Source: Pseudobdellovibrionaceae bacterium (lineage in GTDB: Bacteria > Bdellovibrionota > Bdellovibrionia > Bdellovibrionales > Bdellovibrionaceae). From it: 64,000 nucleotides of DNA. This document shows positions 1 to 64,000 of this stretch, piece after piece (within the stretch, counting starts at the first letter, position 1; each line of letters begins with the position of its first letter). The notes below the pieces were generated by a model that was given only the letters and a program-made list of their open reading frames with translations, did no database searches and was not told where the DNA came from. A program made the position numbers and the translations under genes. The stretch covers positions 2,636,565 through 2,700,564 of the forward strand of contig JAHBUV010000001.1 of NCBI GenBank assembly GCA_019637915.1. The letters run 5' to 3'.

Positions 1-45
1 TCCCTGAGCTCGCAAGGCATTCCCGAAAAATAGGAGGGGGATAAA

Positions 46-240
46 ATGGAAAACAAGAAAATCGTAAATGCAATCCCTGACGGGATGCATACGAAGAAGA
101 AACGCCTCTCTGATGCGCTCAATGTGCTGTCAGAGATGTTTGGAATCGAGTTTGGGAGCGTCACCATCAAATTCCACAATGGAAAATGGAGCCCGAAAAT
201 CGAAATCGAAAAACGAATGGTAGAAGAGATCAAAGACTAG
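46..240 (+). CDS. Small hypothetical protein, 64 aa
   Basis: I do not recognise this protein. It has a very strong ribosome site (AGGAGGGGG at 32-40) just ahead of the ATG and a charged, Lys/Glu-rich composition with no signal peptide or membrane segment. It is the first gene of a same-strand run of small genes upstream of the secretion operon, so it probably belongs to the element's control or accessory region. Confidence 0.7.
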   Translation: MENKKIVNAIPDGMHTKKKRLSDALNVLSEMFGIEFGSVTIKFHNGKWSPKIEIEKRMVEEIKD

Positions 241-269
241 AGAAAGTGCCCACCCTATAAAGGGCGGCT

Positions 270-353
270 ATGAGCAGCCAAGGTATCGCCTACCATAACA
301 ACGGCGGCGGAACCGTGAAGTTAGCCTCAACCAAATCAGAAAAAGGACTCTGA
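270..353 (+). CDS. Possible 27-aa peptide
   Basis: A short ATG-to-TGA frame lies in the gap between two element genes, preceded by AAAGGG about 7 bases upstream. The peptide is polar with a Gly triplet and no recognisable motif. Only the ribosome site and position support it. The gap may instead be an untranslated leader for the next gene. Confidence 0.3.
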   Translation: MSSQGIAYHNNGGGTVKLASTKSEKGL

Positions 354-381
354 TCGGCTGAACTTCAGAAAGGAATCCAAA

Positions 382-954
382 ATGGATTCGAGTCAAATGC
401 CCGCTCAGGCTATTGAGCAAATGTTAGTCGTTCAAACCCAGGCTCCGTGGCTTCTGGAAAACGGAAAAATCACTCCTGAGCATTATCTGAGAGCGCTCAC
501 TCCATACTGGGATTCTGAAACCTGGGAGAAATATCTCACATGGTTTGAGAATCAAACCGGACAGCGAGCCGAATCGCTTGTTCCTCCGCGAAGGTACACG
601 GAGATTTGTGAATCCCAAGAAGAATCTATTTTCTCATTTGCACAAAGCAATGCCGAAGAAGATCTGCGTGTCTTGGTCGGTGAATACCTTCACACCCTCA
701 CGGATCTTCAACGTCGTGTAGTCGAGATGATCTTTTGGGATGGCCGGAGTACCCGCACTGTCGCTCTTACACTGGGAATTCGCCATCAATCTGTTCATCG
801 GCTCAAAATACGCGCTCTCAATAAAATCAAGGGTTTGCTCAGGGAGGGTGCCACTTCCCGTATTATGAGAGGGGAAATTTCCCCAAACCAGAAAGGGGGA
901 ACCGATGAAACAGGACTTCTACTGGCACACCGTATGTTGCCGCAAGCCAGTTAG
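382..954 (+). CDS. Sigma-70 region-4-like regulator, 190 aa
   Basis: The middle of the protein (about residues 95-150) reads like sigma-70 region 4: a helix starting LTDLQRRVVEMIFWDG, then a helix-turn-helix with TVALTLGIRHQSVHRL and a final basic helix. The first 90 residues are Trp/Glu-rich and unlike any sigma region 2 that I know, so this is probably a sigma-like regulator and not a complete sigma factor. An AGAAAGGA ribosome site precedes the ATG. It lies upstream of the conjugation operon on the same strand and may control it (inference). The 3' end overlaps the next small gene by 50 bases. Confidence 0.75.
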   Translation: MDSSQMPAQAIEQMLVVQTQAPWLLENGKITPEHYLRALTPYWDSETWEKYLTWFENQTGQRAESLVPPRRYTEICESQEESIFSFAQSNAEEDLRVLVGEYLHTLTDLQRRVVEMIFWDGRSTRTVALTLGIRHQSVHRLKIRALNKIKGLLREGATSRIMRGEISPNQKGGTDETGLLLAHRMLPQAS

Positions 955-1036
955 TGACGAACGATTCGCGACAGATGAGCAGCAGAGCCTAGAACATCGA
1001 GATCAAGGGACCACCCACTCGTGGGGGCCCCGATGA
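905..1036 (+). CDS. Small protein, 43 aa, coupled to next gene
   Basis: This frame overlaps the end of the sigma-like gene in another phase. Support comes from a good ribosome site (AAAGGGGG, 5 bases before the ATG) and from its TGA overlapping the next gene's ATG as ATGA, the usual layout for translational coupling. The product contains a Cys-Cys pair (residues 11-12) and no membrane segment. Function is unknown. It could simply be a leader peptide that sets translation of the next regulator. Confidence 0.5.
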   Translation: MKQDFYWHTVCCRKPVSDERFATDEQQSLEHRDQGTTHSWGPR

Positions 1037-1314
1037 AAAGCACGATCTTGAAAAAGGCAGCCGAGCATCTTCCGATGCGAAATGAAGATCAAGAGAAAGA
1101 TCTCCGCATTCTCTATGAGATTATGCCGAGTTTAAGCGATGAAGGAATTCTAGCCATCTACTTCCGTTTTTGGGAGCGGCTACTGATCGAAGACATCGCA
1201 AGAATTCTCGGTCTTTCATGGGGCGAGACAGACCAACTAATTGAGAACTCCATCAAAGAACTCCGTAACGGATTTTTGAAAAACAAACTGAGCGAGCGGC
1301 TGGTAGCCGCTTAG
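1033..1314 (+). CDS. Second sigma-70 region-4-like small regulator, 93 aa
   Basis: Most of the protein resembles sigma region 4: LPSLSDEGI-like first helix (actual residues IMPSLSDEGILAIYF), then IEDIARILGLSWGETDQL as helix-turn-helix, then a basic helix. It lacks room for any other sigma domain. ATG 1033 is chosen because it overlaps the stop of the preceding 43-aa frame; an in-frame GTG at 1021 is possible. It is a distant relative of the sigma-like protein upstream, suggesting a paired regulatory circuit ahead of the secretion operon. Confidence 0.7.
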   Translation: MKSTILKKAAEHLPMRNEDQEKDLRILYEIMPSLSDEGILAIYFRFWERLLIEDIARILGLSWGETDQLIENSIKELRNGFLKNKLSERLVAA

Positions 1315-1352
1315 TAACAAAAACACATTTTTAATAAAGAGAGGTTTTTCCT

Positions 1353-1793
1353 ATGGAAAAGCAAACGAACACTTTCGCCCAAAATGGCAGTGAATCGAAT
1401 CAGTATTTCCGCTTTCAGGTCTTTCAAGGCATCAAAGAACTGAACGGCAAGATCAAAAAAACCAAAAGCGTGGGCATGGCCTACCTCAAAGAGGGCCAGA
1501 ATATGTTCAGCCTCCGACTCTGGACATTCTCGTGGGAGAGATTCTTCCTTCTTCCACACAAGAGTGATCCCTCGAAGTATCTCGTAATGACTCGGGAGCC
1601 GAATAAGAGTCCCAAAGCTAAGAACAAATACTTCTGGAATATCGTTGGAAGTGGCGCCGTTGATTCTACTCAAGGAATTATCGAGTTGGACTTCGATCTA
1701 TTGAGCAAGCCCATCTACGTCAATATTCATCCAGAGCCTTCGGCGCACACGAGTGATCTTCCGGCACCAGAGGCTTTCGAGCAAGCGGCGTAG
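1353..1793 (+). CDS. Hypothetical protein, 146 aa
   Basis: Not recognised. The protein is soluble, rich in Phe, Trp and Lys, with no signal peptide or membrane segment. A GAGAGG ribosome site precedes the ATG. It sits directly upstream of the pilin gene and on the same strand, and it may be an accessory gene of the conjugation operon or a single-strand-binding-like protein; nothing in the sequence settles this. Confidence 0.65.
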   Translation: MEKQTNTFAQNGSESNQYFRFQVFQGIKELNGKIKKTKSVGMAYLKEGQNMFSLRLWTFSWERFFLLPHKSDPSKYLVMTREPNKSPKAKNKYFWNIVGSGAVDSTQGIIELDFDLLSKPIYVNIHPEPSAHTSDLPAPEAFEQAA

Positions 1794-1863
1794 ATTAAAT
1801 CCAAGAGAAAGTATTTTGCGCGTTCATTTGAGCCCTTTCTGAATTTTTTCAAAAGGAGCCAAA

Positions 1864-2151
1864 ATGAAACATCAGAAGCTTCTAGTCCTCGCTGGCCTCA
1901 TGGTCTTTTCGATGATGCTGGTTCCAGACCTCGCGCACGCCAGTCTGGAATCCAGCCTCATCGGGATCAAGTCGAAGTTGACAGGCGTAATCCTGCCACT
2001 TCTTTCCGTGATCGGGATTGCGATTGCCGCAATCTCGTTCTTCACGGGAAATCCGAACGCGAAACAGCACATCGTCTATGCGGTGTTGGGCTGTATGTTC
2101 GGATTCGGCGCACAAGCTATCGTGGACTTCATCGCCCAAACGGTTCGCTAG
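1864..2151 (+). CDS. virB2: VirB2/TrbC-like conjugative pilin
   Basis: Small secreted subunit (95 aa) expected to form the conjugative pilus. It has a signal peptide ending near AHA (residue 26) followed by two hydrophobic segments (about 38-60 and 68-90) separated by a short polar loop, NPNAKQH, the usual prepilin layout. AAAAGGAG stands before the ATG. It is the first recognisable gene of the secretion operon and is followed directly by virB3, as in VirB and Trb clusters. Confidence 0.85.
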   Translation: MKHQKLLVLAGLMVFSMMLVPDLAHASLESSLIGIKSKLTGVILPLLSVIGIAIAAISFFTGNPNAKQHIVYAVLGCMFGFGAQAIVDFIAQTVR

Positions 2152-2160
2152 AGGTGAACG

Positions 2161-2487
2161 ATGGATGATGAACTGCTAACGAGCCGAGTGCCGCGAGCGC
2201 TTGAAATGAAGTCAAAACTCTTCGGATACGAGTTGTCTGATCTGCTTTTGATCTTTATGAATCTTGCGGTCACTAACCTTGTTTTCGGGGCCACGTCCTT
2301 TCGCTACCTCATGGTGTGGGGAACAACGCTGTCACTAGCGTTGTTCCTCTTTTTTGCGAAACGCGGGCGACCTGACAACTATCTGCAACACCTTATTGAG
2401 CATTATGTACGTCCGGCCTATTTCGCTGCCGGACGCGGCGACAAGATCTATCGCCGCTATTTCAAAAGGAAAAAGAACGATGAGTAA
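2161..2487 (+). CDS. virB3: VirB3/TrbD-like inner membrane protein
   Basis: A 108-aa protein with the family's short N-terminal polar part (RVPRALEMKSKLFGYE) and two adjacent hydrophobic segments (about 27-45 and 50-65), then a cytoplasmic basic tail. VirB3 proteins sit in the inner membrane with the VirB4 ATPase. GAGGTGA precedes the ATG. The 3' end overlaps virB4 by 8 bases, which supports joint translation. Confidence 0.85.
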   Translation: MDDELLTSRVPRALEMKSKLFGYELSDLLLIFMNLAVTNLVFGATSFRYLMVWGTTLSLALFLFFAKRGRPDNYLQHLIEHYVRPAYFAAGRGDKIYRRYFKRKKNDE

Positions 2488-4996
2488 TAAAGCAAAGGAT
2501 GCCGCACTAGCGGAAGAATTGCCATATTGGGACTTCATCGACGGTCCAATGGCCCATGCAATACTCCACGATGGGTCACTTGTGGGTGGCCTCAGAGTGG
2601 GATTGATTGACGTTGAGTGTTTTGATGAAGCCAAAACCAACGGCCTCACGATGGGTCTGCGCTCGGCTCTTAACTCCATTTCCGAAGGTACGAGCTTGCA
2701 GTTTGTTCTAAGCGTGAGATCGGATTTCTCAGACGTACTATCGGCACACTCGAACGGAAAAACACCGAGTATTCACCCCTTGGTTCAAAGCATTGCCGAA
2801 TACCGAGAAAAGAAACTCAGTCGAGCGATGGAGGATGGTGAGCTTTACAGGCCGGAACTCTTCATCTATGTGCGCGTTCCTGTCGTAGAAGCAAAGGCCG
2901 TCAGCATCTTTAAGAAGAAAGAGATGTTTTCCGAGAGAGCTGCCGAAGCCTACGAGGAAACACTGGAAGTCTTGGGCCAAAACATCGAAACGCTTGCTTC
3001 AAGTTTTGAAGCCTTGGGAATTTCAAGCCAAGAGCTGACCCGCGAAGAGATTCTTAAAAACGTCTATGAGTTTTTGAATCCTAGGCGGTCGGCTGGCGAG
3101 CCTACCCCTGTGGTTAAAACTTTCGATGAGAGCGATATTGAAAAGGACGTTCTCACTGAAGTGGATTGGTTAGCCACGCAATCACCACGGGAGCAACTGG
3201 TCTTTGGCGATCTGGTTTTGGGCTTTGAGCAATTCACCCTTGATGGCTTTTACCATCGAGTGATTACTCTAAAAACATTGCCGGAAGTCACCTACGCCGG
3301 AATGATTGCAGATTTCTTGCGACTGCCGTTTCACTACGACTTGATCTTGTCACTCGATGTACCGCCACAGGCAAGCGAGATGGCGAAGCTCAATCAGAAA
3401 CGAAAGATGGCGCACTCGATGGCCGTCACAAGCGGCAATAAGGCTAGTGACCTTGAAAGCGAAACGAAGCTCTCTTCCACTGAGGAGCTGATTCGGGAGC
3501 TTCTAAACACGGGCCAGCGTATTTACGCCGTCCAACTGAGCGTGGTCTTAAAGGCCCCCGCCACACCTGAAGGCGCAAAACGCCTAAACCGCGATGTGCG
3601 CGAAGTTTTGGCGCGGTTTCGTGCCCTGCAAGGGGCCGAAGGGTTGGAAGAAAGTGTCGGCGCATGGAAGGTGCTTAAAGGCAATCTTCCTGCGGCTCCG
3701 CTCTCGTTAGAACGTGCGCGAAAAATGAAAACCAATAATCTCGCTGATTTCCTTCCGGTCTATGGGCCGCGTGAAGGCGACCGCGACCCGGTGGTTCTCT
3801 TTCGCAATCGCTTGAATGGCCTTGTGAGCTTCAATGCCTTTGACCCTGCGTTACCGAATTACAATTCGCTGGTCACAGGTTCTTCGGGTGCGGGTAAGTC
3901 GTTCTTGAACAACTGCATTTTGCTTCAAGAGCTGGCGCGTGGGCTTCGCGTGTTCATTATCGACATTGGTGGATCATACAAAAAGCTCACGGAATCCTTG
4001 GGCGGTCAGTACCTTGAGATCAACCTGTCTGACCAATACCGGATCAATCCGTTTGATCTTCCTGATCCAACGGTGGAACCTAGCAACCAGAAGATCAAGT
4101 CTTTGCTTGCTTGCGTGGAAAGCATGGTTTCGGAGGATGAAAAAGCGAAACTGCCGAAACTCGACCGCGCTCTGTTGGAGCGAGCGATCATCGAGCTTTA
4201 CAAAAGCCGACGGGCCAAGGGTGAAGTGCCGACGTTGAGCGATCTTGCCCGTTATCTCTCGGCATTTGAGGAAGACTCAATGCGGGCCGTATCGAAGATG
4301 CTTTACCTCTGGACGGGAGAACGCCCCTACGGGCGGCTTCTTGACGGAATGGGAAGCCTTCGCACGGATGCTTCGATCTGTACCTTCGATTTGAAGGGGC
4401 TATCGGCTTATCCCGATCTGCAAAGCGTGATGATCCTGATTTTGACGGACTTCATTCTCACTCAAGTTGAGGGAGATCGAACGACGAAGAAGCGGATCAT
4501 TCTTGATGAAGCATGGGAGCTGTTGAAATCAAACGCGGCAGCTTCTTTCATGGAGTATTGCGCGAGAACGCTGAGAAAAACAGGTTCAGGAATCACCTTC
4601 ATCACGCAAGGCGTGGAAGAGATCGTGGTAAGCCCGATTGGGCCAGCCATTCTCAACAACACGGCAACGAAGTTCATTATGCTCCAGCGTGGCGACTCCG
4701 AAATCCTGCGTGAAACGCTAAAATTGAACGATCAGGAGCTTGGTCTCATTCACTCTCTTGGACAGAAGAAGGGTGAATTTTCCGAGGGCTTTATGATCGA
4801 GGGCGATCATCGTCAGGTGGTGCGTATATTCCCAAGTCCCTTTGAATACTGGCTATCGACTTCAGATGCTCAGGACAATGCGTATCTCGGCACACTTCGA
4901 GATGCGGGATTGAACTTGGTTCAAGCGATTGAGAAGGCCGCACTTGTGTATCCAAACGGCGTTGCTCAAGGAGCAGCGAAAGGAAGTGCCGCATGA
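2480..4996 (+). CDS. virB4: VirB4/TrbE-like secretion ATPase
   Basis: An 838-aa ATPase that powers pilus assembly and substrate transfer at the inner membrane. The N-terminal half matches the CagE/TrbE/VirB domain. The ATPase half has Walker A (GSSGAGKS, about residue 467) and Walker B (RIILDEAW, about residue 672). Length is normal for the family. ATG 2480 is chosen because it overlaps the end of virB3 with an AAAGGA ribosome site; upstream in-frame starts would lie deep inside virB3. The stop overlaps the next ATG as ATGA. Confidence 0.95.
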   Translation: MSNKAKDAALAEELPYWDFIDGPMAHAILHDGSLVGGLRVGLIDVECFDEAKTNGLTMGLRSALNSISEGTSLQFVLSVRSDFSDVLSAHSNGKTPSIHPLVQSIAEYREKKLSRAMEDGELYRPELFIYVRVPVVEAKAVSIFKKKEMFSERAAEAYEETLEVLGQNIETLASSFEALGISSQELTREEILKNVYEFLNPRRSAGEPTPVVKTFDESDIEKDVLTEVDWLATQSPREQLVFGDLVLGFEQFTLDGFYHRVITLKTLPEVTYAGMIADFLRLPFHYDLILSLDVPPQASEMAKLNQKRKMAHSMAVTSGNKASDLESETKLSSTEELIRELLNTGQRIYAVQLSVVLKAPATPEGAKRLNRDVREVLARFRALQGAEGLEESVGAWKVLKGNLPAAPLSLERARKMKTNNLADFLPVYGPREGDRDPVVLFRNRLNGLVSFNAFDPALPNYNSLVTGSSGAGKSFLNNCILLQELARGLRVFIIDIGGSYKKLTESLGGQYLEINLSDQYRINPFDLPDPTVEPSNQKIKSLLACVESMVSEDEKAKLPKLDRALLERAIIELYKSRRAKGEVPTLSDLARYLSAFEEDSMRAVSKMLYLWTGERPYGRLLDGMGSLRTDASICTFDLKGLSAYPDLQSVMILILTDFILTQVEGDRTTKKRIILDEAWELLKSNAAASFMEYCARTLRKTGSGITFITQGVEEIVVSPIGPAILNNTATKFIMLQRGDSEILRETLKLNDQELGLIHSLGQKKGEFSEGFMIEGDHRQVVRIFPSPFEYWLSTSDAQDNAYLGTLRDAGLNLVQAIEKAALVYPNGVAQGAAKGSAA

Positions 4997-5697
4997 AAAA
5001 ATTGAAGAACTTTTTTGTCATTGGAATTTTATGCCTGTCAATCACCGCACCAAAGCCCGCGAAAGCGGATTTGTTCGGTGGTGATGTGGCGGTACTCATG
5101 CAGATTCTCGCAAACGCGATTCAACAACTGGCGCAACTTCAGAAGATTCTATCCACTGGTGACGATACTTTGGGGCTACTCAGAGACATAAACCGAGGGA
5201 TCAGGGATGGCCTTACAGTTATGCAGATGATGAATCCGCGATTCAATCCAGGAATCTATGGGAATCTTGAGACAGCCGATCAGGTGTTACGGATCATTGA
5301 CGATCTGTATGGGAAGATCCCACAGACGGCGGAGCTTCGCTTGCAGCAAGCGCAGGATCAATCCGCATCGGAGAGCATTTCCATGAATGGTACGCTCTTT
5401 CGATTCGCGGACCAGGCAGACGAGGAAAGTAAAAGGATTTTTGCCCACTCTCAGAACGTAAGTCCGCAAGGGGCGGCAAAACTCACTGCACAGAGCCTTG
5501 CTGTTCTCATTGGGGTCACAACCCAAGTGCTTCGCACCAATTCGATGATGCTAAAAGCTATGGGTGAAAACATGGCCTTGCAGAACCGAAAGGAAAAACT
5601 GCAATCAGCGCAGTTTCGTGAGCAGTACGACGGATTATCTGACGGCTTTGGCAAACTTCCGAGGGAGACCAAGCTCGGCAACCTCAAAGGAGATTAG
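4993..5697 (+). CDS. virB5: VirB5/TrbJ-like periplasmic protein
   Basis: A 234-aa secreted protein with a signal peptide (Lys-rich start, hydrophobic core, cleavage near AKA at residue 25) and a long helical, Gln-rich body (for example ILANAIQQLAQLQKIL) typical of VirB5/TrbJ minor pilus proteins. It starts inside the virB4 stop (ATGA) and is followed 3 bases later by virB6, so it is tightly bound into the operon. The family assignment rests on position, signal peptide and helical composition. Confidence 0.8.
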   Translation: MKKLKNFFVIGILCLSITAPKPAKADLFGGDVAVLMQILANAIQQLAQLQKILSTGDDTLGLLRDINRGIRDGLTVMQMMNPRFNPGIYGNLETADQVLRIIDDLYGKIPQTAELRLQQAQDQSASESISMNGTLFRFADQADEESKRIFAHSQNVSPQGAAKLTAQSLAVLIGVTTQVLRTNSMMLKAMGENMALQNRKEKLQSAQFREQYDGLSDGFGKLPRETKLGNLKGD

Positions 5698-5700
5698 CCT

Positions 5701-6591
5701 ATGCCAGATTTTAATTTGATGGGTTCCCTCATGCGCGACCTTCACCAAGAGTTCGTGCGAATGTACTACTTGATGTTGCCCGTGTTTTTCTGCCTTTCCA
5801 TTGCGATCACTTGGTTGCGTTCTCCGGGAAACAGTCTGGACTTTGTTGATGTGCTCAAGAGAGCGATGATTTCAACGCTGCTTCTTGCTGCTTTTCCTGA
5901 GATTAGCCAAAGCATCGTCTTTATCGCAGATGGAATTGCGGAAAAGATCGACTCCATGAATACGCTCGATAGCGTAATTCAGATGGCGAAGGAAAAGAGC
6001 GAGAGTTATCCGTCAGGATCAGCAAGCATCCTTCTCGGATTCAACGATCTTCTAATGGCGGTGCTTACTTTTTTGAGCTTCTTGATCCTCTTCATTGCCC
6101 GTTACCTGATGATTGCTATGTATCACTTCTTTTGGGTGTTCTACATGGTATCAGCTCCGCTCTTACTGCTTTTCAATTTGTTCCCCGCAACGGGAAACAT
6201 CACGGCCAACCTCTTTCGCGGAATGATCGAGGTGGCCTGTTGGAAAATTGTGTGGGCGATCTTAGGGGTCATGCTTGCATCTTTGGCCTTTGGGGATGCG
6301 TACAAAACTGAGGGGGCTTATGTGACTATCGTTGTGATGAATTTCGTCATTGCGATTGCAATGCTCGCAACTCCTCTTTTCGTGAAATCCCTTGGAAGCC
6401 AAGGGGCGCAAGCCATGTCGTCAGGGATCGGGCAGCAAGCGGTTGCGGCAATGGCGGCAGTTCCGACCAAAGGAATGTCGTTAGCTGTAAAAGGCAAAGC
6501 GGCCTACTCCGGCGCAAGTGGATACGCCAAAAGCAAAATTGCGAATTACCAAGCTGAGAAGAAACGAAAGCGGGATATGTACCGCTACTAA
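5701..6591 (+). CDS. virB6: VirB6/TrbL-like multi-spanning membrane protein
   Basis: A 296-aa inner membrane protein with at least five hydrophobic segments between residues 18 and 235 and a basic, Ala-rich cytoplasmic tail. VirB6/TrbL proteins form part of the inner membrane channel. An AAAGGAG site lies in the end of virB5 ahead of the ATG. The tail (residues 240-296) is Lys/Arg-rich. Position between virB5 and virB8 fits the standard order; no separate virB7 is found here. Confidence 0.88.
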   Translation: MPDFNLMGSLMRDLHQEFVRMYYLMLPVFFCLSIAITWLRSPGNSLDFVDVLKRAMISTLLLAAFPEISQSIVFIADGIAEKIDSMNTLDSVIQMAKEKSESYPSGSASILLGFNDLLMAVLTFLSFLILFIARYLMIAMYHFFWVFYMVSAPLLLLFNLFPATGNITANLFRGMIEVACWKIVWAILGVMLASLAFGDAYKTEGAYVTIVVMNFVIAIAMLATPLFVKSLGSQGAQAMSSGIGQQAVAAMAAVPTKGMSLAVKGKAAYSGASGYAKSKIANYQAEKKRKRDMYRY

Positions 6592-6603
6592 AAAAAGGAA
6601 TTT

Positions 6604-7194
6604 ATGAACGAATCTGTAAAACTAAAACTTAGAAAACTACCGAAGGCTATCGCGGAGCTTTCTCACTCGAATCAATTTTTGAAAATGTCGGCGTTTTCCG
6701 CATACCTCATTTGCGGTCTGCTAGTGACGCTCCTCTTTTACCAAGCGATCAAACCCACGGCGGTTTTAACGCTTGCACCAGATGGCTCTTACTATCAAGA
6801 GGCACCGAAGCCCGATCCGAAAATCGAGATCGAGCGAGCTGTGCGTGAATACCTGAAGTATCGCTACAACTGGACACCGAAGACAGTTGCCACCCAAGTT
6901 GGAAAAGCCGGAGACTTTATTCTGTCTTCGACTAAGCGAGCCTTTGACGGTTCCATGCAAAACGTCATTCGCTTTTCTGTAGATAAGATCGTCGCACAAC
7001 GGGCTTACCCTGTGGAAATCCGAGTGGACTTGAAGAAAGGCATTGCCATCATCGAGGGGGATCGAATCACCTCCATTCAGGGCCTCAAGGCTGCGGGCGA
7101 TCTTCGCTTGGAGCTTGGTTTTGAATCCGGCCCGCGCACGGAGCAAAACCCGTGGGGCGTGTATATCTCGAAAGAAAAAGAATACTCTCCTTAA
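6604..7194 (+). CDS. virB8: VirB8/TrbF-like assembly factor
   Basis: A 196-aa protein with a short cytoplasmic N-terminus, one membrane segment (about residues 26-46) and a periplasmic domain of about 130 residues, the VirB8/TrbF layout. AAAAAAGGAA lies before the ATG. It is the last gene before the arsenic operon, whose arsC converges on it with a 4-base overlap of the two stop codons. In the normal order virB9 should follow at once; here it is separated by about 2.4 kb of opposite-strand genes. Confidence 0.85.
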
Positions 7195-7607
7195 AGAAGG
7201 TTGTGTTCTTTTCCGAAGTCCATGAGCTTGGATCGGATTGAATCTCTGGCTTGGCAAAATGCTGATTCCTTTTCTGGATCTGCAACAGATGCGGGATCAG
7301 GAATAGGCCAGTGAATCTTTTTGGCCTTGGAAACCATCGTGGGACAGACCTCTTCGGCGCAGAGGGTAATCACATAGTCAATGGAAGCCAGAAACTTCGG
7401 CGAAAGTCGGTCGTAGGATTTTGAAAAATTCCTTGAAATGTCGATACCATCTTCCTTCAGAACTTCGATGGCCCAAGGCTGAACTTTTCCAGAAGGAACA
7501 GAGCCAGCACTTTCGATGTGAGCTTTATCGCCGAACATTTCTTTCGCAAGACCTTCTGCGATCTGGCTTCTTGCTGAATTTGCAACGCATAAGAAAAGGA
7601 TATTCAT
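7191..7607 (-). CDS. arsC: Arsenate reductase, thioredoxin-linked (LMW phosphatase fold)
   Basis: Reduces arsenate to arsenite in the cytoplasm so that the Acr3 pump can export it. The 138-aa protein has the phosphatase-like loop CVANSARS with Cys7 and Arg13, and two resolving cysteines at 83 and 88 (CAEEVCPT), as in the thioredoxin-coupled LMW-phosphatase class and unlike the glutaredoxin class. It is the last gene of the operon and starts inside the acr3 stop (ATGA overlap). Confidence 0.95.
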
Positions 7608-8656
7608 ATTAGAGCCTCCTTTGAGTGGAAGAAGTGACGCCGAATATAGAGCGATACGCTGACAAGAGAAATAAGAACTGGAACTTCGACGAGAGGGCCA
7701 ATGACGGCGGCAAAAGCGGCTCCGTGATTAATCCCGAACGTCGCAACGGCTACCGCAATCGCTAATTCAAAGTTGTTGGACGCTGCTGTAAATGAAAGTG
7801 TAGCCGATTGACCGTAGTTGGCTCCGGCCTTTTTGCTCATAAAGAATGAAAACAGGAACATCAAGACGAAGTAGATTACGAGAGGGATAGCGATTCTCAA
7901 AACATCCATTGGAAGTTGGACGATTTGTTCACCCTTCAGGGAGAACATTAAGACAATCGTAAACAAGAGCGCAAGAAGAGTAATTGGCCCGATCCTGGGA
8001 AGAAAAGTGTCGTCATACCATTTTGCACCAAACTTCGGTCTTAGTACTTTCCTGGTGATGTATCCTGCGATGAACGGCACTCCGAGATAGAGAAAAACGG
8101 CTTTCGCTACGTCGGCTATTGAGAGGCCAATTTCAACACTCGTGAGTCCAAACCATTTGGGCAGGATAGAAAGAAAAAACCATGCGTAGATGGGAAAGAA
8201 AAGCACTTGAAAAATGGAGTTGAAAGCAACGAGGCCCGCGCAATACTCGCGGTTTCCGTCTGCCAAATCGTTCCAGACCAGTACCATTGCAATACAACGG
8301 GCAAGGCCAATGAGGATCAGCCCGACCATGTAGTCCGGTTTGTCAGGTAGGAAGATGATGGCGAGAGCAAACATCAAGAGAGGCCCGATAATCCAATTTT
8401 GTACTAAGGAAAGAAGGAGGACTTTTTTATTCAGAAAAACCCGTCCGATCTCTTCATATTTTACCTTGGCTAAAGGGGGATACATCATCAGGATCAGGCC
8501 GAAGGCAATGGGGATCGAAGTTGATCCCACGCTCATTTTTCCGAGGATTGAAACGATTCCTGGATAGATAAATCCTAATGCTATGCCGAAAAACATCGCT
8601 AGGAAAATCCATCCAGTGAGGTATCGGTCAAGAAATGAGAGGCGTTTGGATTCCAT
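7604..8656 (-). CDS. acr3: Arsenite efflux permease Acr3
   Basis: Exports arsenite across the inner membrane. The 350-aa protein has about ten hydrophobic segments and the family signatures: the Cys of [14 protein letters not shown] in the fourth segment and a membrane Glu in PLVEVPVLI near the C-terminus. Start ATG 8656 overlaps the stop of arsI (TGATG), giving translational coupling; two in-frame ATGs 9 and 24 bases upstream are less likely. arsC follows with an ATGA overlap. Confidence 0.95.
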
Positions 8657-9084
8657 CAGCAACATCCCGATGTGGAGCAAGATTTTTGTGATTTAGGCGG
8701 TTCGGCGGCTTCGGTCGGTAGCTGTTCGTGAACAAAGAAGACTTCCCACGAATTGCCATCGGGGTCCTTGAACCAAACCTTGTCTTGAATCGCAAAGCAG
8801 CAGTTGGTTTCTTCTTCGGTGAGAGTTTCAACGCCCTTTGCTTCTAGCTCTTGTTTCCATTTGGAAACCTCTTCAGAGGATTTGACTTCAATTCCGAGAT
8901 GGTTCACGCGACTAAGAAGCCGACCTTCTTTCGTTGCCAGCATTGAAAAATTGAGCGCGGGGTTCGCAAGATCGAACTTTGCGTAGGTATCGGTCTGCTT
9001 TTGCGGGGGTACGCCGAACACGTTTTGATAAAATGCGACTGATTTTTTTACGTCGGTTACGTTCATAGATACATGCGCTCTCAT
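8656..9084 (-). CDS. arsI: ArsI-like C-As lyase (vicinal oxygen chelate fold)
   Basis: Predicted Fe(II)-dependent dioxygenase that cleaves the carbon-arsenic bond of trivalent organoarsenicals such as methylarsenite. The 142-aa protein starts with a glyoxalase-type domain and shows the expected metal ligands His4, His62 and Glu114, plus the vicinal pair Cys95-Cys96 in [12 protein letters not shown] that binds the substrate arsenic in known ArsI. The C-terminus is Cys-rich (SCSTSGCC). Start ATG 9084 has a GGGAG site 7 bases upstream. The related CadI proteins look similar; the operon context favours ArsI. Confidence 0.88.
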
Positions 9085-9097
9085 TTGTGACTCCCTT

Positions 9098-9505
9098 TTA
9101 AGTACATTTGCCGTCGAAGCAATCAATAATCCGGCAGCAAGCAACCGCGCTGCGACTTTCGGAACAGGCTTTTTCAAGTTGTCGGACTGACGATTTCATT
9201 CGATTCAAGTCTCTTATTTTTTGATCTATCTCACTGATTTTTTCTTCCGCGAGAACGCGAACGTCCTCACAGGTTGCTTTGGGATCGGAGTTCAGATCGA
9301 GAAGGTCTTTGACCTCTTTCAATGTGAAGCCGAGCTCCTGCGCTCGTTTGATGAAGCGAATTTTGCGAGCTTCATCTTCCGAGTAAGTACGAAACCCATC
9401 TGAGGCTTTTTTCTTTGGTTGTTTGATGAGTCCTTTTCGCTCGTAGAAGCGAACAGTCTCAACGCCAACTCCTGCTTGTTTTGCAATCTTCCCAATAGTC
9501 ATCAT
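9098..9505 (-). CDS. merR: MerR-type metalloregulator of the arsenic operon
   Basis: A 135-aa dimeric DNA-twisting activator. The N-terminus is a MerR winged helix (TVRFYERKGLI), followed by a long dimer helix and a Cys-rich end. Cys79, Cys114 and Cys123 have spacings of 35 and 9, identical to the mercury-binding Cys82, Cys117 and Cys126 of Hg(II) MerR; Cys124, 129 and 134 are extra. It is first in its own operon, 13 bases ahead of arsI. No ribosome site precedes either ATG (9505 or 9502), and the predicted transcription start nearly coincides with it, so the message may be leaderless. Whether it senses Hg(II), As(III) or both is not visible. Confidence 0.88.
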   Translation of the reverse strand: MMTIGKIAKQAGVGVETVRFYERKGLIKQPKKKASDGFRTYSEDEARKIRFIKRAQELGFTLKEVKDLLDLNSDPKATCEDVRVLAEEKISEIDQKIRDLNRMKSSVRQLEKACSESRSAVACCRIIDCFDGKCT

Positions 9506-9511
9506 GGGATC

Positions 9512-9543
9512 ATCTTAAACTCCGTACCTTAGTACGGAGTCAA
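9512..9543 (-). promoter_or_regulatory. MerR operator in a long-spacer promoter
   Basis: On the minus strand TTGACT (9538-9543) and TAAGAT (9512-9517) are separated by 20 bp, longer than the normal 17, the signature of MerR-activated promoters. The spacer holds a perfect dyad, ACTCCGTAC (9519-9527) and GTACGGAGT (9532-9540) around four bases. As far as I recall, this is the dyad of mer operators in Tn501/Tn21-type elements. It directs merR-arsI-acr3-arsC. Confidence 0.9.
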
Positions 9544-9603
9544 TAGGTTGAACAAATAACTGAGAACATTAGGTTTTTTACGCATTTAGCCAAAGGAGGT
9601 TAA

Positions 9604-10305
9604 GTGAAAACCCTTATTTTACTGCTTCTGCTCCAGCCTCTCAGCACTTGGGCCAGAGTGCGAACGGTCGAAGTTAAGAAAGATCAGATCGTCACGGTCA
9701 GGACGGCACTTGGAGTCGCAACGATTATTCAAGTGCCGGATCGACCGAACAGCCTCGTGGTTGGCGATCAATCTGCGTTTAAAGTTGAGTATCTGGATCA
9801 GGCCATCACGATTAAACCCCTTCACGGAAGTGCGAGAAGCAATCTGTATATCTACACCGATTATGGACGCTTTAACGTGCAACTCGTGAGCGGGCCGGAG
9901 ATTTCTGCAGATTACGTCATCTATCTTGAAAGCCCACAAGAGAAAGTGAAGAGTTCCGCGATTGGGTGGCGTAACTACCGCAACCACCTCAAAAACGAGG
10001 TATTAGTTTTTGAAACCAAGCGGCTCGCGAATACGGTTGACGGCGTTCTCTTGATCGAGTTTGAGGTCAGGTCAGAAGTGAGAGAGAAGTTTCGGCCTGA
10101 TTGGTTGTGGCTTACTCAAAGCGGAATCACAAGACCCATTCACAGTCTTGCGCTTTCAGGGCAAGACTTGGGCGGTGGCCGATCCATCAAGGGCGTGATG
10201 CAAGTTCTAAAGAGCGACGCATCCACAGCGGAACCTCTGCGGATTGAGTTGAGGCGAAAGAAAACCTCGTATCTCACGATCCCCAAGGGGGCCGCATGGA
10301 AGTAG
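9604..10305 (+). CDS. virB9: VirB9/TrbG-like outer membrane complex protein
   Basis: A 233-aa periplasmic protein with a signal peptide (cleavage near WA, residue 17) and beta-rich N- and C-terminal domains, including YIYTDYGRFNV-type strands. VirB9/TrbG proteins join VirB10 and VirB7 in the outer membrane core complex. The GTG start is set by AAAGGAGG at 9592-9599. The 3' end overlaps virB10 by 10 bases. It lies just behind the arsenic operon promoter region, facing away from it. Confidence 0.82.
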   Translation: MKTLILLLLLQPLSTWARVRTVEVKKDQIVTVRTALGVATIIQVPDRPNSLVVGDQSAFKVEYLDQAITIKPLHGSARSNLYIYTDYGRFNVQLVSGPEISADYVIYLESPQEKVKSSAIGWRNYRNHLKNEVLVFETKRLANTVDGVLLIEFEVRSEVREKFRPDWLWLTQSGITRPIHSLALSGQDLGGGRSIKGVMQVLKSDASTAEPLRIELRRKKTSYLTIPKGAAWK

Positions 10306-11279
10306 CCGCGAAAACGTCTTTCATGGATCGAGTTAAAAACTTTGCCTTCAAAGAAAAGGTCTATTTCCTGAAAAGACGAGAAATCAACTGGGCTTCACTG
10401 GCGAAGTGCGGAGCGGTTGCGCTTTTGATCGGCGTTGTGGGGATTTTACTCATTCCTGCGCCCAAGGAAACTGTTGGTGATTTTCACGAACAGGCCCCAT
10501 TGGGAGAGCGCCCATCGGTCGCAGCAAGTAGTGATCCTACGGGAGAAGTCGCAAGTCAGATTGGAATGGGTCATGGCTATGCGAGATCAACCCCGTCCAA
10601 TTTGAGCCACCTTTATGCGCCAACCTACGGTAGCGGCGGCGGTACCCAATCTTCGGGAGATGAACGCAATAGCTCGATGATTATTGCTCGTGGCGGCCTG
10701 GACAGCAAAACCCAACTTCCTCCTGGAAGTCGGATTGCCGTCAGGCTCTACGAGAGAGCTATCGTTGCTAACCAAGGGATGCCTGTGATCGGCGTCGTCA
10801 CTCGTGACTACATTCACGAAGATGCGCTGGCGATCCCCCAAGGATCAAAGCTCTTTGGGGATGTGACCTTTGACGACGGCAGCGACCGCGCCAACGTGAG
10901 CTGGAAGTATGTTCAATTCCCTGACGGAAGAGAGCGGGAATTTTCGGCGATTGGAGTTGGTTCTGATGGACAGGTCGGAGTATCAGGCCGTGTTCACTCT
11001 GAAGCCTTAAAGAACACTGTGGGGCAAACTCTTACGCGCTTTATCGGGGCCTATGCGGAAGGCTCCATGCAGCGCGGAGTATTGGGTGGAAACCCTGGCG
11101 GCGACGACAACGGCTGGAAGAATGCCATTGCCGAAACCGCGAAGGATCGTGCCGAGAGTTGGGCTAACGACCTCAAGAAAGAAAAACGATGGATTGAGAT
11201 TTCAAATCAGACGGAATTTTATGCCGTTCTTACGGCGAGTTTCGCTTTCCGCGACCCTGGAACTACTTATGGCAGATAA
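10296..11279 (+). CDS. virB10: VirB10/TrbI-like channel protein
   Basis: A 327-aa protein linking the two membranes. It has a cytoplasmic N-terminus, one membrane segment (about residues 36-54), a Pro/Ser/Gly-rich linker and a C-terminal domain with the family's LPPGSRIAVRLYERAI-like region and a Gly-rich end. The length is a little short for the family because the linker is short. It overlaps both virB9 and virD4. Confidence 0.88.
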   Translation: MEVAAKTSFMDRVKNFAFKEKVYFLKRREINWASLAKCGAVALLIGVVGILLIPAPKETVGDFHEQAPLGERPSVAASSDPTGEVASQIGMGHGYARSTPSNLSHLYAPTYGSGGGTQSSGDERNSSMIIARGGLDSKTQLPPGSRIAVRLYERAIVANQGMPVIGVVTRDYIHEDALAIPQGSKLFGDVTFDDGSDRANVSWKYVQFPDGREREFSAIGVGSDGQVGVSGRVHSEALKNTVGQTLTRFIGAYAEGSMQRGVLGGNPGGDDNGWKNAIAETAKDRAESWANDLKKEKRWIEISNQTEFYAVLTASFAFRDPGTTYGR

Positions 11280-12882
11280 GAAGAAAGAAACCTCCCAAGT
11301 CAGCGATCAAACGCTGCTTTGGGGGGTCGGAATTGTTTTTGGCCTAATGGCCTTGAACAAAGCCATCAACTTTTTGAACGTCTGGATCAGAGAGCCGCAG
11401 AACCAAATGATTCTCCTTGGTCTTTGCGTGTTGCTCTTAACCCCGCTTTTTTACTGGATGGTCAGAATGCGCGAAGCCAATTTGAAGAAACAAAACCAAG
11501 AAAAGGCAGTCATCGGAAAGTCCGAAGACTCCGTTTTCTGTGGACTCACCGATAAGAAAGAGGAAGTTCATATCAAAACTCGTCAAAGGGCGATGCACAC
11601 TCAAGTCATCGGCACGACCAACGCCGGAAAAACTGAGAGCGTGATTTTGCCGTGGGCGATTCAGGATATTGAGCAAGGGCGTGGTCTGATTCTCATAGAT
11701 GGAAAATCAGATCGAAGCCTTCTGGATAAACTCTGGGCGTATGCGGTGAAAAACAAGCGGCAAAAGGATTTCCGCTTGTTTTCGCTGAGCAGCCCCGACG
11801 AGTCGCACCAGTTCAACCCTCTTCTTGGCGGCAGCCCCGAAGAGGTGGCCGAGCGCGTGTTCAATTCGTTCGAGTTTGAAAATGAGTATTACCGAAGTGT
11901 GCAGTTTGAAATCTTCGCGCAAGTGATGAGGATTTTTTCGGAGAGTCATGAGCTTCCGACCTTCTTAAAGGTCTTTGAAGCCATCTCGACACCGAACAAA
12001 TTAAAGGCTCTGGCTGAGAAAACCGGAAATCAAGGTTTGAAGAATTGGGCGAAGCACTACGCAAGCCTTCCACCAACGGAAACCGCGCAAAGGACAAGTG
12101 GCCTTACGGCAGCTCTTAGTCACTTTGCGTTCGGGAAAACCTCGGCCTTGTTCAATACGGATAAGCCGAGTATCGACTTGGATCGTGCATTGAGGGAAAA
12201 TCAGATCGTGTATTTCCAGCTTCCCGTGATGCTTTCGCCGTTCTTGGGAAAAGCCTCTGGGAAGATGATTCTGCAATGCCTTCAAAGTGCAGTTGCCAAC
12301 CGTCACCGTGGAGAAAATCGGAATCACAACTTCTACTCGGTCTTTCTCGATGACTTTTCTGAGTATCTTTACCCAGGTTTTGTCACGATCTTAAATAAAT
12401 CAAGAAGTGCCAATGTCGGGATCGTGTTCGCGCATCAGGCTTTGGGCGACATTAAGACAATGGGTGACGCCATTGCCAATTCGATCCTGACGAACGCGAA
12501 CCTTAAAGTGTTCATGCGTGGCAATGATCCTGAGTCGGCTGAATACTTCTCTAAGGTGATCGGAACCGTCAAGAGCATGAAATACACCTCGCGCACGAAG
12601 CGCGGCGTGTTTGCTCAGGAGGACACAGGCGATGCTTCGGCTCGTGAGGTAGATGAATTTATCATCCATCCCAACCGATTCAAAAATGAACTTGGTGTGG
12701 GCCAAGCCGTGATGGTTATTCCGCATGAGGCCGGAAGTAGAACCATCAACATCAAGTTCCAGAAATTTGACGATCTAGCTCCTCCATCTTTCCCGAAGGT
12801 TGAAAAGACAGTTGCGGAAGGACTTGTGGATCTACCTGAGACTGAAAAGCCCCAAATTCTTGGAGGTATAAATGCAGCGTAG
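11269..12882 (+). CDS. virD4: VirD4/TraG-like coupling ATPase
   Basis: A 537-aa coupling protein that would deliver the DNA-protein substrate to the channel. Two N-terminal membrane segments (about 17-35 and 46-62) precede the ATPase domain with Walker A (GTTNAGKTES, about residue 115) and the ILIDGKSD strand about 30 residues later. ATG 11269 overlaps the end of virB10 by 11 bases. The presence of this protein supports DNA transfer as the function of the system and argues against a pure effector secretion role. Confidence 0.92.
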   Translation: MADKKKETSQVSDQTLLWGVGIVFGLMALNKAINFLNVWIREPQNQMILLGLCVLLLTPLFYWMVRMREANLKKQNQEKAVIGKSEDSVFCGLTDKKEEVHIKTRQRAMHTQVIGTTNAGKTESVILPWAIQDIEQGRGLILIDGKSDRSLLDKLWAYAVKNKRQKDFRLFSLSSPDESHQFNPLLGGSPEEVAERVFNSFEFENEYYRSVQFEIFAQVMRIFSESHELPTFLKVFEAISTPNKLKALAEKTGNQGLKNWAKHYASLPPTETAQRTSGLTAALSHFAFGKTSALFNTDKPSIDLDRALRENQIVYFQLPVMLSPFLGKASGKMILQCLQSAVANRHRGENRNHNFYSVFLDDFSEYLYPGFVTILNKSRSANVGIVFAHQALGDIKTMGDAIANSILTNANLKVFMRGNDPESAEYFSKVIGTVKSMKYTSRTKRGVFAQEDTGDASAREVDEFIIHPNRFKNELGVGQAVMVIPHEAGSRTINIKFQKFDDLAPPSFPKVEKTVAEGLVDLPETEKPQILGGINAA

Positions 12883-13321
12883 AGAAAAAATGAATTTGCT
12901 ATACATGGCCACGATCTATCTTGTGACCTTTCTGCTTGCGACGGGATGTGCGACTCAGAACAAGAGTGCTGGACTGGGTGGACTCATTGGAGCCACCGGC
13001 GGAGCCGCAATCGGTGGGATAGTCGATCCCGGCAAAAATGGAGAATATCGAACTCGTAACGTGGTCGTGGGTGCTACGATTGGTGGAATGGCGGGCCTCA
13101 TCGCAGGCTCCTCGCTTCATGATGAAATCAAGGCCCGAGAGGCTAAAGCCTATGCAAGTGGACGAGCCTCGGCTCCACGTCAAGCAACGGGAGCCATGCC
13201 GTCCCTTCGAGAAGCAAAGGTCGAATCCCGGTGGATCGAGGGGCGCGTTGTCGGCAATCGCTATATCGAGGGCCATTTCGAGTACATCATTATCGAGCCA
13301 ACCAGATGGGACGCACAGTGA
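12872..13321 (+). CDS. Glycine-zipper lipoprotein
   Basis: A 149-aa predicted lipoprotein: signal peptide with lipobox LATGC (Cys near residue 27), then a glycine-zipper region (GGLIGATGGAAIGGIV and GATIGGMAGLIAGS) like that of outer membrane lipoproteins such as SlyB. A GGAGG site lies 5 bases before the ATG. It overlaps virD4 by 11 bases and the next gene by 4. It might fill the role of VirB7 or protect the envelope in conjugation, but it is much longer than VirB7; this is inference. Confidence 0.75.
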   Translation: MQRREKMNLLYMATIYLVTFLLATGCATQNKSAGLGGLIGATGGAAIGGIVDPGKNGEYRTRNVVVGATIGGMAGLIAGSSLHDEIKAREAKAYASGRASAPRQATGAMPSLREAKVESRWIEGRVVGNRYIEGHFEYIIIEPTRWDAQ

Positions 13322-14058
13322 GGCCACGCACTGTTCCCATGCGCGAAATTCTATTTGCGGCAAAGACAGGATTCTTGAGCAAACCACTCTGGCATGAGTT
13401 TTTTGCTCAACGCTCGCGGGCGCAGAACGCCAGAATCTGGAAGGATATGGTGGGGCAAGGATACTTTCGCCTTCATCCCTCCGAGATGCTTCGCAATGTC
13501 TTAGTTCTTACGCCTAGGTCGTTAGAGGTCCTTCAGAAGCAAGGTCTTGTGGCGGTCACGCACCCGCATATAAGTGTCTTTGACCACGATGAGAAGGTTT
13601 CAAAAATTGCCCTTGGTCTTGAAAGAGCCCGAGTGCTGGAACAGTTCACAACGGAATCGGAACTCAAGAAAAGATTCTTCGTGTGGATGAAAACTACCGC
13701 CGAAGGGAAGGCCACTAAGTTTCCTGATCTGATTTTGGATCTAGGTGGGACTGGGCAATTCAATAGAATTGCCATCGAGGTCGAGCAATCGCTTAAAAGC
13801 TTTGAGCGTTACAAGTCTATGATGAACAGCTATGCAAACGCCAAAAAGATTCAGGCCGTAATTTTCATTTCCGACCAACAGACCATCTTTAACCGGATTG
13901 GTCGCGCGATGACGACCGTGAACTTTCCATCGTGGGAGCGGCCCGTGGGATTTGGCCTTATGAATGAGTGGCTGAAATCTCCCGACACAGCGGACATCCA
14001 TCTCAGTCGAGGAGTCTCTTCAATTCGGAAGTGGACGAATCTTCACGGGGGAAGCTGA
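13318..14058 (+). CDS. Replication-relaxation-like protein, possible DNA-processing factor
   Basis: A 246-aa protein resembling the replication-relaxation (Replic_Relax) family of mobile elements. The N-terminal half looks like winged-helix DNA binding (PLWHEFFAQRSRAQNARIW, then LTPRSLEVLQKQGL). The C-terminal half has PDLILDL followed by IAIEVEQSLKSFERY, which resembles the core of a PD-(D/E)XK nuclease fold as in that family. GTG 13318 is chosen because it overlaps the preceding stop as GTGA; ATG 13339 is possible. Its place behind virD4 and next to a long palindrome suggests a job in nicking or replication, but no relaxase motif is present. Confidence 0.6.
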   Translation: MRPRTVPMREILFAAKTGFLSKPLWHEFFAQRSRAQNARIWKDMVGQGYFRLHPSEMLRNVLVLTPRSLEVLQKQGLVAVTHPHISVFDHDEKVSKIALGLERARVLEQFTTESELKKRFFVWMKTTAEGKATKFPDLILDLGGTGQFNRIAIEVEQSLKSFERYKSMMNSYANAKKIQAVIFISDQQTIFNRIGRAMTTVNFPSWERPVGFGLMNEWLKSPDTADIHLSRGVSSIRKWTNLHGGS

Positions 14059-14152
14059 GTCTGAGTAAGCGAGATAGCTACTGAGAAGTCGATCTCATTT
14101 TGAGGAGAACAGACTGAAATTAAAATTCCGAGAAATCCATTTTACAAACAAC

Positions 14153-14275
14153 GACTTACCCGCCGCCGAAACCTATTCGGTCTGCCCCTGATCGACCCAA
14201 GACCCCTCCCACCCAACGAGTTGGTTGAAAGGGGTCTTGGCTCTGGGGCAGATAAATTTCGGCGGCGGGTAAGTC
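14153..14275. repeat. Nested three-part palindrome, candidate oriT or cruciform
   Basis: Perfect 19-bp arms at 14153-14171 and 14257-14275 enclose 8-bp arms (14181-14188 and 14245-14252), then 11-bp arms (14197-14207 and 14230-14240), then 5-bp arms at 14213-14217 and 14220-14224. The bulges are longer on the left side (9 and 8 bases) than on the right (4 and 4). No T-tract follows, so it is not an intrinsic terminator. It lies in a 231-bp gap between the replication-relaxation-like gene and a probable DNA-binding gene. The rest of the gap (14059-14152) shows nothing clear. Confidence 0.85.
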
Positions 14276-14289
14276 TGAAAGGATTGGTT

Positions 14290-14811
14290 ATGAAGAATTT
14301 AGATATTAGAGAGGGGGAAGAAATGCACACGGCCTTAGGTGTCTCAGAAGATCAGGAGTTAAAAGCCGATGTGTCGGTAAATGAAGAGGTTCCTGTTTCC
14401 AATCGTAGGGGCCGTAAGGGGCGCTCAGTCGCCGCGCGGCTTAGTGGTGAACCTTTTGGTTCACCAGAGATTCCTGCGGAATCTGGCGACACTCATCGCC
14501 TAACCATCAATGGGGTCGCTGAAATCGCACTGGGCCGCGCCGTGGATCGCGTCAACGACGGATTCCAAGGCGGCAAGATCAATCGCAATCAACTCGCTGT
14601 CTGGGCCATTCTCAAGTTTGCCGAAAATCTTGAAGAGCTAGAAATTAAAGACATCCGTGCAGAGCACTTGGATGAGTTTTCAGCGATTGACGCGGTTCTT
14701 CGCAGAGCGAAGGAAACGGGGCAGCTTCCTCCTGAATTAAGGGCGTTTATCCAAAAGCAGATGGGATTTGACGAAGCGCCCAAGCGAAAAAGCAAAAAAG
14801 AAGTTGCGTAG
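14290..14811 (+). CDS. Hypothetical accessory protein, possible DNA binder, 173 aa
   Basis: The N-terminal 60 residues are polar and include a basic patch (NRRGRKGRS). The core, starting at HRLTINGVAEIALGRAV and going on through a helical Asn/Gln-rich stretch, has the strand-then-two-helices look of ribbon-helix-helix proteins, and the tail is Lys-rich. I infer DNA binding, perhaps at the palindrome immediately upstream. ATG 14290 has an AAAGGA site at 14278-14283. An upstream in-frame ATG at 14221 would place the palindrome inside the gene and is less likely. Confidence 0.6.
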   Translation: MKNLDIREGEEMHTALGVSEDQELKADVSVNEEVPVSNRRGRKGRSVAARLSGEPFGSPEIPAESGDTHRLTINGVAEIALGRAVDRVNDGFQGGKINRNQLAVWAILKFAENLEELEIKDIRAEHLDEFSAIDAVLRRAKETGQLPPELRAFIQKQMGFDEAPKRKSKKEVA

Positions 14812-14834
14812 AAATAACATCAATGATGTTATTT
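14812..14834. promoter_or_regulatory. Perfect palindrome upstream of Xre gene
   Basis: AAATAACATC and GATGTTATTT form perfect 10-bp arms around AAT, placed between the preceding stop and the GTG of the Xre-like gene. It has the size and position of an autoregulatory operator. It could also act as a weak terminator for the upstream gene. Confidence 0.7.
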
Positions 14835-14838
14835 AAGG

Positions 14839-15063
14839 GTGAGCAAATTAGACGTTAGAGGCATTCGAGAAGACTTTGAAATGACGAGGGAGGAGTTCGC
14901 GGAACTCCTCTGCTTGTCCGGCTACAACGCTGTAATGAACATCGAGAACGGCTATCGCAATCCGAGCAAATTCACGATTCGGTTTCTGCGCTATTTAAGT
15001 TCGCTCCCGAAAAATCGGGCGATGGCCTTAATTGAGGAGCTAAAGAAACATGAGCCTAAATAA
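14839..15063 (+). CDS. Xre-type helix-turn-helix protein, 74 aa
   Basis: A small DNA-binding protein with a single Xre/Cro-like domain: IREDFEMTREEFAELLCLSGYN followed by the recognition helix and IENGYRNPS, the usual turn after the recognition helix. The GTG start follows ATTTAAGGGT. It overlaps the next small gene by 14 bases and probably represses itself or the recombinase through the palindrome directly upstream (inference). Confidence 0.8.
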   Translation: MSKLDVRGIREDFEMTREEFAELLCLSGYNAVMNIENGYRNPSKFTIRFLRYLSSLPKNRAMALIEELKKHEPK

Positions 15064-15281
15064 GCTCATTCTTGCATTAAGGGAATTTATGACCCGTAGG
15101 AAACCGAGAGGTAGCGGAACCGCTGCCATCGAGAATCTGCGCGTCCAGTTGATTCCAGTCCAAAAAGAGAAAGCCGATTTGGACTCTCACCGGAAAATGG
15201 TGGGCGAGCTAATTGGCATGATGGTCCTCAATCTTCGCAAGCGAGGACGCCCTAAAAAGACTGAAGAAGGAGGGGTGAGCT

Positions 15282-15292
<11 letters not shown>
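15050..15292 (+). CDS. Small basic protein upstream of recombinase, 80 aa
   Basis: Not recognised. It is Arg/Lys-rich, with a central heptad-like helix (IENLRVQLIPVQKEKADLD) and a basic end (KRGRPKKTEEG) that resembles an AT-hook core, GRP. It overlaps the Xre gene at its start and the recombinase at its end, so it may be a recombination directionality or accessory factor; that is inference from position only. Confidence 0.6.
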
Positions 15293-17171
<1,879 letters not shown>

Positions 17172-17203
17172 GGGAGTCTGAGCGATCCGGCTACACTGAG
17201 AGA

Positions 17204-17980
17204 ATGGATCTCGAGAAACAACTGCAGGAACTGCCGAAGCCGGTGCTGGCGGCACTGGTGATCGGCGTGACGATCTTCGTGCTCATGTTCGTGGTGCAGC
17301 CCCCGCACACGATCTGCGACGCCCAGGCCGAGAACATCCGCAAAAATCATGAAGGCATTTTGTTTCCGCGCAAGGGGGAAAAGAAACGGACCATGCCGGG
17401 ACGGATCCAGCAGGCGATGGAGAGCTGCCGTTTCGGCAACAGCTCGGGCGCTTGTTACGAGTACTTCGATATCCTGCGCCGGGCGGCGGTGGCGGTGAAG
17501 AATTCGCCGACGGAATGCACGAAGGTGCTGCTGAACGTGCCGATCGAGAAGTACGCGAAGACGGAAGAGCTGGTGGAAGTGCGCGACGGGAAAAAAACCC
17601 GCGATGAGCTGGCGGGTGTCGTTTATCAGCAAGTGACCCTGGAGCAGGTGTTCCTGGACGGAATGGAAACGATGGCGCGGAAGGCTTGGGGGGAGAGCCC
17701 GCCGGAGCCGGGCGCGCAGAAGTTCGGTTGGTTTCAGGAGAGCGAGCTGAACGCCTTTTGCCACGTCCGGGACGTGATCTTGCGGGCAAAAGGGCGCGAG
17801 GGGCTGATGGCGGAAGCGCGAAAGGTCTACCCGAAACTGCCCGGAGAAGCCCCGCCGCGGGATCCCGCGACGGGAGTGGGTTCAAAGACGTTCATTCCGA
17901 AAAGAGCGACTCAGGTTTACGCGGAGAAGCTGATCTTCGAACGCAGCCTGTTCTCGGCCCCTTGCGATTTTTTCCGGTGA
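17204..17980 (+). CDS. Hypothetical membrane-anchored protein, 258 aa
   Basis: First chromosomal protein gene to the right of the tRNA. One N-terminal membrane segment (about residues 12-32) is followed by a soluble domain with scattered cysteines (TICDAQ, ESCRFG, SGACYEYF, TECTKV, AFCHVRD, SAPCDFF), which would suit disulfide bonds in the periplasm. No known family is recognised. ATG 17204 is chosen because it begins just ahead of the membrane segment; a GAGAG site is close to it. Confidence 0.7.
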   Translation: MDLEKQLQELPKPVLAALVIGVTIFVLMFVVQPPHTICDAQAENIRKNHEGILFPRKGEKKRTMPGRIQQAMESCRFGNSSGACYEYFDILRRAAVAVKNSPTECTKVLLNVPIEKYAKTEELVEVRDGKKTRDELAGVVYQQVTLEQVFLDGMETMARKAWGESPPEPGAQKFGWFQESELNAFCHVRDVILRAKGREGLMAEARKVYPKLPGEAPPRDPATGVGSKTFIPKRATQVYAEKLIFERSLFSAPCDFFR

Positions 17981-17981
17981 G

Positions 17982-18182
17982 TCAGATGGAATTCAAGGCC
18001 AGGGAGGACCAGCTCTTCACCTGACGGCCCCGGGTGCGGCCGATGAAGGAGAAATCGCGGTCTTCGCGGTGAGTGATGAGATAGGTCTGGCGGCTGACGG
18101 CGCTCAGAACCCAATCCGTCGGGTTCAGGCCGAATTTTTTCAGATGGGACTGCAGCTGGTTTTGATGGATCCGTTGTTTCAT
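17982..18182 (-). CDS. Small hypothetical protein, 66 aa
   Basis: A basic peptide with no membrane segment, starting MKQRIHQNQLQSHLKKFG, that may fold as a small winged or helical domain; no family is recognised. Support comes from a good ribosome site (AAAGGGGG about 6 bases upstream on the minus strand) and its snug fit between neighbours. It converges with the preceding gene, leaving one base between the two stops. Confidence 0.55.
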   Translation of the reverse strand: MKQRIHQNQLQSHLKKFGLNPTDWVLSAVSRQTYLITHREDRDFSFIGRTRGRQVKSWSSLALNSI

Positions 18183-18311
18183 GGGAACCCCCTTTGACGT
18201 GTGTGCACGGGGGCCATTTCAAAGCGTGGACCAAAGATTCCGGGGCCCAGCGCGAACTCAGGGGAGGCCCGCGTCTTGCGGGGTCATCAAGGCTGGAATA
18301 CAGTCCGAGGA

Positions 18312-18722
18312 ATGAGACTGAAACCGGTGTTGGTGGAATTGATTTGTCTGGCCCTGCTCGTGCCCCTGGTGGTGCTGATCTTCCGCGTGATCCCTGATCG
18401 CATCACGGCGGCGACGACGGCGGGAACGCTCTTCGTGCTGGTGCCCCTGGCGTTCATGGTGCGCCGCTGGCGGCAGCCCCTGAAAAGCAAGAGTTCGAAC
18501 CGCCTGTGGTGGGCGGGGGTGCTGCAGTTCTGGATCCTGTTCGCGCTGCCGATCCTGGGCATGCGCCTGATGTTCTGGGGAACGCCCTTTGAAGAGTTTA
18601 CATTTTTCGGGGTTTCGGGCCCGGAGTGGCATCGGCTGTCGAGCCGGAGCTACCTGCTGATGACGGGGGCGATCGCCCTGGCGGGCTGGTTGTCGCCGAA
18701 AATAAGAAAAGCCGGCGGGTGA
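18312..18722 (+). CDS. Hypothetical membrane protein, 136 aa
   Basis: Four hydrophobic segments (about residues 6-26, 32-50, 65-87 and 112-130) point to a small inner membrane protein. No family is recognised. The start is uncertain: ATG 18312 begins immediately before the first segment, but GAGG is only one base away. The stop lies within the left part of a strong terminator hairpin. Confidence 0.65.
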   Translation: MRLKPVLVELICLALLVPLVVLIFRVIPDRITAATTAGTLFVLVPLAFMVRRWRQPLKSKSSNRLWWAGVLQFWILFALPILGMRLMFWGTPFEEFTFFGVSGPEWHRLSSRSYLLMTGAIALAGWLSPKIRKAGG

Positions 18723-18732
18723 GCCGGCTTTT
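18707..18732. terminator. Bidirectional intrinsic terminator
   Basis: AAAAGCCGGC and GCCGGCTTTT form perfect 10-bp arms around a 6-base loop. T-rich sequence follows on both strands, so it can end both the membrane protein gene (plus) and rpsR (minus). Confidence 0.88.
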
Positions 18733-18760
18733 CCTGACTGCCTGGGTTTTCAGTGCGAAA

Positions 18761-19030
18761 TTAGACTTCGAACGGAACCGGAGACACGGTTTCCACGCGG
18801 TGGAAGGTGTCGTAGGCCGGCATGCCGATGGGCAGAAGGGCCAAATTGCGGGATTTTTTCACAGCCATGGCGACGCGCTTTTGCTGGGCCACGCTCAGTT
18901 TGGAGATGCGGGACGGAGTGATTTTGCCGCCATCGCCGATAAAGCGCATCAGGGAGATCGGGTCTTTGTAGTCAAAAACGTGGTCTCCGGAGAATTCCTG
19001 ACGGTATTTGGATCTGGTCATTTTCTTCAT
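18761..19030 (-). CDS. rpsR: Ribosomal protein bS18
   Basis: Small-subunit protein of 89 aa. The family core is visible: FDYKDPISLMRFIGDGGKI, then LSVAQQKRVAMAVKKSRNLALLP. The N-terminal zinc-type cysteines found in some S18 proteins are missing, so this is the cysteine-free form. AAGGGGG lies before the ATG. It is transcribed away from rpmB and is not in the common rpsF-rpsR-rplI order, which may mean a rearranged operon or a second copy. Confidence 0.92.
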   Translation of the reverse strand: MKKMTRSKYRQEFSGDHVFDYKDPISLMRFIGDGGKITPSRISKLSVAQQKRVAMAVKKSRNLALLPIGMPAYDTFHRVETVSPVPFEV

Positions 19031-19153
19031 GGTGCCCCCTTAGGCAGTTCAAGCGAACCGAAGGTGTACCGAAAAAAGGCCTTGCCAGCAAGTCTCTTTT
19101 TTCAGTAAGAGATGGATTCCGATTTTTTTGCATCCCGATGAAGGAGCGAGCAC

Positions 19154-19447
19154 ATGAGCCGTTGTGAACTGACTGGAAAAAGCGCCGTGGTCAAGAACCT
19201 GGTGAGCCACTCGAACATTAAGACCAAGAGCCGCGCTCTTCCGAATATCCAGAAAAAACGGATCTTTAGCCGTTCGCTGAACCAGATGGTCCGTTTGCAG
19301 CTCGCCACCAGCGCGATCCGCGACATGGAGCACATGGGTGGTTTTGACCAGTTCATCGTGCAGCAAGACGACGCGGCTCTGTCGAAGCGCGCGCTGGCGA
19401 TCAAGTCCCGTATCAAAAAGAAAATCAATACGTCGAAAAAAAACTGA
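19154..19447 (+). CDS. rpmB: Ribosomal protein bL28
   Basis: Large-subunit protein of 97 aa starting MSRCELTGKSAVVKNLVSH, with the family's NIKTKSRALPNI. An AAGGAG site precedes the ATG. It forms an operon with the rplX-like gene 11 bases downstream. The 123-bp gap to the divergent rpsR must hold both promoters; I see only an imperfect dyad (TCTCTT/AAGAGA) and no clear hexamers. Confidence 0.93.
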   Translation: MSRCELTGKSAVVKNLVSHSNIKTKSRALPNIQKKRIFSRSLNQMVRLQLATSAIRDMEHMGGFDQFIVQQDDAALSKRALAIKSRIKKKINTSKKN

Positions 19448-19458
19448 GGTAGGCCGTG

Positions 19459-19725
19459 ATGAAGTTGAAAATCAAAAAAGGTGCGACCGTCCAGGTCATC
19501 ACGGGGTCCGACAAGGGCAAAAAGGGTGAGGTCCTCGCGATCGATCACCTGAACCTGCGCATTAAAGTGCAGGGCGTGAAAGTCCAGACTCACTTCGACA
19601 AAAAAGAAGGTCAGTTGAAAAAAGAGGGCTTCATCGACTACTCCAATGTGAAATTGGTGTCGGCGGCCGCTGAAAAAGCGAAGAAGACCTCGAAAAAAGC
19701 GGCGAAGTCCAAGTCCGCGGAGTAG
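19459..19725 (+). CDS. rplX: Ribosomal protein uL24
   Basis: An 88-aa L24-type protein with the KOW motif near the start (GATVQVITGSDKGKKGEV) and a Lys/Ala-rich tail (residues 65-88). uL24 normally lies in the spc operon, so finding it next to rpmB is unusual. ATG 19459 is preferred to the in-frame GTG 19456 because of the spacing from GAGG. A 7-bp stem without a T-tract (19716-19735) follows. Confidence 0.88.
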   Translation: MKLKIKKGATVQVITGSDKGKKGEVLAIDHLNLRIKVQGVKVQTHFDKKEGQLKKEGFIDYSNVKLVSAAAEKAKKTSKKAAKSKSAE

Positions 19726-19843
19726 TTTCTCCGCGTCCAAGGTCTAAGTTGAGGCCAGTCTTTTCCTGAGATATTTCAGCCTTCTTCAAAGACCGCTTAA
19801 ACTGATCCGGCATCAGGGAACGTCATCAAGTTCAGGGGGTGAC

Positions 19844-20170
19844 ATGAGCGGTCTGACTCTTTCCATTCTTTCTCTTCTCGTGACGCTGTCGACTTGGCCG
19901 GCTTTCGGCCAAGAGGCGCAGATCCATTACACGCTTTGCAAGCTTGATAAAGAAGTTCGCACCTTGCGCGTGGAAAAAGACGATGACAGCGGCAAATGCC
20001 TGACGACTTACGGAAAGTACGGCAAGGACCAGAATGTCGGCGAGGCGGTGAATCGCTCGTCCTGCATCGATGTGCTGAGCCGCGTGCGCGGCACTTTGGA
20101 GAAAGCCGGCTGGAAGTGCCGTGATGTCCAAGGGGCGCAGGTGTCCGACGTGAAGCCGGAGATCCGTTAA
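19844..20170 (+). CDS. Small secreted protein, 108 aa
   Basis: A signal peptide (SLLVTLSTWPAFGQ, cleavage near residue 22) leads into a short mature domain with four cysteines (TLCKLD, GKCLTTY, SSCIDV, KCRDVQ) that could form two disulfides in the periplasm. No family is recognised. A GGGGGTG site is ahead of the ATG. One base separates it from the next gene, so both are probably co-transcribed. Confidence 0.7.
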   Translation: MSGLTLSILSLLVTLSTWPAFGQEAQIHYTLCKLDKEVRTLRVEKDDDSGKCLTTYGKYGKDQNVGEAVNRSSCIDVLSRVRGTLEKAGWKCRDVQGAQVSDVKPEIR

Positions 20171-20171
20171 G

Positions 20172-21005
20172 GTGAAGCCTTCTTCGCTGACCGTCGCCGT
20201 CTGTCAGATGACCTCGAGCGATGATGTCGAAGCGAATCTCATGCAAATGGAAAATCTGTTGGAGCGCATTCCGGATTCAGCGGGAGTGCGCGCGGCGTTT
20301 TTTCCGGAAAACGCCCTCTACACGCGCTTGATCGAGGGTGAAAAGATCGTCGGGGTCGAAATCCACGACGAGATTTTGCGGGCCTTGGCCGTGATCGCCA
20401 AAAAACGCCGCCTGCATTTGCACCTGACGACGCCCGTCCGCCTCGAACACCATGTGTACAACGCTTCCCTGCACATCAATGATCTCGGGGAAGTGAGCCC
20501 GAGTTATCAAAAAATGCACCTGTTCGACATCGCTCTCGTCAATGGCCCTTCGGTGCGCGAATCCGACAGCTTCCGCCATGGTTCGGGCCTGAAGATCCTG
20601 GAGATCGATGGTTGGAAATTCGGTCAGTCGATCTGCTACGACGTGCGTTTCGCCGAGCTGTACGCCACTTATGCCCGTCAGGGCGTGGATGCGATTCTGG
20701 TGCCGTCCGCTTTTCTGGTGCGGACGGGGGAGGCCCATTGGGAGGTCCTGCTCCGGGCGCGGGCCATCGAGAGTCAGGCCTATGTCCTGGCGCCGGCGCA
20801 AGCGGGCGTGCATCACGGCCGCCACGGCGGCATGCGCGAGACCTATGGGCACAGCCTGATCGTGGACCCTTGGGGCACGGTGCAGGCGCGCTTGACCGAG
20901 CGCGGACCCGCTGTCGCCCTCCACACTCTGCAGAGCGACGAGATTGAAAAAGTGCGTCGTCAAATCCCGATGAAAGACCATCGCCGTCTTCCTGTTTCCT
21001 TCTAA
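20172..21005 (+). CDS. Nitrilase-family amidohydrolase (Nit1/Nit2 type)
   Basis: A 277-aa carbon-nitrogen hydrolase. The catalytic triad is clear: Glu in FPENAL, Lys in YQKMHLFD and Cys in SICYDVRF. The YQKMHLFD and SICYDVRFAELY motifs match the Nit branch, whose known members hydrolyse deaminated glutathione or omega-amides of 2-oxoacids. It starts at GTG 20172, two bases after the preceding stop. Substrate is inferred from family only. Confidence 0.88.
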   Translation: MKPSSLTVAVCQMTSSDDVEANLMQMENLLERIPDSAGVRAAFFPENALYTRLIEGEKIVGVEIHDEILRALAVIAKKRRLHLHLTTPVRLEHHVYNASLHINDLGEVSPSYQKMHLFDIALVNGPSVRESDSFRHGSGLKILEIDGWKFGQSICYDVRFAELYATYARQGVDAILVPSAFLVRTGEAHWEVLLRARAIESQAYVLAPAQAGVHHGRHGGMRETYGHSLIVDPWGTVQARLTERGPAVALHTLQSDEIEKVRRQIPMKDHRRLPVSF

Positions 21006-21067
21006 ATCGGTGACAAAACCCCGGTCCTGCGCGACACTGGAGCCCGAACTCAAGAAAAGGGCACAGA

Positions 21068-21313
21068 ATGCGTTGGCTGATCATTTTATCCCTCCTGGCC
21101 TCCGTCGGAACGGTGCGGGCCCAGAATGACAGGACGCCTCAGGCGGTGGATCCCCGTGAAGAGGAAATCTCGCAACGGGCGAAGCGCCGCGTTTACCCCG
21201 GAGGGCCCGATGCGGGAGATCTCCGAGTTCAGAATCCTTTGCCGACGCCCGTGCGGAAAGTGGCCCCTGCCGTGGAGGATGAAAAGCCTGAATCCTCCGC
21301 CGCCGAAGACTGA
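21068..21313 (+). CDS. Small secreted hypothetical protein, 81 aa
   Basis: A signal peptide (residues 1-18, ending VRAQ) is followed by a short, charged, Pro-rich and probably unstructured mature part. No family is recognised. An AGAAAAGGG site lies before the ATG. It precedes the ETF-ubiquinone oxidoreductase gene by 20 bases; whether it has a related role is unknown. Confidence 0.6.
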   Translation: MRWLIILSLLASVGTVRAQNDRTPQAVDPREEEISQRAKRRVYPGGPDAGDLRVQNPLPTPVRKVAPAVEDEKPESSAAED

Positions 21314-21333
21314 ATCGTGAGAGGAACAACATC

Positions 21334-23064
21334 ATGAGCGTGAACAGCGATTTGCCCGAAGGCATGACCCGGGAAACGATGGATGTGGACGTTTTGATCG
21401 TCGGCGGCGGATCCGCGGGACTGTCGTGCGCCTACCATCTGACCAGCCTGCTGAAAAAACACAACGACGAGATCGCCGCCGGCACCCGCCAAGGGGAAGC
21501 CATCGCCGATCCCATGATCGTCGTCCTGGAAAAAGGCATGGAGGTCGGCGCCCACAGCTTTTCCGGGGCCGTGTTGAAACCCACCGCTCTGGCGGAAATG
21601 ATGCCGGACTACCGCGAGCAAGGCTGTCCCATCGACTCCGACGTCAAAAAAGACGCGGTCTACTACCTGGGTCGGCATTCCGCCTTCAAGCTGCCGATCA
21701 CGCCGCCGCCCTTCCACAACATGGGCAACCACATCGTGTCCCTGTCGAAGCTCAATCGCTGGCTGGCGCAGAAATGCGAAGAACGCGGCGTGAACATCTT
21801 CCCGGGCTTCGCCGCCGTGGAGGCGCTGTACGAAGGCGACCGCATCGTCGGGATCCGCACGGGGGACAAGGGCCGCGACAAAAACGGCCAGCCCAAGCCC
21901 AACTTCGAGCCGGGCATGATCCTGAAAGCGAAGATCGTGATCTTCGCCGAGGGCACCCGCGGCTCCCTCTTCCGGCAGGTGCAGAAACGCCTGAATCTGC
22001 GCGAAGGCAAGAACGCCGAGGTCTTCGAAGAGGGCGTGAAGGAAATCATCCAGATGCCCCCCGGCACCGTGGAGGCCGGTCAGGTGATCCACACCATGGG
22101 CTTTCCCTTGCACAAGTCCATCGGCGGCACCTTCATCTACACCATTCCGGGCGACAAGATCATCCTGGGTCTGGTGGCCTATCTGGACACCCACGACCCC
22201 TTGCTCGACCCGCACCGCGAACTGCAGCAGCTGAAGACCCATCCCTTCATCCGCAGGATGATCGACGGCGGGAAGGTGATCGCTTACGGCGGCAAGACCC
22301 TGCCGGCGGGCGGTTATTACTCCATGCCGAAGCTGGGCGGCGACGGTTGGATGGCTTGCGGGGACGTCGCCTCCATGGTCGACGTGCAGAAGCTCAAAGG
22401 CATTCACCTGGCGATGAAGTCCGGTATGCTGGCGGCGGAAACCATCCTCGACGGTCTGCTGAAGAACGACACCAGCGAGGCCGTCACTTCGGCCTACGGC
22501 CGGAGGATCGAAGAGTCTTTCGTGGGCAAAGAGCTCCACCGCGTGCGCAACTTCCACCAGACCCTGTCCAAGGGGATGATGGCGAGCATGCCTTTGCTGG
22601 CCCTGCAGGAGATCACCGCAGGCCGCGGTTTGTTCGACCACATGCCCGTGGAGTTGGACGCCAAAACCACGGAAAAAGTCCTCGATGTGTGGGGTCCCGA
22701 CGCCTGGTCGCAGCCGGACAATCAATTGCCCAAGCCCGACGGGGTGCTGTTTTTCGATAAACTTTCGAGTGTCTACCTGACCGGCAGCATGCACGACGAG
22801 GACAGCCCCAATCATCTGCTGATCGGGGACGGGGACATCTGCCGGACGACCTGCAAGCCCGAATATGAATCGCCTTGCGTGCACTTCTGTCCCGCCAATG
22901 TGTACGAGATGCTGCCGTCCGCGGGCCATCAAGGCCAGTATGAATTACAAGTGAACTTCACGAATTGCATCCATTGCAAAACCTGTGATATCAAATGCCC
23001 CTTCGAGAACATCGATTGGACGGTTCCGGAAGGCGGCGGCGGTCCCCAGTATCGGGAGACCTGA
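21334..23064 (+). CDS. etfD: Electron transfer flavoprotein-ubiquinone oxidoreductase
   Basis: Moves electrons from reduced ETF to the quinone pool, linking fatty-acid and amino-acid oxidation to respiration. The 576-aa length is typical. The FAD-binding motif GGGSAGLSCAYHL lies near residue 25, the hydrophobic membrane-surface region is central, and the C-terminal [4Fe-4S] domain has the cysteines of NCIHCKTCDIKCPF. AGAGGAAC precedes the ATG. It is monocistronic here, without etfA or etfB nearby. Confidence 0.95.
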   Translation: MSVNSDLPEGMTRETMDVDVLIVGGGSAGLSCAYHLTSLLKKHNDEIAAGTRQGEAIADPMIVVLEKGMEVGAHSFSGAVLKPTALAEMMPDYREQGCPIDSDVKKDAVYYLGRHSAFKLPITPPPFHNMGNHIVSLSKLNRWLAQKCEERGVNIFPGFAAVEALYEGDRIVGIRTGDKGRDKNGQPKPNFEPGMILKAKIVIFAEGTRGSLFRQVQKRLNLREGKNAEVFEEGVKEIIQMPPGTVEAGQVIHTMGFPLHKSIGGTFIYTIPGDKIILGLVAYLDTHDPLLDPHRELQQLKTHPFIRRMIDGGKVIAYGGKTLPAGGYYSMPKLGGDGWMACGDVASMVDVQKLKGIHLAMKSGMLAAETILDGLLKNDTSEAVTSAYGRRIEESFVGKELHRVRNFHQTLSKGMMASMPLLALQEITAGRGLFDHMPVELDAKTTEKVLDVWGPDAWSQPDNQLPKPDGVLFFDKLSSVYLTGSMHDEDSPNHLLIGDGDICRTTCKPEYESPCVHFCPANVYEMLPSAGHQGQYELQVNFTNCIHCKTCDIKCPFENIDWTVPEGGGGPQYRET

Positions 23065-23136
23065 CGCGGCTGGAGTCGTCCACGGGCTCGCGCCGCCGGA
23101 GCGCGGGTCCGCAACCAACGAAAGGACGATCCGCCC

Positions 23137-24261
23137 ATGCCTGAATTTTTCGCCTCCGCCCCCAAAGGTCTCGCCGACGCCCTGGAAATCGAACTCAAGG
23201 AGCTCGGTCTGCAGGTGACGGGCAAAGCCGCCTCCGGCGTGTTCTTCGAGAGCAGCTGGGAAGGCTGCTACCGCGCCAACCTGCGTTCGCGCCTGGCCAG
23301 CCGGATCCTCAAACCCGTTCTCGAGTTCACCGCCTACCAGCCGGACGAACTGTACAACCAGATCCGCCGCCACGACTTCACCAAATACATCTCCCCGGAC
23401 CAGACCCTGCTCATCGACGCCAACGTCAAAGAGAGCAAGATGCATGACCAGCGTTTCCTCGCCATGAAAGTGAAGGACGCCATCGTCGATCAGTTTCGCG
23501 ACAAGTACGGCCGCCGTCCCGACGTTGAAAACCGCTTCGCGGACCTGCGTGTTTACGTCAAAGTCGTGAAGAACCAGTTCCACGTCGCCATCGACACCAG
23601 CGGCGCGAGCCTCTTCCAGCGCGGCTACCGCAAGGACGCCGTCGAAGCGCCGTTGAAGGAGAACCTGGCCGCGGGCCTGTTGCGTCTGGCGGATTGGGAT
23701 CGTCAGAGCCCGCTGGTGGATTTCATGACGGGTTCGGGCACCTTCCTGATCGAAGGCGCCATGATGGCCTTGAACATCGCGCCCGGACTGCACCGCAAGA
23801 GCTTCGGTTTCATGAAGCTCGCGAATTTCGACCAGGCCGCCTGGGACCGCCAGGTTCAGGAGGCCATCGATGAGGAGAGGGAAGAGCTGCCCTTCCAGTT
23901 CTACGGCTTTGACATCGATCGCCGCGCCATCGCGAAGGCGAAGGAAAACGCCCGCAGCGCCGGTGTTGATCACGTCATCAACTTCAAGACCGAATCGGTC
24001 GCGACCATCCAGCCGCCGGTGGAAAAAGGTTTGATCGTGATCAACCCGCCCTACGGCGCGCGCATCGGCGACGAGGACAACCTGCGCGACGTGTACCGCG
24101 ACCTCAGCCACACCCTGAAACACAACTTCAAGAACTGGGATTGCTGGATCCTTTCCGGGAACAAGGATCTGATCGCGGACCTGAAATTGAAGGCTTCGCG
24201 CCGGATCTTCGTGTACAACGGCTCCATCGAATGCCGTTTCCTGAAATACTCGATGCACTGA
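23137..24261 (+). CDS. THUMP-domain RNA guanine-N2 methyltransferase, RlmL type
   Basis: A 374-aa enzyme like the N-terminal half of E. coli RlmL (23S rRNA m2G2445). A ferredoxin-like start and THUMP domain (to about residue 155) precede a Rossmann methyltransferase domain with VDFMTGSGTFLIE for SAM binding and the catalytic NPPYGARIGDE. A stand-alone protein without the RlmK half is common outside enterics. The start has AAAGGA upstream. It is closely followed by an acetyltransferase gene. Confidence 0.9.
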   Translation: MPEFFASAPKGLADALEIELKELGLQVTGKAASGVFFESSWEGCYRANLRSRLASRILKPVLEFTAYQPDELYNQIRRHDFTKYISPDQTLLIDANVKESKMHDQRFLAMKVKDAIVDQFRDKYGRRPDVENRFADLRVYVKVVKNQFHVAIDTSGASLFQRGYRKDAVEAPLKENLAAGLLRLADWDRQSPLVDFMTGSGTFLIEGAMMALNIAPGLHRKSFGFMKLANFDQAAWDRQVQEAIDEEREELPFQFYGFDIDRRAIAKAKENARSAGVDHVINFKTESVATIQPPVEKGLIVINPPYGARIGDEDNLRDVYRDLSHTLKHNFKNWDCWILSGNKDLIADLKLKASRRIFVYNGSIECRFLKYSMH

Positions 24262-24267
24262 CCCGCC

Positions 24268-24912
24268 ATGAGCCGATTCCGCCTGCATTACAAAAACAAC
24301 CCCTACCGCCTCCTGGGCGTCGCCCACCACAGCGAAACTCAGGAGAAGCTGGCGTTGTACGAATGCCTCTATCCCACGGATCTCGGTCCTTTGTGGGTGA
24401 GGCCCTATGACATGTTCTTCGGCCAGATCGGGGGCGCCGGGGAGGGCGGGAGCCAGCCCCGCTTCCGCGAGGTTCCCGTGCGCATCGAGAGCTTCACCAG
24501 CCTGGGGGAACCGGCCTGGTTCCTGCTGGAGCCCTTGCTCCGGGAGATTTTCGGCGAAGCGGAGCGGGCGCGCGTGGAAGACCGCATGATGGCCTACCCC
24601 GATCCCTTGATCCAGTTCGCTTTCCTGGAAAAGGATTTCGTCGGTTTCAAGATCGGCCATGGCTCCGAGGACGGCATTTATGAAAGCTGGCTCGGGGGAG
24701 TGCGCGAGGACCGTCGCGGCCTGGGCGTGGGCCGCGCCTTGATGGCGGCCCAGCACGCCTTCGCCCGTGAACGCCGTTACCGGCGTGTCCGCGCCAAAAC
24801 CCTCAGCCGATGGCGCGAGATGCTGGTTTTCAATTTGCGCGCCGGTTTTGAAGTGGTCGGCACCGAGAAGGACCGTCACGTCCTGAAGATCATCCTCGAA
24901 AAATTCCTCTGA
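24268..24912 (+). CDS. GNAT-family N-acetyltransferase
   Basis: A 214-aa protein whose C-terminal half carries the GNAT acetyl-CoA site: GGVREDRRGLGVGRALMAAQ (residues about 150-170), followed by the conserved RVRAKTLSRWREM strand-helix. The first 100 residues have no clear match. It starts six bases after the RNA methyltransferase stop and is probably in the same operon. The acetylated substrate is unknown. Confidence 0.82.
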   Translation: MSRFRLHYKNNPYRLLGVAHHSETQEKLALYECLYPTDLGPLWVRPYDMFFGQIGGAGEGGSQPRFREVPVRIESFTSLGEPAWFLLEPLLREIFGEAERARVEDRMMAYPDPLIQFAFLEKDFVGFKIGHGSEDGIYESWLGGVREDRRGLGVGRALMAAQHAFARERRYRRVRAKTLSRWREMLVFNLRAGFEVVGTEKDRHVLKIILEKFL

Positions 24913-25014
24913 AAGCCTTTCCGGGTCCTGGTCAATTTGCCAGGCAAACGTTGCCGGTTGACCCTGCGCGGGCCCTCCTGTTGAAAGGGGTCACCGTTGA
25001 TGAGGGAGGCCGTG

Positions 25015-26238
25015 ATGTCCTTGCGTTGGATCCTGGGTTTGTTGCTGGCGATGTTCGCGTGGCTGGCCGGAGCGCCGAGCGCGCAAGCCGCCGTGTGGAT
25101 CGAAAAGAATTCCTGGAGCGAAGCCATGGAGGTCCGTTTCGGGCAGTGGATCGCCGAACAGCCGGTGAACCTGTTCGTGTCGGGCCGCTGGGGCGGCATC
25201 GCCACGGACTGCGCCGACGCCGCCTACGCCATGCGCATCATCTTCGCCTATGAAAACGCCCTGCCGGTGAGTTTCCAGGGCCACAGCGGTCAGAACCTGT
25301 CGAACCGCAGCAGCCAGTTCGACGGCGCGGGCGAAGGCGTGCCGCGCGTCCGGCGCTTCATCAACTTCGTCAGCAATTCGACCAACACGCGCACCCTGGC
25401 CGCGGACACTTATCCGATCCGCATCAACCGCCAGTCGGTTCGCCCGGGGACCCTCTTCGTGCATGCCGCCGGCGGCGGCGACGTGCCGGTCACCTTCCGC
25501 CCCGGCCACGTGTATTACCTGACCCAGGTGGGCGCCAACGGCATCATCACCTATCTCAGCTCCACGACGCCCGCCCTGGTGCGCCCTCTGGCCGTCCGTT
25601 ACGGCATCGAGTTCGCGCCCTTCTATCGCAACTCCGGCTACCGCGCCTGGAAGACGCCGGGCGCGTCGCGGCCCCACTACAGCGAGGAGCAGTTCTCCCT
25701 CGCGGGCTGGCGGGAAAGGGCCTTCCGTGATTCGGCTCTGGCCACGGCGTGGACGCAAGCGGTGCTGTCCCGCCTTTCCCACCGCCAGGCGAGCGGCAAT
25801 GAACGCCTCGAGGCGGCGGCGCAAAACGCGCTGTCGGCCTTGCGCAACCGCGTGGCCCTGGTCAACCGCGCCTGGCGCTTGTACCAGAGCAAGTACGGCG
25901 GCAAGGGCTGCATGAGCGCCGGCGACTATGATGATTACTCCACGCCGACCCGGGACGTGAAGATCCAGGAAGAGCTGGGCAAGCTGCGTTCTTTGGTGCA
26001 AAGCATGGGCGGCCGCGGCGCGAACGCGATTTACGCCCGCTACCCCCTGGAGATCATGCCTGGTTACACGGTCACTTTGGATCAGCTGTGGAACACGTTC
26101 ATGACGGAGACGGTGCTGTCGGTGAGCGAGCCCGAGCATTCGCCGGAAGTGCGCTGGGGGCTGAGCTCGCAAGGCCGTTGGCCCTGTCCCCACCGCGCCA
26201 AGCAGTACCTCGGCGGGGACCGGATCAATCCCTATTAA
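25015..26238 (+). CDS. Secreted protein with papain-like (transglutaminase/NlpC) motif
   Basis: A 407-aa exported protein. The signal peptide (residues 1-24) ends in SAQA. Around residue 65 is TDCADAAYAMRIIFAYENAL, a Cys-Asp-helix motif resembling the catalytic Cys region of transglutaminase-like or NlpC-type hydrolases. A possible catalytic His lies in GHVYYLTQVG. The C-terminal half is unassigned. ATG 25015 has GGGAGG at 25004-25009; upstream in-frame ATG 25000 lacks a site. A cell-wall or protein-crosslinking hydrolase is likely, not proved. Confidence 0.65.
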   Translation: MSLRWILGLLLAMFAWLAGAPSAQAAVWIEKNSWSEAMEVRFGQWIAEQPVNLFVSGRWGGIATDCADAAYAMRIIFAYENALPVSFQGHSGQNLSNRSSQFDGAGEGVPRVRRFINFVSNSTNTRTLAADTYPIRINRQSVRPGTLFVHAAGGGDVPVTFRPGHVYYLTQVGANGIITYLSSTTPALVRPLAVRYGIEFAPFYRNSGYRAWKTPGASRPHYSEEQFSLAGWRERAFRDSALATAWTQAVLSRLSHRQASGNERLEAAAQNALSALRNRVALVNRAWRLYQSKYGGKGCMSAGDYDDYSTPTRDVKIQEELGKLRSLVQSMGGRGANAIYARYPLEIMPGYTVTLDQLWNTFMTETVLSVSEPEHSPEVRWGLSSQGRWPCPHRAKQYLGGDRINPY

Positions 26239-26600
26239 AAGGGCTTGGTGATGGCGAGCCAGGCGGCGCAGGCGCCGAAGGCGATGAAGACGGTCAGCAA
26301 CGGCCCGCCGAGCTGACCGCGGCGCTTGGCCACGGCGACGGCGCCACCGAGGATGATCCAGATGCCGATCTTGGCCCACACCCAGCCGGGCAGGTTCTGA
26401 AACATCTGCAGGCGGGCGGCCAGGCCGAAACCGGCGACGAGGGCGATCAGCAATCCCAAACCATGGGTCAGGAAGAACAGGCGGCGCGGACGGGCGGGCA
26501 ATTCCGGCGCGGTCATTTTCACGGCCAGCACGCCGGCCAGGCCGATGAAGGTCATGATGACGCCGGTGATGTGCAGGATCTTGTAGAACTCGTAACTCAT
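26235..26600 (-). CDS. Small membrane protein, SirB-like, 121 aa
   Basis: Four hydrophobic segments with a histidine near the start (YKILHITGVIMTFIGLAG) resemble the SirB/CopD-like small membrane proteins, some of which bind haem. The assignment is weak. It begins one base after the lpxD stop with a GAGGAG site inside lpxD, so both are co-transcribed. Its stop overlaps the convergent secreted-protein gene by four bases. Confidence 0.7.
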   Translation of the reverse strand: MSYEFYKILHITGVIMTFIGLAGVLAVKMTAPELPARPRRLFFLTHGLGLLIALVAGFGLAARLQMFQNLPGWVWAKIGIWIILGGAVAVAKRRGQLGGPLLTVFIAFGACAAWLAITKPF

Positions 26601-26601
26601 C

Positions 26602-27687
26602 TCACTGCTCCTCTTTGTGCAGGCCCAGGTGCTTGAGCACGCGGGCCATTTGTTTTCTCAGACTGACAAGATGGGGAAGGCTGGACAGGATGCGCAGGTG
26701 ATCCTTCATCGGCACGAGGGGGTAGCCGCCGTAGGCGCCCTTTTCGGGCACGTCGACGGTGACGGCGGAGCGGCCGGCGAGCATGACGTCGTCGGTGATG
26801 TGGATGTGATCCGCGATGACGGCGGCGCCGCCCGCCATGAAGTTGCGGCCGATCTTGCTCGAGCCCGCCACCATGAAACCGGCGGCGGTGACGGCGTTCT
26901 CGCCGATCTCGCAGTTGTGGGCGATGTGGGCCAGGTTGTCGATTTTGCTGCCGGCGCCGATGCGGGTTTCCGTGAAGGCGGCGCGGTCGATGGCGACGTT
27001 GGCGCCGATCTCCACGCGGTCCCCCAGCACGACGCGGCCGAGTTGCGGGAGCTTGTGGTGACGGAAATCCGCGTCCTGAGCGAAGCCGAAGCCGTCGCTG
27101 CCGACGGTGGCGTGGGGATGGATCTCGCACTCGCGGCCGAGTTCGCAATCGCCGCCGATGAAGCACTGCGGATGCAGGATGCTGCCGGCGCCGACACGGG
27201 CGCCTTTTTCAATGACGACGTGGGCGCCGATGAAACAGCCGGCTTCGACCACGGCCTGCTCGCCGATGACGGCGAACGGGCCGATGGTCACGTCGGCCGC
27301 CACGCGCGCGGTCGGATGCACGACGCAGCTGGCATGGCGTTCGCCGCGCGGCCCGAAGCGGGAGAGCTTGTCGTCGAAAAAAGGCAGGACCGCGGCCATG
27401 GCGAGGCCGACATGGGGGCTTTTGAAGACGCGCACGCCGGCGGGGACTTGTTCGGGCGCGCGCAGCTTCTGATGGGCCACGATCAAGGACGCGCGACGGG
27501 CCAGGGCGGTGTCGAGCTGCTCTTGTTGGGAGGCGAAAACCAGATGATCGGGGCCGGAGAGCTCCGGCGGACTCGGGCGGTGAGCCCGGGCGTCGCCCTC
27601 CCCCCGCCAGGGGTCAATGAGGCCGGGACGCAGACTTTCCAGATCCTTGGCGCTGAAAGACTTTTTCGCGGTCATTGAATCAGGCAT
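26602..27687 (-). CDS. lpxD: UDP-3-O-acylglucosamine N-acyltransferase LpxD
   Basis: Adds the second acyl chain in lipid A synthesis, in the cytoplasm. The 361-aa protein has an N-terminal uridine-binding domain and a left-handed beta-helix of hexapeptide repeats (about residues 125-320, for example [12 protein letters not shown]). The catalytic His is in [14 protein letters not shown] Lys/His-rich helical tail ends the protein. A GGAGAG site is before the ATG. It is not in the usual lpxD-fabZ-lpxA-lpxB cluster. Confidence 0.95.
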
Positions 27688-27801
27688 GGCTCTCCTTCAA
27701 TTTTGCCCTGCGTAAAATGTGAGCAAAACTTGATGTCAATGGGGGGCAACTTAGTATAGATCACATTCAGAATCACGGTTTTCCCGAGGAGGATGGCGTC
27801 G

Positions 27802-28491
27802 ATGGCAAAAAAAGCCGCGAAACCCGCACCTGCGAAAAAGTCGGCCCCCGCGACCAAGGCGGCCCCGAAGTCTGCAACCGCTTCCGCCAAGAAGCCCTTG
27901 AAGGCCGCGGCCAAGCCGGCCAAACCCGTGAAAGCCGCGAAGCCCGCGAAATCCGCCAAAAGCGCCAAGCCCGTCAAAGCCTCTCCGGCGAAGGCGGCCG
28001 CGAAGGAAGCCCCGGCGAAAAAAGCGGCGGTGGAGAGCGCTCCGAAAAAAGCTTTGAAATCCGTGATGGCCAGCGTGGTGGAAGCCACCGAAGCGCTGAC
28101 GCAAAGAATTCTGCGCGCCCCCGCGAAAAAAGAGGCGGCGGCGGAAGAAGCCGCGCCGGCCGTGGCAGAAGCCGCCCCCACCCCCGCTCCGGCACCGGTC
28201 AAGGCCGCCAAGGCCCCGAAAACCAAAACCGGTAAATCCTCCTTGAAGCTGGTGAAGGGCGAAAAACCCTCGGCCGCGGAGGATGAGACACGCTGGGGTG
28301 ACCTCCATGAGAGATACAAATCCGAAAAGCCGCAAGTTTACGACATGAAGGCCACCTTCGAGGCGGGCCGCCCCTTGCAGCACAAGGTGCTGGGTTGGGG
28401 TTGGATCATGACCAACGAAAATGACCGTCTGGAAGTTCTCTTTAAGGACGGCCGCCGCATTCTCATCAGCAATTACAATCCGAATCGCTGA
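27802..28491 (+). CDS. Histone H1-like Lys/Ala/Pro-rich protein with C-terminal domain
   Basis: The first ~150 residues of this 229-aa protein are low-complexity Lys/Ala/Pro repeats (AAKPAKPVKAAKPAKSAKSA), like H1-type nucleoid proteins, and should bind DNA without sequence preference. The last ~60 residues form a separate conserved-looking domain with WGDLHERYKSEKPQVYDM and HKVLGWGWI. ATG 27802 is preferred over 27793 because GAGGAGG touches the latter. A terminator follows. Role in chromosome packing is inference. Confidence 0.75.
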   Translation: MAKKAAKPAPAKKSAPATKAAPKSATASAKKPLKAAAKPAKPVKAAKPAKSAKSAKPVKASPAKAAAKEAPAKKAAVESAPKKALKSVMASVVEATEALTQRILRAPAKKEAAAEEAAPAVAEAAPTPAPAPVKAAKAPKTKTGKSSLKLVKGEKPSAAEDETRWGDLHERYKSEKPQVYDMKATFEAGRPLQHKVLGWGWIMTNENDRLEVLFKDGRRILISNYNPNR

Positions 28492-28519
28492 AAAGAGGGC
28501 CGGAGGGCTTCCGGCTTTT
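28491..28519 (+). terminator. Intrinsic terminator after H1-like gene
   Basis: GCCGGA (28499-28504) and TCCGGC (28510-28515) form a stem flanked by AAAAGAG on the left and TTTT on the right. Confidence 0.7.
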
Positions 28520-28523
28520 CGGC

Positions 28524-28552
28524 TTGCATTCAAAGGGCTCTCAGCCTAGTAC
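28524..28552 (+). promoter_or_regulatory. Possible promoter of infA
   Basis: TTGCAT (28524-28529) and TAGTAC (28547-28552) are 17 bp apart. The -10 box is only 9 bases from the infA ATG, so transcription would start almost at the start codon, giving a leaderless or near-leaderless message. Confidence 0.4.
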
Positions 28553-28561
28553 TTGTAGGGC

Positions 28562-28780
28562 ATGGCAAAAGACGATCTGGCACAAGTAGATGGAAAAGTG
28601 GTCGACGCGCTGGCGGGTGGCATTTATAAAGTGCAACTCGACAACACCGTGGTGATCAACGCCAAGCTCTGCGGCAAAATGCGCCGCTTCAATATCCGCG
28701 TGGTCGTCGGCGACCGCGTGAGCGTGGGGGTCTCTCCTTATGATCCCACCCACGGCCTGATCATGTTCCGCCACAAGTGA
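28562..28780 (+). CDS. infA: Translation initiation factor IF-1
   Basis: A 72-aa single-OB-fold protein that occupies the ribosomal A site during initiation. Typical IF-1 features are visible: GKVVDALAGGIYKVQLDN, then HAKLCGKMRR-like NAKLCGKMRRFNIRVVVGD and a final GLIMFRHK. Length is exact for the family. Only a poor TAGGG site is close to the ATG. It lies 38 bases upstream of tex. Confidence 0.95.
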   Translation: MAKDDLAQVDGKVVDALAGGIYKVQLDNTVVINAKLCGKMRRFNIRVVVGDRVSVGVSPYDPTHGLIMFRHK

Positions 28781-28818
28781 GACAGCAGCATCTGATATCC
28801 CATTGAAGCGAGGTTCCC

Positions 28819-31215
28819 ATGGAAGTGACTCTTCAGAGTTATTTATCTCGTCTTATCCCTGATGTGACCCCGAAATCCGCCGCGGCGGTTTTGGAGTTGG
28901 CGGCCGAAGGGGCCACCGTGCCCTTCATCGCGCGCTACCGGAAGGAAAAAACCGGCAACCTGGATGAAGTGAAAATCCGCGCCGTCATCGACGCCAAGGA
29001 AACCCACGACGAGATCGTCAAGCGCAAGGCCTTCCTGGTCAAAGAGATCGGCGAGCAGGGCAATCTCACGGCGGAGATCGGCAAACGCATCGAGGCCTCC
29101 TGGGACCTGGGCGAGCTGGAGGAAATCTACCGTCCCTTCAAAAAGAAGAAAAAAACCAAGGCCACCATCGCCCGCGACGCCGGCCTGGAGCCCTTGTCGC
29201 AATGGCTGTGGGACCTGGGCCACGGCGCGATCAAGGACGACATGACCATGGAAGTGAAGGCGAAGTCCTTCCTCAACGCCGCGGCCAAGATCAACACCTA
29301 CGAGGAGGCGCTCAAAGGGGCGCAGGACATCCTCGTCGAGAAGATCGCCAACGATCCCGATCTGCGGGCCATGGTCTCGAAAAATTACTTTGAAAAAGGC
29401 CGCGTGACCGCCAAGGCCGCCAAGGGCTTCAAGCCGAACTCGAAATTCGAGATGTACAAGGAGTTCGAGGAGCCCGTGAAGAGCCTGATGGAAACCAAGT
29501 CCTCGCACCGTTACCTGGCCATGCGCCGGGGCTGGCAGGAGGAGGAGCTTTCCGTGGAGGTGAAGGGCGATGACGAGGCCCTGCTCGCCGCCTATGAAAA
29601 GTTCGCGACCACGACGCCGGACAACGCCATCGGCGAGTTGCTGAAGACCTGCGCCAAAACCGCCTTGAGCGTGTACGTCGTCCCTTCCGTGACCAACGAG
29701 ATCCACCGCGTTCTGAAGGACAAGGCCGACGAGGACGCCATCAAGGTGTTCGCGGAAAACGTCCGCCGCCTGTTGCTGGCTTCGCCGTACGGGCCGAAGT
29801 GCGTGCTCGGGGTCGATCCGGGCCTGCGCACGGGTTGCAAGGTCGCCCTGGTCGACAAGGGCGGCAATTTCATCTCGCACACGGTGCTGCAGATCCTCGG
29901 CGAGGACGCCGAAACCAAAGCCAAAAAACTGTTCGGCGAAGTCATGAAGCAGATCCAGATCGAGGCCGTGGCCGTCGGCAACGGCACCGCCGGCCGTCAG
30001 ACGGAAGTGTTCCTGCGCAAAATCCTGAAAGAGCTCGGTCACAACACGCCGATCATCATGGTGAACGAGGCCGGCGCCTCGGTGTACTCCGCCTCGGACG
30101 TGGCCCGCGAGGAGTTCCCGGATCTCGATCTGACCGTGAAGGGCGCGATCTCCATCGCCCGACGCCTGCAGGATCCTTTGGCGGAACTCGTGAAGGTGGA
30201 TCCCAAATCCATCGGCGTGGGCCAGTATCAGCACGACGTCAACCAGAGCCATCTGAAAAAGGGCCTGGAAGCCGTGGTGGAGTCTTGCGTGAACCAGGTG
30301 GGGGTGGATTTGAACACCGCTTCGGCGCCTTTGCTGGCCTACGTGTCCGGCATCGGTCCCGCTCTGGCGAAGAACATCGTCGAGCACCGCAAGACCAAGG
30401 GTCTTTTCACGGACCGCGAGGATCTGCTGAAGGTCCCGAAATTCTCCGCCAAGGTCTATGAACAGGCCGCCGGCTTCCTGCGCATCTTCAATGGCAAGAC
30501 CATGCTCGATGCCACGGGCATCCACCCGGAACGTTATCAGGCCGTGAAGGACATGGCCCACGACGTGAACACCGCGGTCAGCGAGCTGATCGGCGAAGGG
30601 GCGAAAAAGCTGCTCGGCGCCCGCGCCAAGTGGGCCGCCCTGGTGGGTGAGTTCACGTTCGACGACATCGTCAAGGAGCTGGAAAAACCGGGACGCGATC
30701 CGCGCGATCCCTTCAAGGTGTTCCAGTTCCGCGAGGACCTGTTCGAGGTGAAGGACCTGCAGGAAGGCATGATCTGCCCCGGCATCGTGACCAACGTGAC
30801 GAACTTCGGCGCCTTCGTGGACATCGGCGTCCATCAGGATGGTCTGGTGCACATTTCCGAGCTGTCGAACAAGTTCGTCGAGGATCCGCGCAAAGTCGTG
30901 AGTCCCGGCGATCAGGTCACCGTCAAAGTGCTGAAGGTGGACTTGGGCAAGAATCAGATTTCCCTCTCCATGAAGATGGACTCGCCGGCGGAACGCCCGG
31001 CGCCGCGCCCGCAAGGGGAGCGTCGTCCGCAGCAGGGTTCGGGACCGCGCCGCGATGAACGTCGTGATGATCGCCGTCCGTCGGGAGGCGGGGGGCCGCG
31101 TCGGGATGACCGGGGCCGCGGGGGCACGTCGCCCGGCGGCGGGCAGCGCGGCGGTGGACAGCCGTTCAACAATCCTTTCGCGGCCTTGCTGAACAATCAG
31201 AACGCAAAGAAATAA
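28819..31215 (+). CDS. tex: Tex-family RNA-binding transcription accessory protein
   Basis: A 798-aa cytoplasmic nucleic-acid-binding protein that in other bacteria affects transcription and toxin expression. Tex N-terminal helices, a YqgF-like domain with VLGVDPGLRTGCKVALVD (about residue 333), helix-hairpin-helix motifs (SGIGPALAKNIVEHR) and an S1 domain (GIVTNVTNFGAFVDIGVHQD, about 655-725) are in the usual order. The last ~70 residues are an Arg/Gly-rich tail that probably adds RNA affinity. A short stem without a T-tract (31222-31240) follows. Confidence 0.96.
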   Translation: MEVTLQSYLSRLIPDVTPKSAAAVLELAAEGATVPFIARYRKEKTGNLDEVKIRAVIDAKETHDEIVKRKAFLVKEIGEQGNLTAEIGKRIEASWDLGELEEIYRPFKKKKKTKATIARDAGLEPLSQWLWDLGHGAIKDDMTMEVKAKSFLNAAAKINTYEEALKGAQDILVEKIANDPDLRAMVSKNYFEKGRVTAKAAKGFKPNSKFEMYKEFEEPVKSLMETKSSHRYLAMRRGWQEEELSVEVKGDDEALLAAYEKFATTTPDNAIGELLKTCAKTALSVYVVPSVTNEIHRVLKDKADEDAIKVFAENVRRLLLASPYGPKCVLGVDPGLRTGCKVALVDKGGNFISHTVLQILGEDAETKAKKLFGEVMKQIQIEAVAVGNGTAGRQTEVFLRKILKELGHNTPIIMVNEAGASVYSASDVAREEFPDLDLTVKGAISIARRLQDPLAELVKVDPKSIGVGQYQHDVNQSHLKKGLEAVVESCVNQVGVDLNTASAPLLAYVSGIGPALAKNIVEHRKTKGLFTDREDLLKVPKFSAKVYEQAAGFLRIFNGKTMLDATGIHPERYQAVKDMAHDVNTAVSELIGEGAKKLLGARAKWAALVGEFTFDDIVKELEKPGRDPRDPFKVFQFREDLFEVKDLQEGMICPGIVTNVTNFGAFVDIGVHQDGLVHISELSNKFVEDPRKVVSPGDQVTVKVLKVDLGKNQISLSMKMDSPAERPAPRPQGERRPQQGSGPRRDERRDDRRPSGGGGPRRDDRGRGGTSPGGGQRGGGQPFNNPFAALLNNQNAKK

Positions 31216-31265
31216 AATGGTCCGGGGTTCCGTGCCCCGGCTCTGAACAAATTAAAGGGGGGCCT

Positions 31266-31367
31266 ATGGCCACGAAAAAGAAAGTGAACCGCACGAAGAG
31301 CATCCGTCACAAGTCGAAACGCATCCAAAAGAAGAAGAAAAACATCCGCGGCAAGAACAAGCGCTAA
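31266..31367 (+). CDS. Very basic 33-aa peptide
   Basis: The frame has an excellent ribosome site (AAAGGGGGG) before the ATG and encodes a peptide with 12 Lys, 5 Arg and 1 His among 33 residues and no acidic residue (MATKKKVNRTKSIRHKSK at the start). This is the composition of small ribosome-associated peptides such as bTHX or of RNA-binding tails. It sits alone between tex and ddl. Function unknown; a ribosomal or nucleoid role is my inference. Confidence 0.7.
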   Translation: MATKKKVNRTKSIRHKSKRIQKKKKNIRGKNKR

Positions 31368-31437
31368 GTCGGGTGTTTGGATTCCCTGGGTTGTGAGTTC
31401 GCCCGAGTGCGGGTAGGATTTTCCCCAGGGGATCAAC

Positions 31438-32577
31438 ATGAAGAAAAAAATCAAAGTCGGCATTCTCTTCGGCGGCAAATCCGGTGAACACGAAGTCAGC
31501 ATCGTTTCCGCCACCAATGTGTTCAACGCCCTCGACAAAGAAAAATACGATGTCACCCTGGTCGGCATCGACAAGGACGGGCGCTGGTTGCTGCCCGATC
31601 AAACCCTGCTCCTGACCAACGCCGCCAATCCCCGCCTCATCAAATTGAACAAGGAGAAATGCTCCGTCAGCCTCGTGCCTTTCGAGGCCGATCGCTCCCT
31701 CGTCGCGGTGGGCGACACGCCGGCCGCTCCGGCCTCGACGGGTCGTTTCGACGTGGTGCTGCCGATTTTGCACGGCACTTACGGGGAGGACGGCACCATC
31801 CAAGGCCTTCTGGAGCTGGCCAACGTGCCCTACGTGGGGTCGGGCGTTCTGGGATCCGCCGCCGGCATGGACAAGGACATCGCGAAGAAACTGTTCCAGG
31901 CCGAAGGCATCCCGGTCGTCCCGGGCCGGGTGATCCGCCGCCACGAATTCGAAAAAGCGGCCGACAAGACCATCGACGGCGTGATCGCCGCCGTGGGACT
32001 GCCCTTCTTCGTGAAGCCCGCCAACATGGGCTCGTCCGTGGGCGTGCACAAGGTGAAGAGCCGCGACGAGGCGGCCGAAAAAATCAAAGACGCTTTCCGC
32101 TATGACACCAAAATCCTGGCCGAGAAAGCCGTCAACGCCCGCGAGATCGAGTGCGCGGTCCTGGGCAACAACGAGCCCAAGGCCTCCATCGTCGGCGAGA
32201 TCGTGCCGACCCATGAGTTCTACAGCTACGAAGCCAAGTACATGGACGAGAACGGCGCCCACCTGAAAATCCCCGCCGACGGGCTGACGCCGGAGATGAC
32301 CAAAAAAATCCAGGACCTTTCGGTGCGCGCTTTCCGCGCCCTCGAGCTGCGCGGCCTGGCCCGCGTCGATTTTTTCCTCGATAAAACCACGGGGGACTTG
32401 TTCCTGAACGAGGTGAACACGATCCCGGGTTTCACGCAGATCAGCATGTACCCGAAGTTGTGGATGGCCGCGGGGATGACCTACGCCGGTTTGCTGGATG
32501 AGTTGATCCGCCTGGCGCTGGAGCGTCACGCGGAGAAGAACTCCCTCAAGACGAGCTTCGATCCCAGCGAGAATTGA
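31438..32577 (+). CDS. ddl: D-alanine-D-alanine ligase
   Basis: Makes the D-Ala-D-Ala dipeptide of peptidoglycan in the cytoplasm using ATP. The 379-aa length fits the DdlA-type branch. ATP-grasp features are present: GGKSGEHEVSIVSA at the N-terminus, KPANMGSSVGVHKV in the middle and FLNEVNTIPGFT with the metal-binding Glu and Asn near the end. AGGGGA precedes the ATG. Confidence 0.96.
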   Translation: MKKKIKVGILFGGKSGEHEVSIVSATNVFNALDKEKYDVTLVGIDKDGRWLLPDQTLLLTNAANPRLIKLNKEKCSVSLVPFEADRSLVAVGDTPAAPASTGRFDVVLPILHGTYGEDGTIQGLLELANVPYVGSGVLGSAAGMDKDIAKKLFQAEGIPVVPGRVIRRHEFEKAADKTIDGVIAAVGLPFFVKPANMGSSVGVHKVKSRDEAAEKIKDAFRYDTKILAEKAVNAREIECAVLGNNEPKASIVGEIVPTHEFYSYEAKYMDENGAHLKIPADGLTPEMTKKIQDLSVRAFRALELRGLARVDFFLDKTTGDLFLNEVNTIPGFTQISMYPKLWMAAGMTYAGLLDELIRLALERHAEKNSLKTSFDPSEN

Positions 32578-32665
32578 AAGTGATTCGAAAAAGCGGGAGT
32601 GGAACGCTTGCTTGAGCCGCCTTGATCTGGGACCCTGAACGGGTTGTGGAGATCAAGGAGGACTC

Positions 32666-34147
32666 ATGCGGACGTTGTTGTTTTTTTCGTTGCCGCCGTT
32701 GGTGATGCTTTTGGGGTGCGTGTCGACGCCGGAGCACAAGGAGCCCCTGGCTCTGGGCGCCGGGCAACCGCTCCGATCCCTGGCCTCTTTGCCCAGCACC
32801 GAGGACATCGCCCGTTCCACCAAGGCTTCCCTGGGTTTGCCGGACCCCCAGCCCGTCGTTGAGGCGCAGCTCAAACGTTACCTGCGCGTTTTCTATCATA
32901 CACAAAGTTTATTGAATGATTTCGACCGGATGCTCGAGGAAAAGGCCCGGCAAAAGCCTTCCGCGGACGGCAACGTCCTGGCCGATGAGACCTACGCGAA
33001 GCTGATTTCGGCCTGGATCCTGAGCGACCAGGAAAAAGAGCGTTTCGTGCAAAGCTACCTGACCCTGGCGCAGTGGGAAGCTGATTTGCGGAGCGCCCCC
33101 GCCGCGGGCCGGGAGCTGGAACGCGCCCGCGTGGAGATGATGGCGAAAGCCCTTCGCCAAAGCCTGGATCGCGCCGGCACGGACCGCATCGCCTTGCAGG
33201 GGCTCTATCAGAAAATTCATGAGGAGGCGGAAGAGTCCGTCATGAACGAGCCGTCCATGGCGGATTCCCAGGCGCGCGCCATCGGCCAATTGGCCTGGGA
33301 CAGGCAGTTCAACGCCAAGGACTCCGCCACGGCTTTCTACAAAAAACACGGGTCAGAGCTGCAGATGGCGGCCGTCCAGGCGGCGGCGGACCAGGAAGTG
33401 CAGCGCGAGGTCGCGAATCTCCTCACGGCCGTCAAGGAGGAGATCCTCGCCAACCTGATGTCCCGCGAACCGCAAAGCGCCGGCCAGATCATGGCTTCAT
33501 CGGGCGCGAGCGGCAACATCAACGGCCAGGGTTTCCCCATGGGCACCTGGGCCCTGACTTACGATGACGGTCCTTCGGGCAACTTCACCATGAAACTGGT
33601 GCAGGACCTCTCGCGCAACAGGATGAAAGCCACGTTCTTCTGGCTGGCGAAGCTCGCCCCGCGCCTGCAGGGAGTGGTGAACAACGTGAAAGCGGCCGGG
33701 ATGGATCTGGCGAGCCACTCCTTCGCCCACCGCAACCTGCAGTCCCTGAACGCCGGCGGTTTGCAGCAGGAGATCGTCAATTCGACCCGCATCCTGTCTC
33801 AGAGTTACGGCGCGCCCCCGCGGCTGTTCCGTTGTCCCTACGGGGCTTGCGGTCAGGCGGGCGGACGAATCCGTCAACTGATCGCCGATCAGAAGATGGT
33901 TCACGTGTTTTGGAACGTCGACAGCCTGGACTGGCAGGATCGCAATCCGCAGTCGGTTTACGCCCGGGTGAAAAGGCAGATGGCGGCCCAAGGCCGCGGC
34001 ATCGTGCTCTTTCACGACATCCACGCGCAGTCGGTGACCGTGACGAACCGTCTGCTCGCGGACCTGCAAAAAGACGCCGCCGCCGGCAGAATCCGCGTCG
34101 TGAGCGTCCAACAGGCGATTGACCAGGTCAATGCCTCGACGAGGTGA
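32666..34147 (+). CDS. NodB-type polysaccharide deacetylase lipoprotein
   Basis: A 493-aa predicted lipoprotein (lipobox MLLGC, Cys18). The first ~290 residues are helical and unassigned. The C-terminal NodB domain has the metal-binding Asp pair TYDDGPSGNF, the HSFAH metal-binding pair, a RCPYGA motif and the final FHDIH. Such enzymes remove N-acetyl groups from peptidoglycan or surface glycans. AAGGAGG lies 5 bases before the ATG. A second lipoprotein gene follows 3 bases on. Confidence 0.88.
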   Translation: MRTLLFFSLPPLVMLLGCVSTPEHKEPLALGAGQPLRSLASLPSTEDIARSTKASLGLPDPQPVVEAQLKRYLRVFYHTQSLLNDFDRMLEEKARQKPSADGNVLADETYAKLISAWILSDQEKERFVQSYLTLAQWEADLRSAPAAGRELERARVEMMAKALRQSLDRAGTDRIALQGLYQKIHEEAEESVMNEPSMADSQARAIGQLAWDRQFNAKDSATAFYKKHGSELQMAAVQAAADQEVQREVANLLTAVKEEILANLMSREPQSAGQIMASSGASGNINGQGFPMGTWALTYDDGPSGNFTMKLVQDLSRNRMKATFFWLAKLAPRLQGVVNNVKAAGMDLASHSFAHRNLQSLNAGGLQQEIVNSTRILSQSYGAPPRLFRCPYGACGQAGGRIRQLIADQKMVHVFWNVDSLDWQDRNPQSVYARVKRQMAAQGRGIVLFHDIHAQSVTVTNRLLADLQKDAAAGRIRVVSVQQAIDQVNASTR

Positions 34148-34150
34148 AAA

Positions 34151-34750
34151 ATGAACTCCACGCTCAAGAGGGTTTTCCTCTGCGGCTCTTTCGTTCTTTG
34201 GGGGGGATGCACGTCCTCCCCTCCCACGGCGGAGGTGGAAGGCGCGGAGCAGAAGGCTTCGCCGCTCTCCCGGGACGAAGTCCTGGACCGTTTCAGCCTG
34301 CCCGAACTGGCGAGCGCGGCCAACGCGTTCAAAGTGGTCATTGATGAAGAAGCCCCGTCCGAGCCCCTTCTCAAAGAGTGCGTGATCAGCGGGGCGGAGG
34401 CGCTCCGGTGGATGATGCCCCTGAAGGAACTGATCGACACGAAGACCGAAGAAGAGCGCCGGGTTTACGTGGAAAACCCCATGTCGCCCGAGCGGGTCCG
34501 TCAGTTTGAAGCGTGTGAAAAGAACTGCACCTGCGGCGCTTTCCTGACTTTGTTGGAACCGGTGAGGGAGCCGCGCTTGAAACCCGCGCGGGCGCGCGCC
34601 CGTCACCGTCATTATTTGCACCGGTTGCGGGAGCGGGCGACGAGCCTGAGCCCCCGGGAAAGCCTGACGTGCGCCCGCCGGCAGTCTTGGCTCTGCCGCA
34701 GTCCTTTGCGGTCTTACCTGGAGCGGGAGGCCGCGAACGGCGCTCTTTGA
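34151..34750 (+). CDS. Hypothetical lipoprotein, 199 aa
   Basis: A signal peptide with lipobox WGGCTSS (Cys near residue 20) leads into a helical domain with cysteines (KECVIS, FEACEKNCTCGA, LTCARR, WLCRS) and an Arg-rich C-terminus. No family is recognised. It starts 3 bases after the deacetylase, so the two form an operon and may act on the same envelope substrate (inference). Confidence 0.65.
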   Translation: MNSTLKRVFLCGSFVLWGGCTSSPPTAEVEGAEQKASPLSRDEVLDRFSLPELASAANAFKVVIDEEAPSEPLLKECVISGAEALRWMMPLKELIDTKTEEERRVYVENPMSPERVRQFEACEKNCTCGAFLTLLEPVREPRLKPARARARHRHYLHRLRERATSLSPRESLTCARRQSWLCRSPLRSYLEREAANGAL

Positions 34751-34751
34751 T

Positions 34752-35531
34752 TCAGCGGCGGTTTTTCAGCAGCGCGCGGGCGATCTCGGCGAAGCCGCGG
34801 CCGCCCCGCGAGGGGGCGATGTAGGCCGGCGGTGATCGCAGGCGGTCGCTGAAGTCACGGATGTTGGCGACGCCGAAACCGTGGGGGAAGGCCGCGAACA
34901 TCGGTTCGTCGTTGGGCGAATCCCCGCAGAAGGCGGCGCGCCGGCGGATGTCGTCGTCCGACAGCGAGAACTCACTCCTCAAAAATCGCCGGGCCATGGT
35001 GAGTTTGTCGTAATCGCCGAACCAGCCGTTGACGTGGATCGAGCTCACTTTGGCCTGGGCGCCGGCGGCCTCGAAGAGCTTGACGATTTTTTCAACGCTC
35101 TCGCGCGGCAGGGCCGGCACGTCCTCGCAGAAATCGATGGCGAGATCCATCAGGCGGCAGAATTGATCGCTGGCGACGGCACTGCCCGGCACTTGGCGCG
35201 GGATGTCCTGTTGAAGAAGATCAAGCCGGCGGCGGTTCGCCGCGATGGTGGCGCTGTCGAAGAAAAAATCCCGTTTCATGCGGCGCTCGTGATAGCGGAA
35301 CCAAAAGCCGCCGTTTTCGCCGACGACGCCGGCGACCGGCCACATCCGCGCGATCATTTCGCACCATCCGGCGGGACGGCCGGTGACGGGGATCACGTGA
35401 AGGCCCGCCCCGTGCAGCGCCCACAAAGCGGCGTAAGCTTCGGCGTGAAGTTGCCCCTCGTCGGTGAGGGTGTCATCGATATCGGTGAGGATGAAATCGA
35501 CAGAAGATTGAAATTCCGAAAGTTTTCTCAT
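34752..35531 (-). CDS. HAD-superfamily hydrolase, Cof/sugar-phosphatase type
   Basis: A 259-aa phosphatase. Motif I is DIDDTLTDEG with the nucleophile Asp, motif II is VTGRPAG and motif IV is CGDSPNDEPMF, with a cap domain of class IIB between. These proteins hydrolyse sugar phosphates or similar compounds; the substrate is unknown. The stop converges with the preceding lipoprotein gene with one base between. GGAG touches the ATG, so the ribosome site is poor and a slightly different start is possible. Confidence 0.85.
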   Translation of the reverse strand: MRKLSEFQSSVDFILTDIDDTLTDEGQLHAEAYAALWALHGAGLHVIPVTGRPAGWCEMIARMWPVAGVVGENGGFWFRYHERRMKRDFFFDSATIAANRRRLDLLQQDIPRQVPGSAVASDQFCRLMDLAIDFCEDVPALPRESVEKIVKLFEAAGAQAKVSSIHVNGWFGDYDKLTMARRFLRSEFSLSDDDIRRRAAFCGDSPNDEPMFAAFPHGFGVANIRDFSDRLRSPPAYIAPSRGGRGFAEIARALLKNRR

Positions 35532-35576
35532 CTCCAGAAACTTTATCGAGCCCCTCCGTGGAGCGCAAAGTCAAAG

Positions 35577-35617
35577 TTCCAACTTGCGTTGGAAGATAAA
35601 ATTCATCTTTATATATA
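35577..35617 (+). promoter_or_regulatory. Promoter of topA with dyad at -35
   Basis: TTGGAA (35589-35594) and TATATA (35612-35617) are 17 bp apart in an AT-rich patch inside GC-rich DNA. A perfect 7-bp dyad, TTCCAAC (35577-35583) and GTTGGAA (35588-35594), overlaps the -35 box. The leader to topA would be about 75 bases. Confidence 0.7.
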
Positions 35618-35699
35618 GGACCGGCCGCCCGTATTTCCGGAGAAGATCACCAGTGACGCGGCGGGGTGACAGCGTGATCGGCAGCTTGAGGGATGGGAA

Positions 35700-38375
35700 A
35701 TGGCGAAAGACGGAGTCAAATTGGTGGTGGTGGAGTCGCCCACAAAGGCGAAAACCATCCGCAAATTCCTGGGAAAAGAATATGTCGTCGAATCCTGCAT
35801 GGGTCACGTGCGTGACCTGCCGCAATCCTCGAAGGACATTCCCGATAAATTCAAAAAAGAAAAATGGGCCCAGCTGGGCGTCAACGTGGACAAGAACTTC
35901 GAGCCCCTCTACATGGTGCCGAAGGAGAAGCTCAAGGTCGTCAAAAACCTCAAGGACAAACTGGCGGACGCCAGCGAGCTGATCCTCGCGACCGACGAAG
36001 ACCGCGAAGGGGAGAGCATCAGCTGGCACCTCGTGGAGGTGCTGAAGCCGCACGTGCCGACGAAGCGCATGGTGTTCCACGAGATCACCAAGGACGCCAT
36101 TCAGAAAGCCCTGAAGGACACCCGCGAGATCGACTTCAACCTGGTGAAGGCGCAGGAAGCGCGCCGCATCCTGGATCGCCTCGTCGGTTACACGATTTCC
36201 CCGTTGCTGTGGAAAAAAATCGCTTACGGCCTGTCGGCGGGCCGCGTGCAGTCCGTGGCCGTGCGCCTGATCGTCGAGCGCGAGCTGGAACGCCTGAAGT
36301 TCAAGAAATCCAGCTACTGGGGCGTTCTCGCCCAGCTGAAAAAAGACAACGTCGAGTTCGAATCCCGTTTGCTGTCGGTGCAGGACAAACGCATCGCCAC
36401 CGGCAAGGATTTCGACGGCACCACCGGCAAGCTCGAGGCCGGCAAGGATGTCCGCATCCTCGATGAAAAAGCCGCCAAGGAGCTCGTCGCCCGCGTCAAG
36501 GGCGGGCCCTGGACGGTCACCGAGGTCGAAGAGAAACCCATGAGCCGGCGGCCGTCGCCGCCCTTCATCACCTCGACGCTGCAGCAGGAGTCGAACCGCA
36601 AGCTCGGTTTGAGTTCCCGCGAGACCATGCAGGTGGCGCAAAAACTGTACGAGCAGGGTTTCATCACCTACATGCGGACGGACTCGACCTTCCTGTCGAC
36701 CGAGGCCATCAAGGCCGCCCGTGAAAGCATCCAGAGCAAGTACGGCAAGGAATACCTGCCCCCGGCGCCGCGCACCTATGAGGGCAAAAAAGCCAAGGGC
36801 GCTCAAGAGGCGCACGAAGCCATCCGTCCCGCCGGCAGCCAGTTCGTCGATCCCGACGACACGGGCCTGTCGGGTCAACAGTTGAAGTTGTACGACCTGA
36901 TCTGGAAGCGGACCATGGCCTCGCAGATGGTGGATTCGCGCCAGAAGCAGGTGTCGGCGAAAATCCAGTCCGGCGACGCGCTTTTCAACGCCACCGGCAT
37001 GACCATCGAGTTCCCCGGTTACCTGCGCGCCTACGTCGAGGGCAGCGATGATCCCGATGCGGAACTGCAGGAGCGCGAAGTGCGCCTGCCGGCCCTCAAG
37101 GCCCGCGACGCGGTGACTTGCGCGAAGCTCGATCCCACCGATCACGAGACGAAGCCGCCGGCCCGTTACACGGAGGCCTCGCTGGTGCAGACCATGGAAA
37201 AAGAGGGCATCGGCCGTCCTTCCACTTACGCCAGCATCATCGGCACCATCATCGACCGCGGTTACGTGCGCAAAGGCGGCACGGCGCTGATCCCGACCTT
37301 CACCGCCATGGTGGTGTCGAAGCTGTTGTTCCATCATCTGCCGCAATTCGTGGACCCCGGGTTCACGAGCGAGATGGAGGAATCCCTGGACACCATCGCC
37401 GAGGGCGATCTCGATCACGAGAAATACCTGAAATCGATCTACTTCGGCCCGAAAGGCCTCAAGCAACAGGTCGAGAGCCAGGAAAAGGAAATCGATCCCG
37501 GCGAAGCCCGCACCATCAAGCTCGACGGTCTCGACAAGTACAGCTTCCACGTCGGCCGCTACGGCGCCTACGTGACGACGGAGCGGGACGGGCAGAACGT
37601 CAGCGCCTCCATCCCGGACAACGAATCCCCGGCCGACACGACCTCCGAGGGCATCGAGAAACTGATCGATCAGAAAATCAACGGCGCCGACGCCCTGGGC
37701 AAGGATCCGAAGACGGGTCTGCCGATCTACGTGCTGACCGGCCGCTACGGCCCCTATGTGCAGCTCGGCGACGTCAGCGAGGACAACGACAAGCCGAAGC
37801 GCCAGGGTTTGCCCGCCGGCATGGAGCCGGACCAGGTGACCTTGGCCGACGCTTTGGAGCTCTTGTCCCTGCCGAAAACCCTCGGGGAGCACCCGACCTC
37901 GGGCAAAGACGTCAAGGTCGGCATCGGCCGCTTCGGCCCCTATGTGGTGCATGACGGCGACTACCGTTCGATCCCGAAAGGGGAGAGCCTGTTCGCCATG
38001 ACCTTCGCGCGCGCCATGGAGATGTTGAACCAGCCGAAAAAAGGCCGCGGTCGCGCCGCCCCCCTGAAGGAGTTCGCCAAGCACCCGGACCTGGGTGAAG
38101 TGATTCAGTTGATGAACGGCCCCTACGGCCCTTACCTGAAATGCGGCAAAGTGAACGTGTCCCTGCCCGAAGGGGCGACCCCCGAGAGCGTCACCGAGGC
38201 CCAGGCCATCGAGCTGCTGCGTGAAAAAGCCGGCAGTTCACCCCAAGGCAAAAAAGCCTTGAAGGCGGCGAAAGGAAAAACCGCCGGCGCGTTGAAGACC
38301 GCCCGAACGCCGAAGGCGAAGGCCGAAGCGATGGGCGTGAAAAAAGTGATCACACGGAAAAAAGGCAAAAAATAA
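35700..38375 (+). CDS. topA: DNA topoisomerase I
   Basis: Type IA enzyme relaxing negative supercoils, 891 aa. The Toprim domain begins VVESPTKAKTIRKFLG, acidic residues lie in ATDEDREGE, and the active-site Tyr is in ITYMRTDS. The C-terminus lacks the Cys4 zinc fingers of E. coli TopA and instead has repeats around GRYGPYVQLGD, GRFGPYVVHDGD and GPYGPYLKCG, followed by a Lys-rich tail (about residues 845-891). GAGGGA precedes the ATG. Confidence 0.97.
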   Translation: MAKDGVKLVVVESPTKAKTIRKFLGKEYVVESCMGHVRDLPQSSKDIPDKFKKEKWAQLGVNVDKNFEPLYMVPKEKLKVVKNLKDKLADASELILATDEDREGESISWHLVEVLKPHVPTKRMVFHEITKDAIQKALKDTREIDFNLVKAQEARRILDRLVGYTISPLLWKKIAYGLSAGRVQSVAVRLIVERELERLKFKKSSYWGVLAQLKKDNVEFESRLLSVQDKRIATGKDFDGTTGKLEAGKDVRILDEKAAKELVARVKGGPWTVTEVEEKPMSRRPSPPFITSTLQQESNRKLGLSSRETMQVAQKLYEQGFITYMRTDSTFLSTEAIKAARESIQSKYGKEYLPPAPRTYEGKKAKGAQEAHEAIRPAGSQFVDPDDTGLSGQQLKLYDLIWKRTMASQMVDSRQKQVSAKIQSGDALFNATGMTIEFPGYLRAYVEGSDDPDAELQEREVRLPALKARDAVTCAKLDPTDHETKPPARYTEASLVQTMEKEGIGRPSTYASIIGTIIDRGYVRKGGTALIPTFTAMVVSKLLFHHLPQFVDPGFTSEMEESLDTIAEGDLDHEKYLKSIYFGPKGLKQQVESQEKEIDPGEARTIKLDGLDKYSFHVGRYGAYVTTERDGQNVSASIPDNESPADTTSEGIEKLIDQKINGADALGKDPKTGLPIYVLTGRYGPYVQLGDVSEDNDKPKRQGLPAGMEPDQVTLADALELLSLPKTLGEHPTSGKDVKVGIGRFGPYVVHDGDYRSIPKGESLFAMTFARAMEMLNQPKKGRGRAAPLKEFAKHPDLGEVIQLMNGPYGPYLKCGKVNVSLPEGATPESVTEAQAIELLREKAGSSPQGKKALKAAKGKTAGALKTARTPKAKAEAMGVKKVITRKKGKK

Positions 38376-38386
38376 GGAGGCCCGCG

Positions 38387-38779
38387 ATGTATTCCCGCAC
38401 CGTTCCCGTGATGTTGTTCCTCTCCTTGCTGTTCTCCGCTTCTTTGGGCCTGGCCCAGAAAGCGCCGGGCATCGGTTACGAGCTGGTGTCGGAGAAACAG
38501 GACGGCCCCACCAAAACCTACACCATCACCTTCGATCTCTGGAGCGGCGACCGCGACGCCAAGGAGATCAGCGTGACGCCGAAGAGCGACGACAGCGGCC
38601 TCGAGATCCTGACGCCGGCGAAAACCTGGTCGAAGGTGAAAAAGGGCAAACACCTGCGCCACTCGATCAGCGTGAAGAACGCGGGCACGGAAACCCGCAC
38701 CCTGACCCTGGAGCTCAAGCGCCAGGCCGATCAGCGCACGGACACCAAGATCATCTCGGTCCTGGTGGCCCCGCAATAA
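38387..38779 (+). CDS. Secreted hypothetical protein, 130 aa
   Basis: A signal peptide (cleaved near GLAQ, residue 24) precedes a beta-rich domain of about 105 residues that looks like a single immunoglobulin-like periplasmic domain (for example HSISVKNAGTETRTLTLEL). No family is recognised. An AAGGAGG site lies 6 bases ahead of the ATG, and the gene begins 11 bases after topA. Confidence 0.65.
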   Translation: MYSRTVPVMLFLSLLFSASLGLAQKAPGIGYELVSEKQDGPTKTYTITFDLWSGDRDAKEISVTPKSDDSGLEILTPAKTWSKVKKGKHLRHSISVKNAGTETRTLTLELKRQADQRTDTKIISVLVAPQ

Positions 38780-38877
38780 AACGCAGCTGGGGCCCGTCCG
38801 GGCCCTTTGATCAGACTTTTGACAGGAAAAAACGACAAAAGACTCCGGGCTCCCGTTTGTGGTAAAACGGGAGCTTG

Positions 38878-39777
38878 ATGACGTACGACGGCTACAAAGG
38901 TCAATTGGAACTCGGGCCGACGCGGAGCCCGGAGCGGGATCGGAATTACCATCTCGGCGGCCGTTCGTTCTACTTTTTCGACTTCGACGACAACATCGTT
39001 TTCCTCTCCACCTCCATCGTCATTTTCCACCGGGAGACGGGCGTGGAGCTCGCCCTGTCGAGCGCCGATTGGGCGCGCTTTCACCACACCATCGGCAAAG
39101 CGGGTCCCTTCCGGGACTATGAAATCCGTTTCGAGGACCGCACGGGGAGTTTCCGCCATTTCCGCGACCATGAAATCCGGGAACTGGAGCGGCTGGGTCG
39201 CCGCCGGCAGCTCTTCGTGGAGGATGTCGCCGCGGCCCTGGACTTTCCGGACCTGCAGTGGAAGGGCCCGTCCTGGGAGTGTTTTTATCACGCCGCCTTC
39301 AACCAGCGGCCCTTGTCCCTGATCACGGCCCGGGGGCACCACCCCGACACCCTGAAGCAGGGGATCCAGCTTTTTGTTGAGCGCCGGATCCTGCCGGTCG
39401 AGCCGAATTACCTGTCCATTTTCCCGGTGAGCAATGTCGCGACTCGCCACGAGCTGGGCGATCAGGAGCTGCTCTTGTCCGTCGCGGAACTGAAGCAACG
39501 GGCGATCCGCGCCAGTGTGGAAAAAGCCATCGAGGTTTATGGCCCGAGCCCCCACCACCGCTTCGGCATGTCGGACGATGATCCGAAAAACATCCAGTTG
39601 ATCGCCGAGGAGATGACGCGCCTCAAAAGGCGTTATCCCGAGATGTCCTTTTTTATGATCGAGACTCACGACGGCAACTTCGTGAAGCACGAGATCAATC
39701 TTTCGGGAAGCAGCGGGGAAAAAATCGATTCCCTGGCCCAATTGTCGCTTTTTGACAAAGCACAGACGGAAGTCTAG
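38878..39777 (+). CDS. HAD-like hydrolase, 299 aa
   Basis: Motif I FFDFDDNIVFLST carries the expected two Asp residues. LITARGHHPD fits motif II and HRFGMSDDDPKNIQL fits motif IV, so a phosphatase of the HAD superfamily is likely. Its cap region is not recognised and the substrate is unknown. ATG 38878 is preferred over TTG 38875 from the spacing to GGGAG. Confidence 0.75.
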   Translation: MTYDGYKGQLELGPTRSPERDRNYHLGGRSFYFFDFDDNIVFLSTSIVIFHRETGVELALSSADWARFHHTIGKAGPFRDYEIRFEDRTGSFRHFRDHEIRELERLGRRRQLFVEDVAAALDFPDLQWKGPSWECFYHAAFNQRPLSLITARGHHPDTLKQGIQLFVERRILPVEPNYLSIFPVSNVATRHELGDQELLLSVAELKQRAIRASVEKAIEVYGPSPHHRFGMSDDDPKNIQLIAEEMTRLKRRYPEMSFFMIETHDGNFVKHEINLSGSSGEKIDSLAQLSLFDKAQTEV

Positions 39778-39856
39778 CGCTGTGTTATTTGCATGCCCGG
39801 AAGGGTGTTTCTGCTATCCTGGAGAAACTCATTTTTGAGTTTTCCAAGGGGTCTAC

Positions 39857-41881
39857 ATGCGATTTATCAAGCCCGTTCTGGTCCTTGCCACCGTCTTGGG
39901 GGCGATCGGCTTCGCCTCCGCTCAACTCCGCAGCGACAACAAGCCGGGACTCGAGTGCCGGTTCCTGCCGACGATCGAGCAGGGGTTCCTCACGTATCAC
40001 GTCAAGTACTCCAACCGCGACAAAGAGTTGGAGAACCGCGTGATCGACCAGTACCTGAAGCGCATCGATCCTTCGAAGATTTTCCTGACCCAGGCCGACG
40101 CCGCCAAAGTCCGCGGCATCATGTCCGGCCTGTTCGACAAGACGAAGAACAAGGACTGCGCCTTCCTTTCCGAAACGCAGGCCCTGCTGCTCGAGAAAGT
40201 CAAAACCCGCACCGAGTTCCTGAAGAAGTACCTGGGCAAGGACTTCAAATTCGACCCGAAGACGGAATTCGTTTATGACCCGGACCACCAGCCTTTCCCG
40301 AAAACCGATCAGGAAGCCGATGAGTTCCTGAAAAAATACGTGAACTTCCAGATCTCCAATTACCTGGCCACCGACCTGAAACTGGACGAAGCCAAGGAGC
40401 GCGTGCTCAAGAACTACGACCGCATCGTCCGCCGCACCATGGAGACCAGCGAGGACGATCTCTACGCCGGTTACCTTGACACCTTCGCCCGCGCCCTGGA
40501 CCCGCACTCGAGCTTCTTCTCCCGCGATGTGCTCGAGGACTTCAACATCCAGATGTCGCTGTCCCTGGAAGGCATCGGCGCGACGCTGTCGTCGGAGGAC
40601 GGCTTCACGAAAGTGGAGGCCTTGGTTCCGGGCGGCGCCGCCGCCCGCTCCGGCCAGATCGAGCCCCAGGACAAAATCGTCGCCGTCGGCCAGGAAAAAG
40701 GCCCGATGGAAAACGTCATCGACATGGATCTGAAGGACGTGGTCAAAAAAATCCGCGGCACCAAGGGCACGAAAGTGCGCCTGTCGATCCTGCGCGTGGA
40801 AGGCGATAAAAAACGCCGCATGGAGGTCACCCTGGTCCGCGACAAGGTCGCCCTCGAGGATGAGGCCGCTTCCATCATCTACCTCGACAAGGACATCGGT
40901 GGGAAAAAACAGAAAGTCGGCGTGATCAATTTCCCGTCCTTCTATTCGGACACCCGCCGCGGCGGCCGCTCCTCCGCCACGGACCTGAAAAAACTGATCA
41001 AACAGGCCCGCGAGAAAAAAGTCTCCGGCCTGGTCCTGGATCTTTCGAACAACGGCGGCGGCAGCCTCGAGGACGCCGTCAAGATCGCCGGCCTCTTCTT
41101 CAAGACCGGCAACGTCGTGAAGCAGTCGTCGAAGGGTGAGCGCGGCGAACAGACCCTGGCGGACACGGACAACAACGTGGACTGGGCGGGTCCTCTGGTC
41201 GTTCTGACCAGCCGGATCTCGGCCTCCGCCTCGGAGATCGTGGCGGGCACCCTGCAGGATTACAAACGCGCCGTCATCGTCGGCGGCGACCACACCTTCG
41301 GCAAGGGCTCCGTGCAGTCCGTGCTGCCGATGCCGAGCAACCTCGGCGCCATCAAGGTCACGGTGGGCATGTTCTTCGTGCCCGGCGGGAACTCCACCCA
41401 GCACCGCGGCGTCGACGCGGACGTGATCCTCCCGGGTCCGTACAGCACCGACGACATCGGCGAGAAGTCCCTGGACTACAGCCTGCCGCCGAAGACCATC
41501 ACCCAGTTCCTGTCGCCGGACGCCTCCGTCAAAGAGGGCCCGGAAGCCTGGACGCCCCTGAAGCCGGAGTGGGTGAAGACCCTGAAGGACAAGTCCCTGG
41601 CCCGCGTCGAGAAAAACGACGATTTCAAAAAAATCCAGGACGACCTGAAGAAGGCCAAGGAGCGCGGCAAGCTCATCCGCATCGCGGAAGTGATGGACGA
41701 CTCCAAGGACAAGAACAAAAAAGAGAAGAAGGAAAAAACCAAGGCCCTCCGGTACGGCAAAAAAGAAGACCGCGACAAGGAGTACCTGAAGCGCGCCGAT
41801 ATCCAGGAGGCCGCCAACGTGCTGGTGGATCTGATCCAGCTGGAAAACGGTCAAAGCACCGGTCCCCAGGCGAAAAACTAA
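39857..41881 (+). CDS. C-terminal processing (tail-specific) protease, Prc type
   Basis: A 674-aa periplasmic serine protease of the S41 family, near the length of E. coli Prc. A signal peptide (to about residue 23) precedes a helical N-terminal region, a PDZ domain (about 235-320), and the protease core. The Ser-Lys dyad is Ser in SRISASASEIVAG (about 452) and Lys in FGKGSVQ (about 480). A Lys-rich C-terminal region follows. A possible extended -10 (TGCTATCCT, about 39813) lies in the leader. A strong terminator follows. Confidence 0.92.
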   Translation: MRFIKPVLVLATVLGAIGFASAQLRSDNKPGLECRFLPTIEQGFLTYHVKYSNRDKELENRVIDQYLKRIDPSKIFLTQADAAKVRGIMSGLFDKTKNKDCAFLSETQALLLEKVKTRTEFLKKYLGKDFKFDPKTEFVYDPDHQPFPKTDQEADEFLKKYVNFQISNYLATDLKLDEAKERVLKNYDRIVRRTMETSEDDLYAGYLDTFARALDPHSSFFSRDVLEDFNIQMSLSLEGIGATLSSEDGFTKVEALVPGGAAARSGQIEPQDKIVAVGQEKGPMENVIDMDLKDVVKKIRGTKGTKVRLSILRVEGDKKRRMEVTLVRDKVALEDEAASIIYLDKDIGGKKQKVGVINFPSFYSDTRRGGRSSATDLKKLIKQAREKKVSGLVLDLSNNGGGSLEDAVKIAGLFFKTGNVVKQSSKGERGEQTLADTDNNVDWAGPLVVLTSRISASASEIVAGTLQDYKRAVIVGGDHTFGKGSVQSVLPMPSNLGAIKVTVGMFFVPGGNSTQHRGVDADVILPGPYSTDDIGEKSLDYSLPPKTITQFLSPDASVKEGPEAWTPLKPEWVKTLKDKSLARVEKNDDFKKIQDDLKKAKERGKLIRIAEVMDDSKDKNKKEKKEKTKALRYGKKEDRDKEYLKRADIQEAANVLVDLIQLENGQSTGPQAKN

Positions 41882-41904
41882 GCCCCGGTTTTTTTCCCTC
41901 ACGG

Positions 41905-41946
41905 AAAAAAGCAAAAGCCGCTCATCCGGGCGGCTTTTGCTTTTTG
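41905..41946 (+). terminator. Strong intrinsic terminator after protease gene
   Basis: Near-perfect 16-bp arms at 41906-41921 and 41930-41945 (centre AAAAGCCGC/GCGGCTTTT) enclose an 8-base loop and run into a T-tract. Confidence 0.92.
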
Positions 41947-42060
41947 GAGGTCGTGAAGGCCCGGGGGGGCAAGGCTTGAGGGCAAGGTGCGTCACAGGCG
42001 GGCGAATGGGAGACAAAGGCTGGTGTTTTTGCTTAATTAGCGAGTGATCGGAGGAAATCC

Positions 42061-43188
42061 ATGACCTCGAAAAATCCCAGTGCCGGGCTGCGCTCAACAT
42101 CAGCCAGGAAGGGGGCGAAAAAGCCCCTGCCGGCGAAAGTCGCGGCCGCGAAGACCGCGAAGACCGTGAAAACCGCCCGTCCCGCCACCCACGCTTTCAG
42201 CGGTTTGTCCAAGGACCTGCTGCTGCAGATGCATGACCTGATGGTCAAATCCCGCGTCCTGGAAGAGCGTTTGATCAAGATCTACCGCGCCGGCGAGTCC
42301 TACTTCTGGATCGGCGGGCCCGGTGAGGAGGCTTGGGGGGTGCCGCTGGGGCTGCTGGGCCGCAAGGGCCAGGGCACCGCCTATGACTGGTATCATCTGC
42401 ACTACCGTTGCACGCCGACCCTGATCGCCTTGGGACTGGAGATGATCGACTCCATCCGCCTGATGATGAACCGCGTGACGGACCCGTCGACCGGCGGCCG
42501 TAACTTCTCCAACCATTACTGCTTCCCGCAGTGGAACGTGGCGCCCGTCACGTCGCCCATCGAAGTGCAGTATCCCATCGCCTGCGGCACGGCCCACGCG
42601 CAAAAGCGCGCCGGCAAAGGCGCCCTCAGCATTGTCAGCGGCGGCGACGCCGGCACGGCGGAAGGGGATTTCGCCAGCGGTCTGATCTGGGCCTCGCGCA
42701 AAGGCAATGAGCTGCCGGTGCTGATCACCGTGCAGAACAACCGTTGGGGGATTTCGACCTCTTTCGAGGGCCAGCACGGCGAGCAGTATATCGCCGACCG
42801 TGCCAAAGCCTTCGGCATCAAATCCATGGTCATCAACGGCAATGATCCCGTCGAGAGCTACCTGAAAATCCAGGAGCAGATGGAGTACATCCGCCGCACG
42901 GGCAAGCCGGCCTTCATCGAGGCGCAGGTGTCCCGCCTGTACGGCCACAGCTCGGCCAGCGGCGCCAACCGCATCGAGGGCGAGTCGGACTGCTTGAAGG
43001 ACTTTGAAGCGAAGCTGCTGAAGAGCGGCCTGTTGAAGGAATCCGAAGCGAAAGAAATCTGGGACGCCTACGAGGCCGAGGGCGTGCGCGCCACCGAACA
43101 GGCCCGCGGGGAAGGCGTGCCGAGCGCCGACAGCGTCTGGGATCAAGTGTATGTCGACAACGAAAACGCCGACTGGAGGAAGTTCTAA
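42061..43188 (+). CDS. 2-oxoacid dehydrogenase E1 alpha subunit
   Basis: Thiamine-diphosphate-dependent decarboxylase subunit, 375 aa. Family match is clear: the ThDP motif starts GGDAGTAEGDFASGL and ends TVQNNRWGIST. The sequence resembles branched-chain 2-oxoacid dehydrogenase E1 alpha more than pyruvate E1. The N-terminal ~45 residues are an unusual Lys/Ala-rich extension (AKVAAAKTAKTVKTA). CGGAGGAAA precedes the ATG. The stop overlaps the beta-subunit start (TAATG). No E2 or E3 gene is adjacent. Confidence 0.9.
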   Translation: MTSKNPSAGLRSTSARKGAKKPLPAKVAAAKTAKTVKTARPATHAFSGLSKDLLLQMHDLMVKSRVLEERLIKIYRAGESYFWIGGPGEEAWGVPLGLLGRKGQGTAYDWYHLHYRCTPTLIALGLEMIDSIRLMMNRVTDPSTGGRNFSNHYCFPQWNVAPVTSPIEVQYPIACGTAHAQKRAGKGALSIVSGGDAGTAEGDFASGLIWASRKGNELPVLITVQNNRWGISTSFEGQHGEQYIADRAKAFGIKSMVINGNDPVESYLKIQEQMEYIRRTGKPAFIEAQVSRLYGHSSASGANRIEGESDCLKDFEAKLLKSGLLKESEAKEIWDAYEAEGVRATEQARGEGVPSADSVWDQVYVDNENADWRKF

Positions 43189-44243
43189 TGGCGAACATGG
43201 CCCAGGCCATCCGCATGGCCCTTCATTACGGCGAGAAAAACCTGCAATTGAAAGACGTGTTCGGCCAGGACGTCGGCGCCCCGCTGGGCGGCGTGTTCAC
43301 GGCCACCCAGGGTTTGAAGACCGCCTGGAACGCGCCCCTCGACGAGCGCGGCATCATCGGCATGGCCATGGGCATCGCCATGGCGGGGGACCGTTGCGTC
43401 GCCGAAATCCAATTCTGCGATTACATCTTCAACACCATCGATCAACTGAAGATCGCCGGCAACACCCTGTGGTGCACGAACGGTCAGGTGCGATTGCCCA
43501 TGGTGGTGATGACCCCGGTGGGCGCGGGCATCCGCGGCTCGGTGTACCACTCGCACTCCTTCGATGCCTGGGCGTCGCGTCTGGCGGGTTGGAAAGTCGT
43601 CATGCCCTCCACGCCCATCGATGCCTACGGCCTGTTGCTGTCGGCGATCCGCGATCCGAACCCGGTGCTGTTCCTGAAGCCGAAGGCGCTGATGCGCGTG
43701 CGCGGCGAGGAGCTGCTGCCCGGCGAACCGGAGAGCGAAAAGGAGCTCAAAGCCATGATCGACGCGCCCATCGGCGACCGTTCGAAGTGGAAGGCCCGCT
43801 GGCCGGATCTGAAAGAGCACGAGGTGCCCATCGGCAAGGGTCGCATCACCCGGGAAGGCACGCAGATGACCGTGGTGTCCTACGGGCGCCATCTTTTGTT
43901 GTGCAATGAGGTGGCGGACGCGCTGAAGGAAGAGGGCATCTCCCTCGAGGTCATCGACCTGCGCTCGATCTATCCCTACGACTGGGGCATGATCCGCGAC
44001 TCCGTCCGCAAGACGGGCCGCGTGCTGTTCGTCAACGAGGACACGGAAGTGACCAACTTCGGCGAGCATCTGGCTTACCGCGTGACGCAGGAGTTGTTTT
44101 ACGAACTCATGGCCCGCCCGCGGGTGCTGGCGGGGAAAAACCTGCCCGGCATCGGCCTGCACGCCAATCTGGAGGACGCGTCGGTCCCGCAAAAACAGGA
44201 CGTCGAGCGGGAAATCCGCGAATGCCTGGCGGAAATTCCGTGA
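43188..44243 (+). CDS. 2-oxoacid dehydrogenase E1 beta subunit
   Basis: The partner of the alpha subunit, 351 aa. The transketolase-like pyrimidine domain has DVGAPLGGVFTATQGL and the GMAMGIAMAGDRCVAEIQF strand-helix; the C-terminal domain has LEVIDLRSIYPYD, a family signature. It most resembles branched-chain oxoacid E1 beta. Start overlaps the alpha stop by one base and the end overlaps the following methyltransferase by four. Confidence 0.9.
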   Translation: MANMAQAIRMALHYGEKNLQLKDVFGQDVGAPLGGVFTATQGLKTAWNAPLDERGIIGMAMGIAMAGDRCVAEIQFCDYIFNTIDQLKIAGNTLWCTNGQVRLPMVVMTPVGAGIRGSVYHSHSFDAWASRLAGWKVVMPSTPIDAYGLLLSAIRDPNPVLFLKPKALMRVRGEELLPGEPESEKELKAMIDAPIGDRSKWKARWPDLKEHEVPIGKGRITREGTQMTVVSYGRHLLLCNEVADALKEEGISLEVIDLRSIYPYDWGMIRDSVRKTGRVLFVNEDTEVTNFGEHLAYRVTQELFYELMARPRVLAGKNLPGIGLHANLEDASVPQKQDVEREIRECLAEIP

Positions 44244-45064
44244 GTCAGAAGGTCCGCCGTCGCACCCGCAAGAAGACGACGAAAAAAGTCGTCTTCGATA
44301 AGTACGAATTCTACACGAAAGCGGTGCAGTCGCCGGACGGCGACGTGGAGTTTTTCAAAAACGTCTACAAAGAGCTGCGCCAGAAAACCCCCCGCGTGCT
44401 GCGCGAGGATTTTTGCGGCACCGGTTTGCTGTGCGCGGCTTGGGTCAAGGCCCACTCCAGCCACGCGGCGTTCGGGGTGGATCTGGATCCGGAGCCCCTG
44501 GAGTACGGCCGCAACCGTTTCATCGGCAAACTGCGCCCCGATCAGCAAAAGCGCATCGAGCTGCTCGAGAAGAACGTCCTCGCCAAGGACCTGCCGAACG
44601 CCGACGTCTCGGTGGGCCTGAATTTCTCCTACTTTCTGTTCAAGACCCGCCCCCAGATGCTGGCTTATTTCCGCAATGTGCTGGCTCATTTGAAACCGCG
44701 CGGCCTGGCGTTTTTCGACGTGTTCGGCGGCAGTCAATGCCAGGACGCCATCGAAGACAGAACCAAGCACAAGGGTTTCACCTACTATTGGGACCAGACG
44801 GGTTTCGATCCGGTCTCGAACGAAGCCGTCTTCCATATCCATTTCAAAGTCGGCGGCCGCAAGATCGAACGGGTGTTCACCTATGACTGGCGCCTGTGGT
44901 CGATCCCGGAGCTGAAGGAATTGATGCTCGAGGCGGGCTTCAAGAAGGTCCACGTGTACTGGGAAGGCACGGCCCGCGACGGCACCGGCAACGGCGTTTT
45001 CACCCGCGTGGAAAAAGGCGAAGCCTGCCTGTCCTGGATCGCCTATCTGGTCGGGGAAAAGTAG
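44240..45064 (+). CDS. Class I SAM-dependent methyltransferase
   Basis: A 274-aa protein with a basic N-terminus (RRRTRKKTTKKV), a SAM-binding motif (REDFCGTGLLCAAWV) and an acidic strand end (GVDLDPEPL). The target is not evident; the basic start hints at a nucleic-acid substrate. GTG 44240 overlaps the E1 beta stop as GTGA, so it is the last gene of that operon. It converges with pyrE, leaving 12 bases between. Confidence 0.82.
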   Translation: MSQKVRRRTRKKTTKKVVFDKYEFYTKAVQSPDGDVEFFKNVYKELRQKTPRVLREDFCGTGLLCAAWVKAHSSHAAFGVDLDPEPLEYGRNRFIGKLRPDQQKRIELLEKNVLAKDLPNADVSVGLNFSYFLFKTRPQMLAYFRNVLAHLKPRGLAFFDVFGGSQCQDAIEDRTKHKGFTYYWDQTGFDPVSNEAVFHIHFKVGGRKIERVFTYDWRLWSIPELKELMLEAGFKKVHVYWEGTARDGTGNGVFTRVEKGEACLSWIAYLVGEK

Positions 45065-45076
45065 CCCGGCTTCATT

Positions 45077-45601
45077 TCACAAGTGAGCTTTGAGATCGTC
45101 CATGGTCATGAGGGGTTTCATGTGGAGGCCCTTCTCGGCGAGTTTCGGCTCATGGCCCGAGCCGCGATGGATCACGCACAAGACATCCTCGACCCGGGCG
45201 CCGGCGCGGCGCAGATCCTCGCTGGAAATGACGACCTGGCCGCCGGTCGTGATGACGTCCTCCACCACGCACAAACGCAGCCCCTTGATGTCGAGTCCTT
45301 CGGCGAACTGGCAGGTGCCGTACTCTTTCGCCTCTTTGCGCACGAACACGCAAGGCAGGCCGGTCTCCAGGGACAGGGCCGTGGCGATCGGGATCCCACC
45401 CATCTCCAAACCCGCCAGGGCTTGCGTGCCGGCGGGAATCAGGGGGGCCATGTGCCGGGCGATCTCGCGCAGCAGCTGGGGGCGGGCTTCAAAGCGGTAT
45501 TTGTCGAAGTACTCTTTGGACACCTGGCCCGAGCGCAGTTTGAACTCGCCGGTCAGGTGAGCGGTTTCATAAATGGCCTTGGCGAGCTCGGCGTGGGTCA
45601 T
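45077..45601 (-). CDS. pyrE: Orotate phosphoribosyltransferase
   Basis: Makes OMP from orotate and PRPP in pyrimidine synthesis. The 174-aa enzyme has FKLRSGQVSKEYFDKY at the start, KEYGTCQFAEG in the middle, and the PRPP-binding motif VVEDVITTGGQ. ATG 45601 has AGGAGA upstream on the minus strand; a longer frame upstream would overlap the next gene. It is 13 bases downstream of the CNNM-like gene and may share its message. Confidence 0.93.
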   Translation of the reverse strand: MTHAELAKAIYETAHLTGEFKLRSGQVSKEYFDKYRFEARPQLLREIARHMAPLIPAGTQALAGLEMGGIPIATALSLETGLPCVFVRKEAKEYGTCQFAEGLDIKGLRLCVVEDVITTGGQVVISSEDLRRAGARVEDVLCVIHRGSGHEPKLAEKGLHMKPLMTMDDLKAHL

Positions 45602-45614
45602 GGCGGTTCTCCTC

Positions 45615-46652
45615 TTAACGGCGCATCTTCTGTTTGCGCATCTGCCATTGTTCCAGGGCGTATTTGCGCATGTCCTCGATGTGGTCGAACTCATCGACGA
45701 TCTCGACGCCGAGCAGAGTTTCCACGGCGTCCTCCAGGGTCACGAGGCCGGTGGTGACGCCGTACTCGTCGATGGCGAGGGCGAGATGCTCTTTTTCGCG
45801 GATGAAGAAGTCCAGGGCCTGGGACACGGTCATGCGTTCCGGCACGGTGCTGATGGGCGTGGTGAGCTCGTTGATCCGGCGCTCGTGCTGATCGTGGGAC
45901 AGGGCCTCGAGGATCTGATAGCGATGGGTCATGCCGACGATGTTGTCGAGGCTGCCGTTGTAAACGGGCACCCGCGAAAAACGGATGGGCTTGTACTTGG
46001 CCATGACCTCTTCCACGGTCATGTCGCCTTCCAGGGCGAAGAACACCGAGCGCGGGGTCATGATGTCGGAGACGTACATCTTGTCGAGCATCAGCAGGTT
46101 TTTGATGATGTTCGATTCCTTGGTTTTGATCGAGCCCTCTTCGGCGCCGAGCTCGGCGGTCATGATGACCTCCTCGCGGGTGACCTCGGGATTCTCCGTG
46201 GCCGGCCGCAGGCGGCTGCTGAGCTTCTCACTGAGGAAAACGAAGGGGTAGAGCATGAGGATCAGGGTCTGCGCCATGTAGGCCGCGGCCGGGGCCAGGG
46301 TCTTCCAGTGGGAGGCGCCCAGGGACTTCGGGATGATCTCCGAGAAAATCAGGATGCAGAAGGTGAGCAGGACCGACGCGAGGGTCACCATGGAATCGCC
46401 GTAAAGGCTGTGCACCTGGTAGGCGATGGCGGCCGAGCCCAGAGTGTGGCAGATGGTGTTCATGGTGAGCACCGCGGACAGCGGGCGATCGATCTGCTCC
46501 GTCAGGTGCAGCAGCAAAGGACCGCTGCGGCGTTTTTGCTCGACGGCGACGGCCACATAGGCCGGGCTGATGGAGAGGATCACGGCCTCCAGCAAGGAGC
46601 AGGTGAACGAAATCAAGAGCACGAAAAACGCGAGAAGGAGAATGAGGGTCAT
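45615..46652 (-). CDS. CNNM/CorC-like membrane protein with CBS pair, short form
   Basis: A 345-aa inner membrane protein of the DUF21-CBS family, whose members are linked to Mg2+/Co2+ transport. The DUF21 region (residues 1-180) has about four hydrophobic segments and a CBS pair follows (about 205-325, with MTPRSVFFALEGD and DEYGVTTGLVTLEDAVE). The C-terminal CorC_HlyC domain found in many relatives is missing, so this is the short form. Confidence 0.88.
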   Translation of the reverse strand: MTLILLLAFFVLLISFTCSLLEAVILSISPAYVAVAVEQKRRSGPLLLHLTEQIDRPLSAVLTMNTICHTLGSAAIAYQVHSLYGDSMVTLASVLLTFCILIFSEIIPKSLGASHWKTLAPAAAYMAQTLILMLYPFVFLSEKLSSRLRPATENPEVTREEVIMTAELGAEEGSIKTKESNIIKNLLMLDKMYVSDIMTPRSVFFALEGDMTVEEVMAKYKPIRFSRVPVYNGSLDNIVGMTHRYQILEALSHDQHERRINELTTPISTVPERMTVSQALDFFIREKEHLALAIDEYGVTTGLVTLEDAVETLLGVEIVDEFDHIEDMRKYALEQWQMRKQKMRR

Positions 46653-46869
46653 GCTCGGGGAAAGCGGGGCTGAAGTTGAAGGTCATGCCGTGAGACGAAA
46701 GTTGGGCCCATTTGTTGGTCCAAGAATAGACCGGGCGGGAGGCTGTTGTCATGGGGCACTTGAGACATCAAAAAAATGAGATGAAGCAGGCTTTGGACAA
46801 GAATGCGACGATTAATTATAACCCATGAAAACCACACAGATATTGTCGATCTTATGAGAGAATAACAGT
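46653..46869. other. Intergenic region with one clear promoter
   Basis: Between the divergent CNNM-like gene and the tiny lipoprotein gene I see no larger gene. It should contain the leftward promoter of the CNNM-like gene, not recognised, and the rightward promoter at 46793-46821. Confidence 0.5.
46793..46821 (+). promoter_or_regulatory. Promoter of tiny lipoprotein gene
   Basis: TTGGAC (46793-46798) and TTATAA (46816-46821) are 17 bp apart; TATAAC with an 18-bp spacer is an alternative. This is one of the most AT-rich spots in the chromosomal part. Transcription would begin near 46828, about 40 bases before the ATG. Confidence 0.7.
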
Positions 46870-46962
46870 ATGCACAATTGGCGTAAGTATCTCATCTACG
46901 GACTGGGAATTTTGCTGGTGGCATGTTTGGGTTTCTTCCTCGAGTACGGCATCCCACATTGA
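46870..46962 (+). CDS. Tiny predicted lipoprotein or membrane peptide, 30 aa
   Basis: The peptide starts MHNWRKYLIYGLGILLVAC: a charged start, a hydrophobic core and the lipobox LVAC, so signal peptidase II could leave a mature lipopeptide of 12 residues. It may alternatively stay as a single membrane span. GAGAG lies upstream. The unit has its own promoter (46793-46821) and a terminator (46986-47013), which makes it a real transcription unit, although the transcript might act as an RNA instead. It resembles entericidin-type tiny lipoproteins in layout only. Confidence 0.5.
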   Translation: MHNWRKYLIYGLGILLVACLGFFLEYGIPH

Positions 46963-46985
46963 GCCAGTGACGATTTTCCCATAAA

Positions 46986-47013
46986 AAAAGGCCGACCTCG
47001 CGGCCGGCCTTTT
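46986..47013. terminator. Terminator between tiny gene and fusA
   Basis: AAAAGGCCG (46986-46994) and CGGCCTTTT (47005-47013) form a stem. On the minus strand it is followed by seven T residues and so should end fusA; on the plus strand four T residues follow, enough for a weaker end of the tiny gene. Confidence 0.85.
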
Positions 47014-47048
47014 GAAACGGTCTTTCTGCAAGACCCGCGAAAGTCGCC

Positions 47049-49160
<2,112 letters not shown>

Positions 49161-49330
49161 ATCTGGTCCCTCACTCCATTGGTCGTTATGTACAGGATTT
49201 ACAGAGTATTTTGGGTTACCAGATTCGTTCCGGTGAGTCCATCAAAGATTCCACCCCGCTGTGATAACGCGGTTGGGCGGAAATCCGCCCTCTCCTTGGA
49301 TCCGACCCGGTCGGCGCTTACCATTCCAGA

Positions 49331-50776
49331 GTGGATCTTCTCTCGGAACTGCGTCGCCATTTCCCCTTTGATTCCTTCCGGCCCGGCCAGGAGGAGGTGC
49401 TGCGCCGGCTGGCCGGCGGGGACTCGGTCCTGGCTTTGATGCCGACCGGGGCCGGGAAGAGTTTGCTTTACCAGTTCGAAGCCAAGACCTCGCCGGGCCT
49501 GGTTCTGGTCATCTCGCCCCTGATCGCTTTGATGCAGGATCAGACGGAAAAAGCCCGGGAGCTGGGCATCGAGGCCACTTTCATCAACTCCTCCTTGTCC
49601 CGGGAGGAACGCGAGAAACGCCAAAACCGCCTCGCCCGGGGCGATTTCCGCCTGTTGTTCGTCACGCCGGAGCGTTTTCGGCGGCCGGGTTTCCGCGACT
49701 GCCTGCGCGGGCGCGAGATCTCGTTGTTCGTCGTCGACGAGGCCCACTGCATTTCCTTGTGGGGGCATGATTTCCGGCCGGACTACTCCAAATTGGGGGA
49801 GCTGCGCCGCGAATTCGGCGATCCGCGCACCCTGGCGGTGACGGCGACCGCCACCCCCGAAGTGCAGAAAGACATCGTGCGGGTGCTGGGGCTGGAAGGC
49901 CGCATGGAGATTTTCTCCACCGGTCTGGAGCGGCCCAATCTGTCGCTGAACGTTCGCGACTGTTACGGCCTCGAGGAAAAAACCGCCGTCTTGGTCGAAG
50001 AACTGAAAAAAAATCCCGGCACCACCATTGTCTATTTCACCTTGATCGACACGCTTCGCCAGGTGTCGCGGGCGTTGGCGAAAGAAGGCTTTCGTCATCT
50101 CACCTATCATGGTGACCTGCCCGCGGATCAGCGCCGCAAGAACTTGAAGATCTTCATGAAGGACCAGGCGCCGTTGATGCTGGCGACGCCGGCCTTCGGG
50201 CTCGGCATCGATCGACCGGACGTGCGCTCACTGGTGCACATGGAATTGCCGGGGAGCCTCGAGGCCTACTTCCAGGAGGTCGGGCGGGCCGGTCGCGACG
50301 GGGGGATCTCCCGCGGCCTGCTGCTCTTCGATGAGGAGTCGGACACCGCCGTGCAGATGGAATTCCTGAAGTGGGGCAATCCGGAGGCGGCTTTTTTGCG
50401 CCGGCTCTACGATCTGATCGAGAGCCGTCGCGCCGAAGTGGACCAGGGCGGTTTCGATTTCCTGCGCGAGCAGATGTCCTTCAAGAACCGCCGCGACTTC
50501 CGCGTCGAGGCGGGCGTCAACATTCTCGAGCGCTGGGGCTGCCTGGCCAAGACCGAAACGCCTTTTCCGTGGACGGCGATGGAGCCGCCGACCGATGAGA
50601 TGATCCGCGACGAGAAAATGCCGGAGCGCCTGAAGAATCTCAGCATGAAGCTGCTTTTGGTCCTGCGCTGGGCGAAGGACACGGACGAGTGCCGCATGAG
50701 GCGCATCCTGGAGTACTTCGGCGCCGCGGGGAAAGACTGCGGCCTTTGCGACGTCTGCCGCGGGGAGGCCGGGTGA
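49331..50776 (+). CDS. recQ: RecQ-family DNA helicase, short form
   Basis: ATP-dependent 3'-5' helicase of 481 aa. Walker A is MPTGAGKSLLYQ, the DEAH box is VVDEAHCISLWGHDFRPDY, and motif VI is QEVGRAGRDG. A zinc-binding end is hinted at by CRMRRILEYFG and CGLCDVC. The HRDC domain is absent. GTG 49331 is the best start but no clear ribosome site precedes it. It is the first gene of an operon with aat. Confidence 0.92.
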   Translation: MDLLSELRRHFPFDSFRPGQEEVLRRLAGGDSVLALMPTGAGKSLLYQFEAKTSPGLVLVISPLIALMQDQTEKARELGIEATFINSSLSREEREKRQNRLARGDFRLLFVTPERFRRPGFRDCLRGREISLFVVDEAHCISLWGHDFRPDYSKLGELRREFGDPRTLAVTATATPEVQKDIVRVLGLEGRMEIFSTGLERPNLSLNVRDCYGLEEKTAVLVEELKKNPGTTIVYFTLIDTLRQVSRALAKEGFRHLTYHGDLPADQRRKNLKIFMKDQAPLMLATPAFGLGIDRPDVRSLVHMELPGSLEAYFQEVGRAGRDGGISRGLLLFDEESDTAVQMEFLKWGNPEAAFLRRLYDLIESRRAEVDQGGFDFLREQMSFKNRRDFRVEAGVNILERWGCLAKTETPFPWTAMEPPTDEMIRDEKMPERLKNLSMKLLLVLRWAKDTDECRMRRILEYFGAAGKDCGLCDVCRGEAG

Positions 50777-51453
50777 TTCCGGACAAGGGATTCGTGTCCA
50801 CGCTGGAGTTCCCGGATCCGCACGCAACCTGGGTGGACGGCCTCGTCGCCGTCGGCGGCCGCGCGGACGTCGGCACCCTCTACCACGCTTACAGCCGCGG
50901 TATTTTCCCCTGGCCGCAGGAAGGCATGCCGATGCTGTGGTTCTCCCCGGAGGAGCGCGGCGTGCTGGTGTTCGATGAGCTGCACGTGCCGAAACGCCTG
51001 CAGCGCGATCTGGAGCGCGACGAGGGTTTGCGCTACTCGCGCGACGAGGCCTTCGCGGCCGTCATCGCCGCCTGCCGCGATCAAAAACGCCCCGGCCAGC
51101 AAGGCACGTGGATTTTGCCCGGCATGATCGAGGCGTACCTGAATTTCCACCGCGCCGGTTTCGTGCGCAGTTTCGAGGTCTGGCGGGGGGCGGAGCTGGT
51201 AGGCGGCCTGTACGGCGTGCTGGTCGAGGGCGTGTTCTCGGGGGAGAGCATGTTCCACCGCGAAACCGACGCCTCGAAAAAAGCCCTGGTGTACGCGGTG
51301 AGCGAGCTGCAGGCCGAGGGGCTCGACTGGATGGACACGCAGATGGTGACGCCCGTCGTGCAGTCCCTCGGCGGCCGCACGATCCCGCGGGAAGAGTACT
51401 TGCGTTGGATGAAGAAATCACAACTCGCCTGGAACCGTCCCGGCCGGCGATGA
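50773..51453 (+). CDS. aat: Leucyl/phenylalanyl-tRNA-protein transferase
   Basis: Adds Leu or Phe to N-terminal Arg or Lys, marking proteins for ClpAP through ClpS. The 226-aa protein shows GIFPWPQEGMPMLWFSPEE and LVEGVFSGESMFHRETDASK, both family signatures. GTG 50773 overlaps the recQ stop as GTGA and has GGGGAGG upstream; a longer frame would run far into recQ. Its stop overlaps an in-frame ATG of the next gene. Confidence 0.93.
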   Translation: MIPDKGFVSTLEFPDPHATWVDGLVAVGGRADVGTLYHAYSRGIFPWPQEGMPMLWFSPEERGVLVFDELHVPKRLQRDLERDEGLRYSRDEAFAAVIAACRDQKRPGQQGTWILPGMIEAYLNFHRAGFVRSFEVWRGAELVGGLYGVLVEGVFSGESMFHRETDASKKALVYAVSELQAEGLDWMDTQMVTPVVQSLGGRTIPREEYLRWMKKSQLAWNRPGRR

Positions 51454-51473
51454 TCGACGAGGGGAGAGGCGCG

Positions 51474-52607
51474 ATGAAATCCTTCTTGAAAAGCCTGTTG
51501 CTGATTCTGGTGCTCCTTGGCGTGGCGGCCGCCGGGATTTTCCTGGTGAATTTCCGCGACGAGAGCCTGCTGCCGGAATTGGCCGTGCATTTCACCGAGC
51601 GCCCCGTGCTGGCCGGTCGCGACCGTGAGACCCTGGCCCTGTGGATGGGCTACGGCCATCTCAGCCCCGCGGGCGAGGGCGAAAAATTCCTGCGCGTCAT
51701 CGAATCGCTGCCGGTCGGGCCTTTGCGCGAGATCAGCCGCCGCCTGCGTGATGCGGGTTGGGGGGTCAGCTCTTCGCGCACCCTGGCCGGCGAAGAGGAA
51801 CTGGTCCGCCAGCTGCGCGAGCTTTATGGCCGCGGCGGCGTCGATCTCCGCCCTTTGATCGGCACCGGCGTCAGTTTCAGCTTTCCCTCGATGTCCCGTT
51901 GGGCGGAGGGCCATCGCGCCTGGCTGCGCGACGTGGAAAGCCGCGGCCAGAAGCTGCCCTCGGCGGCCTCTGAGGAGCTGCGCCAGGCGGTGACCTTCCT
52001 GCGGGGGCTTTTGTCCTCCGAGAGCGTGTTCCTGGTGAAGGACATGGCGTTGACGAACCTGCACCTGACGGCGCAGTCGCTGAATGAGCTGGTGCGCTCC
52101 CATCCCGAGTGGGCGGCGCGCTTGTCCGATGATTTCCTGGGCTCGTTGCGCATCAAGAAGGACATCCCGTCTTTCCTGGAGGATTCCAAGGTGGGCGAAG
52201 TGAAGGACTTCGCGATGATGATCGACGAGGCCATGCCGGACCTGGCGCCGACGGGCCCCTCGTCCCGGGCGCCGAAGCTGATCACGGCCCTGACCTACTC
52301 CCTGCTGCAGAAGAACAAAACCCTCAATTGGGTCTGGACCATCGAGGGCGAAGAGCTGGCGTCGACCTGCCAGCGACCGCCGCAGGAGATGTGCTCGCCG
52401 ACCTATGATGAAGTCACGGCCTCGGGGCCGCGCTGGCTGGTGAACCCCACGGGCCGGACGTTCGTGAAACTGGTCACGCCGAAGCTGCGCAACATGACGG
52501 CGAAGTGGAACGAGAAGGCCGGCAAGATCGAGGCCATCGTGCAGCGCCTGGAAGAAGCAAAAAAGCTTTCACCGGCGAAGGTGAAAGCTTTTTTGGGGGA
52601 GACTTGA
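51474..52607 (+). CDS. Hypothetical secreted or membrane-anchored protein, 377 aa
   Basis: An N-terminal hydrophobic segment (SLLLILVLLGVAAAGIFLV) forms a signal anchor, followed by a mainly helical periplasmic domain of about 345 residues. No family is recognised. ATG 51474 has GGGGAGAG upstream; ATG 51450, overlapping the aat stop, is a possible alternative that adds 8 residues. The last 16 codons contain a perfect terminator hairpin. Confidence 0.7.
   Translation: MKSFLKSLLLILVLLGVAAAGIFLVNFRDESLLPELAVHFTERPVLAGRDRETLALWMGYGHLSPAGEGEKFLRVIESLPVGPLREISRRLRDAGWGVSSSRTLAGEEELVRQLRELYGRGGVDLRPLIGTGVSFSFPSMSRWAEGHRAWLRDVESRGQKLPSAASEELRQAVTFLRGLLSSESVFLVKDMALTNLHLTAQSLNELVRSHPEWAARLSDDFLGSLRIKKDIPSFLEDSKVGEVKDFAMMIDEAMPDLAPTGPSSRAPKLITALTYSLLQKNKTLNWVWTIEGEELASTCQRPPQEMCSPTYDEVTASGPRWLVNPTGRTFVKLVTPKLRNMTAKWNEKAGKIEAIVQRLEEAKKLSPAKVKAFLGET
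52559..52594 (+). terminator. Intrinsic terminator inside the coding end
   Basis: Perfect 15-bp arms (AAAAAAGCTTTCACC at 52559-52573 and GGTGAAAGCTTTTTT at 52580-52594) around GGCGAA, with the T-tract in the right arm. The stop codon of the gene lies 11 bases further on. Confidence 0.9.
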
Positions 52608-52622
52608 GGGTTTTTAAAGCCC

Positions 52623-53723
52623 TTATTTCCTTCTCGGCGGCTTGCGGCCCGGGGGCGGCTTATTCGGCTGGGAAGGTCGTCCTGCCTGCGGCGGCGGCGG
52701 GCAGTTCGTCACGCGTTTCATGGAGAGCACGCCGGTCTGCCCCAAGTTGATGTTTGTATGTGTCCCCGTCAATTGTCTCAGCGTCGGCTGGTTGTTGCTG
52801 TCCGAGAACGTGGCACTGATTTCCACCGTGTAGGGAGTGAAGGTGCCGCCGCCACCGCCGCCGGGGACCGTGCTGTCCCGAGAGGTCAAAAACACCGTGC
52901 TGGGAGTGGCATTGATATTATAAGTGACGTTCAATGTGCGGCGCAGGCTGTCCGTCGTGACGTCGTAACGGCGGTAAAAAGCCTTCAGCACAGGGCGGAA
53001 CCGGCCCGAAGCGGTGGCCGTGTCCGTGATGAAGAAGTTCAGGCACACTCCGAAAGTCTTCTTATCAGCGCCCACGCCCTCGACAACATTGCCGTAGAAA
53101 TTCCCCTCGACGCTTTGGTATTGGCGGCGCAGAAGGGCGTTGTAGCGATCCTCGCTGTCCTGCTCGCTGCCGCTGCTGGGGCCGGCCCGTTTCGTCAGGA
53201 CCATGTTGCCGACAATGTATCCACGAGCGCGCAGGATGCCTTGAATCGTCGTTCCGTTGTAGCGCAAATTCATGGAAATCAGGTCGTCCGGGCTGGCCGC
53301 GGCGCCAGGCTGGGCCCCGCTCCCTTGCCCCTGTCCTCCAAAACCGCCTTGAACACGATCTTGGCTGGTCAGAAGAATGAGGCCCGTGTCTTCGTGATAG
53401 ACACCGACGAAGCTTTGATCTGGATAGCGTGCGTCCGTGGTGGAGTACAAAGTGGCGCGAGGTTCGGCGCGCAAGATCGGGTCGCCGGCGCCGTTGTTTC
53501 CTCCGGTCGGGGCCAAACCTTCCGCGATGAGCATCTCGACACCGATGTTTTGGGTGCCTCTGGTCAGAGTTCCGGTCCAGAGACCCAGAATGGGCACGAG
53601 GCGCGCTTGCGTGGCTTCGAGATCACGCTGGGAGCGGTTATTGACGTCGCGGTCATCATCGGGGAATGCGCAGGCTCCCAGGCTCAATGCCACCAAAATG
53701 GCGAAAATGAAACGGAGATTCAT
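52623..53723 (-). CDS. Hypothetical lipoprotein, 366 aa
   Basis: A signal peptide with lipobox LGACAFP (Cys18) precedes a beta-rich domain and a Pro/Gly-rich, basic C-terminus (PGRKPPRRK end). A Gly run (VPGGGGGGTFTP) interrupts the second half. No family is recognised. It overlaps the TolC-like gene by four bases (ATGA type), so it probably belongs to that operon and may lie at the outer membrane with it. Confidence 0.68.
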   Translation of the reverse strand: MNLRFIFAILVALSLGACAFPDDDRDVNNRSQRDLEATQARLVPILGLWTGTLTRGTQNIGVEMLIAEGLAPTGGNNGAGDPILRAEPRATLYSTTDARYPDQSFVGVYHEDTGLILLTSQDRVQGGFGGQGQGSGAQPGAAASPDDLISMNLRYNGTTIQGILRARGYIVGNMVLTKRAGPSSGSEQDSEDRYNALLRRQYQSVEGNFYGNVVEGVGADKKTFGVCLNFFITDTATASGRFRPVLKAFYRRYDVTTDSLRRTLNVTYNINATPSTVFLTSRDSTVPGGGGGGTFTPYTVEISATFSDSNNQPTLRQLTGTHTNINLGQTGVLSMKRVTNCPPPPQAGRPSQPNKPPPGRKPPRRK

Positions 53724-55141
53724 GGGTTCTCCTCTTTCTGGTCCGGAATGAGTTCATCCCGGGCGGCCGCCCATTCATTCAGGGCGATCTGGTAATCACC
53801 GAGCGCGCGGATGGCCTGCACTTCGGTGGAGTAAAGCAAGTTCATTGCGTCGATTAAAAAGCGAATATCCGTACGGCCTTGATTGTAGGAACGAGTGAGT
53901 TCGGTCACGGCTCTTTGGCTGAATTCACGTTGTCGCATCGAAGACTGCGCGATCGTGTAGGTCGTGCCGACGCGGCGTTCAGCATTGAGGATGCGGTCGC
54001 GCAACTCATTGCGGATTCGGGTCAGCTTGGTTTCTTCCAGCGACAGAGCGGCTTTCTTTGCCCGAATATCCTCGGGAAGCACGCCGGAGCCAAAGTTGTA
54101 CTGAAACTTCAGGCCGACATAGACTTTGGGATGATTGCCGGAGGATAATTCAGCATAGGATTTATCTCCGGTGTCATCCACGCCCGTGGCGTTGTATTTG
54201 CCGACCAGATTGAGAGTCGGGCGGCGATTCGATTCAGCCACCGTGACGCCTTCTTTCGCGGCGCTGACCAGTAAATTCTGCGATTGCAGCGGCCGCAGGT
54301 TGTCGATGGGCTTTTCGGAGAGCTTCGGGACCGGAGGCAGCTCTTTCGGAACGATGAAATCGACTTCCGTGCCGGGTGGAAGCGCCAGGAGAGTGTTCAA
54401 GTCGTCCAGCGACTGCAGGTAGGTCTGCGAAGCGGTTTTCACTTCCTGAACCTTGCCTTCATATTCGGCTTGTATCTGGGAGAGCTCCCCCGGGTTGGCA
54501 TAACCCAGGCTGTTCTTGCGGCGGACAGAGGACACGAGTTTTTCATAGCGCTCGCGGGTCGCCATGGATTCACGGAAATTTTCTTGCGCGACGTAAGTGT
54601 TCCAGAACTGCTGGAGCGAACTCAGCACCACGTCCTGCAGTTCATTCGTGCGCAACTTCATGTTGGATTTGTACGTGTAATCGGCTTGCGCGATCTTGGC
54701 GCGGTCACCCTGGCCGAAAAAGTTCCCGAGCAGGCTTTGTTCCAAAGTGAGGCCCATGTTGTCCATCGTGCTTTGAGGGGGGAGAGTGGTGTTCACCACA
54801 TTCGCTTTCTGCGAAGTGCGGCCCAGCTGGAAAGTCAGGGACGTTCCGCTCAGCAGGAGCTTCGAGAGCGAAACGGTGGTTATATAGCGTTCGTATTTGT
54901 TGTCTTCCTGCTGGGTGAGGCTTTGGTTGCGATCGTGCTCATAGCCGCTTTCCACCAACAACTTCCAATCGGTCAAGGAAGTCGTTTGCAAAAGGGGAAG
55001 GCGCGACTGCTCGTACTTGTAGGAGACTTCCTTGGTCTTCGGACCTTGTTTCAGCACCAGTTCAGCCACGTCTTTCTGTGAAAGCGTGATTTTCTCGGCG
55101 GCGAAAACAGTGGAGAGAAGGAACAAAAAAAGATTTACCAC
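53720..55141 (-). CDS. TolC-family outer membrane protein
   Basis: A 473-aa protein with a signal peptide (to about residue 15), long coiled helices and the duplicated TolC/OEP pattern (ARERYEKLVSS-like helices and ELTRSYNQGRTDIRFLID). Such proteins form the outer membrane duct of efflux pumps or type I secretion. It is the middle gene of a leftward operon. The partner pump may be the divergent RND gene, or a more distant one. Confidence 0.87.
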   Translation of the reverse strand: MVNLFLFLLSTVFAAEKITLSQKDVAELVLKQGPKTKEVSYKYEQSRLPLLQTTSLTDWKLLVESGYEHDRNQSLTQQEDNKYERYITTVSLSKLLLSGTSLTFQLGRTSQKANVVNTTLPPQSTMDNMGLTLEQSLLGNFFGQGDRAKIAQADYTYKSNMKLRTNELQDVVLSSLQQFWNTYVAQENFRESMATRERYEKLVSSVRRKNSLGYANPGELSQIQAEYEGKVQEVKTASQTYLQSLDDLNTLLALPPGTEVDFIVPKELPPVPKLSEKPIDNLRPLQSQNLLVSAAKEGVTVAESNRRPTLNLVGKYNATGVDDTGDKSYAELSSGNHPKVYVGLKFQYNFGSGVLPEDIRAKKAALSLEETKLTRIRNELRDRILNAERRVGTTYTIAQSSMRQREFSQRAVTELTRSYNQGRTDIRFLIDAMNLLYSTEVQAIRALGDYQIALNEWAAARDELIPDQKEENP

Positions 55142-55917
55142 ATGACCCTCGTGCTGATGCTGAAGTTGCCGGACTGGAGTTGGATGCGGCTATCGCGGTT
55201 CACCAAAGAGCGCTGCGTTTGCTCCGCGCCGACTCCCCAATCTTGATTGAGCCAGTAAGTGGCGCCCACGGTCCAGGCTTGATATCGGCCTTCGTCCGTG
55301 AAATTCGCCGCATCGTTGGTGGCGGATTGAGCGTAGCTGACGAGGCCCTCGCCGTAACCGAGGTTGAACTCCCAGGAGGGAAGCCGCTGCCAAGTATATC
55401 CTCCCAGGAGAGTCACGCCGGCCAAGGTTGTGGTGAGCCGGCTGTTGGCGGCTTTGGCGCCGGTGACGAAGAAGACATCCGTTTTTTGCGTGGAGTATCC
55501 GCCTTCCAGGCGCAGGGTGGCATTCCATTTGGCCGCCTGGGTTTCATGCACTTTGCGGCGCACTCCCACTTCCAAAAAGGGAGTCATCATTGAAGAAGTA
55601 CCGTCTAAGCGAAAGCTCTGGCCGTTCGCCATTTTGCTTTCACCTTGAGCCTGGAGGTTCTGCACCCGCAAACCCAGCAGCCACTTCCACGGCGAATCGT
55701 CCGGACGAAGGCCCGGGTCCTCGAGGCGCAGCACGCCGCTGTCGTTCACGCGGGCGTCGGTGGCGTTTTGGGACTTCACGCCGTCGGTGTTGATTTCCTC
55801 GTGGGCTTTTTCAAGCAGGTTCACGACGGCGGGAGGCGCGGATTTTTTCGCGGCGGGTTTTGCGAGGGCCGGAGCGCTGAGGAGGGACACCAACGTCAAA
55901 GAGAGAAGAGCTTTCAT
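55135..55917 (-). CDS. Outer membrane-type hypothetical protein, 260 aa
   Basis: A signal peptide (ending ALA, residue 19) and a Lys/Ala-rich linker precede a domain of alternating hydrophobic and polar residues ending in RVMW, with the final aromatic residue usual for a beta-barrel. I infer an eight- to ten-stranded barrel. It overlaps the TolC-like gene by 7 bases and is the first gene of the leftward operon. Confidence 0.7.
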   Translation of the reverse strand: MKALLSLTLVSLLSAPALAKPAAKKSAPPAVVNLLEKAHEEINTDGVKSQNATDARVNDSGVLRLEDPGLRPDDSPWKWLLGLRVQNLQAQGESKMANGQSFRLDGTSSMMTPFLEVGVRRKVHETQAAKWNATLRLEGGYSTQKTDVFFVTGAKAANSRLTTTLAGVTLLGGYTWQRLPSWEFNLGYGEGLVSYAQSATNDAANFTDEGRYQAWTVGATYWLNQDWGVGAEQTQRSLVNRDSRIQLQSGNFSISTRVMW

Positions 55918-56116
55918 CTGTCACCTCGAATGAATTCATGAAAATTAGGATTGTCGACGTGGAATGTCAATGGGCGCCATGGAATGTGAGCGAATTAAAC
56001 ATTTGTTTGAATTTAAAAACTTCTGAAGCTGGAACCAGGCGGGAACGGTCTGCGGGGCGTTGAAAATACTTCAAGAATCGGTGGCGGGCATGAAGGCTTT
56101 TCCCTAGAATTTCAAT
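55918..56116. other. Divergent intergenic region between barrel gene and RND gene
   Basis: This 199-bp AT-richer gap should hold the promoters of both the leftward barrel-tolC operon and the rightward RND gene. I see no convincing hexamer pairs. A short dyad TTGAA/TTCAA lies near 56063-56077, and no ribosome site stands ahead of the RND ATG. Confidence 0.4.
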
Positions 56117-59100
56117 ATGAAAATTTCAGACTCCTCCATCCGAAATCCCGTGTTCGCCTGGATGCTCATGTTCGCTTTGATCCTCTTCGGGGCGATCGGT
56201 TTTTCCCGCATGGGCGTGAGTCAGATGCCGGACGTCGACTTTCCCATGCTGAACATCTCCGTCACCCTGGAAGGGGCGGCGCCGGAGGTGATGGAAAGCA
56301 CCGTCGTCGACGTCCTGGAGGACGCGGTGATGACGGTGGAGGGCCTGCAGGGCATCCGCTCGACGTCGAAGCAGGGCTCCGCCAACGTCACGCTGGAATT
56401 CGACCTCAACCGCAACATCGACGTGGCCCTGCAGGAAGTGCAGACCAAGGTGGCGCAGGCCCAGCGCCTGCTGCCGGACGATATCGATCCGCCGGTCATC
56501 ACCAAATCCAATCCCGAGGATCAGCCGATCATCTGGCTGGCCCTGACCTCCGAGAAGAACGATCAGCTGTTCATGATGAAATACGCCCGCGAGCAGCTGC
56601 AGGACCGCTTCACGACCGTGGCCGGCGTAGGCCAGGTGGTGCTCGGCGGTTACGTCGACCCGGCCCTGCGCATCTGGGTGAACCCGGACCGCCTGACTTA
56701 CTACAACATCGCGGTGAACGACATCATCGACGCCGTCCAGACGGAGCACTCGGAATTGCCGGGCGGCCTCATCGAGCAGGGCAAGAGCGCCTACAACGTG
56801 CGCACCATGGGCGAGGCGAAAACCGTCGAGGAGTTCTCCAACATCCCGATCGGCAAGCGCGCCGGCACGCAGGTGGCGACGCCCGGGAACATGGTGCGTT
56901 TGCGCCAGGTGGCCCACATCGAGGAGGGCCTCGACGAGGTTCGCCGCCTGTCCCGCTTCAATAAAAAACCCGCCCTCGGGATCGGCATCCTGAAGCAGCG
57001 CGGTTCCAACGCCGTGGCGGTCGCCAAGGCGGTGAAGGCGCGGGCCCAGGAGCTGGAGAAGGACCTGCCCCCGGGCATGAAGATCCAGGTCAACTTCGAT
57101 TCCACGCGCTTCATCGAGTATAGCATCCGCGAGCTCAATCATCACCTGGTGCTGGCCGTGATCCTGACCTCGCTGGTGTGCTGGGTCTTCCTGGGAAGCT
57201 GGTCGGCGACCTTCAACGTGCTGCTGTCGATCCCGACCTCCATCGTCGGGGCCTTCATCGGGATGTACTTCCTGAACTTCACGCTGAACACCTTCACGCT
57301 GCTGGGGCTGACCCTGGCCATCGGGATCGTCGTCGACGACGCGATCATGGTGCTCGAGAACATCTTCCGTTACCAGCAGATGAAAAAGGGCCGCATTGTC
57401 TCGGCCATCCTTGGCACGCGCGAGATCGCCTTCGCCGCCCTGGCGGCCTCGGTGGCCGTGATCGCCATCTTCCTGCCGGTGGTGTTCATGAAAGGCATCA
57501 TCGGGAAATTCTTCCTGCAGTTCGGGATCACCATCTCGCTGGCGGTGGGCTTGTCCCTGCTGGAGGCTTTGACCATCACGCCGATGCGCGCCTCCAGCAT
57601 CGTCGGCAGCCACGAGCGCACCTCGCGCCTGGGCCGCGGCTTCGAGGCGATGATGGCTTGGCTGGAGCGTTCCTACGTCGCCTGGCTGCGCCTGGCCCTG
57701 CGCTGGCGCGTGACCGTGGTGCTCGCCTCGGTGGTCTTCATGGTCGGCTCCTTCTACTCGGTGAAGTTCGTGCCGAAGGAGTTCACTCCCTCCCAGGACA
57801 TGAGTTTGTTCATGATGCGCGTGCAGACGCCGGTGGGATCCTCGCTGGCTTACACCGACGAGAAGATGAAGGCCGCGGAGGACTGGCTCCTGGCCCGGCC
57901 CGAGGTGGTTCAGGTTTATTCCGCGATCGGCGGGTTCGGCGGCGGCGGCAGCGACGGCAACACCGGCGTGATGTTCGTCACCATGCAACCCAAGGCGGAA
58001 CGCTCCGTCACGCAAACCCAGTTCATGAACACCATCCGCAAGGAGATGAACGTCCCGGACCTGGAGGCCCGCATCCAGGATCTCTCGTCCCGCGGTTTCT
58101 CCGCGGGCCGCGGCTTCCCGGTCGAGTTCATCCTCTCCGGCGGTGATTGGGACAAACTGTGGGATTCCGCCCAGAAGGTCATGGAGGAGATGAAGAAGAG
58201 CGGCCTCATGGTCGACGTCGATTCCAACTACCTGCTGGGCATGCCGGAGATCCAGATCCGCCCGGACCGCGTCAAGGCGGCCATGCACGGCGTGAGCGTG
58301 AAGTCGGTCGGTCAGACCGTGAACGCCCTCATCGGCGGCGTGAAGATCGGCCAGTACCAGTCCGGCAGCCGCCGTTACGACATCCGCATCCAGCTGGAAA
58401 AAGATGAATCCAACGTCAAGGAGATCGCCAAGCTCAACCTCGGCAACGTGCGCGGCAACCTGATTCCCGTCTCGCAGGTCGTGGACATCAAGGAGGAGCG
58501 CAGCCTGCAGCAGATCTCCCGCGTCGACCGGCAGCGCGCCATCAGCGTTTACGCCAACGTCGCGCCGGGCGCCTCGCAGCAGGCCGCCATGCTCTACGCC
58601 GAGAAGAAAGCGCGCGAGATCCTGCCGGAAGGTTACCGCTTCGTGCCCCAGGGCAGCTCGCAGACCATGAACGAATCCTTCGAGAGCCTGTTCTTCGCCC
58701 TGCTCCTGGGGATCCTCGTCGCCTACATGGTGCTGGCGGCGCAGTTCAACTCGTTCCTGGATCCGGTCACCATCCTGATGGCTTTGCCCTTCGCCATCTC
58801 CGGCGCGCTGTTCGCCCTCATGGCGACCATGCAGAGCCTGAACATCTATTCCCTGATCGGGATCCTGCTGTTGATGGGGATCGTGAAGAAGAACTCCATC
58901 ATGATGATCGAGTTCACGAACCAGAAGCGCGACGAGGGCTTCAGCAGCGCCAACGAGGCGTTGATGGAGGCCTGTCCGATCCGCCTGCGCCCGATCATCA
59001 TGACGTCGCTGGCGACGGTGGCGGCGGCCATCCCGGCGGCGATCGCCACGGGGGAAGGCTCCGAGACCTTCAAGCCTATGGCCATTACCATCATCGGCGG

Positions 59101-59239
59101 CGTGGCGCTGTCGACCTTGCTGACGTTGATCGTCGTGCCCTGCGTGTACTCGCTGTCGGATCGTTTCCGCAAACGCGATCAGCGTCGCAAGGCCATCAAA
59201 GAGGCATTCGAGTCCCTGGGCGAAAAAGTCGAGATGTGA
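56117..59239 (+). CDS. RND-family efflux pump (AcrB/MdtB-like)
   Basis: A 1040-aa inner membrane proton-driven transporter. The layout is standard: first segment, large periplasmic domain, TM block, second periplasmic domain, TM block. Motifs include GIVVDDAIMVLENIFR in TM4 with the proton-relay Asp pair, and GIVKKNSIMMIEF in TM10 with its Lys. This is the drug (HAE-1) type and not the heavy-metal type. The usual membrane fusion protein gene is absent on both sides. Confidence 0.94.
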   Translation: MKISDSSIRNPVFAWMLMFALILFGAIGFSRMGVSQMPDVDFPMLNISVTLEGAAPEVMESTVVDVLEDAVMTVEGLQGIRSTSKQGSANVTLEFDLNRNIDVALQEVQTKVAQAQRLLPDDIDPPVITKSNPEDQPIIWLALTSEKNDQLFMMKYAREQLQDRFTTVAGVGQVVLGGYVDPALRIWVNPDRLTYYNIAVNDIIDAVQTEHSELPGGLIEQGKSAYNVRTMGEAKTVEEFSNIPIGKRAGTQVATPGNMVRLRQVAHIEEGLDEVRRLSRFNKKPALGIGILKQRGSNAVAVAKAVKARAQELEKDLPPGMKIQVNFDSTRFIEYSIRELNHHLVLAVILTSLVCWVFLGSWSATFNVLLSIPTSIVGAFIGMYFLNFTLNTFTLLGLTLAIGIVVDDAIMVLENIFRYQQMKKGRIVSAILGTREIAFAALAASVAVIAIFLPVVFMKGIIGKFFLQFGITISLAVGLSLLEALTITPMRASSIVGSHERTSRLGRGFEAMMAWLERSYVAWLRLALRWRVTVVLASVVFMVGSFYSVKFVPKEFTPSQDMSLFMMRVQTPVGSSLAYTDEKMKAAEDWLLARPEVVQVYSAIGGFGGGGSDGNTGVMFVTMQPKAERSVTQTQFMNTIRKEMNVPDLEARIQDLSSRGFSAGRGFPVEFILSGGDWDKLWDSAQKVMEEMKKSGLMVDVDSNYLLGMPEIQIRPDRVKAAMHGVSVKSVGQTVNALIGGVKIGQYQSGSRRYDIRIQLEKDESNVKEIAKLNLGNVRGNLIPVSQVVDIKEERSLQQISRVDRQRAISVYANVAPGASQQAAMLYAEKKAREILPEGYRFVPQGSSQTMNESFESLFFALLLGILVAYMVLAAQFNSFLDPVTILMALPFAISGALFALMATMQSLNIYSLIGILLLMGIVKKNSIMMIEFTNQKRDEGFSSANEALMEACPIRLRPIIMTSLATVAAAIPAAIATGEGSETFKPMAITIIGGVALSTLLTLIVVPCVYSLSDRFRKRDQRRKAIKEAFESLGEKVEM

Positions 59240-59767
59240 TCAGCGGAGCCAGGACATCAGTGTGGAGAGAACGCTCTCTCCATTCGTGATGGCGACCGTG
59301 AAAAGCCCCCACAGCCACAGCGACAAGAGCATCATGAACGAGGAGGGCAGCAGTCTCCAGACGCCGGTCTCCTCGAGGTCCTGCCGGCCTTTTTTGGACA
59401 GCTGCTCGCGGAACCGCCGCGCCAGGCCTTGAGCCAGCGCGATCCGGTGGGCCATTTCCATGCGATGAAAATGCACGGCGACCAGCATGATGCCGGCCGG
59501 ACCTTCCTCCAGCCGGGTGACGATGGCGTGGCACGCCATCTGGCGGTCGCCCGGGGCGGCGAACTGGATGCGGATGACTTCGCCCAGGAGCGGGCAGAGG
59601 TCCTCCGGCGCCGTGAACACGAGGCCGGTCAGGGAGACGTTCTTGATCTCGGTGCCCTCTTCCCAGGGCAGTTGCCGGGGCCCCGCCACGCGGATCAGGT
59701 GATCGTCCTCGGTGTTGAGGATGTAACGCGGGGAGCGGGCGTGATAGCGGGCGAGATTCTGGGTCAT
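59240..59767 (-). CDS. PilZ-like domain protein, 175 aa
   Basis: Residues 15-110 resemble PilZ, a c-di-GMP-binding fold: an Arg-rich start (ARYHARSPRY) and NVSLTGLVF as the (D/N)xSxxG motif. The C-terminus has one hydrophobic segment (about residues 140-160) that would anchor it. The stop abuts the RND stop on the other strand. ATG 59767 has AAGGA upstream. Whether the RxxxR needed for c-di-GMP is complete is uncertain (RYHAR). Confidence 0.75.
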   Translation of the reverse strand: MTQNLARYHARSPRYILNTEDDHLIRVAGPRQLPWEEGTEIKNVSLTGLVFTAPEDLCPLLGEVIRIQFAAPGDRQMACHAIVTRLEEGPAGIMLVAVHFHRMEMAHRIALAQGLARRFREQLSKKGRQDLEETGVWRLLPSSFMMLLSLWLWGLFTVAITNGESVLSTLMSWLR

Positions 59768-59912
59768 CACCGTCCTTATCGGACCGAAGTCGCAGGGACC
59801 TGAACGGCAATTGTCATGAAATCTTGTCATTGGTCCTTCCCGACGGACGGGGAACCGGTCTTGCCAGTCGGCAGGGGATGCATTGAAATGAGACGAGCGA
59901 AGGGACGGCATC

Positions 59913-62138
59913 ATGAGCGCGCCTCGGGGAAATTCGAAGACCGCGAAAAAGACGACTCGACGTCGGTCCAGTCGCGAGGTCATCGAGCACTCCCGCGCCA
60001 GCGACGTGGAGTTCACCAACCGCGAGATCGGCTGGCTGCACTTCAACCGCCGCGTCCTGCACGAGGCGGAGGATTCGCGCACCCCTTTGCTCGAGCGTCT
60101 GCGCTTCCTGGCCATCTCGGACTCCAATCTCGATGAGTTTTTCATGAAGCGGGTCGGCGGGTTGAAGCGCCAGGTGGCGGCGGGCATCAGCCCGAAGTCC
60201 TCCGACGGCAAGACGCCGCAGGAGCAGCTCACGCTGATCCGTTCCTACGTGCAGGACATGATGAAGGCGCAGGCGAGCTGCTACAAACAGCTGCTGCAGG
60301 AACTCGCCAAGCAGGAGATTCACCTGCTGCGCTGGAAGGACCTGAGCGCCGGCGAGCGCGAATTCGTGCGCGTTTACTACAAAAAGAACATCTTCCCGGT
60401 GCTGACGCCGCTGTCGGTGGACCCGGGGCATCCTTTCCCTTTCATTTCGAACCTGTCCGTCTCCCTGGGCGTGACCCTGAAGCACCCCGACCAGGAGGAC
60501 AAACACTTCGCGCGCATCAAGATGCCGAAGAACAAGGACACGATGCCGCCGTGGATCCGCGTGGACGGCGACCCCAAGTCCTCGCGCTTCATCAGCCTGA
60601 TCGAAGTGGTGCGCGAGAACCTGGGCGACCTCTTCCCGTCGATGCAGGTCCTGGACGTCATGCCTTTCCGCGTGACCCGCAACGTCGAGCTCGACCGGGA
60701 CGACGACGAGGCCGAGGACCTGCTGAAAATGATCGCCGAGGAGTTGCGCCAACGCCGCTTCGCCGAAGTCGTGCGCATCGAGCACGGCCCCAATCCGGAT
60801 CCCTGGATGTTGAAATTCCTGATGGACGAGCTGGAGCTCGGCGAGGACGACATCTACTCCCATCCCGGCGAGCTGGATTATTCGGACCTGCTGGTGGTGG
60901 CGGACCTTGACCGGCCCGAACTGCGCGACCCGCCCCACCAGCCCGTCGTGCCCCTGGCCTTCAGGGACGAGGGCCAATCGGTGTTTTCGCTGCTGAGGGT
61001 GGGCGACCACCTGGTGCACCACCCCTACGAGAGCTTCAGCGCCACGGTTGAGAGGTTCATCCGCGAGGCGGCGCTCGACCCGAAGGTCCTCGCCATCAAA
61101 ATGACTTTGTACCGCACCGGCGACAACAGCCCCTTCGTGCGCTCCCTGATCCGCGCCGCCGAGGCGGGCAAGCAGGTGGTTTGCCTGGTGGAGCTGAAGG
61201 CCCGCTTCGATGAGGAGCGCAACATCTACTGGGCGCAGGCCCTGGAAAAAGCCGGCGTGCACGTGGTGTACGGCATCGTCGGCCTGAAAACCCACGCGAA
61301 GATGGCCCTGGTCGTGCGCCAGGAAGCGGACGGCATCCGCTGCTACGCCCACGCCGGCACGGGCAATTACAACGTCCAGACGTCGCGCTTTTACACGGAC
61401 CTGGGGCTGCTCACCAGCCGCGAGGAGATCACCGGCGAGATCGTCGAGTTCTTCCATTACCTGACGGGACGCTCCCTGAAAAAAGACTATCAGAACCTGC
61501 TGATCGCGCCCGTGAACATGTTCCGGCGCTTCAAGGAGATGGTGGAGCGCGAGGCGGCCCACGCCAAAGCCGGCCGGCCGGCGCAGATCATCGCCAAGTG
61601 CAACAACATGGAGGAGAACGACATCGCCCTGAGCCTCTACGAGGCCTCACGGGCCGGCGTCGGGATCGACCTCATCGTGCGCGGTTTCGCCTGCGTGCGC
61701 CCCGGCGTGCCGGGCCTGAGCGAGCGTCTGCGGGTCATTTCGGTGATCGGGCGCTTCCTCGAGCACTCGCGGATTTTTTATTTCCGCAACGGCGCCGCCG
61801 ACCCCTTGGACGGTGAGTTCTTCATCGGCTCGGCGGACTGGATGTACCGCAATCTCCACGCCCGCGTGGAGTCGGTCGTGCCCATCTGGGACCGCGCCTT
61901 GCGCGAAAAGCTCTGGGAGATCCTGCAGCTGACGCTGAAGGATCAGCGCCAGACGTGGGACATGCACGCCGACGGCGGTTACACCCAGCGCAAATCCGCG
62001 GAAACGGGCTTGCACAATCAGCTCATTCAGCTGACAAAAACAAGAAACACCCCGAGCGAAGAAAGCGGCGGGGAGAACGGCCCGGCGGAGAACGATGGAA
62101 CTGTACCTGATCAGACACGCGGTCGCGGAGGATCGTGA
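59913..62138 (+). CDS. ppk: Polyphosphate kinase 1
   Basis: Makes inorganic polyphosphate from ATP at the membrane. The 741-aa protein has all PPK1 parts: N-terminal (NREIGWLHFNRRVLHEAED), head, and two phospholipase-D-like catalytic domains with the phosphorylated His in CYAHAGTGNYN and a second in EHSRIFYF. The first 30 residues are basic and low-complexity. The end overlaps sixA by 44 bases. Confidence 0.96.
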   Translation: MSAPRGNSKTAKKTTRRRSSREVIEHSRASDVEFTNREIGWLHFNRRVLHEAEDSRTPLLERLRFLAISDSNLDEFFMKRVGGLKRQVAAGISPKSSDGKTPQEQLTLIRSYVQDMMKAQASCYKQLLQELAKQEIHLLRWKDLSAGEREFVRVYYKKNIFPVLTPLSVDPGHPFPFISNLSVSLGVTLKHPDQEDKHFARIKMPKNKDTMPPWIRVDGDPKSSRFISLIEVVRENLGDLFPSMQVLDVMPFRVTRNVELDRDDDEAEDLLKMIAEELRQRRFAEVVRIEHGPNPDPWMLKFLMDELELGEDDIYSHPGELDYSDLLVVADLDRPELRDPPHQPVVPLAFRDEGQSVFSLLRVGDHLVHHPYESFSATVERFIREAALDPKVLAIKMTLYRTGDNSPFVRSLIRAAEAGKQVVCLVELKARFDEERNIYWAQALEKAGVHVVYGIVGLKTHAKMALVVRQEADGIRCYAHAGTGNYNVQTSRFYTDLGLLTSREEITGEIVEFFHYLTGRSLKKDYQNLLIAPVNMFRRFKEMVEREAAHAKAGRPAQIIAKCNNMEENDIALSLYEASRAGVGIDLIVRGFACVRPGVPGLSERLRVISVIGRFLEHSRIFYFRNGAADPLDGEFFIGSADWMYRNLHARVESVVPIWDRALREKLWEILQLTLKDQRQTWDMHADGGYTQRKSAETGLHNQLIQLTKTRNTPSEESGGENGPAENDGTVPDQTRGRGGS

Positions 62139-62601
62139 GGAGTTCGCGAGGCGGAGTCAGGACGACAGCCTGCGCCCTTTGACCGTCAAAGGCCGCAAGA
62201 AGATGCAGAAAGTGGCGATCCGCCTGCGCGACCAGGTCGGCGACGTCGATCTCATCGTCACCAGCCCCTACCTGCGCGCCCGCCAGACCGCCGAAATCCT
62301 GTCGCAGATGTTCTTCGAAACGAAAATCATTGAGGCTCCGGAGCTGGTGCCCCACGGGCCGCCCCAGGCCTTCGTGCGCTGGATGAAAGCCCATGCCCGC
62401 GACCTGCAGTCGGTGGCCGTGGTGGGGCACGAGCCCCAATTGTCCCTGCTGGCGAGTTACCTGCTGGCGGGGGCGGAAGAGTCGCTGATCGCCATGAAAA
62501 AATCCGGCATCGCCTGCCTGGAGACCGTCGACGTCGAGGAGCTGGGTCCATCCACGGCGGAGCTCAGCTGGCTCGTGCCGCCGAAGATCTGGACGGATTG
62601 A
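62095..62601 (+). CDS. sixA: SixA-like phosphohistidine phosphatase
   Basis: A 168-aa histidine-phosphatase protein with the RH signature LIRHAVAED at the N-terminus and VVGHEPQLSLL as the second His. SixA removes phosphate from phosphohistidine in phosphorelay or PTS proteins. It overlaps the 3' end of ppk in another phase, which suggests a functional link between the two, perhaps in phosphate control (inference). Confidence 0.9.
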   Translation: MELYLIRHAVAEDREEFARRSQDDSLRPLTVKGRKKMQKVAIRLRDQVGDVDLIVTSPYLRARQTAEILSQMFFETKIIEAPELVPHGPPQAFVRWMKAHARDLQSVAVVGHEPQLSLLASYLLAGAEESLIAMKKSGIACLETVDVEELGPSTAELSWLVPPKIWTD

Positions 62602-62717
62602 AATCCCCGTCCCGACTTGAGACGAGGGGGCAGGAATCGCTGGTTTCCCCTCTGATCAACCGATAAATTGTGGAAAGGGGACGATCCGGCATTCCGCCCG
62701 GGTCGGGAGGGCACTTC

Positions 62718-64000
62718 ATGGGATTTCGCCGCGGTCTCGCGCTGCTTTCGATGATCGGTTTGACTCTGTCGACGGGCCTCGCGCCGGCGGGACAGATCGT
62801 GTTGTCCGACGGCACGGTGATCGACGACCCCTCCCTGACGGCGGATCCCCAGATGGCGGCGCAGCGGGCGGCTCAACAGCAGGCCGTCACGCGCTCCCTG
62901 AACTCCGGTCAGCAGCTGAACACCGATCACCTGCGCCTGATCAACGAGCTTTGCTACGGCAAAACGAACGGCCAGGCGAACTACTCGGGGTCCTACAGCA
63001 GCGAGCAGCAATGCTACGATTCGCAGATGACGCAGATGCAGGGCGCCCGCGACAAAATTCTGGGTGAAGCCAAAAAAGGCAGCGGCAACGCCGAGAGCGG
63101 TGACAGCGGGAACGGCGGCGGCTCGCCGTCGATGCCGCAACAACAGGGCGGTCAGCAGCAGGCGCAGCAGCCCCAACAGCAGCCGGCGCAGCAAGCGTCG
63201 CAGAATCCGGCCACCAGCGCGGCGGGAGATCAGGCCGGCGGCGCGGGCGGATCGGGGGACGATCAAATCCCCGCCGGCGCCTCGTGCGAGCGGGAAGTGA
63301 AAAAACGCTTCCAGGCCTGCGAGCAGAAGCGCCTTTCGGCCGAGCGTGCCTGCGATCCGAACCAGCACGCCGGTCTTCAGGAGGCCGGCGCCACGGCGGA
63401 TCGCTCGCTGGCCCTGGCCGGTTCGGGCGCCACGATGAACAATTCGTCCACGCAGACGGCTTTCGCCAAGGGCTCGCTCGCCCCGCAGGTGAAGGCCTTC
63501 GCGGGCGGTTGCCGCCAGGAGCACGTGAGCTGCGAAAGCTCCTGCGCGGGCGTTCGCAAAGCCGCCGAAAAACTCTGCAAGACGGCGAAAGAAAAAGCCG
63601 CGGTGAAGAGCCAGGTGGAAACGGCCGAGAACAACCACAAACCTTACTGCGGCCAAACCCTGGCGGCGAAATCCACGCAAGCCGAAGGCGAGTCGGCCTC
63701 CATGGCCTCGACGGGGGACCAAAACGCCAAGAGCGCCGACAGCACGGGCATGGGCGCATTGTCGGGCCTGGGCGGCCTGTCGGGCCTGATGCAGAACAAG
63801 GGCGCGGAAGACCAGAAGCAAAAAGAGGAATACGAAAAACTGCAAAAAGCCTTCGAGAAAATCTCCGCCCAAGAGGGATTGCAGAACGCCTGTCAGCAGT
63901 CGCAGTTCCAGGGCCTGAAATCCTGCGTGTGCCGCGGCCTGGACGCGGCGGCCTGCGCCCAGCGCATGCCGACGTCGACCCCGGTCAACAACACGGTGAG
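62718..64000 (+). CDS. Secreted Gln- and Cys-rich protein, partial
   Basis: The frame is open to the edge, with at least 427 codons. A signal peptide (to about residue 25) precedes a conserved-looking start, a Gln/Gly/Ser-rich linker (about residues 118-180) and a Cys-rich part with paired cysteines (ASCEREVKKRFQACEQKR, CRQEHVSCESSC, CVCRGLDAAAC) that suggests disulfide knots. No family is recognised. GGGAGG stands 7 bases before ATG 62718. Confidence 0.75.
   Translation, partial: MGFRRGLALLSMIGLTLSTGLAPAGQIVLSDGTVIDDPSLTADPQMAAQRAAQQQAVTRSLNSGQQLNTDHLRLINELCYGKTNGQANYSGSYSSEQQCYDSQMTQMQGARDKILGEAKKGSGNAESGDSGNGGGSPSMPQQQGGQQQAQQPQQQPAQQASQNPATSAAGDQAGGAGGSGDDQIPAGASCEREVKKRFQACEQKRLSAERACDPNQHAGLQEAGATADRSLALAGSGATMNNSSTQTAFAKGSLAPQVKAFAGGCRQEHVSCESSCAGVRKAAEKLCKTAKEKAAVKSQVETAENNHKPYCGQTLAAKSTQAEGESASMASTGDQNAKSADSTGMGALSGLGGLSGLMQNKGAEDQKQKEEYEKLQKAFEKISAQEGLQNACQQSQFQGLKSCVCRGLDAAACAQRMPTSTPVNNTV

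Follow-up and report, generated by a model that had tools for sequence, protein, structure and literature searches.

The textbook controller of arsenic operons is ArsR. In the MerR family, the same dimer represses and activates its promoter, through DNA distortion. With regard to metalloid binding, the ArsR-family repressor AfArsR holds As(III) as AsS3 by means of three cysteines (PMC11212059). Among the MerR-type metal sensors, PbrR of C. metallidurans carries C79, C114 and C123, and depends on C14, C79 and C134 (PMC3431237). Proteobacterial mer operators have the consensus palindrome TCCGTAC-N4-GTACGGA, and some mer loci are known to carry mixed sites with a 20-bp spacer (PMC1526738). The string 'arsen' occurs nowhere in the text of a review on MerR (PMC9909328), and another paper, PMC4486848, lists As(III) under ArsR and nowhere else. 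A MerR-type arsenic regulator was not found in open-licence papers, which is not proof of its absence from the literature.

The window, that is, the whole stretch of 64 kb analysed here, contains a compact minus-strand operon with the gene order merR-arsI-acr3-arsC. The first gene (9098-9505, minus strand) codes for a MerR-family regulator of 135 residues, identified by its open reading frame, Pfam and NCBIfam matches and predicted fold. It is followed by genes for an ArsI/CadI-family protein of the C-As lyase type, harbouring the vicinal Cys pair NCC (8656-9084, minus strand; NF041414, 150.2 bits for a cut-off of 116), for an Acr3 arsenite efflux transporter (7604-8662, minus strand; TIGR00832, 443.8 bits for a cut-off of 282.8), and for ArsC, an arsenate reductase of the LMW-phosphatase type (7191-7607, minus strand). 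The arsI-acr3-arsC assignment of the initial annotation is thus borne out, with ArsI and Acr3 above the cut-offs and the ArsC-type model TIGR02691 as the best NCBIfam match of the third protein, albeit below its cut-off (103.4 versus 174.3 bits), and with Pfam LMWPc above its own. This ArsC is a putative divergent thioredoxin-type reductase, scoring below the cut-off for pI258 ArsC. Its second Cys pair is four residues apart (CAEEVC), versus six in the ArsC of another locus, L025 (CDHAHENC). As also stated in the initial annotation, merT, merP and merA are absent from the 64-kb window; a whole-genome search for MerT (PF02411) gave no match either, but its control was silent too, so that the search is uninformative. 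Considering the promoter geometry, gene context and conservation observed, we think it probable that the regulator is an activator sensing trivalent arsenic (As(III), possibly Sb(III) or methylarsenite) and switching on its own merR-arsI-acr3-arsC operon.

The operon lies antiparallel between two genes of a conjugation element. Compared with seven related conjugative elements, which match the window up to position 7185 and again from 9643, the arsenic genes occupy an insert at 7186-9642, and this comparison identifies them as cargo at a variable site of the element. The junction is flanked by a gene that ends at 7194 and a VirB9-like gene at 9604. It comprises about 100 bp in five of the seven elements (L259, L260, L261, L263 and L264), a Pycsar cyclase/TIR-effector pair in L258, and an uncharacterised protein of 255 residues in L262. 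Further along, a large serine recombinase open reading frame (15282-17171) overlaps a tRNA-Pro(tgg) gene (17021-17096) on the opposite strand, and immediately past this tRNA gene the G+C content goes up from 0.50 to 0.60; this region is probably the end and attachment site of the conjugative element.

The genome also encodes three ArsR-family proteins scoring above the cut-off, which makes co-regulation of the operon possible. One of them, located 18 kb upstream of the operon (L238), carries a VCLCEF (CLC) motif, is encoded beside outer-membrane-efflux-like and CDF-like genes, and may be the island's second metal or metalloid regulator. Such proteins might control the arsenic genes in trans, with the MerR protein regulating only itself. 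However, none of the three ArsR genes adjoins ars genes within its 3-kb locus; merR and arsI are separated by 13 bp, and acr3 and arsC come next, each overlapping the end of the gene before it, so that a further promoter would hardly fit inside the operon; and the MerR-first gene order is conserved among the arsenic-linked loci described below. Control in trans by an ArsR is therefore scarcely credible.

In the Pfam search, the regulator displays MerR domains only, namely PF13411 (64.1 bits) and PF09278 (76.2 bits), both above their gathering scores, that is, the combination of MerR HTH and MerR-DNA-bind domains of the metal-sensing MerR family, and the ArsR/SmtB domain HTH_5 (PF01022) is absent. 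Its best NCBIfam match is the Hg MerR model TIGR02051, yet with 136.8 bits it remains below the cut-off of 150.85, as it does with the Tn501-type model NF010315 (106.8 for 261 bits) and the CadR/PbrR model TIGR02047 (100.9 for 151.45 bits). Tn21 MerR, by contrast, exceeds the cut-off of both TIGR02051 (183.7) and NF010315 (311.8). The predicted fold (mean pLDDT 90.5), modelled as a single chain and hence informative up to, but excluding, inter-subunit metal geometry, resembles the structures of CadR, PbrR691, CueR and MerR, with no single metal favoured.

According to its translation, the regulator possesses cysteines at positions 79, 114, 123, 124, 129 and 134. The spacing of Cys79, Cys114 and Cys123 is indeed that of residues 82, 117 and 126 of Tn501 MerR, and C123 lines up with C126 when the two proteins are aligned without gaps; on these grounds, among others, the regulator had been called mercury-type. 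This label is not supported. PbrR691 displays the same C-x34-C-x8-C arrangement, for which reason the spacing was rejected as a diagnosis of Hg(II), and because PbrR, too, has C79, C114 and C123, it is to be seen as a mark of the metal-sensing MerR family and not of mercury. Furthermore, the protein is below both Hg-MerR cut-offs, and the operator palindrome is not diagnostic for mercury either, since it marks the whole arsenic-linked class.

On the minus strand, the promoter reads TTGACT-CCGTACTAAGGTACGGAGTT-TAAGAT, with the -35 element TTGACT at 9538-9543 and the -10 element TAAGAT at 9512-9517, six nucleotides before the merR ATG. As the initial annotation had recognised, the 20-bp spacer holds a dyad, ACTCCGTAC-N4-GTACGGAGT (9519-9540, minus strand), which proved to be a perfect 9-4-9 repeat beginning at the end of the -35 element and continuing through the spacer. 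A palindrome in a spacer of 19 or 20 bp is the arrangement of metal-sensing MerR promoters. The exact dyad ACTCCGTACCTTAGTACGGAGT is the sole match within the 64 kb at up to three mismatches, with none of 100 shuffled sequences giving one, and CCGTAC-N4-GTACGG at up to one mismatch is found at a single site in the 3.3-Mb genome. Given this uniqueness, the predicted regulon consists of its own operon alone. A MerR-type regulator, and not ArsR, thus very probably drives the operon by way of this 20-bp-spacer promoter, in line with the earlier proposal.

The operator and the 20-bp spacing are both preserved among the relatives of the regulator. The 26-mer TTGACTCCGTACYATRGTACGGAGTG is matched at up to six mismatches by 64 of the 68 arsenic-linked promoters, the best of 1360 shuffled copies having nine, although the consensus was derived from these same loci so that the count describes conservation and is no test of a pattern set beforehand. 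For 57 of the 68 loci, the 26-mer ends 11-13 nucleotides before the ATG, which places the end of the -10 box 5-7 nucleotides before it, and transcription is accordingly predicted to begin at the start codon. For the window, the spacing would set the start of the merR transcript at about 9505 and yield a leaderless mRNA. The 6-nt leader GATCCC is devoid of a Shine-Dalgarno sequence, and SD-like sites precede arsI (AAAGGGAG) and arsC (AAAGGAGG). A leader of 17-21 nucleotides with a purine-rich, SD-like stretch is present in five loci (L099, L101, L119, L120 and L139), as expected if the other loci are leaderless. Some mer-type MerR genes of the phylum have short leaders as well, which are therefore not peculiar to arsenic operons.

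The closest proteins first found (50-55% identity) come from Bacteriovoracaceae and related bins, each encoded before arsenic genes, which differ from one relative to another (ArsC-Acr3, ArsI-ArsC-Acr3, aquaporin-ArsC or ArsH). The nearest relatives share 58-64% identity with the regulator and head other arsenic operons. A profile built from nine sequences (the window protein, seven relatives and a protein of the NT-25 plasmid) was searched against 369 genomes of Bdellovibrionota, a phylum of predatory bacteria, and scored 166 bits or more in 74 of them, belonging to ten family groups; the genes around the matches were identified by comparison with a set of reference proteins. Among the distinct clade proteins, 69 of 78 are encoded directly before arsenic genes, versus none of 109 other MerRs (Fisher p 1e-41, a value that is overstated as the rows are related, and that is descriptive only). 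The regulator of the window agrees with this arsenic-linked clade in its position, downstream ars genes, TTGACTCCGTACYATRGTACGGAGTG-type promoter and C79/C114/C129, and belongs to a widespread, apparently undescribed MerR class heading arsenic operons across Bdellovibrionota. No experiment showing an As(III) response by any member of the clade was found in the open-licence literature.

For the 69 arsenic-linked members, 22 arrangements were listed, a few of them cut by the edge of the locus. The partners, which vary independently, are ArsC (61), Acr3 (51), ArsI (24), ArsH (17), an aquaporin (10), and, in single cases, ArsM and ArsD-ArsA; the ArsM, ArsD, ArsA and ArsH partners are above the cut-offs of curated models. 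At one locus (L110), a MerR of this class shortened to 99 residues, with the metal-binding end lost, directly precedes genes for an ArsJ-associated GAPDH and ArsJ, and represents either a decayed regulator or an assembly error. In some nine members of the clade, the operon headed by the MerR is of the MerC-like/thioredoxin or P-ATPase kind and not an ars operon. A sub-branch of the clade (L124, L125, L127, L129, L131, L132, L134, L137 and L142) precedes genes for a MerC-domain membrane protein and a small thioredoxin-like protein, mostly with the variant half-site TTTACTCCGTAGT and often with Ser in place of C129.

Beyond the phylum, about 970 genomes (an alphaproteobacterial class, a broader proteobacterial sample, a Bacteroidota sample, and the phylum of BMS3Bbin03) gave matches of at most about 161 bits, none of them before ars genes; a spread of the arsenic-linked class to these groups thus finds no support. 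The plasmid of the arsenite oxidiser NT-25 (L034, 3013-6262) carries genes for a MerR, a Bcr/CflA-type MFS transporter, ArsR and ArsC. Its MerR was rejected as a member of the class, since the tree places it apart from the clade and its locus lacks the operator, and its association with arsenic genes is possibly a separate, independent case.

Cysteine conservation distinguishes the arsenic-linked members from the 36 mer-linked MerRs. In the former, C79 is present in 66 of the 69 proteins, C114 in 68 and C129, within the motif [DE]CF, in 65, while the classical position of the third Hg ligand (C124 in the alignment) is Cys in 41, the remaining 28 having Y, F, V or H there. In the latter, C79 and C114 are found in all 36, C124 in 34 and C129 in six only. 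The four arsenic-linked members without C129 retain C124. The earlier proposal of C123 as the third ligand does not fit this pattern, since that residue is a Cys in just five of the 69 members, versus 65 for C129. The simplest inference is that the metalloid site would comprise C79', C114 and a third thiol provided by C129 or C124. Arsenic sensing by the regulator, as initially suggested, is very probable.

A sensor with broad specificity for thiophilic metals (Hg, Pb, Cd and As), or a true Hg(II) sensor running arsenic genes with a ligand specificity that never changed, would account for a Cys trio and a palindrome that are those of Hg MerR (PMC1526738), for TIGR02051 MerR being the best, if subthreshold, NCBIfam match, and for the sub-branch heading MerC-like genes. 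We regard this as unlikely, because nearly all members have arsenic genes behind them, in numerous arrangements, with merT, merP or merA beside none of the 78, and because 28 of the 69 arsenic-linked proteins have replaced the classical third mercury cysteine while keeping C129.

The phylogeny foreseen in the initial annotation, both as a check and as a possible refutation of its reading, by and large places the regulator in an arsenic-linked MerR class, which is defined by gene context and not by biochemistry. In a tree of 176 proteins, the arsenic-linked rows, with the exception of the NT-25 plasmid protein, form one group (SH-aLRT 86), which includes a few MerC-like and P-ATPase rows as well, and three label changes are needed on this tree versus 51.6 after shuffling. 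In a bootstrap tree of 80 proteins, the regulator groups (99/88) with Bdellovibrionaceae-type proteins heading MerR-Acr3-ArsH-ArsC operons (L063, L121 and L133), the first of which is 64% identical to it, and this group is nested among 19 arsenic-linked rows (96/75). Tn501/Tn21 MerR, PbrR691/CadR, ZntR and CueR all stand elsewhere in the 80-protein tree, and the regulator is separate from Tn501/Tn21 MerR in both trees. The AU test, meant to exclude a mer grouping, did not do so: a tree constrained to join the regulator with eight Tn501-type MerRs is worse by 20 log units but is not rejected (p=0.15). With 141 columns, the deep order of the two arsenic-linked branches and the mer branches is not settled.

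The initial annotation had envisaged that this individual regulator was recruited, perhaps recently, from a mer operon. The likeness of its dyad to the Tn501/Tn21 mer operators and the outcome of the AU test speak for such an origin. Nevertheless, its nearest kin are other ars-operon MerRs within a clade of the same phylum, with 64% identity to arsenic-linked proteins of Bdellovibrio (genus inferred) versus no more than about 52% to plasmid homologues, and the operator is common to the clade, so that no borrowing of a mer site has to be assumed. One-off recruitment was rejected once the genes neighbouring the relatives had been read as arsenic genes; recruitment from mer, already mostly contradicted, is thus very improbable.

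For the arsenic-responsive activator that we favour, the apo-dimer would sit on the dyad within the overlong 20-bp spacer and keep the promoter off. The metalloid would then be bound by cysteines of both subunits, namely C79 of one and C114 together with C129 and/or C124 of the other, and, by homology with other MerR proteins, its binding would untwist the DNA and bring the -35 and -10 elements into register. With the -10 element abutting the ATG, merR would be translated from a leaderless mRNA, and arsI and arsC from their Shine-Dalgarno sites. The activator would control its own expression within a regulon of a single operon, which the conjugative element carries as cargo. On balance, we lean towards a dedicated arsenic-sensing MerR class that would be the main switch of ars operons in Bdellovibrionota, with Cys79-Cys114-Cys129 replacing the mercury trio, a promoter abutting the start codon, and a leaderless sensor mRNA. 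If true, this would be a second solution to arsenic regulation beside ArsR. The phylum-wide class would supply some 70 natural variants that differ in their third thiol ligand but keep arsenic as their target, making the choice of metal or metalloid by MerR proteins directly testable, and would offer activator-type arsenic sensors for biosensing.

Among known systems, the MerC-like/thioredoxin MerRs of the phylum (L124, L129, L131, L132, L134 and L137) share with the regulator the clade, the 20-bp spacer architecture and C79/C114/C124, but differ by their half-site type, the frequent Ser at position 129 and their non-arsenic targets. PbrR/PbrR691, responding to Pb(II), and CadR, responding to Cd(II), have the MerR fold in common with it; PbrR691 has identical Cys spacing, and C134 is present in the window protein too. 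However, the latter is on a separate branch, below the TIGR02047 cut-off, and has another operator and other targets. The Hg(II)-responsive MerR of Tn501/Tn21 is alike in fold, HTH, C79/C114/C123 spacing and the TCCGTAC-N4-GTACGGA palindrome within an overlong spacer. This spacer measures 20 bp in the window and 19 bp in Tn501/Tn21, and the window regulator heads its own operon whereas theirs is divergent; it targets arsenic genes, has C129 as a conserved residue, and scores below the NCBIfam cut-offs. Finally, ArsR-family repressors such as AfArsR have the same target genes and presumed ligand. The CCRIIDC motif, found in the window protein's own branch, recalls the As(III) site NCCHGTRDC of AfArsR (PMC11212059), a resemblance only and not evidence. 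The folds are unrelated, and, in contrast to ArsR, which represses and then releases its promoter, MerR activates while bound.
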